DNA of 50,176 bases from Actinomycetes bacterium (GTDB lineage Bacteria; Actinomycetota; Acidimicrobiia; Acidimicrobiales; RAAP-2), in contig JAJYWF010000007.1 of NCBI GenBank assembly GCA_021791635.1, positions 1-50,176 on the forward strand, in the 5' to 3' direction. Under the pieces are notes generated by a model. The model was not told the DNA's origin. It made no database searches and was given only the letters and a program-made list of their open reading frames with translations. The translations under genes and the position numbers were made by a program. This document shows positions 1 through 50,176 of the stretch, piece by piece; the first letter of the stretch is position 1, and each line of letters starts with the position of its first letter.

Positions 1-974
1 TCGGTGAGGGGGAACGCCTCCATCATGCGTCGCTTGATCGCCACCGGGCACGGCGCGCCGCCGTGGACCACCAAGCTCAAGGTTGAGACGTCGATCAGTC
101 GGCGCTCGTCCTCGGGAACCTCCAGGATGCGTATGAAGTGGGCCGGCACCATGAACGACCGCGTCGCCCGGAAGCGCTCTACGCCGCGCAGGAACTCCCG
201 GGCGTCGAAGCGCTCGGGCACCACCGTGGTCGCCCCCACGTAGAGGGCGGTCAGGGCCCAGCCGGCGTGGGCGGCGTGGTAGGCCGGTCCGGACATGAGG
301 TACACGTCATCGGGGGTCCATCCCCACAGCATCGACTGACCTTCCATCCCGGCCTGCCGGGCGGCCGGGTCACCCAGCCCTCCGTGGACCACGCCCTTGG
401 GACGCGCCGTCGTCCCCGACGTGTAGAAGACCAGCTCCGGACCGGGACCACTGGAGAGCGACGGGTCGGCGACGGCGTCGGCGATCCGAGCTTCGTAGTC
501 GCCTTCGGCCACGACCTCGTCGGCTCCCGCCACGTCGGCGAGGAGGGGTGGACCGTCGATCCCGGCCCGGCCCATCGCCTCTCTCAGCACCGGGTCCATG
601 TCGGTGTGGCCGACCACGGCACCCACCCCGGCGTCACCGAGAAGGTAGGCCAGCTCGTTGGCCTTGAGGTGCCAGTTGACGGGAAGGTACGCCGCACCGG
701 CCATCGCCGCGGCCGTGGCCACTTCGAAGGGCTCGAACCCGTTGCGCAGTACGGAGGCCACCGGGTGCCCGGGACCGGCTCCCATGTCCGCGAGCACGGC
801 CGCCAGCCTTCGGGCGCGGTCGTCGAGCTCACCGTACGTGCGCACCCGGTCTCCGACCACCAGTGCCGGCCGGTCCGCGCCGGACGCGGCATGAGCCGAG
901 ACGCCGCGTCCTGCCGTCCCGACCGCCCCCTGGTCCACGGGAACCGAAGGTAGCACTGCCTTCTTGCCGGTCAC
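1..974 (-). CDS. AMP-forming acyl-CoA synthetase, C-terminal part outside the window
   Basis: An adenylate-forming enzyme that should convert a carboxylic acid to its CoA thioester through an acyl-AMP. The minus-strand frame is open from a GTG at 974 to the window edge and gives about 324 residues, all from the large N-terminal domain. The ATP-binding motif FYTSGTTARPKG lies around 395-432, followed by WTPDDVYLMSGPAYHAAH and LSLVVHGGAPCP, both typical of the family. The lid domain with the catalytic lysine is not in view. In-frame GTG codons at 956 and 938 are alternative starts; none has a clear ribosome binding site. It diverges from the SRPBCC gene at 994 with only 19 bases between them. 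The family is certain; the substrate is unknown. Confidence 0.9.
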   Translation of the reverse strand, partial: MTGKKAVLPSVPVDQGAVGTAGRGVSAHAASGADRPALVVGDRVRTYGELDDRARRLAAVLADMGAGPGHPVASVLRNGFEPFEVATAAAMAGAAYLPVNWHLKANELAYLLGDAGVGAVVGHTDMDPVLREAMGRAGIDGPPLLADVAGADEVVAEGDYEARIADAVADPSLSSGPGPELVFYTSGTTARPKGVVHGGLGDPAARQAGMEGQSMLWGWTPDDVYLMSGPAYHAAHAGWALTALYVGATTVVPERFDAREFLRGVERFRATRSFMVPAHFIRILEVPEDERRLIDVSTLSLVVHGGAPCPVAIKRRMMEAFPLT

Positions 975-993
975 CGCCTCGGAACGGTAAGCA

Positions 994-1470
994 GTGGACG
1001 TGCCGACACCCGACGCCGTCGAAACGGTCGAGATCGACGCCCCGGCCGCCGAGGTGTGGCACTGCCGCCTGGACTTCACCCGACTCCCCGAGTACAACCC
1101 CGACGTCGCCGGGGTCGACCGCGTGGGCCGAGGCGAGGGTGTCGGAGGCCACCTCGGGGTCGGCGCCCGTTACCGGTTCACACTGGCCACCGGGCACGGC
1201 CCTCACGAGGTGGTCCTCACCGTCACCGCCGTCGAGCAGGATCGGGAGGTGTCGGCGGTCATGGACGGGGCGCTCCGGGCCACCGAGACCTTCCGGGTCA
1301 CCGCGCTGGGCGACCGTCGTTGCCGGGCCGAGCTGGCGCTCTGGCTCGAGCTCCCCGACGGACTGTCCGAGGACGTCGCCGGTGGCATCATCGAAGGTGG
1401 GCGGCGCCAGGTCCGCAGCGAGCTGGACCGGATGCGCGACGTGCTCTCGGTCCCGACTGTGCGAACATGA
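994..1470 (+). CDS. SRPBCC/START-like ligand-binding protein
   Basis: A 158-residue protein with the pattern of the SRPBCC (polyketide cyclase, Bet v1-like) fold: an N-terminal strand TVEIDAPAAEVWHCRLDF, then LPEYNPDVAGVDRVG, a strand-rich middle, and a long C-terminal helix rich in Arg and Glu (residues about 125-150). Such proteins bind hydrophobic ligands in a helix-grip pocket; the role here is unknown. The GTG start has no evident ribosome binding site. The stop overlaps the start of the next gene by four bases (ATGA), so the two are translationally coupled, and the ligand may be the substrate or product of the downstream CoA ligase. That link is inferred from position only. Confidence 0.8.
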   Translation: MDVPTPDAVETVEIDAPAAEVWHCRLDFTRLPEYNPDVAGVDRVGRGEGVGGHLGVGARYRFTLATGHGPHEVVLTVTAVEQDREVSAVMDGALRATETFRVTALGDRRCRAELALWLELPDGLSEDVAGGIIEGGRRQVRSELDRMRDVLSVPTVRT

Positions 1471-2834
1471 CGCCTATGTCAGTCTCATCAAGCTCGCCGG
1501 TCTCCACCCCTCCTTTCGGCCCTGGGATGCTCGGACCATTGCCCCGCGATCCGCACCAAGCGCTGTGGGACCCCGAAAAGCAGGCCATGGACCCAGAGCA
1601 GCGGAGGGAGCTCCAAGACGAGCGCCTGGCGGCGATGGTGGCTCGGATCCTCGAGACCCCGGTGCCGCTCTTCCGGGACAAGTTGGCCCAGGCCGGCGTC
1701 CGGCGCTCCGAAGACCTCGGCGGGGTCGACGACCTCTGGCGCATCCCGCTCACCGTGAAACAGGACCTCCGGGACTCCGAGGCCGCCGAACCTCCGTGGG
1801 GTGCCTACCGGTTCACCGACCCTCGCCAGGGAGTGCGGCTCGGCACCTCGACGGGCACCACCGGGCAGCCCACGATCACCGTCTGGACCCGAAAGGACCT
1901 CTGGGTGGAGTACGAATCCGGCGCCCGGAACTGGTGGCGGATGGGTTATCGCCCCGGGATGATCGTGACCCACGCCCATCCGGCCTACCTCTACGGCGGG
2001 GGTCAGATGCTCCAGGCCACCTACGAGTACTTCGGTCTCCTCAGCCTGTGGGTGCCGCCGCCGGACACCGACGAGCTGGCCGAGCAGGCCGTACGGTTCT
2101 GGACCCGGGTCACCCCCGACATCCCGTTCATGGGGTTCGCCACCGGGCGGTTCCTCGAAGTCGCCAACAAGCTCGGCATTCCCCTCGAAGACGCCGGTCT
2201 CACCGGTCTGAAGGCACCGCCGGGGTTCGGCCTGGGGCGCGGTGGGATGCCGCTCATGACCGCCGGTGCCGAGTGCTACGCCTACGTGGGCGGTCCCTGC
2301 GGGCAGTCCCCCGGCGCCCACATCCACGAGGACTGGGCCGTGGTCCAGGCCGTCGACCCCTCCACCGGACGAGAAGTCCCCGACGGCGAGTGGGGGAACC
2401 TCACCGTCACCACCCTGGACCGGGACAACGGCCTGCTCCGTTACGACCTCGAAGAGGCCTGCGCCATCCTGCGCGAGCCGTGCCCATGCGGGGAGACGGC
2501 GATCCGCGGACTGTGGGGCGGGCGCTTCAAGGACCTCCTCGCCTGCCAGGGCACCCGCTTCCAGCTCAACGAGCTCGAAGCGGTGCTCCGCGGCATCGAC
2601 GAGCTCAGCCGTCCGTCGCTCGAGTACCAGGTGATCCGACCCGACGGTGGGGAGGACCCGCTCCGGGTCCGGGTGGAGGTGGCCTCCGAGGACCCCGACG
2701 CCCGGAGCCGGGCCGCCGAGCGAACCGTGTCGGAGGTGCGAGACACCCTTGGGGTGATCGTCGACGTGGAGCTGCTCGATCGTGACACCATCCCCCGGGC
2801 CGGCTACAAGGCCACGCGCATCGTGGACTCCTGA
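1467..2834 (+). CDS. Phenylacetate-CoA ligase-like adenylate-forming enzyme
   Basis: A 455-residue member of the PaaK-like branch of AMP-forming CoA ligases. The order of features fits PaaK: an N-terminal helical part with VPLFRDKLAQAG, the LWRIPLTVKQDLRDS segment, the ATP-binding motif TSTGTTGQPT near residue 131, a central FMGFATGRFLEVA stretch, then GEWGNLTVTTLDRD and the cysteine-containing REPCPCGETAIRGLWGGRFKD before the small domain. It should activate an aryl or other carboxylic acid to its CoA ester; true phenylacetate specificity is not shown, and no paa genes are nearby. The ATG at 1467 overlaps the previous stop; ATG 1476 is an alternative. It is the second gene of a probable operon with the SRPBCC gene. 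Confidence 0.9.
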   Translation: MTPMSVSSSSPVSTPPFGPGMLGPLPRDPHQALWDPEKQAMDPEQRRELQDERLAAMVARILETPVPLFRDKLAQAGVRRSEDLGGVDDLWRIPLTVKQDLRDSEAAEPPWGAYRFTDPRQGVRLGTSTGTTGQPTITVWTRKDLWVEYESGARNWWRMGYRPGMIVTHAHPAYLYGGGQMLQATYEYFGLLSLWVPPPDTDELAEQAVRFWTRVTPDIPFMGFATGRFLEVANKLGIPLEDAGLTGLKAPPGFGLGRGGMPLMTAGAECYAYVGGPCGQSPGAHIHEDWAVVQAVDPSTGREVPDGEWGNLTVTTLDRDNGLLRYDLEEACAILREPCPCGETAIRGLWGGRFKDLLACQGTRFQLNELEAVLRGIDELSRPSLEYQVIRPDGGEDPLRVRVEVASEDPDARSRAAERTVSEVRDTLGVIVDVELLDRDTIPRAGYKATRIVDS

Positions 2835-2881
2835 CACCGGCGCGGCGGGAACATCCCCGCCCTCGTCGACGTTGCAGAGTC

Positions 2882-3172
2882 GTGGTCTCTCCTTCCGAAC
2901 CGAAGACCCAGGTGACCGTCTACTGGCGACCGGGCTGCCCGTACTGCATGAGGCTTCGGCTCGGTCTGCGCCTCGCCCGGGTCCGGACGGTCGAGGTGAA
3001 CATCTGGGAGCAACCCGACGGGGCGGCCGCCGTCCGTGCCGCCACCGGTGGAGACGAGACCGTCCCCACCGTCCGGGTCGGGACCTCGGTCCTGGTGAAC
3101 CCGCCGACCCGCAGGGTGCTGGCCGAACTGCGGCGCCAACGGGGTACGGCCGGGCACCGCGGTGAGGTGTGA
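2882..3172 (+). CDS. Glutaredoxin-like thiol oxidoreductase (mycoredoxin type)
   Basis: A 96-residue cytoplasmic thioredoxin-fold protein. The first strand VTVYWRPGCPYC carries the CPYC active site at residues 19-22, followed by a helix rich in Arg, and the cis-Pro region reads ETVPTVRVG, as in glutaredoxins. Actinobacteria use related proteins (mycoredoxin, NrdH) to reduce disulfides or mixed disulfides with mycothiol. The two-cysteine site argues for general reductase activity. It starts with GTG 47 bases after the CoA ligase and could share its transcript. NrdH is the main alternative, but there is no ribonucleotide reductase gene near. Confidence 0.85.
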   Translation: MVSPSEPKTQVTVYWRPGCPYCMRLRLGLRLARVRTVEVNIWEQPDGAAAVRAATGGDETVPTVRVGTSVLVNPPTRRVLAELRRQRGTAGHRGEV

Positions 3173-3244
3173 CCACCCGAGGGGGTCACGGACTGTCCGA
3201 TCGGGCCGGCTGCACACCGGCGGCATCGGCGTGGATCTCTGCCG

Positions 3245-3250
3245 TAACCT
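3245..3250 (+). promoter_or_regulatory. Candidate -10 hexamer TAACCT, leaderless start
   Basis: TAACCT ends six bases before the GTG at 3257, the distance expected between a -10 element and a transcription start lying on the start codon. No purine-rich ribosome binding site stands before the codon. No -35 element is obvious. Confidence 0.5.
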
Positions 3251-3256
3251 CAAGAG

Positions 3257-3973
3257 GTGGACACAGCAGCACCCGAAGTGCACGTGGAGATAGCCCGGGG
3301 GCTGCAGGAGCACGCCGCGAGAAAGGGCATGCCGTTCAATCTCTTCGTCACCGCCGTCGAGGTCGGTGGAAGCATTGCTCTGTTCCGTCTGGCTCGGTGG
3401 GCGGGTGCGAACGACGTCGCCAGCTACCTTTGCGGAAGCACCGCCCCGGTCGTCGGGGCATCGTTGATCTGGGCCAGGGCACGCAAGTTCAGCGGCGCGT
3501 CGGCGGCGATCTTCTCGTTCACTGCGGTCTCGGCGTTGATCGCGCTCGTGGGCAGCACCAATCCGAAGGTCCTGCTGTACAAGGACTGCGCGGCCACGGC
3601 GCTCGTCGGGCTCGTCTTCCTCGGATCCTGCCTGGCCCGTAGACCTCTCATCTTCTTCATGGCCCAGCGTTACGGCACCGACGGCACGCACGAGGGCATG
3701 TCGGTCTTCGACGCTATGTGGGAGCACTACGCCGAGTTTCGCCGGGGCATGTACGCCTCCAGCTATCTGTGGGCCACGGTGTTCGCCGTCCAGGCGGCCG
3801 GGACGGCGCTCATCATCCATCAGGCCTCCTACTCGACCGCATACACCTTCGACCAGGTCCTGCCGTTCGCGGCCATCGCCGTCGGGATCGTCGGATCGGT
3901 GATCATCGGACGCCACTTCACCAGCCGGGGCCGGGCCCAGGCCGCCCTCGCCCAGGCCGCCGGCTCCGAGTGA
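3257..3973 (+). CDS. Integral membrane protein of VC0807/DUF3159-like type, function unknown
   Basis: A 238-residue protein with about six hydrophobic segments. Visible ones are FNLFVTAVEVGGSIALFRLA, the stretch around VVGASLIWARA, AAIFSFTAVSALIALVG, CAATALVGLVFLGSCLA, SYLWATVFAVQAAGTALII and VLPFAAIAVGIVGSVIIG. A conserved-looking loop, RRPLIFFMAQRYG, lies near residue 132. Proteins of this layout occur widely in actinobacteria without a known role. The GTG start is supported by a -10-like hexamer six bases upstream. The neighbouring genes give no clear functional hint. The membrane location is sure; the family name is my best match and less certain. Confidence 0.75.
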   Translation: MDTAAPEVHVEIARGLQEHAARKGMPFNLFVTAVEVGGSIALFRLARWAGANDVASYLCGSTAPVVGASLIWARARKFSGASAAIFSFTAVSALIALVGSTNPKVLLYKDCAATALVGLVFLGSCLARRPLIFFMAQRYGTDGTHEGMSVFDAMWEHYAEFRRGMYASSYLWATVFAVQAAGTALIIHQASYSTAYTFDQVLPFAAIAVGIVGSVIIGRHFTSRGRAQAALAQAAGSE

Positions 3974-3982
3974 GCCGAGAGC

Positions 3983-4801
3983 TCAGGCGAGCGCTTCGAC
4001 GAAGCGATCGCGCTCCCGTTCGAACCAGCGCGCTCGACGTTCGAACCGGGCTTCACCACCCATTTTCTCCCACATCTCGACGAATACCGGCTCGCCGCGC
4101 TCGACTCGACGCCGCACGAACGCTCCGCTCGTGGCCATGACCTCGGCGATCACGTCGACGAGCTCCTCCCTCTCGCCCGCCGCGAGTCCGTAGCCGTCAG
4201 CGACGACCCTCACCCGGCTGAAGCAGTCGAGGGAACCCCAGCCCCAGACTTCGGCGTCTCGTGGAGTGTCGAGGGGGACGCACATCTTCGCCAGCTGGGC
4301 CACGTCGTAGAGCTTGCGCCCCGGAGCGGCGAAGTCGAAGTCCAAGATCGCGACGGCGACGCCTTCACGGAACACGACGTTCTCCACGCAGACATCGTTG
4401 TGGCAGACGACCTCGTTGCGGCCCTGGTCCGCCAGCTCGGCGCTCCAGCCGGCCCCGTCGGAAGACACGAAGCCGGCGGACGCGGCGTGGAACCCGGCGA
4501 GGAGCTCGGCGATGGAGGCGAGCGCCCGGTCCGTCTGGACCCAGGGTGGAAATGGCGGCCACGCGGTGTCACCTTCGACGAAGACCAGGCGCTCACGGCC
4601 GTCCGGATCGATCCCGACGGGTTCGGGAACGCCTTCGAACCCGGTGGCCCGGACATGTCGGAACAGCTCGTGGATGTGCTCGCTGTGCGGGTTCGACGGC
4701 CGCAGGACGAAGTGACCCACCCGGACGACGGCTCCGGCGTTGGCCACCCCGCCTTGGAGCACCTCCTCGACGTCGGTACTGTCGTTACCGTCGGGGGTCA
4801 T
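3983..4801 (-). CDS. Aminoglycoside phosphotransferase (APH)-family kinase
   Basis: A 272-residue protein-kinase-like phosphotransferase. The catalytic loop HNDVCVEN is at residues 134-141 (D136 as base, N141 for metal), and the second metal motif DFDFA is at 154-158, where D154 corresponds to the Asp of the DFG-like site. The N-terminal lobe is short and carries VGHFVLRPSNPHSEHI in place of a clear glycine loop. Members phosphorylate hydroxyl groups of sugars, choline, homoserine or antibiotics; chromosomal actinobacterial copies are seldom resistance genes, so no resistance should be assumed. The 92-residue gene at 4821-5099 lies 19 bases upstream on the same strand and likely shares the promoter. 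Confidence 0.9.
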   Translation of the reverse strand: MTPDGNDSTDVEEVLQGGVANAGAVVRVGHFVLRPSNPHSEHIHELFRHVRATGFEGVPEPVGIDPDGRERLVFVEGDTAWPPFPPWVQTDRALASIAELLAGFHAASAGFVSSDGAGWSAELADQGRNEVVCHNDVCVENVVFREGVAVAILDFDFAAPGRKLYDVAQLAKMCVPLDTPRDAEVWGWGSLDCFSRVRVVADGYGLAAGEREELVDVIAEVMATSGAFVRRRVERGEPVFVEMWEKMGGEARFERRARWFERERDRFVEALA

Positions 4802-4820
4802 CCCCTGCAGGCACCCCGGG

Positions 4821-5099
4821 TCACGGCCCGGCGTCGGGGTCGGGGCTCACCTCACGGATTTCGCGGACCACCGTCGTGCGGAACCCCAGGCTGGTCTCGG
4901 TGGCGCCGGCCACCTCGGTGGCCCAGTACACGACCATCGGGCGGCCCACTTCGGGCCCCTCCAGCCCGATGAACCGGCGCCAGATCCCGTCCTGGGGCTG
5001 GGTGTCGGCCGGGCCGTGGCGACCGTGGACCCTGCGGATGCACATTCCGACGTGATCGACGTCGTAGACCGAGCCTGACTCGGTGTGGACTCGCTGCAC
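4821..5099 (-). CDS. Small protein of unknown function
   Basis: A 92-residue protein I do not recognise. It starts with GTG and reads MQRVHTESGSVYDVDHVG, then DGIWRRFIGLEGPEVGRPMV, VYWATEVAGATETSLGFRTT and an Asp/Pro-rich end. The alternation of hydrophobic and polar residues suggests a small beta-rich soluble domain. Support for it being real comes from a -10-like hexamer, TACACT, exactly seven bases before the GTG, and from its position 19 bases before the phosphotransferase gene in the same direction. The phrase IWRRFIGLEGPEVG hints at a conserved actinobacterial family, but I cannot name it. Confidence 0.6.
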   Translation of the reverse strand: MQRVHTESGSVYDVDHVGMCIRRVHGRHGPADTQPQDGIWRRFIGLEGPEVGRPMVVYWATEVAGATETSLGFRTTVVREIREVSPDPDAGP

Positions 5100-5106
5100 G
5101 CTGGGG

Positions 5107-5112
5107 AGTGTA
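5107..5112 (-). promoter_or_regulatory. Candidate -10 hexamer TACACT (minus strand), leaderless start
   Basis: On the minus strand TACACT is followed by seven bases and the GTG at 5099. It fits the same leaderless pattern seen at 3257, 24213, 28276, 30451, 45400 and 45527. Confidence 0.5.
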
Positions 5113-5189
5113 GGGCTCGGGTCGACCTGAGGGGTGGCTGTGGCCCGGTCCTCCGTCGGCGCCCCGCCAAACGGCTAGAAAGGGGGCTC

Positions 5190-5993
5190 ATGGAACATTT
5201 CCTGGCCAGCTGGGGCTACCTGGCGCTCTTCGCCTTCAATTTCACCTCGGCCATGGGAATTCCCGTAGGTTCCGAGGCGGCCATGGGGTATGCCGGAGCC
5301 CTGGCCAGCGGCCAGCTCACCGCTTCGGGAGATCCCCACCTCCAGTTGGGGCTGGTCATCGTGGTGGCGATCGTCGGGGACACCGTGGGCTCGTTGGCCG
5401 GCTACTCCATCGGCCGGTTCGGCGGACGCCCGCTGGTCGACCGGCTCGGCCGCTACATCCTGCTCACCCACCGCGACCTGGACCGGGCCGAAGCCTGGTT
5501 CAAGCGACGCGGGGACCCGTTCGTGTTCATCGGACGCCTGATCCCACTCCTGCGCTCCTTCGTCTCCCTGGCCGCCGGGATCGGCGAGATGGCCTGGGGG
5601 ACGTTCGTGCTGTTCACCCTTTTGGGGGTGGCCCTCTACGACGCCGCCATCTGCAGCATCGGGTACGCGCTGGGCAGCAGCTGGAGCCACGTGATCAAGG
5701 ACTTCAGCTACGCCGGTTACGTCGTCGCCGTGCTAGTGGTCTTGGGTGTGGCCGCCGTCATCTTCCACCGGGTGAGCGTGGTGCGCTCCGAGCGGGGGGC
5801 TCACTCCCCCTCCGGCCGGAGAGTGCGACTGGATGGTGGAACCACCCCGGACCGCATCGCCGGATCCGCCGACGGCGCGCCGGCCGGCAGCTCATCGCCG
5901 GGCGACTCGTCGGACGCGAGCGGCCAGGTTCCCCTGCGGAGCCACGTGAGGGTCCAGGGCCCGGTCCGACCGAGGGCCGAGACCACCGACTGA
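5190..5993 (+). CDS. DedA/SNARE-associated (VTT domain) membrane protein
   Basis: A 267-residue inner-membrane protein of the DedA family, thought to act as lipid flippases or transporters. The family marks are visible: an N-terminal membrane segment, the re-entrant region with SAMGIPVGSEAAMGYAG, GDTVGSLAGYSIGRFGG, and the FIGRLIPLLRSFVSLAAG segment whose arginines and prolines are conserved in DedA proteins. The ATG at 5190 is chosen over an upstream in-frame start at 5085 because AAGGGGG stands just before it and the homology begins there. About 65 residues at the C-terminus, rich in Ser, Gly, Pro and Arg, extend beyond the usual domain and look disordered. Confidence 0.92.
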   Translation: MEHFLASWGYLALFAFNFTSAMGIPVGSEAAMGYAGALASGQLTASGDPHLQLGLVIVVAIVGDTVGSLAGYSIGRFGGRPLVDRLGRYILLTHRDLDRAEAWFKRRGDPFVFIGRLIPLLRSFVSLAAGIGEMAWGTFVLFTLLGVALYDAAICSIGYALGSSWSHVIKDFSYAGYVVAVLVVLGVAAVIFHRVSVVRSERGAHSPSGRRVRLDGGTTPDRIAGSADGAPAGSSSPGDSSDASGQVPLRSHVRVQGPVRPRAETTD

Positions 5994-6030
5994 GCGGGGT
6001 CCGATCACCGACTGGCCGGCGCCGTCGGAG

Positions 6031-6678
6031 TCACCTCCGTCGGAGAAGGACGACGGCGTCCTCGAGGGTCACGACCTCACCTGTGGGCCCGGCGGCCCGG
6101 CGTGGCCGCACCTCGCACACGGAGGTCTCCCATTCCGCGGCGTCGAGGTCCAAGCCCCGAAGCTCCTCTTCGGGGGTGAGGAAACGGTGCTCGCCGTGGG
6201 CGTGCCTGGTGGCCCACGGTGGTGCCGTGGCATGCCCGACGACCAGCACGTACCCGCCGGAACTGACGGCGGACGCCGCACGCCCGATGACCTGAGCCCG
6301 GCGGAACTCGAGCGGTGAGTGCAGGAAGCAGGCGGACACCAGGTCGTAGCGGTCGGAAGGTTCCCAGGTGCTGAGGTCGGCGAGCACCCAGTCGACCGGT
6401 GCGTCGATCCCGGCACAGGACAGCTCGGCTTCCCGGGCGCGCCCCACCGCCGTGGGCGTGACGTCGACGGCGGTGACCCGCCACCCGTTCTCCGCCAGCC
6501 AGAGGGCATCTCCACCCTCGCCGCAGCCGAGATCGAGCGCATGCCCCGGAGGAAGTCCCCCGACGGTGGCGACGAGGGCGTCGTTGGGTCTCCCCGACCA
6601 GAGCCGGTCCTTCTCCCGGTAGCGGTGCTCCCAGTACTCGACGGTCTCTGGCTCGGAGTGCTCCACGCCGGTCAGCAT
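6031..6678 (-). CDS. Class I SAM-dependent methyltransferase
   Basis: A 215-residue Rossmann-fold methyltransferase. Motif I, HALDLGCGEGGDALWLAENG, begins near residue 46; the acidic end of strand 2 is VTAVDVTPTAV; the next SAM contact region is DWVLADLSTW; and strand 4 is YDLVSACFLHSPLEF. The front YWEHRYREKDRLWSGRPN resembles TehB-like and thiopurine-type methyltransferases, which act on small molecules, but the acceptor is unknown. No ribosome binding site precedes the ATG, and a stem-loop lies between it and the upstream katG stop. It probably has its own promoter, though read-through from katG is possible. Confidence 0.9.
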   Translation of the reverse strand: MLTGVEHSEPETVEYWEHRYREKDRLWSGRPNDALVATVGGLPPGHALDLGCGEGGDALWLAENGWRVTAVDVTPTAVGRAREAELSCAGIDAPVDWVLADLSTWEPSDRYDLVSACFLHSPLEFRRAQVIGRAASAVSSGGYVLVVGHATAPPWATRHAHGEHRFLTPEEELRGLDLDAAEWETSVCEVRPRRAAGPTGEVVTLEDAVVLLRRR

Positions 6679-6683
6679 GCCGG

Positions 6684-6716
6684 GTCGGGACCTGGGCCGC
6701 CAAGCCGGGTCCCGAC
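6684..6716. terminator. Stem-loop between katG and the methyltransferase gene
   Basis: GTCGGGACC at 6684-6692 and GGTCCCGAC at 6708-6716 form a perfect nine-base stem with a 15-base loop. It lies 14 bases past the katG stop in the direction of katG transcription. There is no T-run on that side, so it would be a GC hairpin without the classic tail, either a weak terminator or an RNA-stabilising end. Confidence 0.45.
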
Positions 6717-6730
6717 CCTTCGCCCATCGC

Positions 6731-8947
6731 TCACTTCCGATCCGAGCGGTCCAGGTCGAAGCGGTCCAGGTTCATGACCTTCACCCAGGCCGCCACGAAA
6801 TCGCCGACGAACTTCTCTTCGGCGCCGTGGCATGCGTACACCTCGGCAATCGCCCGGAGCTGGGAGTTGGACCCGAAGACCAGGTCGACGGCGGTGCCCG
6901 ACCACTTGAGCTCCCCCGTCGAGCGGTCGCGCCCTTCGTAAGCCTCCCGGGGCCCCGACGACGCCTTCCACTCCAGCCCCATGTCCAACAGGTTCACGAA
7001 GAAGTCGTTGGTCAAGCTCTCGGGGCGCCGGGTGAAGACCCCGAGTGGGGACTGTCCGACATTGGCGTTCAGAACCCGAAGCCCGCCCAGGAGCACCGTC
7101 ATCTCAGGAGCCGTCAGGGTGAGGAGATCGGCTCGTTCCACGAGGAGGTGCTCCGCCGGCAGCTTCTGCCCTTCACGCACGTAGTTGCGGAAGCCGTCGA
7201 ACTCCGGCTCGAGCACGCCGAACGACTCGACGTCGGTCTGCTCGGGCGAGGCGTCGGTCCTCCCCGGGGTGAACGGCACCCCGATGTCGTGCCCGGCGTT
7301 CCTCGCGGCCTGTTCGACGGCCGCGCAACCTCCCAAGACGATCAGGTCGGCCAGGGAGACTTTCTTGCCTTCGGTCTGCCCGGCATTGAACTCTCCTTGG
7401 ATCCGCTCGATCACCGACAGGACACCGTCCAGCTGCTCTGGTTCGTTGACCTCCCAGTCTCGCTGTGGGGAGAGACGAAGCCGCGCCCCGTTCGCTCCCC
7501 CGCGCCGGTCGGTACCCCGGAACGTGGCCGCCGAGGCCCACGCCGTCTTCACCAGTTGGGCGATGGAAAGGCCCGAGGAGGCGAGGGCCCGCTTGAGGTC
7601 CTCGATGTCGGCGTCATCGATCAAGGTGTGGTCCACGGGTGGGACCGGGTCCTGCCAGATCTCGGGCTCGGGCGGCACCAGGGGACCGAGGTACCGAGTG
7701 ACCGGACCCATGTCTCGGTGGACCAGCTTGTACCAGGCCTTGGCGAAGGCCTCGGCGAACTGGTCGGGGTGCTCGTGGAAGCGCCGAGCGATGGGTTCGT
7801 AGATCGGGTCGACCTTGAGGGCCAGGTCCGTCGTGAGCATCACCGGTGGATGCTTCATCGACCGACCGTGGGCGTCGGGAACGGCGGTGTGGGCTGCCGG
7901 GTCCTTCGGAACCCACTGCTTGGCGCCGGCGGGACTCGTCGTCAACTCCCAGTCGTAGTTGAACAGGTTGTCGAAGAAGCCGTGGTCCCACACCGCCGGC
8001 CGGTTCGTCCATGCCCCTTCCAGCCCGCTGGTCCAGGTGTCGGCACCGTTCCCGCTGCCGTAGACGTTCTTCCATCCGAGACCTTGTTCTTCGAGGCTGG
8101 CCCCTTCGGGTTCGGGACCGATGTAGCGATCGGCCTCGGGAACGGCACCGTGGGTCTTGCCGAACGTGTGGCCGCCGGCGATGAGGGCCACGGTCTCCTC
8201 GTCGTTCATGGCCATGCGGGCGAACGTCTCCCGGATGTCCCTGCCGGCGGCGAGAGGGTCGGGGTTGCCGTTCGGACCCTCGGGGTTGACGTAGATGAGG
8301 CCCATCTGCACCGCCCCGAAGGGTTCGGCCAGCCGTCGGTCACCGCTGGAGCGCCGGTCGTCGAGCCACACGTTCTCGGGTCCCCAGTAGGTACCTTCGT
8401 CCGGCTCCCAGATGTCCTCCCGCCCGAACCCGAACCCAAAGGTCGCAAAGCCCATCGACTCCAGGGCGCAGTTCCCGGCGAAGATGATGAGGTCGGCCCA
8501 CGAGATCTTGGCGCCGTGCTTCTGCTTCACGGGCCACAGCAGGCGACGGGCCTTGTCCAGGTTGGCATTGTCCGGCCAACTGTTGACCGGTGCAAAGCGC
8601 TGGGCCCCTCGGGATCCGCCCCCTCGCCCGTCGGCGATGCGGTAGGTGCCCGCGCTGTGCCAGGCCATCCGGATGAACAGCGGTCCGTAGTGGCCGTAGT
8701 CGGCCGGCCACCAATCCTGCGACGTGGTCATGACCTCGAAGATGTCCCTCTTCAGCTCGTCCACGTCGAGCTCGCCGAAGGCGTCGGGGTAGCTGAACCG
8801 GTCACCCATCGGATTCGACAGGTCCGAGTGCTGATGGAGGATCCGCAGGTTCAGTTGGTTGGGCCACCAGTCCTCGTTCGACCTGCTCCCGATCGCCGTA
8901 GCCGTGTGCAGCACCGGGCACTTGCCTTCGTTGACGCCTTCGGTCAT
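6731..8947 (-). CDS. katG: Catalase-peroxidase KatG
   Basis: A full-length 738-residue bifunctional haem catalase-peroxidase that removes hydrogen peroxide in the cytoplasm. The distal site [12 protein letters not shown] gives R93, W96 and H97; the proximal haem ligand is H260 in [13 protein letters not shown]96, Y219 (GLIYVNPEG) and M245 (ETFARMAM) stand where the Met-Tyr-Trp crosslink needed for catalase activity forms. The second, non-haem half is also complete through [11 protein letters not shown]. The start is fixed by AGGAGGAAGGA before the ATG. It lies 73 bases downstream of the fur-type gene on the same strand, as in mycobacterial furA-katG, so peroxide and iron control by that regulator is expected. 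Confidence 0.99.
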
Positions 8948-8975
8948 CTCAGTCCTTCCTCCTTCTCGGTTCTGT

Positions 8976-9000
8976 CATCTGTGCATCTGTGCATCTGTGC
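8976..9000. repeat. Three short direct repeats between furA and katG
   Basis: The eight-base unit CATCTGTG or its extension occurs three times in a row in the 73-base spacer between the two genes, and related CTGT steps continue to about 9015. It may be a simple replication-slippage repeat; no protein site is implied. Confidence 0.6.
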
Positions 9001-9020
9001 TCCTGTACGTCTGTGAGGTG

Positions 9021-9482
9021 TCATCGGTGCTCCTGGAGTGCACCTGGCCGAGTGGTTCGCCTCGATTGGCAGGACGGGCAGATGCCCCAGTACGTCACCT
9101 CGGCTTCGTCCAGGACGTATCCGTGCGCCTCCGAGGGAGTGAGGCACGGGCGGGCCCCGACGGCGCAGTCCACGTCCTGGACCGACCCGCACCTACGGCA
9201 GACCACGTGGTGGTGGTTGTCCGCCACCCGGAGCTCGAAGAGCGCGACGCTTCCGGCGGGTTCGATCCGACGGACCAGTCCGGCCTCGACGAAGGCGGCG
9301 AGGACGTTGTACACGGCTTGGGGAGACACGGACCCGAGCTCGCCCCGCACGTGACGGATGACCGTGTCGGTGTCGGCATGGGGATGGCGGGACAGGACGT
9401 GGAGCACGGCCACGCGCGCCGCGGTGACCCTCAGCCCTGCGGAGCGGACCAGGTCGACCAGACCCTCTCGGCTTTCGTCCAT
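9021..9482 (-). CDS. furA: Fur-family peroxide/iron regulator (FurA type)
   Basis: A 153-residue transcription repressor. The N-terminal winged helix reads RSAGLRVTAARVAVLHVLSR then PQAVYNVLAAFVEAGLVRRI. The dimerisation domain carries the metal-binding NHHHVVC stretch and two CxxC pairs, C95-C98 and C135-C138, that make the structural zinc site. The upstream GTG at 9497 is rejected because AAGGAGG lies inside that extension and directly serves the ATG at 9482. Its place before katG and the nested inverted repeats upstream make it the probable repressor of its own gene and katG, responding to peroxide and Fe(II). Fur, PerR and FurA cannot be told apart by sequence alone; the neighbour favours FurA. 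Confidence 0.95.
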   Translation of the reverse strand: MDESREGLVDLVRSAGLRVTAARVAVLHVLSRHPHADTDTVIRHVRGELGSVSPQAVYNVLAAFVEAGLVRRIEPAGSVALFELRVADNHHHVVCRRCGSVQDVDCAVGARPCLTPSEAHGYVLDEAEVTYWGICPSCQSRRTTRPGALQEHR

Positions 9483-9502
9483 CACGCCTCCTTGCACGAG
9501 AT

Positions 9503-9538
9503 ACTCTAGAACACTTCTGTTACTAGAGTCAATCTAGT
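9503..9538. promoter_or_regulatory. Nested inverted repeats upstream of furA (probable Fur box)
   Basis: Two inverted repeats overlap: ACTCTAG (9503-9509) with CTAGAGT (9523-9529), and ACTAGA (9522-9527) with TCTAGT (9533-9538) around five bases. The stretch is AT-rich in a GC-rich region and lies 21-56 bases before the furA start. It is the natural candidate for FurA autoregulation. Confidence 0.7.
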
Positions 9539-9699
9539 TAGTTGAGGAGATCCACACCTGGGCGGGGAGTGCCGGACAGGGCGCAAGTCGGGCCCGGGTG
9601 CCGGTGGGGAGCGGCTGGGCGCCGCGGGCCTGGTGAGCACGATCCCGGCGGCGAGACACCACGCCGGTCGGTCCGGATGCTCGGAGCCGAGCCGGTCGG

Positions 9700-11325
9700 T
9701 CAGCCGCCGGAGCGGAGCCGGTCGCGCAGGACGAACTTCTGTACCTTTCCCGACGGGGTCCGTGGAAGCTCGTCGACCACCCGGAGCTCTTCGGGCCACT
9801 TCTGACGGGCCAGTCCGGCCCGCTCGAGGTGGGCACGCACCTCGTCCAGGCCAGGAGCGTGCACGCCGTCTTGCATGCGGAAGAACGCGCACCCGTGCTC
9901 TCCCAGTCGCTCGTCGGGTGCGGCCACGACGGCCACCTCCGCCACGCCGGTCATGTGGGCCAGGAGCTGCTCCACTTCGGCCGCGCTCACGTTCTCGCCA
10001 CCGCGGATGATGATGTCCTTGACCCGATCGGTGATCGTCAGGCAGCCGTCGGAGTCCACCACCCCCACGTCACCGGTACGGAACCATCCTTCGTCGTCCA
10101 CCGCCACCGCCGTGAGGTTCGCGTCGGTGTACCCGGCGAACCGGTCGGGACCTCGGGTGAGGATCTCGCCTGGCTGACCGACCGGCGTGTCCCGTCCATC
10201 CTCGTCGACCGTGCGAATCTCCACGTGGGCCAGCGGATGGCCGTCGGTATGGATGCGCTGGGCCACCGGATCGGAGTGGCGACTCCCGGTCACCGACGGG
10301 TGCTCGGTACAGCCGTACGCCCGGGTCAACGAGATCCCCAGCGCATCGGCCCGCTCGGCCACGGCGTCGGGAATGGGTGAGCCGCCAAGGGAGATCATCG
10401 GCATGCGTCTGAGGTGCTCGGGGCCGAAGCCCGGGGCGTCCAGGAGGCTGGTGAAGAAGTACGTGGACCCGTTGCCGGCACCGATGTCCTCTTCGACCAT
10501 GGCGTCGAGCACGGTCTGAGGGTTCCACCCGTCGATGAGGTAGATCGGCCAGCCCACCGCCAACGGCACCAGCAGACCGGCCAGCATTCCGATGGCGTGC
10601 CCCACCGGTGCACCAGTCAAGGTCGCCCGCTGGCGCTCGTCTTGGTGAGCGCCGAGCTGGCGCACCTCGAAGCCGATCGTCCGATGGGTGTGGACGACGC
10701 CTTTGGGATCGGCGGTAGTGCCCGAGGTATAGCCGATCAACGCCGGGTGGTCGGGATCGACGGGCTCGGGTCCGCTGACGGGGGCAGCGGAGGCCATATC
10801 GGCAAAGCGGTGGTATCCCACCGGTGCTTCCCCTCCCACCACGATGACGTGCTCCAACCCAGGGAGATCCCGACGGAGCGCGCCGAGGTCCGCCAGGTAG
10901 TCCCGCTGGCCGAACCGGGCCACTTGCACCAACGCCCGAGCACCTGACTGACGGAGTATGAACGCCACTTCCTTCGGGCCGTAGAAGTGGACGATGGGGA
11001 CGAGAACCACGCCGAGCATGGCGCAGGCATAGAACGTCTCGGCCGCCTCGACCCAGTTTGGGAGCTGGAAGGCCACCACGTCACCGGGGACGATCCCGAG
11101 ATCTCTCAGGCCGCCGGCGACGCGTCGAGCAGTCTGGTGCACGTCATCGACGGTCCCCGCGTACGGGTGGGCATCCGACCAGATGCGGAAGCGACGCCCC
11201 GCTCCTTCGTGGAGAGCCTCGTCGAGGAACTGCCCGAGAGTACGGTCATCCCACGCCCCTTCGGCCCGATAACGGCGGGCCAGCGCAGCGGGTACCGGGC
11301 GCAGCTCCCACTCTCTCGGTCCCAT
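9700..11325 (-). CDS. AMP-forming acyl-CoA synthetase (cyclohexanecarboxylate-CoA ligase-like)
   Basis: A complete 541-residue adenylate-forming ligase. The ATP motif GYTSGTTADPKG is at residues 198-209, the aromatic motif region is YGCTEHPSVTG, the hinge TDRVKDIIIRGGENVS is followed by the lid domain, and the catalytic lysine is K527 in PRTPSGKVQK. It should load a carboxylic acid onto CoA as the entry step of the block that follows. Its stop-to-start order with the acyl-CoA dehydrogenase gene at 11366-12475 (40 bases upstream on the same strand) points to one operon driven from the divergent promoter near 12.5 kb. Relatives act on medium, branched or ring acids; the true substrate is unknown. 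Confidence 0.95.
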   Translation of the reverse strand: MGPREWELRPVPAALARRYRAEGAWDDRTLGQFLDEALHEGAGRRFRIWSDAHPYAGTVDDVHQTARRVAGGLRDLGIVPGDVVAFQLPNWVEAAETFYACAMLGVVLVPIVHFYGPKEVAFILRQSGARALVQVARFGQRDYLADLGALRRDLPGLEHVIVVGGEAPVGYHRFADMASAAPVSGPEPVDPDHPALIGYTSGTTADPKGVVHTHRTIGFEVRQLGAHQDERQRATLTGAPVGHAIGMLAGLLVPLAVGWPIYLIDGWNPQTVLDAMVEEDIGAGNGSTYFFTSLLDAPGFGPEHLRRMPMISLGGSPIPDAVAERADALGISLTRAYGCTEHPSVTGSRHSDPVAQRIHTDGHPLAHVEIRTVDEDGRDTPVGQPGEILTRGPDRFAGYTDANLTAVAVDDEGWFRTGDVGVVDSDGCLTITDRVKDIIIRGGENVSAAEVEQLLAHMTGVAEVAVVAAPDERLGEHGCAFFRMQDGVHAPGLDEVRAHLERAGLARQKWPEELRVVDELPRTPSGKVQKFVLRDRLRSGG

Positions 11326-11365
11326 CAGCGCTTGCCGTCCATCCCTGGAGCCGGACGCGGACCGA

Positions 11366-12475
11366 TCAGACCGGCTCGGCGATCATCTTCGCCAGCCGCT
11401 GCCGTTGCCATCCCGAGCCACCCGTCAGCACGTCGTCCTGCTTCGCCCGCTTGAACAGGAAGTGCGCGACGTTGGACCAGGTGAACCCCACTCCCCCGTG
11501 GAGCTGGATGTTGTCCCCGGTGACCCGCACCGCCGTCTCGGCTGCGTAGCCCGCGGCCATCGCCGTGGCCCGCTCCCGGTCCGGCGTCGAGGCGTCGGTG
11601 TCTGAGGTCCACGCCGCGTACTGGGCACCGGCCCGGGCCATCTCCAGCGCGTGGAACATGTCCACCAGCCGGTGCTTCACAACCTGGTTGGCAGCCACCG
11701 GGCGGTCGAAGACCACCCGCCCCTTCGTGTACTCGATGGCCTCCTCCAGGGCTCGATCAGCCACCCCGACCAGCTCGGCGGCCAGACCGACGCACGCGTC
11801 GTCGAGGACCCGTCGCCAGAGCGGCCCCTGGTGGCCGGAAGGACCCAGCGGGACCGCTCGCACCTCGTCGAGCACTGCTCGCGCCGCCTTGCGGGTCGGG
11901 TCCAGCGTCGGCACCGGCTCCATCTCGACACCGCCGGGCAGGTCCACCAGGAACGAACGGAGCCCCTCTTCGGTCCGGGCCACGACGATCATCCAGTCGG
12001 CCGTATGACCGTCGAGGACCAGGGGCTTCACGCCACTGACGACCCACCCGGCACCCTTGCGACGGGCCCTTGACCGCACGGTGGACAGGGGATCACCGTG
12101 ACCGATCTCGTGGATGGCCACCGTTCCCCGTTGCTCCCCGGCGGCCAGGGGCCCGAGGAGCTCCGCGGCGCCGAGCGCCCGAGCGGCCAAGGTGGCCAGG
12201 ACCGCCGAGGAGAAGTAGGGCCCGGGCATCGGCACCCGTCCCATCTGCTCGAGCACGATGCCCGCTTCGAGCAGGCCGGCACCGGCACCTCCGTCCGCCA
12301 CGGGGACCAGGAGGCCGGTCCAACCGAGGTCGGCAGTGGATCCCCACAGCACATCGGTGACTCCCCTGGGATCGTCGGCCAGGGCTCGAAGCGTGTCGGC
12401 GTCGACCATCCGATCCAGGGCCTGACGGGCGACGTCGCGCAGGGTCAGTTGCTCGGCGTCGTAGGTGAAGTCCAC
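11366..12475 (-). CDS. Acyl-CoA dehydrogenase, beta-like subunit
   Basis: A 369-residue flavoprotein-family subunit. It has the short N-terminal helical domain (YDAEQLTLRDVARQALDR), a weak middle domain, and the C-terminal helical domain with IQLHGGVGFTWSNVAHFLFK. This length and the IQLHGGVGF form are usual in the partner subunit of actinobacterial heterotetrameric (alpha2beta2) dehydrogenases that handle steroid-like or bulky acyl-CoAs. The GTG at 12475 is chosen because homology begins there; longer forms run into the divergent gene. It pairs with the divergent 413-residue gene at 12582, and the operator lying between them should control both. Confidence 0.93.
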   Translation of the reverse strand: MDFTYDAEQLTLRDVARQALDRMVDADTLRALADDPRGVTDVLWGSTADLGWTGLLVPVADGGAGAGLLEAGIVLEQMGRVPMPGPYFSSAVLATLAARALGAAELLGPLAAGEQRGTVAIHEIGHGDPLSTVRSRARRKGAGWVVSGVKPLVLDGHTADWMIVVARTEEGLRSFLVDLPGGVEMEPVPTLDPTRKAARAVLDEVRAVPLGPSGHQGPLWRRVLDDACVGLAAELVGVADRALEEAIEYTKGRVVFDRPVAANQVVKHRLVDMFHALEMARAGAQYAAWTSDTDASTPDRERATAMAAGYAAETAVRVTGDNIQLHGGVGFTWSNVAHFLFKRAKQDDVLTGGSGWQRQRLAKMIAEPV

Positions 12476-12540
12476 TCTCTTCGTCCCTTCCTCCGTCCGA
12501 CGATCCCGTCCGACGCACCCCAGCCGACCGTTCCCACCCG

Positions 12541-12562
12541 ACCCTGACAGCTGTGTCAGGGT
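12541..12562. promoter_or_regulatory. Palindromic operator between divergent acyl-CoA dehydrogenase genes
   Basis: The arms ACCCTGACA (12541-12549) and TGTCAGGGT (12554-12562) are perfect inverted copies around GCTG. The site lies 19 bases before the + strand gene and 65 before the minus-strand gene. The core CTGACA-N4-TGTCAG recurs at 35723-35738. The form suits a TetR-type repressor. Confidence 0.75.
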
Positions 12563-12581
12563 ACACGACAATTGGACTACC

Positions 12582-13823
12582 GTGGCGGCCGTGGACTTCG
12601 CGCTGTCGCCTGAAGACGAGGCATTCCGAGACGAGCTCAGGTCGTGGCTCGACGAGCACCTCCCACCGTTCTTGGAGTGCGAAACAGAGGCGGTCGGTGA
12701 CAGCGGCACCGATGAAGGCGCGAAGCTCTCGAGCCAGTCGTCACAGCGTCGGCGAGCGGCCTGGCAGCGGGAGCTGAACACCGGGCGGTGGGCGGCGATC
12801 CACTGGCCTGTCGAGTACGGCGGCCGAGCGGCGACGGCCATGCAACGAATCATCGCCTCCGAAGTGATGGCCGAGTACCGCACCCCGGGGATGTTCAACA
12901 CCAATGGCATCTGGCAGATCGGCCCGATGATCATCACTTGGGGGACCGACGAGCAGAAGGACCGCTGGCTGCCGAGCATCCTCGACGCTCACGAGCACTG
13001 GTGCCAGGGGTTCTCGGAGCCCGATGCGGGCAACGACTTGGCCAACTTGCGCACCACCGCGGTGAGAGACGGTGACCACTACGTCGTGAACGGGCAGAAG
13101 ATCTGGATCTCCACTGCACACTTGGCCAAGTGGGGTCTGTTCCTCCTTCGCACCGATCCCACGGCGATCGAACGGGGGGCCAAGCACGAAGGCATCACCG
13201 CCTTCATCATCGACATGGAGACCCCGGGCATCGAGTGCCGTCCCATCAGGGACATGGCCGGGGAAGAGATGTTCAACGAGGTGTACTTCACCGACGCCAG
13301 GATCCCGGTGGACTGCCGGTTGGGCGGCGAGGGAGAGGGTTGGATGGTGGCCATGGGCACCCTCGGGTTCGAGAGGGTGGGTATCGCCGGGCAGATCTCG
13401 ATCCTCGGCGCCGACTTGCGGGCGATGGTCGAGGCGGCGCGCTCCGTCAACCCTGGAGCCCTGGCGGATCCCGTCGTCGCCGACCGGCTGGCGCGGGCAT
13501 GGACCGAGATCGAACTGGCCCGCCTCCTCTCGCTCCGAGCCCTCAGCCGGATCATCAAGGGTGAACGACCATGGCCCGAAGTGCAGTTCGCCAAGTTGCA
13601 ATGGTCCGCTCTCGCCCAAGAGCTGGCCGAGCTGGCGGTCGACCTGTTGGGCCCGGCCGGCGTCCTCGCCCGCGGCGGGCCGGACGCCGTCGATCGGGGC
13701 AAGTGGACCCGCTTGTACTCGTTCCAGCGATACAGCACCATCGGAGGGGGCTCGACCGAGGTCCAGAAGAACATCATCGCCGACCGGGCCATCAAGCTCC
13801 CCGGCCAGGCCCGGTTGTCCTGA
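12582..13823 (+). CDS. Acyl-CoA dehydrogenase, alpha-like subunit
   Basis: A 413-residue acyl-CoA dehydrogenase that would form the 2,3-double bond of an acyl-CoA using FAD. Visible family parts: AAIHWPVEYGGRAAT in the N-terminal domain, the FAD/substrate strand region WCQGFSEPDAGNDLANLRTT and YVVNGQKIWIST, and the C-terminal domain ending in YSTIGGGSTEVQKNIIADRA. The GGGSTE form stands where simpler dehydrogenases carry the EGT motif. GTG 12582 or 12591 could start it; a GGA lies at a usable distance before 12582. It is the likely partner of the divergent 369-residue gene and is followed after 18 bases by the thiolase-like gene. Confidence 0.95.
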   Translation: MAAVDFALSPEDEAFRDELRSWLDEHLPPFLECETEAVGDSGTDEGAKLSSQSSQRRRAAWQRELNTGRWAAIHWPVEYGGRAATAMQRIIASEVMAEYRTPGMFNTNGIWQIGPMIITWGTDEQKDRWLPSILDAHEHWCQGFSEPDAGNDLANLRTTAVRDGDHYVVNGQKIWISTAHLAKWGLFLLRTDPTAIERGAKHEGITAFIIDMETPGIECRPIRDMAGEEMFNEVYFTDARIPVDCRLGGEGEGWMVAMGTLGFERVGIAGQISILGADLRAMVEAARSVNPGALADPVVADRLARAWTEIELARLLSLRALSRIIKGERPWPEVQFAKLQWSALAQELAELAVDLLGPAGVLARGGPDAVDRGKWTRLYSFQRYSTIGGGSTEVQKNIIADRAIKLPGQARLS

Positions 13824-13841
13824 CGCGGTCGGTCACATCGC

Positions 13842-15467
13842 ATGAGCCAGGTCCCCGACGCTCGTTCCCCATGCCTGATCGGAGTCGGGAGGCGCACGTG
13901 GCACCCCTCCGACGTCGGCGTCGACGGCGCGCCCGAGCCGCTCGACATGTGGGAGGAGGTGGTCCGCCTGGCGGCTCAGGATGCCGGATCGGCATCACCC
14001 AACAGGGTCCTCACGTCGGTCGAACGCCTTCATCTGGTGTACTGCCAGTCGTGGGAGTACGACGACCCCGCCGGTCGTCTCGCCGATCGATTGGGCGCAC
14101 ACCGGGCCAGCGGCCGGTACTCGGGAATCGGTGGGTCTGTCCCCCAGACGCTGTTGTCCGAAGCCGCCGTGGGGATATTGGCCGGAGACCTTGACCTGGC
14201 CGTGGTGGTCGGGGGGGAAGCGCTGGCCACCCTGCGGATGCTGAAGAAGCAAGGGCGCAAACCGCAGTGGTCCCACCGAGCGGCCGAACGACGGCCGTTC
14301 CCCTTCGACATTCCCTTCCACCCCGCTGAAGTGGCGCATTCGATCTTCGAGGCCTACGTGACCTTCTCCATGTTCGACAGTGCCCACCGTGCTCACCTGG
14401 GCCGGGATCTCGACGAGCACCGTCGTCGACTCGGCCACCTCATGGCGCCGCTGTCGGGCGTCGCGGCCGGCGATCCTGCTCATGCCTGGTTCCCCATCCG
14501 ACGCGACCCCGCCGAGCTCAGCACCCCGAGTGCCGACAACCGCATGGTGGCTTATCCGTACACCAAGCTGATGATGGCCATCATGGACGTGGACATGGCC
14601 TCGGCGGTGATCATGGCTAGCCATTCCCAGGCTGATGCCCTCGGCGTCCCGACCGAGAAGCGTGTGTACCTGCGCGGTTGGGGATACGCCCAGGACCCGA
14701 ACTACGTCGCCGAACGGCGCGACCTGTGGCGCTCACCGGCCATGGCCGTCGCCGGTCGGAGCGCCCTGGCCGGGGCCGGGATCCAGGTAGACGACGTCGC
14801 CTACCTGGACCTCTACTCCTGCTTCCCGGCGTCGCTCTCGTTCGCCGCCGACGCAATCGGGCTCGATCCCGAAGGTGACGCATCAGGGGCACGACCACTC
14901 ACGGTGACGGGAGGACTCCCCTACCACGGAGGGCCCGGGAGCAACTACATGACCCACTCGATCGCTGCCATGGCGACGAAGCTTCGAGCGGATCCGGGTA
15001 CCTACGGGCTCACGAGTGGTGTGGGTATGCACATGACCAAGCACGCCTTCGGCCTGTGGTCGAGCGAGCCCGGACCGGTCGCGCTCCCCGACGACGCCCA
15101 GACGGCCCGCGAGCTGGCGATCGAAGCAGAGCGATCGGCGCATCCCGACCCGGTGCACGGACCAGATCGGGCTTCGGCATCGGGCTCAGTTGCCGGCACC
15201 GGCGAAGTGTCGGGTGGTCCCGTCGGCAGGGTGCCGATCGTCGCGTCGGCCGAGGGGCCCGGAGTGGTGGCTGCGTACACCGTGATCCATGACCGGCAGG
15301 GTGCTCCCAGCTGGGCACCGCTGGTGTGCTCCCTCCCCGACGGCACTCGCTGCTACGCCCGGATCGACGACCTCGACACGCTGGCGTCGGCCGAAGAAGA
15401 CGAGCTGATCGGTCGGACGGTTCACCTCTCGAGCGAAGACGGTGGTGTGAACCGAGCACACCTCTGA
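13842..15467 (+). CDS. Thiolase-like protein with C-terminal OB-like domain (TLP1 type)
   Basis: A 541-residue protein built as a thiolase fold (about residues 10-425) plus an extra C-terminal beta-rich domain (about 445-535, VAAYTVIHDRQGAPSWAPLV). The layout matches mycobacterial thiolase-like protein 1. At the place of the nucleophilic cysteine it reads SGIGGSVPQ (residues 94-102), so the normal Claisen mechanism is not available. The C-terminal site region LYSCFPASLSFAA and GGLPYHGGPGSNYMTH are kept. It may act as a retro-aldol or condensing-type CoA protein or bind acyl-CoA without thiolysis. It is co-directional with the dehydrogenase gene 18 bases upstream. Confidence 0.88.
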   Translation: MSQVPDARSPCLIGVGRRTWHPSDVGVDGAPEPLDMWEEVVRLAAQDAGSASPNRVLTSVERLHLVYCQSWEYDDPAGRLADRLGAHRASGRYSGIGGSVPQTLLSEAAVGILAGDLDLAVVVGGEALATLRMLKKQGRKPQWSHRAAERRPFPFDIPFHPAEVAHSIFEAYVTFSMFDSAHRAHLGRDLDEHRRRLGHLMAPLSGVAAGDPAHAWFPIRRDPAELSTPSADNRMVAYPYTKLMMAIMDVDMASAVIMASHSQADALGVPTEKRVYLRGWGYAQDPNYVAERRDLWRSPAMAVAGRSALAGAGIQVDDVAYLDLYSCFPASLSFAADAIGLDPEGDASGARPLTVTGGLPYHGGPGSNYMTHSIAAMATKLRADPGTYGLTSGVGMHMTKHAFGLWSSEPGPVALPDDAQTARELAIEAERSAHPDPVHGPDRASASGSVAGTGEVSGGPVGRVPIVASAEGPGVVAAYTVIHDRQGAPSWAPLVCSLPDGTRCYARIDDLDTLASAEEDELIGRTVHLSSEDGGVNRAHL

Positions 15468-15596
15468 GCCGACCGTCGGCGACCGGGTGCAGGCGGCCTT
15501 CGATGGGGACGTCAGGCCCGGCCGCACGAGTGCCAGGATCACCGTCATCCGAGGCAACGGCGGATTGGTCCATCGACGACGGGCAGGGGCCGAAGT

Positions 15597-16049
15597 TCAG
15601 GGCTGCGCGCGCTGGGCGACCTGCTGGTCGGCTGCGGCTACCAGGGCAGCAACGATCCGGGGATAGATCAGCCGAAGTCTGCGTTCCACCAGCATGCCCA
15701 GGAAGGTCTTGTCCCACGTCGCCGCCCAGTGGATAGAGGTGCCGCCCGTAGGGGTCGGCGTGAGCGTGACGTCTGCCCGGTAGCTCTTCACCGGGAGGCC
15801 GCTCACCACCCGGTACGCGATGCGTCGGTGCTCGTCGATCTCCAGTATCTCCTCGATGCTGGTCGTGCGCCGCCCGTAGCGGAACCACTGGATCGAGCCC
15901 TGGCGAGACGGACCTGAGGAGGCTGGGCGGTACCCACCATCGTCCCACGGGCCCCACCCTGGATAGGTGTTGGCGTCGGCCACGAGTGACCACACGATCC
16001 CGGGTCCGGCCCGGGTCATTCCCTCGGCCTCCACCCGCAGCTTTCTCAT
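15597..16049 (-). CDS. SRPBCC-family protein
   Basis: A 150-residue soluble protein with the START/SRPBCC pattern: first strand LRVEAEGMTRAGPGIVWSLV, then ANTYPGWGPWDDGGYRPAS, central strands SIEEILEIDEHRRIAYRVVS, and a C-terminal helix MLVERRLRLIYPRIVAALVA. It should bind a hydrophobic small molecule. GAGGAGG before the ATG fixes the start. It is divergent from the TetR gene at 16139 across tandem palindromes, so it is the likely regulated target of that repressor, and the ligand may be an intermediate of the adjacent acyl-CoA block. Confidence 0.85.
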   Translation of the reverse strand: MRKLRVEAEGMTRAGPGIVWSLVADANTYPGWGPWDDGGYRPASSGPSRQGSIQWFRYGRRTTSIEEILEIDEHRRIAYRVVSGLPVKSYRADVTLTPTPTGGTSIHWAATWDKTFLGMLVERRLRLIYPRIVAALVAAADQQVAQRAQP

Positions 16050-16100
16050 CGACGTCGCCTCCTCGTCTGCACCAAACGCTCCCTACACCAGTCAGTGTCT

Positions 16101-16130
16101 GTACCATATGGTACGTGAACCAAATGGTAC
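16101..16130. promoter_or_regulatory. Tandem palindromic operators between SRPBCC and TetR genes
   Basis: GTACCATATGGTAC (16101-16114) is a perfect 14-base palindrome; GAACCAAATGGTAC (16117-16130) repeats it with two changes, 16 bases downstream. A TACATT hexamer (16128-16133) overlaps the second site and ends five bases before the GTG at 16139, so a bound repressor would cover the promoter. Confidence 0.75.
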
Positions 16131-16138
16131 ATTAGAGT

Positions 16139-16690
16139 GTGGTCAGCTCGCAAGCCCGAGATCGCCTACTGGTCGCTGCGGTCGAGCACGCCTTGGAACG
16201 GGGCATCGTCGACCTGAGCCTCCGGGAGATCGCTTCGGCGATCGGCACCAGCCATCGGATGCTCATCTACCACTTCGGGTCACGCGAGGGCCTGCTCGTC
16301 GCCGTCGTGCGTGAGGTCGAGCGGCGCGAGCGCGAGAGCATCGGTGCTGCCCCCCTGTCGGTGGCAGACTCCCGTCACCGCTGGGACCACCTGGCCGATC
16401 CGGCGATGCACGGCCAGGAGCGGCTGTTCTTCGAGATCTACGTTCACGCGCTCCTCGGCCGTCCCGGGACCGAGGGCTTCTTGGAGGAAGCGGTCCAGGG
16501 CTGGATCGGACCCATGAGCAAGCTGATGGCCACCGCAGGGTTGGACGAAGCAGCCGCCGGGGCGATCGCCCGTCTTGGCCTGGCAGTCACCAGGGGCCTC
16601 CTGCTCGACCTGTTGGCCACGGGCGACACCACCGGAACGACCCGCGCCTTCGAGCTCTTCACCCAGATACTCGAGCAGATGCTCGAGTAG
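16139..16690 (+). CDS. TetR-family transcriptional regulator
   Basis: A 183-residue repressor. The helix-turn-helix is near residues 28-47 (LREIASAIGTSHRMLIYHFG), followed by REGLLVAVVREVE as in TetR proteins; the C-terminal ligand-binding part is helical and unlike named members. The GTG start appears leaderless. The tandem palindrome just upstream is its probable binding site, controlling itself and the divergent SRPBCC gene. The inducer is unknown; an acyl-CoA or an aromatic or terpenoid ligand would suit the neighbourhood. Confidence 0.9.
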   Translation: MVSSQARDRLLVAAVEHALERGIVDLSLREIASAIGTSHRMLIYHFGSREGLLVAVVREVERRERESIGAAPLSVADSRHRWDHLADPAMHGQERLFFEIYVHALLGRPGTEGFLEEAVQGWIGPMSKLMATAGLDEAAAGAIARLGLAVTRGLLLDLLATGDTTGTTRAFELFTQILEQMLE

Positions 16691-16859
16691 GCGCCGCTCG
16701 AGACGATGCCATGAGTACGAGCTCGTTGCACGCGGCGTTCGGCGACACGACTGGGCTCGTCCTCCCCGGAGACGTCGGCCACCGCGTCGATCCTCCCGAC
16801 GGCACGGAAAAGGAGGCCCGAACTGCCGGTCGCGGGCGCCGCCGTCTCACTTCGACCCG

Positions 16860-17726
16860 TCAGGTGATGTTCGGATGGGAGGAGAGGGCGCGAAGCTTCT
16901 CTTCGTTGAGGAGGAGGAAGATCTTTGACACTCTTCCGTCGCGTTGTTCGCCGGCGACGACGAGGGGAAGGGCACCGTCGATCTCGATCACGAGGGCCGC
17001 TGAGCCGTTGACGGTGGTCTCTCGGAGGCCGGTCATCTCGCCCCGACGGGCGACGTTGATGGCGAAGCGGGCCACCCGGTCTGCACCCACTACCGGCTGA
17101 CGCGCCGCTCTCCGGTCGGGCCCGGCGTCACTGACGAGCACGACGTCGGCATCGAGTAGCTCGAGGGTCTGGTCCAAGTCACCTGCTGCGACCGCAGCCA
17201 GAAGGCGCCGCAGAACGCCGGCGTCGAGGCGCTCGGGCGGCGCCGGCCTCTCTTCACGCAAGTGGCGGCGAGCCCTGGTGGCGATTTGACGGCAGGCCGC
17301 TTCGGTCTTGCCGGTCACCGACGCGATGAGCGCGTACGGCTCTCCGAACACTTCGGCCAGCAGCCATACCGCCCGTTCCGTCGGGTTCAGCCTGTCGAGC
17401 ACCATCAAGAAGCCCAGCGTCAACGACTCCGCCATCTCGGCGTTCTCCTCGGGCCCCCGCTCGACGGCAATCGGCTCGGGAAGCCACGGGCCGACGTAGT
17501 GCTCGCGCCGACGTGCCAACGTTCGCACCCGATCGAGGGCGAGACGGGTCAGTATGGTGGTGAGGTAGGCGGCGGGAGCCTCGACCCTTTCGACGTCGAC
17601 ACGCTGCCAGCGGATCCAGGCTTCCTGCACGACGTCTTCGGCGTCGGTGTAGCTGGCCAAGATGCGATAGGCGAGGCCGAGCAACCGAGGCCGCTCGACG
17701 GCGAACACCTCGTCGGCGCCGGTCAT
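16860..17726 (-). CDS. ECF41-type RNA polymerase sigma factor with SnoaL-like C-terminal domain
   Basis: A 288-residue sigma-70-type factor. Region 2 reads LLGLAYRILASYTDAEDVVQ (about 15-34), region 4 includes LNPTERAVWLLAEVFGEPY and an HTH near 132-150, and a SnoaL-like domain follows from about 165. Marks of the ECF41 group are WLPEP at residues 81-85 between regions 2 and 4, and DAGPDR at 200-205 standing for the DGGGK/R motif of the extension. In this group the C-terminal domain replaces a separate anti-sigma factor. Its start overlaps the stop of the FAD oxidoreductase gene by four bases, so both are one operon. Confidence 0.95.
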   Translation of the reverse strand: MTGADEVFAVERPRLLGLAYRILASYTDAEDVVQEAWIRWQRVDVERVEAPAAYLTTILTRLALDRVRTLARRREHYVGPWLPEPIAVERGPEENAEMAESLTLGFLMVLDRLNPTERAVWLLAEVFGEPYALIASVTGKTEAACRQIATRARRHLREERPAPPERLDAGVLRRLLAAVAAGDLDQTLELLDADVVLVSDAGPDRRAARQPVVGADRVARFAINVARRGEMTGLRETTVNGSAALVIEIDGALPLVVAGEQRDGRVSKIFLLLNEEKLRALSSHPNIT

Positions 17727-19012
17727 CGCCCCACCATGGCACCCAACGGTGTTCGCACGCTGACCGCTCGGAGTGCTGCCGCACGACCAGCGGCTTCGCC
17801 GCTCGCCAAGGCAGCGTCGGCGAGCTGTCCGATCGGTCCGATCCAGTCGCCGGCCAGGAACAGCCCGTCAGCTCCGGCCGAATCGATGGCCGGGCGTCCG
17901 GTGAGCCCGGATCCCGGACGTGGCACGGCGTGACAGGCCGTCATCTCGTGGAGGAATCGTTGGACGACGACGTCGTGCTCGCGGACACCGCATCGCCGAG
18001 CGAGCGCCCACAGCTCGGGACGATCCTCGCGGGTGGTCCGGGCCCCGTAGCGCATGACGTGCACGACGGCCCCGTTCGCCGGGGCGAGGCGGGCGTTCGG
18101 GCTGTGCGTGGAGAAGTACAGCGGCTGGTCGAGCCCGTACGCGACCTTGGTCGGGGGCGGCCGGGAGAGACCGAGGTCGAGGCATGCCACCGTCGCAGAT
18201 GTGCCGAGCTCCCACGCCGGGGCGGCGGGGAGGATGGCGCGCGCCGCCTCGGGGCTGCCGACGGCGATCACCACTGCGGCCGCCCGCACATCGGCAGCCG
18301 GCGTCTTCACCTCCCACATGCCCAGCCTGTCTTCCTGGACGGCCGCGACCCGTGCTCCTTCAGCGATCTGGACTCCGGCACTCGCTGCCGCGTCGGTGAG
18401 CCCGGCAACGAGCGTCTGCCAGCCCCCGTCGAGATAGAGGACGCCTTCCTTGGCTGCCAACTGGAGCTGTCCCACGGCAGCATCGGCGGAGATGAGGCCG
18501 AGCTCGCCGACATACGTGGTGACTCTGATGAGCCCCGACAGCACCGCAGCTCCACCGGACGTGAGGCCCTGAGTGGCAATCCACTCGGCGGCGCTCTGCG
18601 AGGCGAGCGGCGCGATCTCGAGCCTCGCCAACCCCCTGAGGAGCCGGGCGAGACGCAGCTTGTCCCCGACGCCCACCAGTGATGATCGCAACAGCGACAA
18701 CGCCGACGTTGGCAGCGTCCGGAGGCTGGCTGTTGCCTCGCGGTATCCGGTGACGGCAGCTGGCGGAGGTGACCCGTGGGGCTCGACACCCAGCCGACGG
18801 AGCACGCCCACGCCAGCTCCTGCCCGGTACAGGGCATGTGGACCCTGATTGAGCACGTAACCACGACGCACGTCGCTTCGCGCTCGGCCACCCGCAGTAC
18901 GGATATCACAGAGCACCACCGACGCACCGTTGCGTGCCGCGACGGTGGCGGCCGCCAACCCGGCAAGACCCGCACCCACGATCGCTACATCGGCATCGAT
19001 TGACTCGCCCAT
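17723..19012 (-). CDS. FAD-dependent oxidoreductase (phytoene desaturase-like), ECF41 partner
   Basis: A 429-residue flavoprotein. The dinucleotide-binding site is VAIVGAGLAGLAAATVAARN (GxGxxG at 13-18), followed by GGRARSDVRRGYVLNQGPHA, the second FAD contact of the amine oxidase/phytoene desaturase superfamily, and the C-terminal GADGLFLAGDWIGP. The substrate is not known. ECF41 sigma genes usually sit beside a carboxymuconolactone decarboxylase, oxidoreductase or epimerase gene that is their main target; this is the oxidoreductase form. The gene is first in the operon, 31 bases downstream of a sequence that matches the ECF41 promoter. Confidence 0.92.
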   Translation of the reverse strand: MGESIDADVAIVGAGLAGLAAATVAARNGASVVLCDIRTAGGRARSDVRRGYVLNQGPHALYRAGAGVGVLRRLGVEPHGSPPPAAVTGYREATASLRTLPTSALSLLRSSLVGVGDKLRLARLLRGLARLEIAPLASQSAAEWIATQGLTSGGAAVLSGLIRVTTYVGELGLISADAAVGQLQLAAKEGVLYLDGGWQTLVAGLTDAAASAGVQIAEGARVAAVQEDRLGMWEVKTPAADVRAAAVVIAVGSPEAARAILPAAPAWELGTSATVACLDLGLSRPPPTKVAYGLDQPLYFSTHSPNARLAPANGAVVHVMRYGARTTREDRPELWALARRCGVREHDVVVQRFLHEMTACHAVPRPGSGLTGRPAIDSAGADGLFLAGDWIGPIGQLADAALASGEAAGRAAALRAVSVRTPLGAMVGR

Positions 19013-19043
19013 GGGGACCTCCCTCGTTCGGCTTCGTCAACCT

Positions 19044-19070
19044 GACGCCACTACCCCGGACTTTGTGACA
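19044..19070 (-). promoter_or_regulatory. ECF41-type promoter, TGTCACA-N16-CGTC
   Basis: On the minus strand TGTCACA (19070-19064) and CGTC (19047-19044) are separated by 16 bases, 31 bases before the oxidoreductase start. This equals the known ECF41 promoter consensus and spacing as I recall it, so the sigma factor probably drives its own operon. Confidence 0.8.
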
Positions 19071-19185
19071 TGTGCTTCGACCACGCACACATCACCCGAG
19101 CCTGACCCCGGGCCAAATTGACCTCAGAGCCACGGCCGAGCACCCGGGCTCGGGGATTCGTCAGTTCCAATGCACGTCACCGACG

Positions 19186-21330
19186 TCACTCGACCTCTGC
19201 GGCTCTGCTCCTGCCTTGTAACCCGCTCGGCCACCACAGCCGAGGTCCGATGTCGATGGCGAGAGCCGGCACGAGAGCAGAGCGAACCAAGATGGTGTCG
19301 ACGAGCACTCCGAAAGCGACGAGGAAACCGATCTCGGTCAGGGCGATGAGCGGAAGCACGCCGAGCACGGCGAAGGTGGCCGCGAGGACGATTCCAGCCG
19401 AGGTGATGACGCCACCGGAGACCGACAGCCCGCGAACGACTCCGGTGACGGCGCCATGCTCGGCTTCCTCTTTGACCCTGGCCATCAAGAACACGTTGTA
19501 GTCGACGCCCAGCGCCACCAGGAAGACAAACCCGAGAATGGGGACCGTCGGATCGAAGCCCGGAAAGCCAAAGAGGTATCGGAACACCAAGGAGGAGATC
19601 CCGAGCGATCCGAGGTAGGAGAGCACCACGGTCGCGCTCAGCAACGCGGGAGCGACGATCGAGCCCAGGAACAGGCCAAGCATCAGGACCACGACGGCCA
19701 GGATGACCGGAAGCAGGAGCTCGCGATCATGGGTGGCGGCGGCAGCCAGGTCAATGTTCGTGGCGGTCTCGCCTCCGACAAGCGCATCAGGTCCGACAGC
19801 TCGCACCAATCGTTGTCGGAGAAGTCCGACGGTGTGCTGGGCCCCCGGCGAGGTGGGTGGGTCGGAAAGGACCGCCTGGATCAGCACGGCATCACCCACT
19901 GGTTCTGGAGCGGATACCTCTGCGACTCCCGGCGTTGCCCGGGCCGTCGCTCCGGCCAAGCCGGCAGCGCCCGGGGGGCGGACCAGAATTGTGGCCGGGG
20001 CACTGGTCCCAGCGGGGAAACTGGCAGCGAGAAGGGTCTGTGCCTCGACCGACCCGACGGTGCCTCGGAAGCCATTCTGCTGGTCGACGCCACCACGGTA
20101 CGAGAAGAGACCGAGAGCACCGACGGTCAAAGCAACGGCGACGGTGACCCAGATGACCCGACGCCGGGCCGGGATCCATTCGGCCACCGCACCCCAGAAA
20201 CGAATGCCTGCGTGTTGGTCTACTCCGGCTTTCGGGACGAAGGGCCAGAACACCCGCCGGCCCAGGGCCAGGATTAGGGAGGGAAGGAGGACGAGCTGGG
20301 CCACAAGGGCACAGAAGATGCCGGCCGCACACGCTGGACCGAGAGCTGCAATGTCGTTGAGCTGGGCCAGGACCAGGCACACCAGGGAGAAGATGACCGT
20401 GATGCCCGAAGTGGCGATCGCCGGACCAGCACGGCGCAGCGCCACGGCCATCGCCTGGTGCGGGTCGTCGTGGTGGCGAAGCTCTTCGCGATATCGGGCC
20501 AGAAGCAAGAGCGCATAGTCGGTGCCGGCCCCGAACACGAGCACGGTCAGGATCCCGACGGTCATGCCGTTGACGACGAAACCGTTCGTGGCGAGCAGGT
20601 AGGCGAACCCTTGAGACCAGCTGGCAGCGAAGAGGACCGAGACCAGGGGCACCAGCCACAGGAAAGGGCTTCGGTAGACAAGGAGCAAGATGATCGCCAC
20701 CACCGCGACGGTCGCTCCGAGCAGTTTGCCGTCGATGCCGGCAAAGGCATTCAGGGCATCTGCGGCCGACCCGGCCGGACCCCCCACCGCCGCTCGGAGG
20801 GCGTGAGGGGAAGTTCCGGGGACGCCGGGCGCTGGGGCGAACTTGCCGACTATCCGCCGGATCGCGGCAACGTCGCTGGAGAGCGTTGTCTGCGACGTCC
20901 TCGTGGAGATGGGAACCGAGAAATATGCCGCATCGCCGTCGCCGGCAACCACGATCGGCTCGGGCCCCTCAACCCCCGGGAGGCGTCTGGCTGCGATCTC
21001 GCGGCGAGAAGAAGCGATCGCAGTACGGTCGGTGCCGGTCAATCCCCCCGAGCGTGCGAAGACCACCACCGCCGGAGTGCTCGAAGCCTTGACATGGCTC
21101 TGGAGGTACGAGAGCACGGCGGTCGACGGCGCTCCGGTAGGGAGGAAGCTCGTCGGAGAATTGTCCTCCAGCGGCGCCAGCTTCCCCGCCAGAGGACCGA
21201 CCAGGGCCACGGTCACCACCCCGATCACGAGCACCACCCACTTCGATCGGTGGCCGGTGACGACCGTGACCAGGGCACCGGCCAGCCCTTTCGGTCCGAA
21301 GCGGCGATAACGTGCCTTCCGTGATGTCAC
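19186..21330 (-). CDS. MmpL/RND-family transporter
   Basis: A 714-residue inner-membrane exporter of the MMPL group. Two repeated halves are visible, each with a first membrane helix, a periplasmic domain, and a cluster of five helices. Key segments are WVVLVIGVVTVALVG near residue 29, the GAGTDYALLLLARYREELR motif of half one, and its counterpart ALGVDYNVFLMARVKEEAEH in half two; both Asp-Tyr pairs belong to the proton relay. The GTG at 21330 is chosen because a longer frame runs over the divergent regulator; a TAGTGT hexamer lies seven bases upstream. Substrates of such pumps are lipids or drugs; control by the divergent TetR is expected. Confidence 0.93.
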   Translation of the reverse strand: MTSRKARYRRFGPKGLAGALVTVVTGHRSKWVVLVIGVVTVALVGPLAGKLAPLEDNSPTSFLPTGAPSTAVLSYLQSHVKASSTPAVVVFARSGGLTGTDRTAIASSRREIAARRLPGVEGPEPIVVAGDGDAAYFSVPISTRTSQTTLSSDVAAIRRIVGKFAPAPGVPGTSPHALRAAVGGPAGSAADALNAFAGIDGKLLGATVAVVAIILLLVYRSPFLWLVPLVSVLFAASWSQGFAYLLATNGFVVNGMTVGILTVLVFGAGTDYALLLLARYREELRHHDDPHQAMAVALRRAGPAIATSGITVIFSLVCLVLAQLNDIAALGPACAAGIFCALVAQLVLLPSLILALGRRVFWPFVPKAGVDQHAGIRFWGAVAEWIPARRRVIWVTVAVALTVGALGLFSYRGGVDQQNGFRGTVGSVEAQTLLAASFPAGTSAPATILVRPPGAAGLAGATARATPGVAEVSAPEPVGDAVLIQAVLSDPPTSPGAQHTVGLLRQRLVRAVGPDALVGGETATNIDLAAAATHDRELLLPVILAVVVLMLGLFLGSIVAPALLSATVVLSYLGSLGISSLVFRYLFGFPGFDPTVPILGFVFLVALGVDYNVFLMARVKEEAEHGAVTGVVRGLSVSGGVITSAGIVLAATFAVLGVLPLIALTEIGFLVAFGVLVDTILVRSALVPALAIDIGPRLWWPSGLQGRSRAAEVE

Positions 21331-21332
21331 AC

Positions 21333-21370
21333 GTCTTACACTATGTCGGACCGTAGACACTCTGTAAGAC
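21333..21370. promoter_or_regulatory. Inverted repeat over the mmpL/tetR divergent starts
   Basis: GTCTTACA (21333-21340) and TGTAAGAC (21363-21370) are perfect inverted copies 22 bases apart. The left arm overlaps the mmpL promoter and the right arm lies within the first codons of the regulator gene, so one bound dimer pair could stop both genes. Confidence 0.65.
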
Positions 21371-21990
21371 GCAGAGAAGGTGGTCGGTGGGCCGACGTTC
21401 TCGACGAGCATCGGGCTGCCCAGGTCAGCCACATCTTGACCGTGGCCTTCGACCTGCTGCGCGAACGGGGAGTGGCGGCGCTCACCATGTCCGCCGTCGC
21501 GGAGCGGGCCGGCATCTCCCGGGCCACCCTGTACCACTACTTTCCCGATGTCGATGCCTTGCTCAGCGCTTGGGTTGGACGGGAGATCGGAGAGTCGATC
21601 ACGGCGATGCTCGCCGAAGCCACCACCATCGCTGACCCGCTCGAACGGATCGAACACCTCGTGACGGCCCAAGCACTGGCGTTCGAGAGCCAGGACCACC
21701 GCCTGTCCGCCGAGCACTTCGAGACCGAAGCTGGTTCACCCGCCGTGCGACGCGAGGTGGCTGCCCAGCTGGCGCCCCTACGCCAATTTCTCACCGACAC
21801 CATTTCGGAAGCGGACCAGGCTGGACTGCTCAGAACCCGGGTCGATCCGTCACTAGGCGCCGACCTCGTGCTTGGGATCCTCGGAGCTCTACGACGTCAC
21901 ATCGTGGGAAGGCGGCTGACTGCCGACGAGGCTGTTCCCATCGTGATGGAGCTCCTCACCTCGGGCTGGTTCCACGCGCAGAAGAAGTGA
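21343..21990 (+). CDS. TetR-family regulator of the divergent MmpL transporter
   Basis: A 215-residue repressor with the HTH at about residues 46-66 (MSAVAERAGISRATLYHYF) followed by DVDALLSAWVGREIGE. The C-terminal half is helical with a TetR_C-like pattern and ends in GWFHAQKK. The start at ATG 21343 is only 12 bases from the mmpL GTG and no later ATG or GTG lies before the HTH, so the N-terminal basic stretch DRRHSVRRREGGRW is probably real. It is the natural repressor of the efflux gene and itself. Confidence 0.92.
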   Translation: MSDRRHSVRRREGGRWADVLDEHRAAQVSHILTVAFDLLRERGVAALTMSAVAERAGISRATLYHYFPDVDALLSAWVGREIGESITAMLAEATTIADPLERIEHLVTAQALAFESQDHRLSAEHFETEAGSPAVRREVAAQLAPLRQFLTDTISEADQAGLLRTRVDPSLGADLVLGILGALRRHIVGRRLTADEAVPIVMELLTSGWFHAQKK

Positions 21991-22214
21991 TCGGGTGGAA
22001 ATTCCGGCGACCCGGCCGGCCCATGCCCAGCGGGTGACACGGCACAAACGGGCCGATCCACCCCGGAGCGGCCGGGCCGTGTCGAGCGCTCGCTCACCCC
22101 AGAGCCCCGTCCCCGCAGGAGCCGCCGACCATAAGAATTTACCGAGCAGCACGGTAGCGCCCGGGGTCGCGGCCACGAGGGCTCAAGCTAAGGTCATCTC
22201 CGAGACGGCCGCAC

Positions 22215-22250
22215 CTCGGGAGCCGGCTCGGGAGCCGGCTCGGGAGCCGG
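22215..22250. repeat. Three tandem 12-base repeats before the ABC ATPase gene
   Basis: CTCGGGAGCCGG is present three times without a gap, ending 26 bases before the ATG at 22277. The 286-base region from 21991 holds no gene I can support; a weak TAAGGT hexamer stands at 22189. Confidence 0.75.
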
Positions 22251-22276
22251 GACGTCCCCGGGAAAGTGGGCATTCC

Positions 22277-23245
22277 ATGATCGAAGCCAGGGGTCTCGTC
22301 AAGCGGTACGGACCCACGGTCGCCGTGGACCATCTGTCGTTCGACGTCGTGGCCGGACAGGTGACGGGGTTCCTCGGGCCCAATGGCTCGGGCAAGTCGA
22401 CGACGATGCGGATGATCATGGGGCTCGACGAGCCCGACGAGGGATCGGTGACGATCGACGGGAAGATGTACCGGGACCTGGCGTGGCCGCTACGAGAGGT
22501 CGGAGCGCTCCTCGAGGCCAAGGCCATCCACCCGGGCCGCAGCGCGTACCACCATCTGCTGGCCTTGGCCCAGACCAACGACATCAGTCGGGGACGGATC
22601 GACGAGGTGATCGAGCTGGTGGGGCTCGGTGCGGTGGCTCGCAAACGAGCCGGCACCTACTCGCTCGGTATGGGACAACGCCTGGGGATTGCCGCTGCCC
22701 TCCTGGGCGATCCCAAGGTGCTCCTCTTCGATGAGCCGGTCAATGGACTGGATCCAGAGGGAATCCGGTGGGTGCGCAACCTGCTGAAGCACCTGGCGGC
22801 CGAAGGTCGCACCGTCCTGGTCTCCAGCCACTTGATGAGCGAGATGGCGCTCACCGCCGACCATCTCGTGGTCATCGGTCGGGGACGCCTGATCGCCGCC
22901 ATGCCTGTCTCGGACTTCATCGCCCAGAGCTCCGAGCAGAGCGTCCGGGTGCGCACGCCTCACGCCGATGACTTGACGGCACGGATCCGGAGTGCCGGGG
23001 GGCGCGTCCAGAGCGACGAAGATGGTGCCCTCCGGGTCACCGGCATGTCGGCCGAGTCGATCGGGGACCTCGCCGCAGCGGCGAGTATCGCCCTGCACGA
23101 GCTGTCCCCGCAGAGCGCCTCGCTCGAGGAGGTCTTCATGGAACTGACCTACGACAGCGTCGAGTTCCAGGGAGGGGGCTTTGGTGCCGGACCCCCCGGT
23201 GCCGAGTTCCCGGATGCCGCACCCTTCGTCCCGGCAGAAGCGTGA
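22277..23245 (+). CDS. ABC transporter ATP-binding protein
   Basis: A 322-residue ATPase of the drug/bacitracin-export class. Walker A is GPNGSGKST (residues 34-42), the signature motif is YSLGMGQRLGIA, Walker B with its glutamate is VLLFDEPVNGLDPEG, and the switch histidine is in VLVSSHLMSEM. A C-terminal extension of about 100 residues is typical of the class. ATG 22277 is preferred to a long upstream in-frame extension that has no homology. The permease gene begins seven bases after its stop, making a two-gene exporter. The cargo is unknown. Confidence 0.95.
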   Translation: MIEARGLVKRYGPTVAVDHLSFDVVAGQVTGFLGPNGSGKSTTMRMIMGLDEPDEGSVTIDGKMYRDLAWPLREVGALLEAKAIHPGRSAYHHLLALAQTNDISRGRIDEVIELVGLGAVARKRAGTYSLGMGQRLGIAAALLGDPKVLLFDEPVNGLDPEGIRWVRNLLKHLAAEGRTVLVSSHLMSEMALTADHLVVIGRGRLIAAMPVSDFIAQSSEQSVRVRTPHADDLTARIRSAGGRVQSDEDGALRVTGMSAESIGDLAAAASIALHELSPQSASLEEVFMELTYDSVEFQGGGFGAGPPGAEFPDAAPFVPAEA

Positions 23246-23252
23246 TTCGCCG

Positions 23253-24149
23253 ATGATCGCGCCCACGCCTCCGGTCTCACCTTCCTCGCTGTACCCACCG
23301 ACGCCCGGCACCTTGGGCGACGCTGCTCCCCGAGAGCTGGAGCCAGGGTATGGTGCCCACTACCGCCTGCGCGGGGTGCTTCATTCGGAGTGGACGAAGC
23401 TCCGAAGCGTGCGGTCGACCACGTGGAGCCTGGTGGTGACCGCGGTCCTGGTCATAGGGATCGGGATCCTGGCCACGGCCACCGAAGCCGCCCGTTGGTC
23501 CCACGAGACAGTCCTGAGGCGCCTGACCTTCGACCCCACCAGCCTGAGCCTTACCGGCCTCCTCCTCGGCCAACTTGCCATCGGCGTCCTCGGCATCCTG
23601 GTGATGACCGCCGAGTATGGGAGCGGCACCATCCGGGCCACCTTCGCCGCCATTCCCAACCGGCTTCTGGTGCTCGTGGCCAAGACCGCCGTGTACGCCG
23701 TGGTGGCGCTGGTGGTGAGCGAGGCACTCGCCTTCGCCGCCTTCGCCATCGGGCAGCTGATCCTCACCGGATCGACCCCCCACGCGGTGCTGGGCCAGCC
23801 CGGTGTGCTGCGGGCCGTCGCCGGTGGGGGCCTCTACTTGGCTGTGCTGGGGCTCTTGGCGCTGGGCATTGCCACCATCGTCCGCCATACCGCCGGCGCC
23901 ATCAGCGCGTTCGTCGGAGTCCTTTTCATCCTCCCGTTGATCGTCCAGGCTCTTCCCACGTCGATCAGCAATGCCGTGGCCAGGTACCTCCCAGCCGTCA
24001 TCGGGGTGCGGATGATGACGGTCCACGTCGGATTTCGCGGCAACGACGCACCGACGTTCGGACCTTGGGTCGGGTTGGCCATCCTGGTCGGCTACGCGGT
24101 TGTCGTCCTCGCCGTCGGCGCCTGGCTCCTGGTCCGCAGGGACGCCTGA
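23253..24149 (+). CDS. ABC transporter permease (ABC-2 type)
   Basis: A 298-residue membrane protein with about six helices and the ABC-2 start pattern LRGVLHSEWTKLRSVRSTTW before helix one. Other segments: SLVVTAVLVIGIGILATATE, LLLGQLAIGVLGILVMTAEY followed by GSGTIRATFAAIPNR, which is a mark of this permease type, VVALVVSEALAFAAFAIGQL, LGLLALGIATIVRHTAGAIS, and a last helix VGYAVVVLAVGAWLLVRRDA. The front 45 residues are Pro-rich and cytoplasmic. It works with the ATPase gene just upstream as an exporter. Confidence 0.88.
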   Translation: MIAPTPPVSPSSLYPPTPGTLGDAAPRELEPGYGAHYRLRGVLHSEWTKLRSVRSTTWSLVVTAVLVIGIGILATATEAARWSHETVLRRLTFDPTSLSLTGLLLGQLAIGVLGILVMTAEYGSGTIRATFAAIPNRLLVLVAKTAVYAVVALVVSEALAFAAFAIGQLILTGSTPHAVLGQPGVLRAVAGGGLYLAVLGLLALGIATIVRHTAGAISAFVGVLFILPLIVQALPTSISNAVARYLPAVIGVRMMTVHVGFRGNDAPTFGPWVGLAILVGYAVVVLAVGAWLLVRRDA

Positions 24150-24200
24150 GCTCCGTCCTCGACACCCGGTAGAGCTCGCTCGCACCGATCGGACGTCGAT

Positions 24201-24206
24201 TACGTT
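24201..24206 (+). promoter_or_regulatory. Candidate -10 hexamer TACGTT, leaderless start
   Basis: TACGTT ends six bases before the GTG at 24213, and no ribosome binding site is present. It suggests the glycosidase gene has its own start and is not only an extension of the ABC transcript. Confidence 0.5.
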
Positions 24207-24212
24207 GGGACG

Positions 24213-26804
24213 GTGACAGCGCGCCCCCGTCCCGACACCGGCCTGTCTGCGGAGGCCGAGCGGTTCCTCCTCTCAGGAGAGTTCCACTACTTCAGGGTGC
24301 CTCGATCGGCGTGGGCCGATCGCCTGGCACAGATGGTCGACGCCGGACTGGACACGGCTTGCATCTACGTGCCCTGGAACTGGCACCAACCCGATCCCGG
24401 CACCATCGACCTGAATGGTGCCACCAGCCCAGAGCGTGACCTCATGGGCGCGCTCGATGCCGTCGCCGAGGCCGGACTGCGCTGTATCTACCGGCCTGGC
24501 CCCTTCATCACCGCCGAGTGGCGCAACGGTGGAGTCCCCGACTGGCTGCTCACGTCCCATCCTGATATCCGGTCGGTCAACTCCGTCGGAGCGCCAAGTG
24601 CCGGCGGCGGGTACCCGGTCATCACCTATTCCCACCCCGACTACCTCGGAGCTTCACAGTCCTGGCTCCGCACTGCCTGCGAGGTCGTGGCCGACCGCCT
24701 CGCCGAGCACGGCGGGCACATCTCGGCCGTACAGCTGGACGACGAGCCGTCGTACTGGCAAAGCCTTTCCGACCCCTTCCTCCTCGACTACCACCCGCTC
24801 CTCGTCGACCCGGTCCCCGGCGGCTCCCCCTGGGCGCGTTTCGTGCTCGAGCGCCATGGCTCGATGTCGGCGGTGGCGAAGGCCCACCATCAGCCGGCGT
24901 GGCGACGGCCCGAAGACGTCAGCCCGCCCCGTCAGGCCATGTCGGACGGGCACGAGCTGGCCCGGTACCTGGACTGGCTGGACTTCAAGCTGGACCAGGT
25001 CAACCGGTACGTGGCCGCGTGCTACGCCACGGCCCGCGATGCCGGGATGGTGGGTCCCCTCATGATGCTCTATCCGTACCTGAGCTCCCTCCAAGCCAAG
25101 AAGTTCACGGCTTTCGCCGATCGGCACGGCTTGGACCTCCACCTCACCGACGAGTGCTACCTGTCCCTCATGGGCTCCTTCTCGTGCACCGAGGAGAAGC
25201 TGGCGGCGATCATCTCCACCCACGAGGCGTACCACCTGTGGAGGGGCACCGGTCATGGGCCGCCGGTCACCATGGAGATCCAGTCGGCGAACGCCAGCCA
25301 CCTCCCCCCCGGGGCGATGGAGCTCCTCTACGCACTGACCGTGGTCCGCGGTGTGCGAGGGATGAACTTCTACATGATGGTCGGCGGGAAGAACCCTCCG
25401 GGTTTCGAGAACGAGACTGGAGACGAGTACGACATCTGCGCGCCGATCTCCGTCGACGGAAGGCAGCGGCCGCACTTGGACACCATCGGCAAGCTCGCAC
25501 AGTTGGTTCGGGCCGTCGAGCCCGAGCTCCACGGAATGGAAACTCTGATTGACGTGACCATCGGGGTCCACCTCGACTACGACGCCGCTTCGATGGGTGG
25601 GGCCGCACTGGCCCTCGACGCCTGGGGGCTGCAGACCCTGCTGCCCCAGGGGGACATGGGCCTTTCCTCGGCCGCCGGGCTGCCCAGCCTGTTTGCCACC
25701 ACGAGCATCAGCTGGAACCTGGCTGACGTGTCCGATGCCGAGGGTCCGCCGGCCACCGCCCGCCAGTGCTGGGTGGGATGCCTGGACTTCCTCTCCGAAC
25801 CGATCCAGCGACGCCTTCTGGACTACGCCGACCGGGGCGGCCATCTGGTGCTCCTACCGGTGATCCCCACCCGAGATGACTCGATGGAGCCGTGCGACCT
25901 CCTGGCGCGGGCCGTGTTCGGCCACACACCTCTCCCCGACTTTCGCGGCTTCGAGGGCGGCATGTCGGGCGCCGCACTGGTGCGCGACGGCCGCGGCGGG
26001 ACGATCGTCGCTACCGGCGTGCTCACTACTTTCCCCGTTCCTGAAGGAGCCGAGGCACTGGCCTGGTCGTCCGACGACGGCCAGCCGTGCTCTTGCACCC
26101 GGCAGTTCGGAGAGGGACGCATCACCTTCGTGGGCTTCAGGCTGGGCTACGACCCTGATGGCGGGCCAGCAGGAGCGGCATTCTGCCGGCGCATCGTCGA
26201 ATGGGGTGGCTACACCCCGGCGACCACCTCGTCGAATCCCCAGCTCGCCACCTTCGAGATGGCCGGTCCGGGCGGCGGCCTGGTGTGCGTGGTCAACCCG
26301 GTGGAGGTCCCGGCCAGCACCCGGACCACCTATACCCCTCCACCGCTCCGAGGGGCAGCGAGCTCGGAGGAGCTTCGACCCCGCGCCACGACGCCAGTCG
26401 GTGATCGACCGTCGGAACCCTTCGGAGAGCCCGGCGCCCGGCGCCGGTCCCTGCCGGCACTGCTCGAAACCCTCACGCTTCCGGGTCGGGGGGCGAGGCT
26501 CCTTCCCGTCGAGCTGTCGCTCGGCCCCACCGGCACCCTGGTGCAGAGCACGGCCGAGCTCCTTGGCCGGGAACTGGACGATCATCACGCCACGCTGGTC
26601 TTCCATGTCCCCGAGGCCGGTCCCGTCGAGCTGGTCCTGTCTGGACCCGTGGCCGCATCGCTCGACGCCGGAACGTCGGGATCTCTCATCTTGACCGGAG
26701 GCCGCCTGTCGATCGTGGCCCCCGGCCCCGAGCCAGGCGAAGTCGTCGCCGTCATCGAGGCCCAGGGTGCCGGATCGCTCAGGTGCCGGCTCTCCGCCAC
26801 CTGA
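24213..26804 (+). CDS. Glycoside hydrolase family 35-like protein (beta-galactosidase type)
   Basis: An 863-residue TIM-barrel glycosidase. The GH35 mark RPGPFITAEWRNGGVPDWL is at residues 94-112. The proton donor is probably E178 in VQLDDEPSYW, where most GH35 enzymes have an Asn before the Glu; here Asp stands instead. E355 in PVTMEIQSAN fits the nucleophile. The second half (about 430-863) contains a flavodoxin-like region, as in beta-galactosidases (GGHLVLLPVIPTRDDS, GRITFVGFRLGYD), and beta domains at the end. No signal peptide is present, so it acts inside the cell. Substrate may be a galactoside, glucosaminide or a glycosylated metabolite. It lies between an exporter and a condensation-like gene, an unusual place for GH35. 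Confidence 0.88.
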   Translation: MTARPRPDTGLSAEAERFLLSGEFHYFRVPRSAWADRLAQMVDAGLDTACIYVPWNWHQPDPGTIDLNGATSPERDLMGALDAVAEAGLRCIYRPGPFITAEWRNGGVPDWLLTSHPDIRSVNSVGAPSAGGGYPVITYSHPDYLGASQSWLRTACEVVADRLAEHGGHISAVQLDDEPSYWQSLSDPFLLDYHPLLVDPVPGGSPWARFVLERHGSMSAVAKAHHQPAWRRPEDVSPPRQAMSDGHELARYLDWLDFKLDQVNRYVAACYATARDAGMVGPLMMLYPYLSSLQAKKFTAFADRHGLDLHLTDECYLSLMGSFSCTEEKLAAIISTHEAYHLWRGTGHGPPVTMEIQSANASHLPPGAMELLYALTVVRGVRGMNFYMMVGGKNPPGFENETGDEYDICAPISVDGRQRPHLDTIGKLAQLVRAVEPELHGMETLIDVTIGVHLDYDAASMGGAALALDAWGLQTLLPQGDMGLSSAAGLPSLFATTSISWNLADVSDAEGPPATARQCWVGCLDFLSEPIQRRLLDYADRGGHLVLLPVIPTRDDSMEPCDLLARAVFGHTPLPDFRGFEGGMSGAALVRDGRGGTIVATGVLTTFPVPEGAEALAWSSDDGQPCSCTRQFGEGRITFVGFRLGYDPDGGPAGAAFCRRIVEWGGYTPATTSSNPQLATFEMAGPGGGLVCVVNPVEVPASTRTTYTPPPLRGAASSEELRPRATTPVGDRPSEPFGEPGARRRSLPALLETLTLPGRGARLLPVELSLGPTGTLVQSTAELLGRELDDHHATLVFHVPEAGPVELVLSGPVAASLDAGTSGSLILTGGRLSIVAPGPEPGEVVAVIEAQGAGSLRCRLSAT

Positions 26805-26846
26805 GGTAGGTCACCAGAGCAGGGTGCGCCATCGCCGCGGCGGCCT

Positions 26847-28223
26847 TCAGGCCCCCATGACGGAGCGGAACCTGCTCACGAGGGCGTCGAGCAGCGGAGG
26901 GGGAGCCGAGGCCGAGATGAAGAAGAAGTTCCGTCCGCCTTCGCCGTCGGGCGTGCAGTTCACCCGCAGGATGTCGCGATTGCCGGTGTGGACCCGGAAC
27001 CTACGCTGGCGCACCCCGGCGAGGTCCAGCCCTTCACGTTCGGCGAAGAGGTAGAAGGCGATGGTCGGTGGCGGTGGGGCATACCGGTCGACACCCGCCG
27101 CCTCGGCCTCGGCCAGAGGGGTCGGCACCACTCCGTGGGTCATGGCCGCTCGGAGCCCGGCCATCACCCGGGGAGACACGTCTTCGAGCGTGTCGCCAGG
27201 ATGGACCTCGGCCTTCAGTCGCACCGGCCCGACGAAGTTCCCGATCATGCCCCTAGTCACCGGCAGTCTCCGGCCCGATGCCGCCGACGTCACCACGAAG
27301 TGCTCGGCGCCTGCCACCTCGCACAGCGCCAACTCCAACCAGGACAGGACCACCACGTAGGGAAGGGTTCCCAGTGCCGGCGTCGACTCCACCAGTCGCT
27401 CCCACTCGTCACCCGGCACGTTGAAGAACCGGGTCACGCTCCTGTCGCCGGCGACGGTGGGCCAGGTGCCGGCCTCGGCAACGGCGGGGACTTCCTCCAC
27501 CCAGTAGCGTGCGGCCTGCTCCAGGACCGTCTCGGGCACAGGGTGCTCGAGGACGTAACGCAGGTAGCTGTCACCGCTGGGCGCAGGGAGGTCGGGAGCC
27601 GGGCGCCCGGCGTGAGCCGCGTAGGCCCGGGAGATCTCGGCGGCCACCAGCGTGCCCGAGTCACCGTCGACCGCCGCTTCGGCGACCCATACGGCCAGGA
27701 CGTTGGTCTTGGGGGCCACCAGGTACAGGTTGGCCTGGAGACGGGCGTCGTCCCATGGCGAGAGATCCTGGTACTCGATCTCGACGGCTCGGACAGCCGT
27801 GGTGAGGGCTTCGAGCTTGGGCCGGTCGTCGAGGGACACCACGTTCAGCACCCCGGGGCGGAACGGGGTGACGACCTGCACCGGGCCCCGGTCCCGGTTC
27901 ACGAAGCGCAGCCGGAGCATGTCGTGACGGGAGACCACGTCGTCGACAGCCCGAGCCAAGGCCTCCACGTCGAGACGGCCGTTGATCTGGTAGATCCAGC
28001 TCATGAACTCCCGGCTGGGGTTGAAGGCCGACATCAGCAGGGAGGACCGCTGGGTGGGCGTTGCCGGTGCCTCCAGATCACGGCCATCGGTCACCGGCTC
28101 GGTGGTGGACAGTCCGCCAGCTCCGGGAGCACGGCCGGCGGCGGCGGCGGCGTCAGAGTCGGCAGCGCCGGGAGCATCCGGGTCCGGACGCGCCGCGACG
28201 GTCCGTGGTGATGGGTGGCTCAC
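26847..28223 (-). CDS. Stand-alone condensation-domain-like protein with altered active site
   Basis: A 458-residue protein of the condensation/wax-ester acyltransferase superfamily. After a Pro/Ala-rich leader of about 45 residues come TPTQRSSLLMSAFNP, INGRLDVEALARAVDDVVSR and HDMLRLRF, the usual opening of condensation domains. At the HHxxxDG site it reads AEAAVDG (residues 181-187): Asp and Gly are kept, both His are replaced. Later segments, LPYVVVLSWLELALCEVAG and RGMIGNFVGPVRL, match the GNxxxxRV-type region. GTG 28223 is chosen because CAATAT stands six bases before it; GTG 28241 is possible. Without the histidines, condensation chemistry is doubtful; a binding or noncanonical role is possible. 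No NRPS genes are in view. Confidence 0.8.
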   Translation of the reverse strand: MSHPSPRTVAARPDPDAPGAADSDAAAAAGRAPGAGGLSTTEPVTDGRDLEAPATPTQRSSLLMSAFNPSREFMSWIYQINGRLDVEALARAVDDVVSRHDMLRLRFVNRDRGPVQVVTPFRPGVLNVVSLDDRPKLEALTTAVRAVEIEYQDLSPWDDARLQANLYLVAPKTNVLAVWVAEAAVDGDSGTLVAAEISRAYAAHAGRPAPDLPAPSGDSYLRYVLEHPVPETVLEQAARYWVEEVPAVAEAGTWPTVAGDRSVTRFFNVPGDEWERLVESTPALGTLPYVVVLSWLELALCEVAGAEHFVVTSAASGRRLPVTRGMIGNFVGPVRLKAEVHPGDTLEDVSPRVMAGLRAAMTHGVVPTPLAEAEAAGVDRYAPPPPTIAFYLFAEREGLDLAGVRQRRFRVHTGNRDILRVNCTPDGEGGRNFFFISASAPPPLLDALVSRFRSVMGA

Positions 28224-28262
28224 CTCTCTATATTGGCCCACGCTCCCCGGTCCGGCGCGCCG

Positions 28263-28268
28263 ATACGA
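28263..28268 (+). promoter_or_regulatory. Candidate -10 hexamer TACGAT, leaderless start
   Basis: TACGAT ends seven bases before the GTG at 28276. The region to the divergent gene at 28223 is only 52 bases, so both promoters overlap. Confidence 0.55.
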
Positions 28269-28275
28269 TCACGGT

Positions 28276-29370
28276 GTGCCTCCCACCATCGACCCTGTCC
28301 GCTACGGCATCATCGGTACCGGGATGATGGGCCTCGAGCACTTCAGGAACCTCGGAGCCGTCGACGGGGTCGAGGTCACGGCCATGTCGGACCCCGACGA
28401 AGGCTCCCGGGAGTCTGCGGTCTCCACAGCGCGCATGGCCGGGCGGGCCGTGCCCGAGCTCTTCTCGGACCATCGCCAGCTGCTGGCCTCGGGCCTGTGC
28501 GACGCCGTGGTGGTGGCCAGCCCGAACATGACCCACGCCGCCGTCCTCCTCGACGTGCTGGGGTCGGGCCTCCACGTCATGGTCGAGAAGCCCTTGTGCA
28601 CCACGGTGGCCGATTGCCGCTCGGTCATGGAAGCCGCGTCCGGCTACCCCGGCGTCATCTGGGTGGGCCTCGAGTACCGCTACATCCCCCCCGTCGCCAC
28701 CCTCCTCCGCCAGGTGGGTGAAGGGGCGGTCGGTCGGGTCCGGATGGTGGCCATCCGTGAGCATCGCTATCCGTTCCTGCCCAAGGTCGGGAACTGGAAC
28801 CGGTTCAACCGCAATACCGGCGGCACCCTGGTGGAGAAGTGCTGCCACTTCTTCGACCTCATGAACCTGGTGGCAGGCACCGAGCCGATCCGCGTGATGG
28901 CATCGGGAGGCCAGGACGTCAACCATCTCGACGAGCGGTACACAGGCGAGGTGCCCGACATCCTCGACAACGCCATGGTCATCGTCGAGTACGCCGGAGG
29001 GGTGAGAGCCTCGTTGGACCTGTGCATGTTCGCCGAGGCCAGCCGGAACCAAGAAGAGCTGAGCGTCGTGGGCGACGCCGGGAAAATAGAGGCCTTCGTG
29101 CCGTCGGGGATCGTCCGGACCGGCCGGCGGGACCGGGGACCGTGGGGGGTTACCGAGGAAGTGGCCGCCGACGATCGCATCCGCCACGAGGGGTTCCACC
29201 ACGGATCGAGCTACTTGGAGCACCTCGACTTCCTCGACGCCATCCGCCGAGGAGGCTCCCCGTCGGTCAGCCTGTCCGACGGCCTGCTCAGCGTGGCCCT
29301 CGGCGCAGCGGCGCAGCTATCGATCGCCGAGACGCGGGTGGTGGAGATGGCCGAGGTCCTCGCGCCCTGA
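28276..29370 (+). CDS. Gfo/Idh/MocA-family NAD(P)-dependent oxidoreductase
   Basis: A 364-residue dehydrogenase acting on sugars, inositols or related compounds. The NAD(P)-binding site is YGIIGTGMMG at residues 10-19, the conserved EKPLC (E/D-K-P) follows near 103, and the substrate domain holds GGTLVEKCCHFFDLMNLVAG, whose histidine and acidic residue are typical of the active site. The GTG start fits a leaderless transcript. Placed between the condensation-like gene (divergent) and an SsuD-like monooxygenase (convergent), and near GH35, it may act on a sugar or cyclitol set free by the glycosidase; this is inference. Confidence 0.95.
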   Translation: MPPTIDPVRYGIIGTGMMGLEHFRNLGAVDGVEVTAMSDPDEGSRESAVSTARMAGRAVPELFSDHRQLLASGLCDAVVVASPNMTHAAVLLDVLGSGLHVMVEKPLCTTVADCRSVMEAASGYPGVIWVGLEYRYIPPVATLLRQVGEGAVGRVRMVAIREHRYPFLPKVGNWNRFNRNTGGTLVEKCCHFFDLMNLVAGTEPIRVMASGGQDVNHLDERYTGEVPDILDNAMVIVEYAGGVRASLDLCMFAEASRNQEELSVVGDAGKIEAFVPSGIVRTGRRDRGPWGVTEEVAADDRIRHEGFHHGSSYLEHLDFLDAIRRGGSPSVSLSDGLLSVALGAAAQLSIAETRVVEMAEVLAP

Positions 29371-29380
29371 GACCGTGCGG

Positions 29381-30451
29381 TCACGCCCTCGCCTCGAGCT
29401 CGAGCGGAGCGTGATCGATGAGGGGGAGCACCAGCTCACCGAACCGACGGCACTCGTCGAGGTGCGGGTAGCCCGACAGGATGAAGGCATCGAAGCCGAG
29501 CTCGGCGTAGCGGGCCAGCTTCGCCGCAACCTGCTCGGGATCGCCGACCACCGCGGCCCCGCAACCGGACCGCCCCCGTCCGATCCCGGTCCAGAGGTGC
29601 TCTTCGACGTAGCCGTCGTCGTCGGCTCCGGCCCGCAGCTCGCTCTGGCGACCGACGCCCACCGAGCCGGCGTCCAGCGAGCGGTTCCGAATGGCTTCCC
29701 CGGTCTCGTCGTCGAGCTGGGAGACCAGCTGGCTGGCCGCCCGTCGCGCCTCGGACTCGGAGCGGCGGACCACGACATGCACCCGGTAGCCGAATCGCAG
29801 CGTCCGACCCCGTGCCGCGGCCCTCCGGCGCAGGTCCTCGATCACCGAGACCACGACGTCCTCGGTGTCCGGCCACATGAGGTACACGTCGGCGGTGGCG
29901 GCGGCCAAGTCGCGGGCGGGCTCGGAGAGCCCGCCGAAGTACACCGGAGGGCAGCCCCCCGACAGCGTGCCGAGGCGCGGCGGATCCACTTCGAGGTCGT
30001 ACCAGATGCCGTGGTGGCTCACCCGGTGGCCGTCCAGGAGCTGGCGGATGATCTCGAGGGCCTCACCGCTGCGGGCGTAACGGGACTCCGAATCGAGGGC
30101 CTCTCCGGGAAGATCGCTGGAGATGGCGTTGATCGTGAGGCGCCCTCCGAGGAGATGGTCGAGAGTGGCGAGCTGGCGTGCCGCTTTGGGAGGCCACTCC
30201 TCGCCGCAGCGCATCGCCACCAGCAGGCGAATGCGGTCGAGCGCGGGAGCCACGGCCGCGGCGAAGGCGACGGTGTCGATACCGAGCGCGTAGCCCGAGG
30301 GGAGCAGGACGTTGTCGAAGCCCGAGGCCTCGGCCTGGCGCACGATGGCCGCGCAGTGCTCGAAACTGGAGACCAAGGCCGGGTCGGGCACTCCGAGGAG
30401 CTCGTAGTCGTCGTCGCAGAGCGCACCGAACCAGCTCACCTCCACCGCCAT
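29381..30451 (-). CDS. Luciferase-like monooxygenase (SsuD/alkanesulfonate type)
   Basis: A 356-residue TIM-barrel flavin or F420-dependent enzyme. The line INAISSDLPGEALDSESRYA with the RSGEALEIIRQLL that follows matches the SsuD/NtaA branch, as do FDNVLLPSGYALG, RIRLLVAMRCGEEWPPKAAR and PVYFGGLSEPA. It may use reduced FMN to oxidise a sulfonate or related compound, or F420; the two cannot be told apart by eye. No ssuABC or sulfur genes are adjacent. TACGAT seven bases before the ATG supports the start. The 3' end faces the oxidoreductase gene with ten bases between. Confidence 0.93.
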   Translation of the reverse strand: MAVEVSWFGALCDDDYELLGVPDPALVSSFEHCAAIVRQAEASGFDNVLLPSGYALGIDTVAFAAAVAPALDRIRLLVAMRCGEEWPPKAARQLATLDHLLGGRLTINAISSDLPGEALDSESRYARSGEALEIIRQLLDGHRVSHHGIWYDLEVDPPRLGTLSGGCPPVYFGGLSEPARDLAAATADVYLMWPDTEDVVVSVIEDLRRRAAARGRTLRFGYRVHVVVRRSESEARRAASQLVSQLDDETGEAIRNRSLDAGSVGVGRQSELRAGADDDGYVEEHLWTGIGRGRSGCGAAVVGDPEQVAAKLARYAELGFDAFILSGYPHLDECRRFGELVLPLIDHAPLELEARA

Positions 30452-30458
30452 CGGACCG

Positions 30459-30464
30459 ATCGTA
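30459..30464 (-). promoter_or_regulatory. Candidate -10 hexamer TACGAT (minus strand), leaderless start
   Basis: TACGAT on the minus strand is followed by seven bases and the ATG at 30451, with no ribosome binding site between. Confidence 0.55.
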
Positions 30465-30501
30465 CCCGGTGCTCCCCGGATCGCCGTGCGAGTATGGGCC
30501 G

Positions 30502-30948
30502 GTGCGCGTCACGTGGACCCCATCCCGCCACCCCGACGACTATCCGTTCGTCCACCGGCTACGGGTGCGCTTCGCCGAGACCGACGCCATGGGCGTCGTC
30601 CACCACGCCGCCTACCTGCCGTACCTCGAAGAGGCCAGGGTCGAGTACCTGCGGTCCCTGGGGCACCCCTACGCCGAGCTGCGGGAGGAGGGGATCGAGT
30701 TCGCCGTAGTGGAGGCGGCGGTCAGCTACCTGCGCCCGCTCTCCTTCGACGACGAGGTCGACGTCCACCTGGTCCTGGCCGGAGCCACGCCCGCCACGTT
30801 CCAGATCGGCTACCTGCTCACCACCGGAGCGGAGCCCCGAGCCACGGCGGTCACGGTCCACGCCGCCCTCACCCGCTCCGGGCGCCCGACCCGGCTCCCG
30901 CGGTGGTTGACCTCGCTCTCCCCGCCGCCGGCGGCAGGACATCCCTAG
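30502..30948 (+). CDS. Acyl-CoA thioesterase, hotdog fold (4HBT/YbgC-like)
   Basis: A 148-residue hotdog protein that should hydrolyse an acyl-CoA thioester. The active-site stretch RVRFAETDAMGVVHHAAYLP, with the catalytic Asp of TDAMGVVHH, and the following EEARVEYLRSLG helix are those of the 4-hydroxybenzoyl-CoA thioesterase/YbgC group. The GTG at 30502 is picked because homology starts soon after; upstream in-frame extension has none. It leads a run of + strand genes to 33610 and may release CoA from intermediates of the acyl-CoA block. Confidence 0.9.
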   Translation: MRVTWTPSRHPDDYPFVHRLRVRFAETDAMGVVHHAAYLPYLEEARVEYLRSLGHPYAELREEGIEFAVVEAAVSYLRPLSFDDEVDVHLVLAGATPATFQIGYLLTTGAEPRATAVTVHAALTRSGRPTRLPRWLTSLSPPPAAGHP

Positions 30949-30985
30949 ACTGGGCACCGGGTCACAGCGAGTGGGAGGCGGGACC

Positions 30986-31345
30986 ATGGGCATCGAGTAC
31001 CAGGACAAGTGGATTACCTGCACGGCCGAGGGCGTGGACGTCCGCGGCTACTACTTTCCGTGGGGCACTAAGCACATCACCTACCCAGAGGTGCGCGGCG
31101 TCGAGCGCATCGAGATGTCGGCCCTCCGTGGCCGTGGTCGGATCTGGGGTACGGCCAACCCGGGCTACTGGGCCAGCTTCGACCCCGGACGACCCGGCAA
31201 GTCGGTGGCCTTCGTCTTCGACCTGGGTAAGCGGGTCCGGCCGTTCATCACCCCGGCCGACCCGGGCTCGTTCGAGGCGGCGGTGTCGGCCCACACCGGG
31301 CCGTTCACCGGTTCCCCCGCGGGCAGCACCGGCCCGGTCATCTGA
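30986..31345 (+). CDS. Small conserved-looking protein, PH-like, function unknown
   Basis: A 119-residue protein that I cannot name. It reads YQDKWITCTAEGVDVRGYYF, then GTKHITYPEVRGVERIEMSA, RGRGRIWGTANPGYWASFD and VAFVFDLGKRVRPFITPADP. The order of short strands with a closing helix is like bacterial PH domains, and similar proteins often modulate membranes or envelope assembly, but this is only a fold guess. GGAGG seven bases before ATG 30986 settles the start. Confidence 0.65.
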   Translation: MGIEYQDKWITCTAEGVDVRGYYFPWGTKHITYPEVRGVERIEMSALRGRGRIWGTANPGYWASFDPGRPGKSVAFVFDLGKRVRPFITPADPGSFEAAVSAHTGPFTGSPAGSTGPVI

Positions 31346-31387
31346 GCGCCCGGCGCTCGGGGCACGGGGCACGCCGGGCACGCGCCC

Positions 31388-31426
31388 GCCCCACGCGGCC
31401 GCCCCACGCGGCCGCCCCATGCGGCC
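31388..31426. repeat. Three tandem 13-base GC-rich repeats
   Basis: GCCCCACGCGGCC occurs at 31388-31400 and 31401-31413, and with one change (GCCCCATGCGGCC) at 31414-31426. It lies between the small PH-like gene and the amidohydrolase gene, just past looser GGGCAC repeats. Confidence 0.85.
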
Positions 31427-31500
31427 GCCTAAGGTATATGACGCCGGTGTCACATCCGGGGCCGAAAGCAGGCGCTCGGCCACGATCGAAGGGAGGCTCG

Positions 31501-32796
31501 ATGCGCACGGAGGACATGATCCTGGTAAGTGTGGACGACCACGTCATCGAGCCGCCCGAGATGTTCGACGGCCGTCTCCCGGCCAGGTACCAGGACCGGG
31601 CGCCCAGGCTCGTGCGGCGTGACGACGGGACGGACTTCTGGCACTACGACGGGAACGAGATCCCCAACGTCGGGTTGAACGCCGTGGTGGGGCGCCCGCC
31701 CGAGGAGTACGGGATCGAACCCACCTCCCTCACAGACATGCGGCGCGGCTGCTTCGACGTACACGAGCGTGTCCGCGACATGAGCGCGAACGGCGTGCTG
31801 GGGTCGATGTGCTTCCCTTCCTTCCCCCAATTCTGCGGTCAGCTCTTCGCCCGAAGGGAGGACAAGACAGAAGCGCTGGCCATGGTGCGGGCCTACAACG
31901 ACTGGCACATCGAAGGGTGGTGCGGAGCCGAGCCGGGTCGGTTCATCCCGCTGTCGATACCGGCCATCTGGGATCCCGTGTTGGCGGCGGCCGAAGTGCG
32001 CCGGGTGGCGGCCAAGGGCTGCCACGCCGTGACCTTCTCGGAGAACCCCGAGAAGCTGGGCTGGCCCTCCCTTCACAACTCCCACTGGGATCCGTTCTGG
32101 ACGGCCTGCTCGGACGAGGGCACGGTGGTGTGCATGCACCTGGGGTCGTCGTCGCAGCTGGTGATGACCTCGGTCGAGGCTCCCATCGACGTCATGATCA
32201 GCCTCCAGCCCATGAACATGGTCCAGGCCGCAGCCGACCTCCTGTGGTCGCCGGTCCTGCGCCGGTACCCGGACCTGCGGTTCGCCCTGTCCGAAGGGGG
32301 GATCGGGTGGATCCCGTACGCGCTCGAGCGCATCGACTACGTGTACCAGCACCACCATGCCTGGACCGGACAGGACTTCGGGGACATGCTCCCCAGCCAG
32401 ATGTTCAAGGAACGGATCATCACCTGCTTCATCGACGACGCCTTCGGGATCGCCAGCCGGGCCTACTTGAACATCGACAACATCACCTGGGAGTGCGACT
32501 ACCCCCACTCCGACTCGACCTGGCCCCAGTCCCCTGAAGCGGCGATGAAGTACCTGGCCGACGTCCCCGACGAGGAGATCGACAAGATCACCCACCAGAA
32601 CGCCATGCGTCACTTCCGCTACGACCCGTTCTCCGTCCGTCCCCGCGAGAAGTGCACTGTGGGCGCCCTGCGGGCCGAAGCCGCCGACGTGGACACCCGG
32701 CCGGTCTCACGGGCTCACGGCCGGACCGAGACCGAAGGCGGGATCGTGAGCCTGGCCACGGTGGCCCGCAAGCTCGGCACCGACTCGACAGGCTGA
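31501..32796 (+). CDS. Amidohydrolase-family metal-dependent hydrolase (TIM barrel)
   Basis: A 431-residue member of the amidohydrolase 2 group. It starts ILVSVDDHVIEPPEMFDG, where the usual metal motif HxH is replaced by DDH, and continues with LHNSHWDPFWTACSDEGTVV, CMHLGSSSQ, FALSEGGIGWIPYALERIDY and ECDYPHSDSTWP, whose His and Asp would hold the metal. Members hydrolyse or decarboxylate ring or C-C bonds. GGGAGG four bases before ATG 31501 supports the start. A paralogue of the same layout is at 45527-46762. The enoyl-CoA hydratase gene begins four bases after its stop, so it belongs to the acyl-CoA operon. Confidence 0.92.
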   Translation: MRTEDMILVSVDDHVIEPPEMFDGRLPARYQDRAPRLVRRDDGTDFWHYDGNEIPNVGLNAVVGRPPEEYGIEPTSLTDMRRGCFDVHERVRDMSANGVLGSMCFPSFPQFCGQLFARREDKTEALAMVRAYNDWHIEGWCGAEPGRFIPLSIPAIWDPVLAAAEVRRVAAKGCHAVTFSENPEKLGWPSLHNSHWDPFWTACSDEGTVVCMHLGSSSQLVMTSVEAPIDVMISLQPMNMVQAAADLLWSPVLRRYPDLRFALSEGGIGWIPYALERIDYVYQHHHAWTGQDFGDMLPSQMFKERIITCFIDDAFGIASRAYLNIDNITWECDYPHSDSTWPQSPEAAMKYLADVPDEEIDKITHQNAMRHFRYDPFSVRPREKCTVGALRAEAADVDTRPVSRAHGRTETEGGIVSLATVARKLGTDSTG

Positions 32797-32800
32797 TCCC

Positions 32801-33610
32801 GTGCCGGTCCACTACGAGCTCGGGCAAGACCACGTGACGCGGATCACCATCGACCGCCCCGAAGCCCGAAACTCGCTCGACATGGAGCACTTCTTCCAGC
32901 TCAGGTCGGCCTGGGAGCGCTTCGACGCCGAGGAGGACGCCTGGGTGGCCATCATCACCGGCGTCGGCGAGGACTTCTGCGTCGGAGCCGACCTGAAGAC
33001 GTACATTCCCCAGATCACCGCCCTCCAGAAGCAGATCGCCGCCGGAGAGACGCCCGAGGTCGACGGCTACCGTCTCGACGACGGGATGAAGGCCGTCCTG
33101 CGCGGGGTGAAGCTGTACAAGCCGATCGTCGCCGCGGTGAACGGGACGTGCGTGGCCGGCGGGATGGAGATGCTGGGAGGCTGCGACCTGCGGGTGGCCT
33201 CGGAGAACGCCACCTTCGGCGTGATGGAGCCCAAGCGTGGCTTGTTCGCCGGGGGAGGCACCACGGTGCGGCTCCCCCGCCAGATCCCCTTCCCCGCCGC
33301 CATGGAGCTCCTGCTCTGCGCTGACCGGATGCCGGCCCAGCGGGTGCTCGAGATGGGACTGCTGAACGAGGTCACCACGCGCCAGACCCTCATGGACCGG
33401 GCCGAGGACTACGCCCGACGGATCACCGCCAACGGGCCGCTAGCGGTGCGCAAGACCAAGGAGTCCGTCCTGCGGGGGCTGGCCACCGACATGGGTGAGG
33501 CGTACAAGATCGAGTCGGCCATCGCCGGCGAGGTGTTCTCCAGCGAGGACGCCAAGGAGGGTCCGGCGGCCTTCGCCGAGAAGCGCCCGCCGGTCTGGCG
33601 CAACCGCTGA
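32801..33610 (+). CDS. Enoyl-CoA hydratase/isomerase (crotonase family)
   Basis: A 269-residue crotonase. The first oxyanion-hole strand is EDFCVGADLKTYI, and the second, NGTCVAGGMEMLGGCDLRVA, carries the GGG/GGM site. E at MEPKRGLFAGGG fits one of the two acid residues; the C-terminal trimer helices end in SSEDAKEGPAAFAEKRPPVW. It probably hydrates a 2-enoyl-CoA formed by an acyl-CoA dehydrogenase. GTG 32801 follows the amidohydrolase stop at four bases, so they share a transcript. It converges with the thiolase gene at 33628. Confidence 0.95.
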   Translation: MPVHYELGQDHVTRITIDRPEARNSLDMEHFFQLRSAWERFDAEEDAWVAIITGVGEDFCVGADLKTYIPQITALQKQIAAGETPEVDGYRLDDGMKAVLRGVKLYKPIVAAVNGTCVAGGMEMLGGCDLRVASENATFGVMEPKRGLFAGGGTTVRLPRQIPFPAAMELLLCADRMPAQRVLEMGLLNEVTTRQTLMDRAEDYARRITANGPLAVRKTKESVLRGLATDMGEAYKIESAIAGEVFSSEDAKEGPAAFAEKRPPVWRNR

Positions 33611-33627
33611 GCTCGCGGCCGAGCGGG

Positions 33628-34776
33628 TCAGTCCCGCCCGAGGATGACGGTGCTGGTGGCCGAGAACCACCCGCTGGTGCCGTTCACGCACGCCAGGCGG
33701 GCGTCGGGGACCTGCCGGTCCCCGCACTCCCCGCGGAGCTGGCGCACCGCTTCGATGAGGAGGAACATCCCGCGCATCCCAGGCTGGCAAGCCGACAGCC
33801 CACCGCCGTCGGTGTTCGTGGGCAGCGCCCCGCCGACCCGCAGGGTCCCGCCTTCGACGAATGCTCCCCCCTCGCCCTTGCCGCAGAAGCCCAGGCCTTC
33901 CAGCGTGAGCAGCACCATGGGGGTGAAGGCGTCGTACACCTGGCAGGTGTCGATATCGGCCGGCGTGACCCCGGCCCGCTCGAAGGCCAGCTTCCCGGAG
34001 CGGACGCAGGGTGACTCGGTGTAGTCCCGCCACTCGCTCATGGTCACGTGCGAGATGGCCTCACCGGTCCCGAGGACCCAGACCGGCGCTCGGGCGCAGT
34101 CCCGGGCCCGCTCCTCGCTGGTGAGGACCACCGCCCCACCGCCGTCGGAGCGGATGCAGCAGTGGGACTTGGTCAGCGGGTCCCATATCGGCGGCTCCGA
34201 CAGCACGTCGTCGATGGTGATGGGGTCGCGGTAGTAGGCCTCGGGATTGAAGCCGGCGTTGTAGCGGGCCGAGACCGCGACTTCAGCCAGCTGGGCCATC
34301 GTGGTCCCGAACTCGTGCATGTGCCGGCGGGCAGCCATGGCGTAGTGGGAGCCCACCGGGTGCCCGAAGGGTGCGGCGAACTGGGACGGCCCGCGGGTGC
34401 CGAAGCTCAGGTTCGCCATGCGGAGCTTCTTCTTCAGGTCGGCCCTCTGGGTGGATCCGTACGTGAGCACCACCACCTCGACCAGACCCTGGGCGATGGC
34501 CGCCGCGGCGTGCTCCACCATGAACTCCCAGATGCTGCCTCCGTGCCCGGTGGAGTCGGCCCAATTCGGCCGCAGACCCAGGTACTCGGCCAGCTCGATC
34601 GGCGGCAGGGCACCGGTGTTGTGGGACATGAAGCCGTCGACCTCGGAACGGTCGATGCCGGCGTCGGCCAGGGCCCTCGACGTCCCCTGGTAGTTCAGCT
34701 GGAAGGCCGTCTTGTCGTCCACGCGCCCGCAGTCGGACGTCGCCGCACCCACGATGGCCACGCGTCGCGTGGGCAT
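33628..34776 (-). CDS. SCP-x/Ltp-type thiolase-like protein
   Basis: A 382-residue thiolase-fold protein like SCP2 thiolases and the mycobacterial Ltp proteins. It reads RRVAIVGAATSDCGRVD at the start; the usual nucleophile region is DSTGHGGSIWEFM, with no Cys at the GHGGS turn. The end has CQVYDAFTPMVLLTLEGLGF, ALPTNTDGGGLSACQPG and NGTSGWFSATSTVIL. The lack of the nucleophile is as in Ltp2-like retro-aldolases, which split beta-hydroxyacyl-CoAs of steroid side chains and need a DUF35 partner; no such partner gene is visible here. One base separates it from the upstream SDR stop, so both are one operon. Confidence 0.92.
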   Translation of the reverse strand: MPTRRVAIVGAATSDCGRVDDKTAFQLNYQGTSRALADAGIDRSEVDGFMSHNTGALPPIELAEYLGLRPNWADSTGHGGSIWEFMVEHAAAAIAQGLVEVVVLTYGSTQRADLKKKLRMANLSFGTRGPSQFAAPFGHPVGSHYAMAARRHMHEFGTTMAQLAEVAVSARYNAGFNPEAYYRDPITIDDVLSEPPIWDPLTKSHCCIRSDGGGAVVLTSEERARDCARAPVWVLGTGEAISHVTMSEWRDYTESPCVRSGKLAFERAGVTPADIDTCQVYDAFTPMVLLTLEGLGFCGKGEGGAFVEGGTLRVGGALPTNTDGGGLSACQPGMRGMFLLIEAVRQLRGECGDRQVPDARLACVNGTSGWFSATSTVILGRD

Positions 34777-34777
34777 C

Positions 34778-35701
34778 TCACCCGCCTCCCATCTTGAGCC
34801 CGGGATGGCGGGAGTGGAACACGTGGGCGTTCACCTCGGGCCCGATGGCCGCCGGATCCCAACGTTCCTCACCCGCCGGATTGTCCACCGCTGCTCCCAG
34901 CCGCCACGGCTCGTAGTGGGCGATGTTGGCGCCCACGGCCCGGAACACCTGGCCGGTCACGTGGAGAGCCTGGTCCGATGCCAGCCACGCCACCATCGGC
35001 GCCGAGTTCTGCGGGTTCAGTCGGCTGTACTCGGTGTAGGCGTCGGGCTCTTTGATCTCGACATCCTTCAGCACGCCGCCGGTCAGCCGCGTCACCCCAC
35101 CGGGCGCCACGGCATTGGCCCGCACCCCGTAGCGCGACCCCTCCAGGCTGGCGATCACCGTCAGCGCGGCGATCCCAGCCTTGGCCGCGCCGTAGTTGGC
35201 CTGGCCGACGTTCCCCTGGAGGCCGGCCGACGACACCGTGTTCACGATGGCGGCTCGAACCTGCTCACCGTCCTTGGTCCGCTGGCGCCACCGGACGCAG
35301 GCGTGGTGGGTGGTGACGAAGGTCCCCTTCAGGTGGACCCGGACCACCGAGTCGAAGTCCTCCTCGGTCATCGAGACGATCATCCGGTCGCGGATGATGC
35401 CGGCGTTGTTCACCAGGACGTCGTGGCCCCCGAAGGCCTCGTAGGCCTGTGCCACCAGGCGACCGGCACCCTCCCAGTCGGCCACGTCGTCGTAGTTCGC
35501 CACCGCTTCGCCACCGGCGCTGCGGATCACCTCGACCACCTCGTCGGCCGGGCGCTGGTCGGCCCCCTCCCCGCTCGCCGTCCCACCGACGTCGTTCACC
35601 ACGACCTTGGCCCCTTGGGCCGCGAGCTCGAGGGCTTCACCACGCCCGATGCCGTGGCCTGCCCCGGTCACGATCGCCACCTTCCCATCCAGAACGCCCA
35701 T
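34778..35701 (-). CDS. Short-chain dehydrogenase (3-hydroxyacyl-CoA dehydrogenase type)
   Basis: A 307-residue SDR. The NAD(P) motif is TGAGHGIG (12-19), NNAG is at 98-101, the catalytic S157 or S158, Y170 and K174 are in VSSAG and NYGAAK. The C-terminal extension (about 60 residues, ending GPEVNAHVFHSRHPGLKMGGG) resembles the steroid and multifunctional-enzyme type 3-hydroxyacyl-CoA dehydrogenases. It should oxidise the product of the hydratases. GAGGGGG before the ATG supports the start, and the palindrome at 35723-35738 lies 22 bases upstream. Confidence 0.95.
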   Translation of the reverse strand: MGVLDGKVAIVTGAGHGIGRGEALELAAQGAKVVVNDVGGTASGEGADQRPADEVVEVIRSAGGEAVANYDDVADWEGAGRLVAQAYEAFGGHDVLVNNAGIIRDRMIVSMTEEDFDSVVRVHLKGTFVTTHHACVRWRQRTKDGEQVRAAIVNTVSSAGLQGNVGQANYGAAKAGIAALTVIASLEGSRYGVRANAVAPGGVTRLTGGVLKDVEIKEPDAYTEYSRLNPQNSAPMVAWLASDQALHVTGQVFRAVGANIAHYEPWRLGAAVDNPAGEERWDPAAIGPEVNAHVFHSRHPGLKMGGG

Positions 35702-35722
35702 TCGCCCCCCTCGGGATCGACA

Positions 35723-35738
35723 CTGACACTGATGTCAG
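35723..35738. promoter_or_regulatory. Second CTGACA-N4-TGTCAG operator, between SDR and ADP-forming ligase genes
   Basis: CTGACA (35723-35728) and TGTCAG (35733-35738) are inverted copies around CTGA. The same core and spacing is at 12544-12559 between acyl-CoA dehydrogenase genes. It lies in a divergent promoter region, as does the first. Confidence 0.7.
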
Positions 35739-35835
35739 ATACGGTAACGGCCGCCGGTACGGCCCACAATTCGGACCGGGGAGCTGTCGCCGCTCCTCGG
35801 AGATCACCCCCGGACCGGAAGGACAGGGAGGGACA

Positions 35836-38037
35836 GTGGCAGGGGACACCAAGAACGGGACGAAGGACGGTGTGCCGGTCGACGTGATGGGACTACCCAC
35901 CGAGCTGCGGCCACTGGACCTCAAGACCTTCTTCCATCCGAGGTCGGTGTGCGTCGTCGGGGCCTCGGACTCCAACGCCAAGCCCAACACGGCCCTCACC
36001 GCCAAGATCACCGCCTGGGCCGTGGCCCGCGGTGCGGACATCTCCTACGTGAACCCGAACCGGCCGGTGGTCGCCGGACGTCCGTGCTCGCCGTCGATCG
36101 CCGACGTGGGCCGCCGCGTCGACGTGGTGGCCATCCTGGTCGGCGACCCGCTGCCCATCATCAAGGACGCCATCGCCGCCCGAGCTAAATTCGCCATCGT
36201 CTTCGCCGCCGGCTTCTCGGAAGTGGGCGCCGAGGGCGAGGCCATGCAGGCCGAGCTCGAGTCCCTGATCGCCGGCAGCGACTTGCACGTCCTGGGCCCC
36301 AACACGAACCTCAACGCCTTCGAGCAGTTCCGCGACGACCTGCCGGGGAAGGCCATCGCCCTGGTCACCCAGAGTGGTCACCAGGGGCGCCCGGTCTTCC
36401 AGGGCCAGGACATCGGGATCCGCCTCTCCCATTGGGCGCCGGTGGGGAACGAGGCGGACCTGGAGGTGGCCGACTTCGTCGGGTACTTCTCCCGGTTGCG
36501 CCAGACCGGGGCGGTGGCCTGCTACGTCGAGGGCTTCAAGAACGGCCGGACCCTCCAGCTCGCAGCCGACCAGGCGGCCCGGCACCGCGTGCCGATCGTG
36601 GCCGTCAAGGTCGGGAGGACGGCCGAGGGGACGAGCATGGCCAAGGCCCATACCGGGCACCTGACCGGTTCGGACGCCGTGGTGTCGGCGGTCTTCCGCC
36701 AGTACGGCATCACCCGGGTCGACGGCCTCGACCAGCTGCTGGAAGTGGCGGCCACCCTGGCCCGGACCAAGCCCCCCTCGCCCGAGGCCCTTCGACGCCT
36801 CCGGCGCGGCCGTGGCGGCCGGGTCTGCGTCTACTCCATCTCGGGCGGCACCGGCGCCCACATGGCTGACATGGTGTCGGCGGCCGGTCTCGAGCTGCCG
36901 ACGCTGGCGGCCGACACCCAGCGACGTCTCCACGAGTGGATACCCCCGTACCTGCGGGTGTCGAACCCGGTGGACAACGGTGGCCCCCCGGTCCGGGACT
37001 GGCGCGGACCAAAGATCATCGAAGCGGTCGTCGCCGACCCGAATGTGGACCTGATCTTGTGCCCCATCACCGGCGCCCTTCCCTCGATGGCGGACAAGTT
37101 GACTGCCGACCTGGTGGCTGCGTCCGAACGCACCGACAAGCCCATGCTCGTGGTCTGGGGATCGCCCACCGGCGACGAGGCGGCCTACCGGGAGACGCTG
37201 TTGGGAAGCTCGGTGCCCACCTTCCGCACCTTCACCAACGCCGTGATGGCCGCCAGCGCATACTTTGACCACCATCGCTTCGTCGATGGCTACCGCTCGT
37301 CCTTCACCCACCCGGTGCGCCGGGCGTCGGCGGCAGCGGCCACCGCCCGCCGGGTGGTGTCCCCCCGGGGCCGGAAGCGCCCGAGCGGGTCCACTCTCTC
37401 CGAGCAGGAGTCCAAAGCGCTGCTCAAAGCGTACGGCATCGCCAGCCCGCGAGAACGGGTGACCACCAGCGCCGCCGAAGCTGTCAGAGCCGCGGAACGT
37501 GCCGGCTTCCCGGTGGTGATGAAGGTGGCCTCCGCCGACATCCCCCACAAGTCCGACCTGGGCCTGGTCGAAGTGGGACTGCGCACCGCCACCGAGGTGC
37601 GCCGGACCTTCCGGACCCTGCTGGACCGGGCCGGTGAGTCCGCCCCGGAGGCCACGATCGACGGCATCTTGGTGGCCGAGCAGGCTCGCGGCGTCGAAAC
37701 GGTGCTCGGTCTGGCCCGCGACGAGCTGTTCGGGCCGGTGGTCATGTTCGGCCTGGGTGGCGTGTTCGTCGAGGTCCTGAAGGACGTGACCTTCAGGGTC
37801 CCGCCGTTCCCCGCATCCGAAGCGGCGCGGATGCTCGACGAGCTCACCGGGGCGGCACTGCTCCACGGCGTGAGGGGTCGCCCGGCGGCGGACCGCAAGG
37901 CCCTGGTGAGCGCCATCATGGCCGTCCAGCATCTGGCCATGGACTTCGCCGACGAGGTGGCCGAGATGGACGTGAACCCCTTGCTGGCCGGCCCGTCAGG
38001 GGCGGTGGCCGCCGACGCCTTGGTGGTGCTGGCGTAG
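35836..38037 (+). CDS. ADP-forming acyl-CoA synthetase (acetate-CoA ligase family), alpha-beta fusion
   Basis: A 733-residue NDP-forming acyl-CoA synthetase. Order: CoA-binding Rossmann domain (about 30-160, VCVVGASDSNAKPNT), succinyl-CoA-synthetase-like flavodoxin domains (about 170-480) and an ATP-grasp domain (about 510-733, GFPVVMKVASADIPHKSDLG). The phosphorylated histidine is likely H272 in KAHTGHLTGSD. These enzymes make an acyl-CoA with ATP turned to ADP and phosphate, or run in reverse to save energy. The GTG at 35836 has GGGAGGGA before it. Its promoter region carries the shared palindrome; the hydratase gene at 38114 follows on the same strand. Confidence 0.94.
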   Translation: MAGDTKNGTKDGVPVDVMGLPTELRPLDLKTFFHPRSVCVVGASDSNAKPNTALTAKITAWAVARGADISYVNPNRPVVAGRPCSPSIADVGRRVDVVAILVGDPLPIIKDAIAARAKFAIVFAAGFSEVGAEGEAMQAELESLIAGSDLHVLGPNTNLNAFEQFRDDLPGKAIALVTQSGHQGRPVFQGQDIGIRLSHWAPVGNEADLEVADFVGYFSRLRQTGAVACYVEGFKNGRTLQLAADQAARHRVPIVAVKVGRTAEGTSMAKAHTGHLTGSDAVVSAVFRQYGITRVDGLDQLLEVAATLARTKPPSPEALRRLRRGRGGRVCVYSISGGTGAHMADMVSAAGLELPTLAADTQRRLHEWIPPYLRVSNPVDNGGPPVRDWRGPKIIEAVVADPNVDLILCPITGALPSMADKLTADLVAASERTDKPMLVVWGSPTGDEAAYRETLLGSSVPTFRTFTNAVMAASAYFDHHRFVDGYRSSFTHPVRRASAAAATARRVVSPRGRKRPSGSTLSEQESKALLKAYGIASPRERVTTSAAEAVRAAERAGFPVVMKVASADIPHKSDLGLVEVGLRTATEVRRTFRTLLDRAGESAPEATIDGILVAEQARGVETVLGLARDELFGPVVMFGLGGVFVEVLKDVTFRVPPFPASEAARMLDELTGAALLHGVRGRPAADRKALVSAIMAVQHLAMDFADEVAEMDVNPLLAGPSGAVAADALVVLA

Positions 38038-38113
38038 CGTTCGCGGGACGGAACGGCGGACCCCGGCGCTGGCACTACGTCACGGGGAAGATCGAGAAAG
38101 GGGGTTGGGCGCT

Positions 38114-38962
38114 ATGAGCGACCTGGGAGCGAACGGCCAGCGGGTGGAGAGCCGGGACGTGGTGCGCACGATCGAGGGAGGGGTGGCCTGGATCGTGCTG
38201 AACCGACCCGATGCCGGCAACGCCATGACGGCAGCCATGCGGGACCAGATCTCCTCGTGGCTCGACGAGGCCTCGGCCGACCTGGCGGTCCGGGTGGTGG
38301 TGATCACCGCCGCCGGGGACAAGGCCTTCTGCACCGGTGCCGACCTGCGCGGTGGGCGGGCCGAGGCCCGGCCCCGTCCCGCGGGGGCACCGGACAACGC
38401 CGTGGGTGACGGGGCCCGGACCATCCGCCTGGGGTGGCAGCGCCTGGTCTCCTCGGTCCTGGACTGCGAGAAGCCCGTCATCGCCGGGGTGAACGGCACG
38501 GCGGCCGGAGGCGGCATGCACCTGGCCCTGGCCTGCGACCTGGTAGTGGCCGCGGAAGAGGCCCGGTTCATCGAGGTGTTCGTCCGCCGGGGCATCGCAC
38601 CCGACGCCGGCGGAGCCTGGCTCCTGACCCGGCTCGTAGGCATCCAGAAAGCCAAGGAGCTTTTCTTCTTCGGCGACAACGTGCCGGCAGCCGAGGCCTA
38701 CCGGATCGGGCTGGTGAACCGCATTGTCCCCCGGAGCGAGCTGCGGACCGTGCTCGAGGAGCTGGCCGGTCGCCTGGCCGAGGGGCCGACCAAAGCCATC
38801 GGCGTGGCCAAGTGGCTCACGAACCGGGCCCTCGACGTGGACCGGGCCACCGCGCTGGCCGACGAGGCCCTGGCCCAGGAGCTGGTCACCCACACCGAGG
38901 ACTCCCGCGAAGGGATCGACAGCTTCGTGGAGCGCCGCCCGGCTGAATTCAAGGGTTGGTGA
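38114..38962 (+). CDS. Enoyl-CoA hydratase/isomerase (crotonase family)
   Basis: A 282-residue crotonase with DKAFCTGADLRGG and NGTAAGGGMHLALACDLVVA as its two oxyanion-hole strands, and FVRRGIAPDAGGAWLLTRL where the acid residues of hydratases lie. The Asp at PDAGGAWLL is the normal Glu/Asp position two. ATG 38114 is served by AAAGGGGG; an upstream TTG is less likely. It follows the ADP-forming ligase by 76 bases in the same direction and likely shares its operator. It is not a close copy of the hydratase at 32801, so the substrates probably differ. Confidence 0.94.
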   Translation: MSDLGANGQRVESRDVVRTIEGGVAWIVLNRPDAGNAMTAAMRDQISSWLDEASADLAVRVVVITAAGDKAFCTGADLRGGRAEARPRPAGAPDNAVGDGARTIRLGWQRLVSSVLDCEKPVIAGVNGTAAGGGMHLALACDLVVAAEEARFIEVFVRRGIAPDAGGAWLLTRLVGIQKAKELFFFGDNVPAAEAYRIGLVNRIVPRSELRTVLEELAGRLAEGPTKAIGVAKWLTNRALDVDRATALADEALAQELVTHTEDSREGIDSFVERRPAEFKGW

Positions 38963-39090
38963 GCACGCCGGCGCTGGTACGACCATCGCCGCCCGTCCCC
39001 GACGAGCACCGTCCACCAATCCATTGGGGCGCCATGTGATACTCGAACCGGCGTTTGACCGCGTGATGGAACGAACGGAGGTCGGAGAGG

Positions 39091-39861
39091 ATGAGAACGA
39101 GACCGATCGTGGCCGAAGCCCTGGGGACCGCGTTGCTGGTGTTCTTCGGCGCCGGCACGGCGACCTTGAGCTTCGGGTTCAAGATCACCGGAACCAGTCT
39201 CTCGGCTGGGGTGATCGTCACCGCTCTGGCGTTCGGACTGGTGCTCCTGGTCCTGGTCTACGCCATCGGGCCGATCTCGGGTTGCCACGTCAATCCGGCG
39301 GTGACGCTCGGCTTCCTGGCGGCACGACGTATCAAGCCAATTGACGCGTTGTGGTACTGGTTCGCACAGTTCGTCGGCGGCATCGCCGGTGCCGCAGGTC
39401 TCTACGGGATCGTCCACGCCTCGTCGAAGTACCACACCAGCATGGGCCTCGGTGCCGACGGCTACGGGAGGGCATCGATGATCGGCGTGAATGCTGCCGG
39501 CGCCTTCGCCGCCGAGGTCGTCCTCACCTTCGTCTTCGTCTTCGTGATCCTGGCCGTCACCCGGCGCGCCAGCAATGCCCTGGTGGCCGGACTGGTCATC
39601 GGCTTCGCCCTGATGCTGGCCCACATCATCGGCATCCCGATCGACGGGACCTCGGTGAACCCGGCCCGGAGCCTCGGCCCGGCCCTCTTCGTCGGCGGGT
39701 CGGCGCTGAGCCAGCTCTGGGTGTTCATCGTGGCCCCGCTGGTCGGCGGCACTATCTCCGCCGGTGTCTACGCGTACTTCTTCCCCAAGGCCGAAGAGGA
39801 TGGAGCAGGGGGAGGCGACCGAGCGGGGGATGTGGCCCCCGAGCCCGCCGCGGCGTCGTAG
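39091..39861 (+). CDS. Aquaporin/MIP-family channel
   Basis: A 256-residue six-helix channel for water or small neutral solutes. Both half-helix motifs are kept: HVNPAVT and SVNPARS. The residue after the second NPA is Arg, the constriction Arg. Helix patterns are EALGTALLVFFGAGTA, LAFGLVLLVLVYAIGPI, FVGGIAGAAGLYGI, AEVVLTFVFVFVILAVTR, ALVAGLVIGFALMLAHIIG and LWVFIVAPLVGGTISAGVY. The type looks nearer aquaporin Z than glycerol facilitators. A GGAGG stands before the ATG. The 30-residue tail is Gly/Ala/Glu-rich. Confidence 0.95.
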   Translation: MRTRPIVAEALGTALLVFFGAGTATLSFGFKITGTSLSAGVIVTALAFGLVLLVLVYAIGPISGCHVNPAVTLGFLAARRIKPIDALWYWFAQFVGGIAGAAGLYGIVHASSKYHTSMGLGADGYGRASMIGVNAAGAFAAEVVLTFVFVFVILAVTRRASNALVAGLVIGFALMLAHIIGIPIDGTSVNPARSLGPALFVGGSALSQLWVFIVAPLVGGTISAGVYAYFFPKAEEDGAGGGDRAGDVAPEPAAAS

Positions 39862-39953
39862 GCAGACCGCAGGAGGCATCTCCCGGACCGGAAGCAGCAG
39901 GCCACGGGGCGGCGGCCTCGGTCCTCATGTCGCGGTCGCCTCGGGGTGCTAAC

Positions 39954-39973
39954 CTACAACTATATGGTTGTAG
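39954..39973. promoter_or_regulatory. Palindrome over the start of the ArsR-family gene
   Basis: CTACAAC (39954-39960) and GTTGTAG (39967-39973) are perfect inverted arms around TATATG, which contains the ATG start. TAACCT at 39950-39955 ends eight bases before the ATG and would be the -10 element, so a dimer bound here would cover promoter and start together. Confidence 0.8.
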
Positions 39974-40314
39974 ATAATCCAGCGACCGAGGCGGAGCTCG
40001 ACCGGATCTTCCGGGCACTGGCGGACGTGACCCGGAGGGACATCCTCCGCCGCGCCCTCCGGGGCGGCGAGTCGGTATCGGCTCTGTCGCGGCACTATTC
40101 GATGAGCCTCCCCGCGGTGCAGAAGCACGTGGCGGTGCTCGAACGAGCAGCGCTCATCACCAAAGAACGGCGGGGAAGGGAACGGATCGTGCATGCCGAC
40201 GGCAGCGCCATCTCGAAGGCTGTCGCCCTCCTCGACCAGTACGAAGCAATGTGGATCGACCGGGTCGACCAGATGGTCGCCATTCTCGCAGCCAATGAAG
40301 GAGGACAGCCGTGA
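39964..40314 (+). CDS. ArsR-family winged-helix regulator (SmtB-like, metal-free type)
   Basis: A 116-residue repressor with the ArsR pattern: FRALADVTRRDILRRALRGG, then the recognition helix ALSRHYSMSLPAVQKHVAVL, and the wing ITKERRGRERIVHAD. There are no cysteines or paired histidines of a metal site, so a non-metal signal is likely. The ATG lies inside a perfect palindrome, a strong sign of autoregulation. GTGA overlap joins it to the AHSA1 gene, a common pairing in which the regulator controls the SRPBCC partner. Confidence 0.92.
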   Translation: MVVDNPATEAELDRIFRALADVTRRDILRRALRGGESVSALSRHYSMSLPAVQKHVAVLERAALITKERRGRERIVHADGSAISKAVALLDQYEAMWIDRVDQMVAILAANEGGQP

Positions 40315-40805
40315 GCGTCATCAGCACCATCAGCGACCCCGAGAGCCTCACGCTCACCGTGATCGCCGTGCTCGACGCGTCGCCCGAGAGGGTCTGGACC
40401 CTCTGGGAGGACCCGCGCCTGCTCGAACGTTGGTGGGGACCACCCTCGTGGCCGGCAACCTTCACCCGCCATGAATTCGTCGTCGGCGGTGAGTCCCGCT
40501 ATCACATGACCGGGCCCGACGGAGATGCCAGCAGGGGCTATTGGCAGATGCAGGCCATCGACCGACCCAACCGCATCGAGTTCATGAACGGCCTCGCAGG
40601 TCCCGATGGTGAGCCCATGCCCGGTACTCCACCGATGTCGGGGTACGTGACGCTCGAGGCGACAGGTCCACGAACGCGGATGACCGTCGTGTCACGGTAC
40701 ACCGACCTCTCCCAGATGGAGACGATGCTCGGAATGGGAATGGCCGAGGGCATGACCGCAGCGGTCGACCAGATTGACGGGATACTCCTGGCGCCTCCTC
40801 TGTGA
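40311..40805 (+). CDS. AHSA1/SRPBCC-family protein, partner of the ArsR regulator
   Basis: A 164-residue START-like protein: VIAVLDASPERVWTLWEDPR, LLERWWGPPSWPATFTRHEF, then strands VGGESRYHMTGPDG, WQMQAIDRPNRIEFMNGL and the closing helix AEGMTAAVDQIDGILL. The WWGP motif is typical of the group coded with ArsR regulators. It starts inside the stop of the regulator gene (GTGA) so the two are coupled. It probably binds a small hydrophobic compound; no enzyme activity is claimed. Confidence 0.93.
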   Translation: MSVISTISDPESLTLTVIAVLDASPERVWTLWEDPRLLERWWGPPSWPATFTRHEFVVGGESRYHMTGPDGDASRGYWQMQAIDRPNRIEFMNGLAGPDGEPMPGTPPMSGYVTLEATGPRTRMTVVSRYTDLSQMETMLGMGMAEGMTAAVDQIDGILLAPPL

Positions 40806-40838
40806 GGAGGGTGTCCACCGAGCAGAAGGAGCACCGAG

Positions 40839-41282
40839 ATGCCGCGGGTCAGCACGTACCTCAACTTCATGGGCACCACCGAGGAGGCCTTCAACTTCTA
40901 CCGGTCCGTGTTCGGGACCGAGTTCCTCGCGCCGATCGCCCGGATGGGTGAGATGCCCCACTCCCCCGGCCGGCCCGAGCTGTCAGCGGCCGAGCGGAAC
41001 CTGGTCATGCACGTCGAGCTTCCGATCCTGGCGGGTCACCTGCTCATGGGTACCGATCTGCTCGAGTCACTCGGACACGAACGGCGTGTCGGCAACTCGA
41101 TGACTATCAACCTCGAGCTCGAGGACCGGACCGAGACCGAGAGGCTCTTCAGCCTCCTGTCCGAGGGTGGGAGTGACCAGTTCGGCCTCGTGGACATGCC
41201 CTGGGGTGCGTACTGGGGAACCTGCGAAGACCGCTACGGGATCCGCTGGATGTTCAACTGTCCGAACGATCGGGTCGGATAG
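40839..41282 (+). CDS. VOC-family (PhnB-like glyoxalase-fold) protein
   Basis: A 147-residue protein of the PhnB-like branch of the vicinal-oxygen-chelate fold. It begins VSTYLNFMGTTEEAFNFYRS, typical of the group, with LVMHVELPILAGHLLMGTD and the final WGTCEDRYGIRWMFNC. PhnB-like members often sit with ArsR and AHSA1 genes in actinobacteria, as here (33 bases downstream). A metal-binding role is possible; catalysis is not shown. Confidence 0.9.
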   Translation: MPRVSTYLNFMGTTEEAFNFYRSVFGTEFLAPIARMGEMPHSPGRPELSAAERNLVMHVELPILAGHLLMGTDLLESLGHERRVGNSMTINLELEDRTETERLFSLLSEGGSDQFGLVDMPWGAYWGTCEDRYGIRWMFNCPNDRVG

Positions 41283-41358
41283 CCGGCACGCCGTCGAGCC
41301 CGGCACCGATCCGCGTGGGGGCACTGCGCTGGCACTCTTGGTCGATATGTGGCACGTG

Positions 41359-41607
41359 ATGTCTATGGATGCCACGGTGGTGCTCGGGCAGCAGGGACGA
41401 ATTGTCATCCCGGCCGACGTCCGAAGTGCGCTCGGGCTCGCCCCCGGGGACCGGCTACATCTCCACGTCGCTGGCCGGCGACTGGTCCTGGCGCGCCAGC
41501 AGGATGCAGTTGCGGAGCTCCGGGAACTGGCTCCCGCGGTCACCGAAGAACGGTCGCTCGTCGACGAGTTGCTGGCTGAACGCCGGCTGGCCGCGGCTGG
41601 CGCGTGA
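41359..41607 (+). CDS. vapB: AbrB/MazE-type antitoxin (VapB-like)
   Basis: An 82-residue DNA-binding antitoxin with the swapped-hairpin AbrB motif DATVVLGQQGRIVIPADVRS, then ALGLAPGDRLHLHVAGRRLV, and a C-terminal tail (ERSLVDELLAERRLAAAGA) of the kind that blocks the toxin. ATG 41359 or 41365 are both possible starts. Its stop overlaps the start of the toxin gene (GTGA), as in intact vapBC operons. The toxin gene is cut short, so this is an orphan antitoxin. Confidence 0.85.
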   Translation: MSMDATVVLGQQGRIVIPADVRSALGLAPGDRLHLHVAGRRLVLARQQDAVAELRELAPAVTEERSLVDELLAERRLAAAGA

Positions 41608-41738
41608 CGGTTCTGGACGCCTCGGCGGTCCTTGCCCTCATTCACGACGAGCCCGGCGCCGACGTGGTGGCCTCCGAGCTTGCTTCGAGCTCGCTCGGGA
41701 CCGCGAGCCTCGCTGAATTGACTTCCTCCCACGCCTGA
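41604..41738 (+). pseudogene. vapC: VapC-type PIN-domain toxin truncated by an IS end
   Basis: The frame starts at the GTG overlapping the antitoxin stop and reads 44 residues: the PIN opening VTVLDASAVLALIHDEPGAD with its first catalytic Asp at residue 5, then the TASLAEL segment where intact VapC proteins have the next conserved Glu. The native sequence ends at about 41717, after the codon for Glu39; the rest is from the mobile element, and the stop lies in the loop of its end hairpin. Intact VapC has about 130 residues, so the nuclease cannot fold. I found no continuation of the gene beyond the element. Confidence 0.8.
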
Positions 41739-41747
41739 AGGCGTGGG
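41728..41747. repeat. IS200/IS605 subterminal hairpin
   Basis: A perfect eight-base stem, CCCACGCC and GGCGTGGG, with a TGAA tetraloop, ten bases inside the element's right end. Such hairpins are read by the transposase and also form the end of the guide RNA of TnpB. Confidence 0.85.
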
Positions 41748-41760
41748 ATTCCCGACGGGC

Positions 41761-41970
41761 TCATGCTGCTGCCCGTCGGGTGGTTCGCGCTTCACCGGGT
41801 CCCCGTTGGGATGTCCCTCCACGCGCTGCGACCGCCAGCCCGGTGGCGAGGATGTTCTCGGCTGCGTTGATGTCCGCGTTGTCCTCGTGCCCACAGGCCC
41901 GGCATCGGAACACCACTTGGCTCTCACGGTTCTCCGGTGCGGTATGCCCGCTGAACCGTTCGGGCCAATA
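41761..41970 (-). pseudogene. tnpB: TnpB C-terminal fragment
   Basis: The minus-strand frame ends SGHTAPENRESQVVFRCRACG then HEDNADINAAENILATGLAV and an Arg-rich tail. This is the end of TnpB: the second CxxC of the zinc ribbon and the third RuvC acid (D in NADINAAENI). The first CxxC, expected just before GHTAPE, is missing; upstream of about 41970 the frame continues to 42054 with unrelated residues (YEKDHDGEGEDPSYWPERF). About 60 of the usual 350-420 residues remain, so it is inactive. Confidence 0.8.
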
Positions 41971-42054
41971 GCTCGGGTCTTCACCCTCACCGTCGTGGTC
42001 CTTCTCGTAGGGCGAGTCGACCGGGTGCTCATCGAGACTGCCCGTGCCCATCAT

Positions 42055-42342
42055 CCCGAAGATATCGAACCCACGAACGCTTCGGGATGCTCAGCCGGTG
42101 ATGCTCCGTCCATCGAACTGGGTGCGGCGAGCGAGGCCCCCTCGGGCATAAGCCAACAGCGGTGAATGGGGTCAGCTGGCGTAGCGGCCAGTGCTATTCG
42201 TCGGGCGTATCGCAACTACCGTCGGCCAGTACTCCGCTGTCGGTCAGGAAGCCACGACCGAGAGCCGGATGTCCTCGGTCTCTCGGCTCGACCGCCCCTG
42301 CGTGAAAAGGCGATGGCGCAGCGGACCTGACAGAGTTGATCC
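42055..42342. other. Stretch without a recognised gene
   Basis: About 290 bases between the tnpB remnant and the DJ-1 gene. Short open frames occur on both strands but none has recognisable residues, and I find neither the rest of vapC nor the other IS end. A hexamer AGAGTT (42332-42337) stands five bases before the GTG at 42343. Confidence 0.5.
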
Positions 42343-42939
42343 GTGGATGCCGAAAAGCACATCGGAATCGTGTTGTTCGCCGACGTCGAGGAGCTCGACG
42401 CCATCGGCCCCTGGGAGGTCCTCGCCTATTGGACCAGAACCTTCCCCGAAGACCGACACACGGTCTCGACCCTCTCGTCGTCCGGGGGTCTGGTGCGCTG
42501 CGCCAACGGCCTGGTGGTGCAAGCCGACCACTCCTATGCCGACGCGCCCTCCCTCGACGTGCTCGTGTACCCGGGCGGGCAGGGCACCCGACCGCAGCTG
42601 CACGACCAGGCGCAGCTCGACTGGGTACGCCGCCGCCGACAGGTGGTGCCGTTGATGGCAAGCGTGTGCACCGGCTCGTTGGTCTTCGCCGCCGCCGGAC
42701 TCCTCACGGGACGCCCGGCAACGACCCACTGGCGGTCGCTCGACCTGCTCGCCGAGCTCGACCCGAGCATCGACGTCCGAGCCGACGAGCGCTTCGTCGA
42801 CGACGGCGACATCATCACTTCAGCCGGCATCTCCGCCGGGATCGACATGGCCCTTCACTTGGTCAAACGCCTGGCCGGCACCGAACGGGCCCGGGAGGTG
42901 CGGCGAGGTATCCAGTACGACCCGGCACCACCCGTTTGA
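42343..42939 (+). CDS. DJ-1/PfpI-family protein (isonitrile hydratase-like)
   Basis: A 198-residue glutamine-amidotransferase-fold protein. The first strand is IGIVLFADVEELDAIGPWEV, the middle has VLVYPGGQGTRPQ, and the nucleophile elbow is MASVCTGSLVFAAAGLLTGR with C109. The start ELDAIGP with Asp and the SVCTGS form follow isonitrile hydratase and the sensor domains of GATase1-like AraC regulators, but no DNA-binding domain is attached. GTG 42343 is the first suitable start. No partner gene is clear; the region around it is worn by insertion and decay. Confidence 0.92.
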   Translation: MDAEKHIGIVLFADVEELDAIGPWEVLAYWTRTFPEDRHTVSTLSSSGGLVRCANGLVVQADHSYADAPSLDVLVYPGGQGTRPQLHDQAQLDWVRRRRQVVPLMASVCTGSLVFAAAGLLTGRPATTHWRSLDLLAELDPSIDVRADERFVDDGDIITSAGISAGIDMALHLVKRLAGTERAREVRRGIQYDPAPPV

Positions 42940-43079
42940 ACGGATCCGTGCCGGCCCGCAGGAAGGACCGTTCACAGGCGCCGGAACCGCACAGGTACCG
43001 AGCTCGCACAGGTGGCGAGCCCGCGACCCAGATCATGGTGGCTGCCGGGTGGGGCGCAACGCCCTGTCGGCTTTACCCA

Positions 43080-43510
43080 TCACCGCTTCGATCTCTTCCA
43101 CGATCGAGAGGCGACCGGGAGTGGGTGGGGGGATGCCGGCGTGCCCGACGCCTGCGGCACGAAGAGAGTGGCCACGAAGAAGGGAGGTGCGGGAGCTCGA
43201 CAATTCGGGGCTCGCCCTTTTGATCCGTGCCCGAAACCACCAGCCCGGCCGGCACGATAGTGCCGAAGTACTTCGGATTCACGCCGAAATTGCAGTAGTA
43301 GCGCTCAGTGACGGTGGCCTTCTGGCAGGTGCTCGCCGCCCAGGTTTCGTCGTCGATCCGGACTGTCATGGTCTGACCGGCAAGGGAGCATGAAAGTGGG
43401 GTGATGATCGGGACGCGCCTGCGTGCTGCACCGTCACCATCGTGGCCATGAGCGCCTCGTTCGCGGCTTCGTAGTCTCCGATGACGCCGATGACTCCCGA
43501 TCGAGCGCGC
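43080..43510 (-). pseudogene. Decayed CTP-synthase-like glutamine amidotransferase gene
   Basis: Three pieces of one gene are in different frames on the minus strand. About 43440-43505: VIGVIGDYEAANEALMATMV, the N-terminus of this family. About 43190-43400: PIITPLSCSLAGQ, then TERYYCNFGVNPKYFG and GLVVSGTDQKGEPRIVELP. About 43080-43185: FFVATLFVPQASGTP, the expected continuation of ELPHP, but two bases out of frame. The part that would hold the nucleophilic Cys is gone, a loss of roughly 100 residues or more. An intact member has some 230-250 residues. Two frame changes plus a deletion make a sequencing slip unlikely to explain all of it. Confidence 0.75.
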
Positions 43511-43538
43511 CCCGACGCCCGACGGTCCCGTGCCACCC

Positions 43539-44453
43539 TCAGCCGCCCGACGTGGAGGTCGACGAGGGGCTGGTCGTCGTCGTCGAACCCTTTGTCCCTG
43601 GGATGGTGGTGGTCGTGGTGGTGGTCGTGGTCGACGTGCTGGGCGTCGACCCGGGGACCGAGGTCGTCGATCCCGGACCGGTCGTGGTGGTCGACCGCGG
43701 CGGTGCGGTAGTGGTCGTGGTGGTGGTGGACGTGGTCGACGTGGTGGTCGGGGCCGGAGGGAGAGTCGTCGGCGAGGGGGTGAAGAGGCTGCCGGCCGAG
43801 GTGCCGCCCGTGGCCGGGCTCGATCCGAGGACGGAGGACAGGGGTCGCCCGGCGACCAGCTCGAACACGGTGATGGCGACCACGGCCACGACGAAGACGG
43901 CCACCATCGACACGGCGAGCACCCACCAGTTCAGGTGGGCCCCCGAAGTGGCGGGAGCCGGCTCCCGAGAACTGCGCCGCCCTTCTCCTCCCGAGACCGT
44001 ACGCCGCGCCGGCCCCCGTCCGCTTCCCTGGCTCCGGGCCACCAGGCGGCGATCCGGCGCCCCTTCCGCCACCGCACCGCTTGCCGCCGTCCGCTCTCCC
44101 ACCTGACCGCTGGCCGCCGTCCCGTCGGCGTCCCCTACCGCGGCCGCCTCCCCGGCCGCCCCAGCTTCGACCAGAGGCGACTCGTCGGTCCCGGTCTCCA
44201 CGTCTCCTGCGGCCTCGGTGGCGCCCAGGCGGCGAAGGATCGAGGGGCGACCGGGCACCTTCACCACCACCTGCTTCACCGCGTGGTGGGTCCTCTCGAT
44301 GGACTGGGCCACCAGCGCGCTGGCGGTCGTGGCCACCGCACTTCCGAGAGCCACCCCGATGATCGTGCCCTTCTCTCCGAACAACGACGCCGCCACTGCG
44401 GCCAGGATGGCCCCGGCCGCCGATGCCGCGATCTGCTTCGGGCTGAGCTTCAA
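43539..44453 (-). CDS. Membrane protein with Thr/Ser-rich tail, function unknown
   Basis: A 304-residue protein I do not recognise. Hydrophobic parts lie at residues 8-26 (IAASAAGAILAAVAASLFG), 30-51, and 175-200 (NWWVLAVSMVAVFVVAVVAI). Between them is an Ala/Gly/Arg-rich cytoplasmic-looking linker. From about 225 to the end it is almost only Thr, Ser, Pro and Gly, like glycosylated stalks of cell-wall proteins. The TTG start, 11 bases after the epimerase stop, is uncertain. The coupling to an NAD-dependent epimerase gene may mean a link with surface sugars; this is inference. The same DNA shows GTGGTGGTC runs on the + strand, caused by the Thr codons. Confidence 0.7.
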   Translation of the reverse strand: MKLSPKQIAASAAGAILAAVAASLFGEKGTIIGVALGSAVATTASALVAQSIERTHHAVKQVVVKVPGRPSILRRLGATEAAGDVETGTDESPLVEAGAAGEAAAVGDADGTAASGQVGERTAASGAVAEGAPDRRLVARSQGSGRGPARRTVSGGEGRRSSREPAPATSGAHLNWWVLAVSMVAVFVVAVVAITVFELVAGRPLSSVLGSSPATGGTSAGSLFTPSPTTLPPAPTTTSTTSTTTTTTTAPPRSTTTTGPGSTTSVPGSTPSTSTTTTTTTTTIPGTKGSTTTTSPSSTSTSGG

Positions 44454-44464
44454 CGCCTGCCCGT

Positions 44465-45400
44465 TCAGCTCACCAGTAGCTCGGGATGGCGGGCCGCCAC
44501 CATGGACCGCAGACCCTCACGCCAGTCCACGGTCGTGGTGCCGGCCAACTGGCGCATGCGGGTCAAGTCGAGATCTCCACTGTCGATGGTGTCCGGCGTG
44601 GGATGGAAGGTGGCCGGGAGCCCGGTCAGCTCCGAGAGGCACCCGCACCACTCCTCTATGCTCACCGCGTCGTGCCCGCCCCAGTTCACCACGGTGGCGG
44701 GCACCGACGCCCCGCCGAGCAGACCGGGCAGGGTGCCCAAGATGTCGTCTTGGTGCAAGGGGTGGTACACGCTGGGCCGGTCGACGTGCACCGGGATGGG
44801 CGATCCGTGGATCATCATCTCGAGATGGATGGCTGGCCAGCCGCCCCGGTCCCCGTAAGGGACCGACAGCCTGGCGATGGTGGTCGGCACCCCGAATCGA
44901 AGCGCCCCCCACCGGGCCGCAGTCTCGGCGGCGATCTTGGAGATGCTGTAGGTCCGGAGGAACGGCCACACGCCGTGGTTGTCCCCGAGCGGCGCTGTCT
45001 CCCCCAGGAGGCGGTGCCCGGCCGGGCGGTAGACGGCCGCCGACGAGCAGTGGAAGAACGCCCGGGCCTGGCGGTGATGCTCCATCAACCACGCCACACC
45101 ACCGGCATTGGCCATCAGGTCCACATCCCAGTCACCGGTCTTCACCACGGCGAAGTTCAGCACCACGTCGGCGTCGGCCGGGAGGGCAGTGACGTCCCCT
45201 GACGCCAGGTCGACGGGGACACAGCGCACCCCGGCGGCCTCCAGGCGCTCGCGGGTGGCGGCGTCGGAGAACCGGGCCGCCCCGTACACCTCACACTCCC
45301 CGGCCAAGGCCAGCGCCAACGGCTCGGCCACCTGCCCGGTGACGCCGGTGATCACGATCTTGGACCCTCCCAGTAGCTGGTCAGGGGACGGTGTCGGCAC
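44465..45400 (-). CDS. NAD-dependent epimerase/dehydratase (extended SDR)
   Basis: A 311-residue extended SDR. The nucleotide-binding site is KIVITGVTGQVAEPLALALA (TGxxGxx near residue 17), the catalytic Ser and Tyr are in CSSAAVY and TYSISKIAAE (YxxxK), and substrate contacts follow at PTTIARLSVPYG. It probably acts on a nucleotide sugar or a related hydroxy-compound. GTG 45400 is chosen since homology starts soon after and TAAGGT lies seven bases before it; a much longer in-frame extension has no support. The Thr-rich membrane gene follows in the same operon. Confidence 0.92.
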   Translation of the reverse strand: MPTPSPDQLLGGSKIVITGVTGQVAEPLALALAGECEVYGAARFSDAATRERLEAAGVRCVPVDLASGDVTALPADADVVLNFAVVKTGDWDVDLMANAGGVAWLMEHHRQARAFFHCSSAAVYRPAGHRLLGETAPLGDNHGVWPFLRTYSISKIAAETAARWGALRFGVPTTIARLSVPYGDRGGWPAIHLEMMIHGSPIPVHVDRPSVYHPLHQDDILGTLPGLLGGASVPATVVNWGGHDAVSIEEWCGCLSELTGLPATFHPTPDTIDSGDLDLTRMRQLAGTTTVDWREGLRSMVAARHPELLVS

Positions 45401-45407
45401 GGTGCGG

Positions 45408-45413
45408 ACCTTA
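45408..45413 (-). promoter_or_regulatory. Candidate -10 hexamer TAAGGT (minus strand), leaderless start
   Basis: On the minus strand TAAGGT is followed by CCGCACC and the GTG at 45400, the same seven-base distance as at other genes here. Confidence 0.5.
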
Positions 45414-45514
45414 CCGAATGCCGGGGGCCGGCACCTCCACCCCGGTCCGACGGTCCACTGCCTGTTCTCAGGGCGTACGGGCGACAGGGCGTGCGGGCGC
45501 ACGCCGCTATCGGG

Positions 45515-45520
45515 GATACT
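45515..45520 (+). promoter_or_regulatory. Candidate -10 hexamer GATACT, leaderless start
   Basis: GATACT ends six bases before the GTG at 45527; a second GTG follows directly. No ribosome binding site is present. Confidence 0.45.
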
Positions 45521-45526
45521 CAGAGG

Positions 45527-46762
45527 GTGGTGCCCGCCCCAAGGACCCGAGCCGGGTCCGACCTGCTCCTGCCCGACCCCGAGCCTCGCCCGGTCCACGC
45601 CACGGTCATCTCGGTGGACGACCACCTGGTCGAGCCCCCGGACCTCTTCGACGGTCGCCTGCCGTCCCACCTGGCCGACCTGGCCCCTCGAGTGGTCGAG
45701 ACCCGGCGCGGTCACCAGGTCTGGGAGTTCGACGGAAAGCGCTTCACCCAGGTCGGGGTGAACGCCGTGGCCGGCCGGCGCCCCGAGCACGTGACCTTGG
45801 AGCCGACCCGCTTCGAGGACATGCGCCCCGGGTGCTGGAACATCGACGCCCGCGTCCGGGACATGGACATCAACGGCGTCTGGGCCTCCTTGAACTTCCC
45901 ATCCCAGATCACCGGGTTCTGCGGGCGTGTGTACTCGGAGGCCTCGGACCCCGAGCTGGGGATGGCCGTGACCCGGGCTTTCAACGACTGGCTCTACGAG
46001 GCGTGGTGGCAGCCGTACCCCGAGCGGATCATCCCGTGCGGGATCACCTACCTGGCCGACCCCGAAGTCGGTGCGGAGGAGATCCGCCGCAACGCCGAGC
46101 GGGGGTTCCGGTCGGTCACCCTGCCCGAGCGACCCCACCGCATCGGGCTCCCGAGCATCTTCTCGGGGTACTGGGATCCTTACGTCGCCGCCTGCGAGGA
46201 GACCACAACGGTGATCTCGCTCCACGTCGGCTCGTCAGGCATGCCCGACATGCCCGACGACGGTCCACTCGTCCAGCTCGGCGCCACCTTGTTCGGTCAG
46301 ATGTCGCTCACGGCCTGCGCCGAATGGCTGTGGTCGGGGCTGGCGGTGCGCTTCCCGGCCGTCAAGATCGCCATGAGCGAGGGCGGGGTAGGGTGGGTGG
46401 CCATGCTGCTCGATCGGCTGGAGAACATCGTCGACCGCTCGGGGTATGGCCGCGGGCTCGGGACACCGACCGCTGCCGGCGTGCCTGCAGGCCGCGCCGT
46501 CCGCCCCGCCGACGTCCTGCGTCGGAACTTCTGGTTCTGCACCATCGACGACCCCTCGACCATCGACACCCTCGGCGCCATCGGCGCCGACCACGTGATG
46601 GTAGAGGTGGACTACCCCCACGGAGACAGCACCTGGCCCGATACCCAAGAGGTCATCCGCCGGGCATGGGGGCACCTCCCGGTCGACGACGTCCGCCGCC
46701 TCACCCACCAGAATGCCTCCCGGCTGTTCCGTTGGCCGCTCCCACCGGTCTGCCTCCCGTGA
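45527..46762 (+). CDS. Amidohydrolase-family metal-dependent hydrolase, paralogue of 31501
   Basis: A 411-residue TIM-barrel hydrolase. It shares the whole layout of the one at 31501: VDDHLVEPPDLFDGRLPSHL, PTRFEDMRPGCWNIDARVRD, GYWDPYVAACEETTTVISLH, AMSEGGVGWVAMLLDRLENI and VEVDYPHGDSTWPDT. The opening DDH replaces HxH of simpler members. The start GTG 45527 (or 45530) is preceded by a -10-like hexamer. The stop overlaps the start of the carbonic anhydrase gene (GTGA), so the two are coupled, which suggests its reaction may release or use CO2, such as a decarboxylation; this is inference. Confidence 0.92.
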   Translation: MVPAPRTRAGSDLLLPDPEPRPVHATVISVDDHLVEPPDLFDGRLPSHLADLAPRVVETRRGHQVWEFDGKRFTQVGVNAVAGRRPEHVTLEPTRFEDMRPGCWNIDARVRDMDINGVWASLNFPSQITGFCGRVYSEASDPELGMAVTRAFNDWLYEAWWQPYPERIIPCGITYLADPEVGAEEIRRNAERGFRSVTLPERPHRIGLPSIFSGYWDPYVAACEETTTVISLHVGSSGMPDMPDDGPLVQLGATLFGQMSLTACAEWLWSGLAVRFPAVKIAMSEGGVGWVAMLLDRLENIVDRSGYGRGLGTPTAAGVPAGRAVRPADVLRRNFWFCTIDDPSTIDTLGAIGADHVMVEVDYPHGDSTWPDTQEVIRRAWGHLPVDDVRRLTHQNASRLFRWPLPPVCLP

Positions 46763-47271
46763 GCGACGTCGTCGAGAGGCTGGTCGGGGCGGCCCGGCGC
46801 TACGCCGACGCCCACCGTGACGACCACCACGTCGACGTGCGGCCGCGCCTGGCGCTGGTCGTGATCACGTGCATGGACAGCCGGATCGACCTGTTCGGAC
46901 TTCTCGGGCTCGACATCGGGGACGCCCACGTGCTGCGGAACGCCGGCGGTGTCGTCACCGACGACATGATCCGCTCGCTCGTCGTGTCCCAGCGGGCTCT
47001 CGGCACGACCGAGGTCGTGCTGGTCCATCACACCGACTGTGGCATGCAGAAGGTCACTGACGACGCCTTCAAAGCCGACCTGGAGGCCGAGACCGGCCAG
47101 CGCCCCGCCTGGGCCCTCGAATCGTTCACCGACCCGGTGGCCGACGTGCGCCAGTCCATGGCCCGGATCCGGTCGAGCCCGTTCGTGCTTCACCGTGACT
47201 TCGTGCGGGGGTTCGTCTACGACGTGGACACCTGTGAGCTGGTCGAAGTGGACGCTCTTCCACCGGGCTGA
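46759..47271 (+). CDS. Beta-carbonic anhydrase
   Basis: A 170-residue zinc enzyme for CO2/bicarbonate interconversion. Zinc ligands are C38 in TCMDSRID, H91 and C94 in HHTDCGM; the Asp-Arg pair D40-R42 that steers the active site is present. VLRNAGGVVTDDMIRSLVVS is a family hallmark. The length matches small actinobacterial enzymes of the Rv1284 type. The GTG start lies inside the stop of the amidohydrolase gene, so both proteins are made from one transcript; the enzyme may clear or supply CO2 for its partner. Confidence 0.95.
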   Translation: MSDVVERLVGAARRYADAHRDDHHVDVRPRLALVVITCMDSRIDLFGLLGLDIGDAHVLRNAGGVVTDDMIRSLVVSQRALGTTEVVLVHHTDCGMQKVTDDAFKADLEAETGQRPAWALESFTDPVADVRQSMARIRSSPFVLHRDFVRGFVYDVDTCELVEVDALPPG

Positions 47272-47304
47272 GCCCGGACCGGCCCGCCGCCCGGACCCGG
47301 CCGG

Positions 47305-48498
47305 TCAACCGAGCCGCTCGATCACCGTTGCGTTGGCCTGCCCACCGCCCTCGCACATCGTCTGGAACCCGAATCGTCCGCCCGTGGCCTCGAGCTGGTT
47401 CAGGACCGTTGCCGCCATCCGGACCCCGGTCGCCCCGAGGGGGTGCCCGATGGCCACCGCCCCACCGCGGGGGTTGAGCTTGGCCGGATCAGCAGAGAAC
47501 GCTCGCTGCCACATGAGGGCGATTGCCGCGAAGGCTTCGTTGCACTCCATGACGTCGAAGTCGTCGATCTTCATCCCCGAGCGCTCCAGCAGCCGGTGGG
47601 TGACCGGGACCGGGGCCGACAGCACGATGGCGGCGTCCTCGGCCCCCACGGCGAAGTGGGCGAACCGGGCCCTGATCGGCAACCCGAGGCGTTCGGCCAC
47701 CGAGCGCTCGGCGATGAGCATGGCCGAGGCCCCGTCGGTGGTCTGCGACGAGTTCCCGGCCGTGATGTGCGGCGCGGTCTCGGGCTCCCAGCTCTGGGCC
47801 GGAGCCAGTGCCGCCAAGCTCTCCATCGTCCCACCCCGACGGATCCCCTCGTCGGTGTCGAGCACCTCACCGGTGAGGGTGCCGTCCTCACCCTTGATCG
47901 GCACCGGGATGGCCTCCTTGGCGAAGTGCCCCGAGTCCCACGCCTCGGCGGCCCGCCGGTGGCTCTCGAGGGAGAAGGCGTCCATGTCCTCACGAGTGAT
48001 GTCCCAGCGGTCGGCCAGGACCTGGGCGACGCGGAACTGGGCCCAGAGCCGGCCGTCGATGTGCTCGAGGAACGAAGGTGGGAAGGGTCCGGTGCCGCCG
48101 CGCGCGTTGGAAGCCAGGGGGACGCGGCTCATCGCCTCCACTCCGCACGCCACCACCAGGTCGTAGTGCCCGGCGACCACGCCGGCGGCACCGAAGTGCA
48201 TGGCCTGCTGGGACGAACCGCACTGGCGGTCGACGGTGGTGGCCGGGACGTGCTGGGGGAGTCCGGCTGCCACCCAGGCGTTGCGGGTCACGTTGGTGCT
48301 CTGCTCCCCCACCTGGCTCACGCACCCGCCGATCACGTCGTCGATCCGGGCCGGATCGACCCCGGTCCGCTCGACCAGGGTTCCCAGCGCCAGGGCCAGC
48401 AGGTCCACCGGGTGCCAATGGGCCAGCGCTCCACCCCTCTTGCCGAACGTCGTCCGTAGCACGTCCACGATGACTGCTTCCCGCACTTCACTGCTCAT
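47305..48498 (-). CDS. Acetyl-CoA acyltransferase (thiolase)
   Basis: A 397-residue complete thiolase, the cleavage step of beta-oxidation. The nucleophile is C93 in DRQCGSSQQA; H352 of IGHPLGATG and C382 of CEGGGQ complete the site. Unlike the two thiolase-like proteins at 13842 and 33628, all catalytic parts are present. ATG 48498 has GGGAGA before it; an in-frame extension upstream is in the livF region and not real. It lies 61 bases downstream of livF on the same strand and converges with the carbonic anhydrase gene. Confidence 0.97.
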   Translation of the reverse strand: MSSEVREAVIVDVLRTTFGKRGGALAHWHPVDLLALALGTLVERTGVDPARIDDVIGGCVSQVGEQSTNVTRNAWVAAGLPQHVPATTVDRQCGSSQQAMHFGAAGVVAGHYDLVVACGVEAMSRVPLASNARGGTGPFPPSFLEHIDGRLWAQFRVAQVLADRWDITREDMDAFSLESHRRAAEAWDSGHFAKEAIPVPIKGEDGTLTGEVLDTDEGIRRGGTMESLAALAPAQSWEPETAPHITAGNSSQTTDGASAMLIAERSVAERLGLPIRARFAHFAVGAEDAAIVLSAPVPVTHRLLERSGMKIDDFDVMECNEAFAAIALMWQRAFSADPAKLNPRGGAVAIGHPLGATGVRMAATVLNQLEATGGRFGFQTMCEGGGQANATVIERLG

Positions 48499-48559
48499 GG
48501 TTCTCCCTTCGCCGCGATCCAACCGCTGGTCACGAGCTCGGGCCCACCGGGTCCCGGCG

Positions 48560-49417
48560 TCAGCCCGGGCCCACCGGACGACGCTCACCGCGGGCCGCCA
48601 ACACCTTCTCCACCGCCGCCGCGGCCTGTGTGGCGAGGCCGACGAAGGCCGTCGAACCGTGCTCGAGCACCACGGCACCGTGGGCCAGGTCGAGTGCCCG
48701 GTCGACCTGCTGCTCGACGACCAGTATGGCCGTCCCGCCGGCATTGATGGCCCGCAGCCCGTCGTAGACGGCGTCGACAACCACCGGCGCCAGGCCCAGT
48801 GACAGCTCGTCGGCCACCAGCAGACGCGGCGGGACCACCAGGACCTTGGCCAGGGACAGCAGGCGCTGCTGGCCACCCGACAGGGTGCCGCCGCGTTGCT
48901 TGCGCCGCTCGCCGAGCACCGGGAATGCCTGGTAGGCCCGGTCCAAGGCGTCACCCACCTGGCGACGGCCGGCACGTTGGCGGAAGGCCACGGTGAGGTT
49001 CTCCTCGACGTTGAGGCTGGCGAAGATCCCACGCCCCTCGGGGACGTGGGCCATCCCGGCTCGGGCGATCCGGTGTGCCGGCCACCCGGTCACGTCCACT
49101 CCGTCCACGCTGACCGTGCCCGAAGTGCTCGCCAGCAGGCCCGACACCACCCGGGCCACGGTGGACTTCCCGGCACCGTTGGAGCCCAGGAGCGCCACGA
49201 CGGCGCCGGCCGGCACTCGGAAGGTCACGTTGAACAGGGCGCGGTAGGGGCCGTAGGCGGCGCTCACGTCGTCGACGTCGAGGGCCGCCGGCGCCGTGGG
49301 AGGCTCGCCCCCGGGCACCGGGCCCGACGCGCCGGGAGCCGCAGCGGCCACGGCCTCGGGCCCGGGCTGGGCCTCGGGGTGGGGTTGGGCCTCGGATCCT
49401 GTGGGCATGTCGCTCAT
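48560..49417 (-). CDS. livF: Branched-chain amino acid-type ABC transporter ATPase LivF
   Basis: A 285-residue ATPase. Walker A is LLGSNGAGKST, the signature is GTLSGGQQRLLSLA, Walker B is PPRLLVADELSLGLAP, with LVVEQQV as the switch region, all as in LivF. The front 45 residues are Pro/Glu/Ala-rich and unlike the family. The ATG at 49417 overlaps the livG stop by four bases. Such transporters may import amino acids, or, in actinobacterial catabolic regions, other carboxylates; no substrate-binding or permease gene is in the window. Confidence 0.96.
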   Translation of the reverse strand: MSDMPTGSEAQPHPEAQPGPEAVAAAAPGASGPVPGGEPPTAPAALDVDDVSAAYGPYRALFNVTFRVPAGAVVALLGSNGAGKSTVARVVSGLLASTSGTVSVDGVDVTGWPAHRIARAGMAHVPEGRGIFASLNVEENLTVAFRQRAGRRQVGDALDRAYQAFPVLGERRKQRGGTLSGGQQRLLSLAKVLVVPPRLLVADELSLGLAPVVVDAVYDGLRAINAGGTAILVVEQQVDRALDLAHGAVVLEHGSTAFVGLATQAAAAVEKVLAARGERRPVGPG

Positions 49418-50176
49418 CCGGCCCGACCCAGGTAGGCGTGCCGGACGTGGGCGTCGGCCATCACGTGGTCGAAGGGTCCTTCGGCGATGACCTGGCCCAG
49501 GTCCATCACCACGACCCGGTCCACCACCTCGCCCACCATGCCCAGGTCGTGCTCGACCAGCAGCACGGCCATGCCCCGTTCGCTCTGGAGCATCCGCAGC
49601 ACACCGGCCAGGTCCCGGGTCTCGCGTTCGTCGAGGCCCGAGGAGGGCTCGTCGGCCATCAAGAGCTGGGGATCGCCCACCAGAGCCCGGCCGAGCTCCA
49701 CCAGCCGGCACATCCCCAGTCCCAACGCCGACACCGGGGTGCGGGCCACGTGGGTGATACCGACGAGCTCCAGCACCGAGTCCACGTGAGCTTGCTCCTC
49801 GGGACTCGGGGAGCTGAGGTTGCACAGATCGCGCCACAGCCTCCCGTCACCGCGCCGGGCCCGTTCGGCGACCAGGAGGTGCTCTCGGACCGTCATGTCG
49901 GGGAACACTTCGACCCGCTGGTACGTGCGGCCGATGCCCAGGCGGGCACGCTGGAAGGTGGGCATCCGCCCGAGCTCGACGCCGGCGAACTCGACCAGGC
50001 CCTCTTCGGGACGGAGCTGGCCGCAGACGCAGTTGAACAGGGTGGTCTTGCCGGCGCCGTTGGGTCCCACCAGTCCGACGCACTCTCCTCGGTCCACCGT
50101 GAACGTCACGTTGCGAACGGCCTGGACTCCACCGAAGTACTTCGACACCCCCTGGACCATGAGCAGGGGACCGGGA
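49414..50176 (-). CDS. livG: Branched-chain amino acid-type ABC transporter ATPase LivG, start outside the window
   Basis: At least 253 residues. It shows VQGVSKYFGGVQAVRNVTFT, Walker A GPNGAGKTT, RTYQRVEVFPDMTVREHLLV, the signature-like VSALGLGMCRLVELGRALVG, and Walker B QLLMADEPSSGLDERE. The usual LSGGQ is replaced by ALGLGMC, a variation known in LivG proteins. The frame stays open to the window edge (PGPLL before the first Met), so the true start is beyond 50176. It overlaps livF by four bases. Confidence 0.96.
   Translation of the reverse strand, partial: PGPLLMVQGVSKYFGGVQAVRNVTFTVDRGECVGLVGPNGAGKTTLFNCVCGQLRPEEGLVEFAGVELGRMPTFQRARLGIGRTYQRVEVFPDMTVREHLLVAERARRGDGRLWRDLCNLSSPSPEEQAHVDSVLELVGITHVARTPVSALGLGMCRLVELGRALVGDPQLLMADEPSSGLDERETRDLAGVLRMLQSERGMAVLLVEHDLGMVGEVVDRVVVMDLGQVIAEGPFDHVMADAHVRHAYLGRAG

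What the first reader, a model, noticed from the sequence alone, without database searches (positions are those of the whole stretch)
41604..41970. VapC toxin gene cut by an IS200/IS605-type right end
The toxin frame is native up to its second conserved acid and then runs into TTGACTTCCTCCC and the 8-base end hairpin of a TnpB-bearing element. The antitoxin stays intact. Since TnpB guide RNAs take their guide from the DNA flanking the right end, any RNA still made from this end would carry vapC sequence as its guide. The partial tnpB cannot act, but another TnpB in the genome might use it.
Basis: partly seen in the sequence, partly recalled or inferred. Interest (0 to 1): 0.5.

Follow-up and report, generated by a model that had tools for sequence, protein, structure and literature searches.

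The report
Broken vapC beside a decayed IS605 end
A jumping element of the IS200/IS605 (TnpB) kind landed in a bacterial toxin gene and then lost most of itself together with the rest of the toxin gene; the leftover end could still encode a guide RNA, but no suitable partner enzyme or target was found, so it looks like an ordinary genomic relic.

Summary
Confirmed: the vapC frame (41604-41717) is native through codon 38 and meets, at 41717|41718, the right end (RE) of an IS200/IS605 TnpB element. Intact orthologues run on to 126 aa. The RE end (GTCAA or GTCAC behind a covarying hairpin) recurs in 15 of 18 relatives' ends; two copies in one genome diverge exactly after GTCAA. Five of seven left ends examined follow TGAC, the other two TTGAG and TTGAT; 8 of 24 close vapC alignments carry TGAC at exactly this codon. 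In the closest full-length relative, joining the flanks at TGAC restores a frame. An RNA model built without the window still finds an unbroken guide-RNA scaffold (98 bits) whose guide would be antisense vapC. Use in trans is unsupported: the one intact TnpB found is IS607-type, no second scaffold, targets at chance level. An IS insertion followed by deletion; ordinary, well resolved.

The parts
41365..41607 (+). vapB-type antitoxin, AbrB/MazE fold, intact (80 aa)
   Evidence: PF04014 E 7.3e-9; TIGR01439 E 8.3e-11; 82% and 78% identical to orthologues in G337 and G299, which lie beside intact vapC
41604..41717 (+). 5' part of vapC (38 codons, to the second conserved acid, E38)
   Evidence: 70-72% identity to intact vapC of G337 and G299; orthologues continue to codon 126
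41718..41949 (-). remnant of an IS200/IS605 TnpB element: tnpB tail plus right end, terminal base at 41718
   Evidence: blastn 80% over 234 columns to the G100 element; right end shared by 15 of 18 relatives' ends
41728..41747 (-). right-end hairpin, 8-bp stem, 4-nt loop
   Evidence: this helix: 5 of 8 pairs with changes on both sides in 12 sequences
41761..41949 (-). 3' end of tnpB (about the last 62 codons and stop), TNB zinc-finger part only
   Evidence: PF07282 E 2.7e-7; 64% protein identity to the G100 TnpB tail
41718..41835 (-). predicted guide-RNA (omega RNA / reRNA) scaffold
   Evidence: model R1 41718-41835, 126.9 bits (the window was in its training set); independent model R2 41718-41829, 98.1 bits, no broken pair; weak Rfam HgcC match E 0.0036, below gathering score
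41698..41717 (-). predicted 20-nt guide stretch, antisense to vapC codons 32-38
   Evidence: directly 3' of the RE end; rule taken from ISDra2 reRNA (PMC8612924 passages); inference
41953..42036 (-). 84-bp fragment of a GNAT acetyltransferase N-terminal part, joined to the tnpB tail at 41950-41952
   Evidence: 85% to G023:C27; the frame there is PF00583 E 2.1e-15
41761..42054 (-). in-frame chimeric ORF (GNAT fragment plus TnpB tail, 97 aa), read as chance

Best explanation
An IS200/IS605-family element carrying TnpB inserted into vapC on the minus strand, most likely behind a TGAC target (codons E38-V39-I40 of vapC), with its right end towards vapC's start. Later one or more deletions removed its left end, any tnpA and most of tnpB together with vapC's last 88 codons, and joined the tnpB tail to a fragment of a GNAT acetyltransferase gene. 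The remnant is inert as a transposon and as a nuclease, vapC lacks two of its four catalytic acids, and the lone antitoxin is harmless. The remnant still has the sequence and predicted fold of a complete guide-RNA scaffold followed by an antisense-vapC guide, but nothing shows that it is transcribed or used. Shown: boundaries, element family, intact orthologues, scaffold match, absence of the left half in the assembly. Inferred: the original target letters (that flank is lost), the number and order of deletions, the absence of function.
For: RE homology ends at 41718, vapC homology to G337 at the codon beside it. RE ending in GTCAA (10) or GTCAC (5) in 15 of 18 relatives' TnpB tails examined; two ends in G282 are identical up to GTCAA and differ after it. 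Left ends: TGAC in register in own C96, G100, G185, G285 and G318, 5 of 7 examined. In G100 the flanks joined at TGAC and the RE end give an open frame, element 1564 bp. 8 of 24 alignments at 60% identity or more have TGAC at this vapC codon. Own C96 carries a left end with a hairpin 19 of 20 identical and an IS200/IS605 tnpA (PF01797 E 2.8e-24). vapC 3' half not found in window or genome.
Against: The uninterrupted vapC of this strain or a close sister was not found, so the target is inferred from relatives; 16 of the 24 close alignments, and 69 of all 83, do not have TGAC there. Two of the seven left ends examined have TTGAG (G366) and TTGAT (G221) in that place, so the target is not uniform in the wider family. 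Read-level support for the junctions cannot be checked in this draft assembly. None of five neighbour genes of the window recurs in the 30 relatives' stretches tested, most of them with only about 1.5 kb of flank, so the ancestral gene order is unknown.
Confidence: 0.92

Rival explanations
1. The insertion is as described, but the right end still makes a guide RNA with a vapC guide, which a TnpB supplied in trans (from an unassembled copy or an incoming element) uses to cut DNA carrying TGAC plus this vapC stretch.
For: The scaffold matches its family at 98.1 bits with a model that did not include it, no broken pair; folding z-score -4.0. An IS200/IS605 tnpA of the matching family runs off the end of contig C96, so more of such an element may be unassembled.
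Against: No intact IS200/IS605 TnpB found in the assembly (the full-length one is IS607-type). Targets in the genome are at chance level; none in viral contigs for an exact 18-mer; the 24 listed vapC alignments differ from the guide at 3-9 of 20 positions and the nearest lacks TGAC. No promoter-like site by a sigma-70 scan. No second genome with this junction was found, though only sampled genomes were searched.
Confidence: 0.04
2. Assembly chimera: the assembler joined a vapC contig, an IS fragment and a GNAT fragment that are not neighbours.
For: IS ends are classic misjoin points (general knowledge); several RE matches in relatives lie at contig ends; the region is a mosaic of gene pieces.
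Against: The RE is single copy in this assembly, so no repeat is visible to misjoin on; the vapC|RE join falls on the end of the element seen in relatives and fits the target seen in its nearer relatives; G+C of the pieces is similar, 0.64-0.70.
Confidence: 0.04
3. No insertion: vapC simply decayed and the similarity to a transposon end is coincidental.
For: A related vapBC in G255 is decayed by deletions, with no element seen.
Against: 80% nucleotide identity over 234 columns to a full-length element and a covarying hairpin with the family's end.
Confidence: 0.003

Closest known systems
IS200/IS605 family, tnpA+tnpB (IS605-type) elements; ISDra2 as the worked example
   Same: Subterminal hairpins, short target 5' of the left end, TnpB with TNB zinc finger, RE covered by a structured RNA whose 3' end reads into flanking DNA (ISDra2: about 150-nt reRNA with about 16 nt of flank, PMC8612924 passages)
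   Different: Here only the last 232 bp are left; the likely target is TGAC, not ISDra2's TTGAT; no TnpA or active TnpB in the remnant
VapBC type II toxin-antitoxin (PIN-domain toxin, AbrB-type antitoxin)
   Same: Gene order, 4-bp overlap, AbrB-like antitoxin, PIN N-terminus with first two acids
   Different: Toxin stops being native at codon 38 of 126; third and fourth acids lost (positions of the acids from general knowledge)
Right ends with shortened or missing tnpB in the same order
   Same: Right-end scaffold kept while tnpB homology in the 3 kb fetched is partial or absent, as in G318, G394 and G139
   Different: This one is flanked by vapC and joined to a GNAT fragment

Membership tests
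IS200/IS605 TnpB element | TnpB of the family (TNB domain, guided TnpB) | tested here: met
   Tail only: PF07282 E 2.7e-7, over cut-off; NF040570 E 5.2e-6, below the whole-protein cut-off; closest full-length relative G100, 404 aa, NF040570 E 4.2e-70
IS200/IS605 TnpB element | Subterminal hairpin and defined right end | tested here: met
IS200/IS605 TnpB element | Left end with hairpin, 3' of a short target | tested here: not met
   No left end beside the remnant: only 232 bp of element remain; left ends seen in relatives and in own contig C96. The window piece is filed as a remnant
IS200/IS605 TnpB element | Y1 TnpA transposase | tested here: not met
   None in the window; the single genome hit is C96. 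Often absent from TnpB elements (general knowledge)
IS200/IS605 TnpB element | Insertion without target duplication | tested here: inconclusive
   Left flank lost here; consistent in G100, where flanks joined at TGAC restore a frame
VapBC | PIN toxin with four conserved acids | tested here: not met
   Only the first two remain (positions of the acids are general knowledge of PIN domains)
VapBC | Adjacent AbrB-type antitoxin | tested here: met
Active guide RNA (reRNA / omega RNA) | Conserved scaffold structure ending at the RE | tested here: met
   98.1 bits, E 8.6e-26, model without the window; Rfam matches stay below gathering scores
Active guide RNA (reRNA / omega RNA) | Transcribed and bound by TnpB | not testable with these tools
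   No RNA data; no matching intact TnpB found in the assembly

The most novel reading that the evidence does not exclude
A deletion has cut a transposon down to a free-standing guide-RNA gene that carries an antisense-vapC guide, and TnpB supplied in trans by other elements uses it to cleave incoming vapBC-bearing DNA with TGAC plus the guide match: a self-made guard against a toxin module built from two dead genes.
Probability: 0.03. Interest if true: 0.7.

Novelty: new member of a known kind. Interest (0 to 1): 0.2.

Why it matters
As a relic it documents one way a toxin gene is lost while its antitoxin is kept, and it gives clean right-end boundaries and a likely target (TGAC) for one group of TnpB elements in this order. 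If the leftover guide RNA were used, it would link transposon decay to RNA-guided control of a toxin-antitoxin locus; nothing found here supports that.

Tried and rejected
A copy of the vapC 3' half on the far side of the remnant or elsewhere: no significant match in the window and the two other genome hits are at E about 0.1, taken as noise. C96 as the missing left half of this very element: its outer flank was read as another gene, not vapC, so it is taken as a separate insertion. Hairpin matches elsewhere in the genome: C96 is the only other place with one mismatch; the total of 54 matches at up to 3 mismatches is near the reversed-pattern control of 47, and the rest were not examined. Exact RE pattern in genome contigs: nothing. 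Rfam: HgcC E 0.0036 and Transposase-2 E 0.15, both below gathering scores, taken only as a hint. Promoters and terminators: none by the scans, which are sigma-70-type and may not suit this organism. The PF07282 hit at C38 (E 8e-4, below cut-off) lies in a frame that by eye is a methyltransferase and was dropped. PADLOC hits are nearly all Cas12-type matches to the TnpB tail. Model R1 contains the window sequence, so R2 was built without it; R2 also gave a second window match at 27199-27236, 8.3 bits, E 0.83, taken as noise. Four of the 16 ends were left out of A1: one G282 copy as a duplicate, and G201, G096 and G185 by eye as more divergent, so the covariation and R1 lean to the rest. Of the three tails where my motif search saw no end, G285 is cut by the contig end, while G044:C8 and G131:C43 do give weaker R1 matches, so 'no end' there may only mean a diverged one. 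A first count of left ends used four hand-picked elements; on rechecking seven, two do not have TGAC, and a loose pattern hints at TTGAG in G044 too. Papers: passages of PMC8612924, PMC11701678 and PMC10278001; the others were seen as search listings only. Searches for a TGAC TAM and for standalone TnpB guides or remnants returned no paper, and vapC with IS605 one unread listing; this says little, since most subscription papers are not held.

Full report
The observation. The window is a whole contig (C137) of an unnamed 2.46-Mb draft genome in 155 contigs. vapB at 41365-41607 is an intact AbrB/MazE-type antitoxin. vapC starts at 41604 and is native to GAA at 41715-41717; its frame then reads into TTGACTTCCTCCC and stops at 41738. 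The minus strand bears a tnpB tail with a TNB domain, E 2.7e-7, and an 8-bp hairpin at 41728-41747.

vapC without the insertion. A search of 397 genomes of the order with vapB gave 39 genomes with a match at E 1e-6, own genome included; two are close over nearly the whole length, G337 (82%) and G299 (78%), and a third, G255, matches over residues 34-77 (84%). G337 and G299 have 126-aa vapC genes directly behind vapB; the window is 70-72% identical to them over the first 39-44 codons, the last of which are already element. G255 has a related vapBC broken by deletions in both genes, with no element seen.

The right end. Of 18 TnpB tails from relatives, 15 show the same kind of end: GGA(A/T)(T/G)C, hairpin, then GAGGANGTCAA (10) or GTCAC (5) with small variations, then unrelated DNA. 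Of the other three, one is cut by the contig end and two lacked the motif, though the RNA model later matched both weakly. Two ends in G282 are identical up to GTCAA and differ from the next base on. Blast of the window with the G100 element aligns down to 41718 and no further. In a 12-sequence alignment 94.7% of cells pair and 13 of 24 pairs have changes on both sides; none of 500 shuffles reaches four of the five measures, 8 of 500 reach the fifth (further pair types), and slid controls pair at 35-50%; the structure was derived from the same alignment, which favours it. A model built without the window finds it at 98.1 bits, E 8.6e-26, with no broken pair.

The target. Seven left ends were examined by eye. 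In five (own C96, G100, G185, G285, G318) TGAC stands in the same register before the hairpin; G366 has TTGAG and G221 TTGAT there. For G100, the closest full-length relative, joining the flanks at TGAC and at the RE end gives a continuous frame reading VVTVYLVGAGPGDPGLITIKGAEVLG, a uroporphyrinogen methyltransferase-like start (family named from recall); the element is 1564 bp. The same joining in G185 gave no clear result. Read on the minus strand, 8 of 24 vapC alignments at 60% identity or more, and 14 of all 83 alignments, have TGAC exactly at the window's junction. The strain's own letters there are lost, so TGAC is an inference.

What is missing. tnpB homology begins at 41949; from 41953 to 42036 the minus strand matches (85%) the N-terminal part of a GNAT acetyltransferase in G023. 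The two pieces are in frame, giving a 97-aa ORF, read as chance. vapC's 3' half was not found in the window or elsewhere in the assembly. The simplest history is insertion, then a deletion that ran from inside tnpB across the left end and vapC's 3' half into a GNAT gene. Further rearrangements are possible: from 42037 to 42342 nothing was found in 172 genomes of the family except a 27-bp match in G002, and the two short frames tested there have no Pfam match.

Could the leftover work? [quoted passage not shown] The 232 bp kept here would hold such a scaffold, and the guide would begin UUCAGCGAGGCUCGCG. Against use: the only full-length TnpB found in the assembly is IS607-type; there is no R2 match in its locus or in C96; the RE is single copy; the 17-nt TAM-plus-guide pattern gives 11 matches at up to 3 mismatches, one of them the locus itself, against 11 for the reversed control; an exact 18-mer has none in viral contigs; and no promoter-like site was found by a sigma-70 scan. 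C96 ends inside a tnpA of the matching family, so an unassembled copy cannot be excluded.

How common. The scaffold model R1 matches in 43 of 397 genomes of the order, own and training genomes included (stricter filters and at most 8 candidates scored per genome). Twenty right ends from that list were fetched, chosen because one search had listed no TnpB tail there or only a short one. Nine of the twenty have about 3 kb upstream; among these nine, the best TnpB query is covered over 312-399 aa in four, 157 and 218 aa in two, 41 aa in two, and there is no match in one. Whether those frames are open, and their distance from the end, was not checked. The other eleven stop at contig ends and were not judged. 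The sample is biased towards truncated copies; it only shows that right ends with shortened or missing tnpB occur elsewhere.

Verdict. A decayed IS200/IS605 insertion in vapC, of low general interest.

Noticed in passing
G000:C96, 2660-3095 (L006, L100): Left end (TGAC, hairpin 19 of 20 identical to the window's right-end hairpin) and the first part of an IS200/IS605 tnpA that runs off the contig end; probably a second copy of the same family.
   Followed up: partly
L002 242-1732 (G000:C143): Full-length IS607-type TnpB in the same genome (NF038280 E 2.8e-163), with a different 3' end from the window's element.
   Followed up: partly
window 41761-42054: GNAT acetyltransferase fragment joined in frame to the TnpB tail, making a 97-aa chimeric ORF.
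   Followed up: yes
L025 (G255:C4 near 129066): A close vapBC relative decayed by separate deletions in vapB and vapC; by eye the vapC deletion starts about one codon before the place where the window's element sits.
   Followed up: partly
L244 (G394:C19:5600-9000): Right-end scaffold match with no TnpB match (E 0.01) in about 3 kb upstream, a possible right-end-only element.
   Followed up: no
L097, L094, L098 (G318, G366, G221): Left ends of the wider family carry TTGAC, TTGAG and TTGAT in the same register, so the target seems to differ between subgroups with similar right ends.
   Followed up: no
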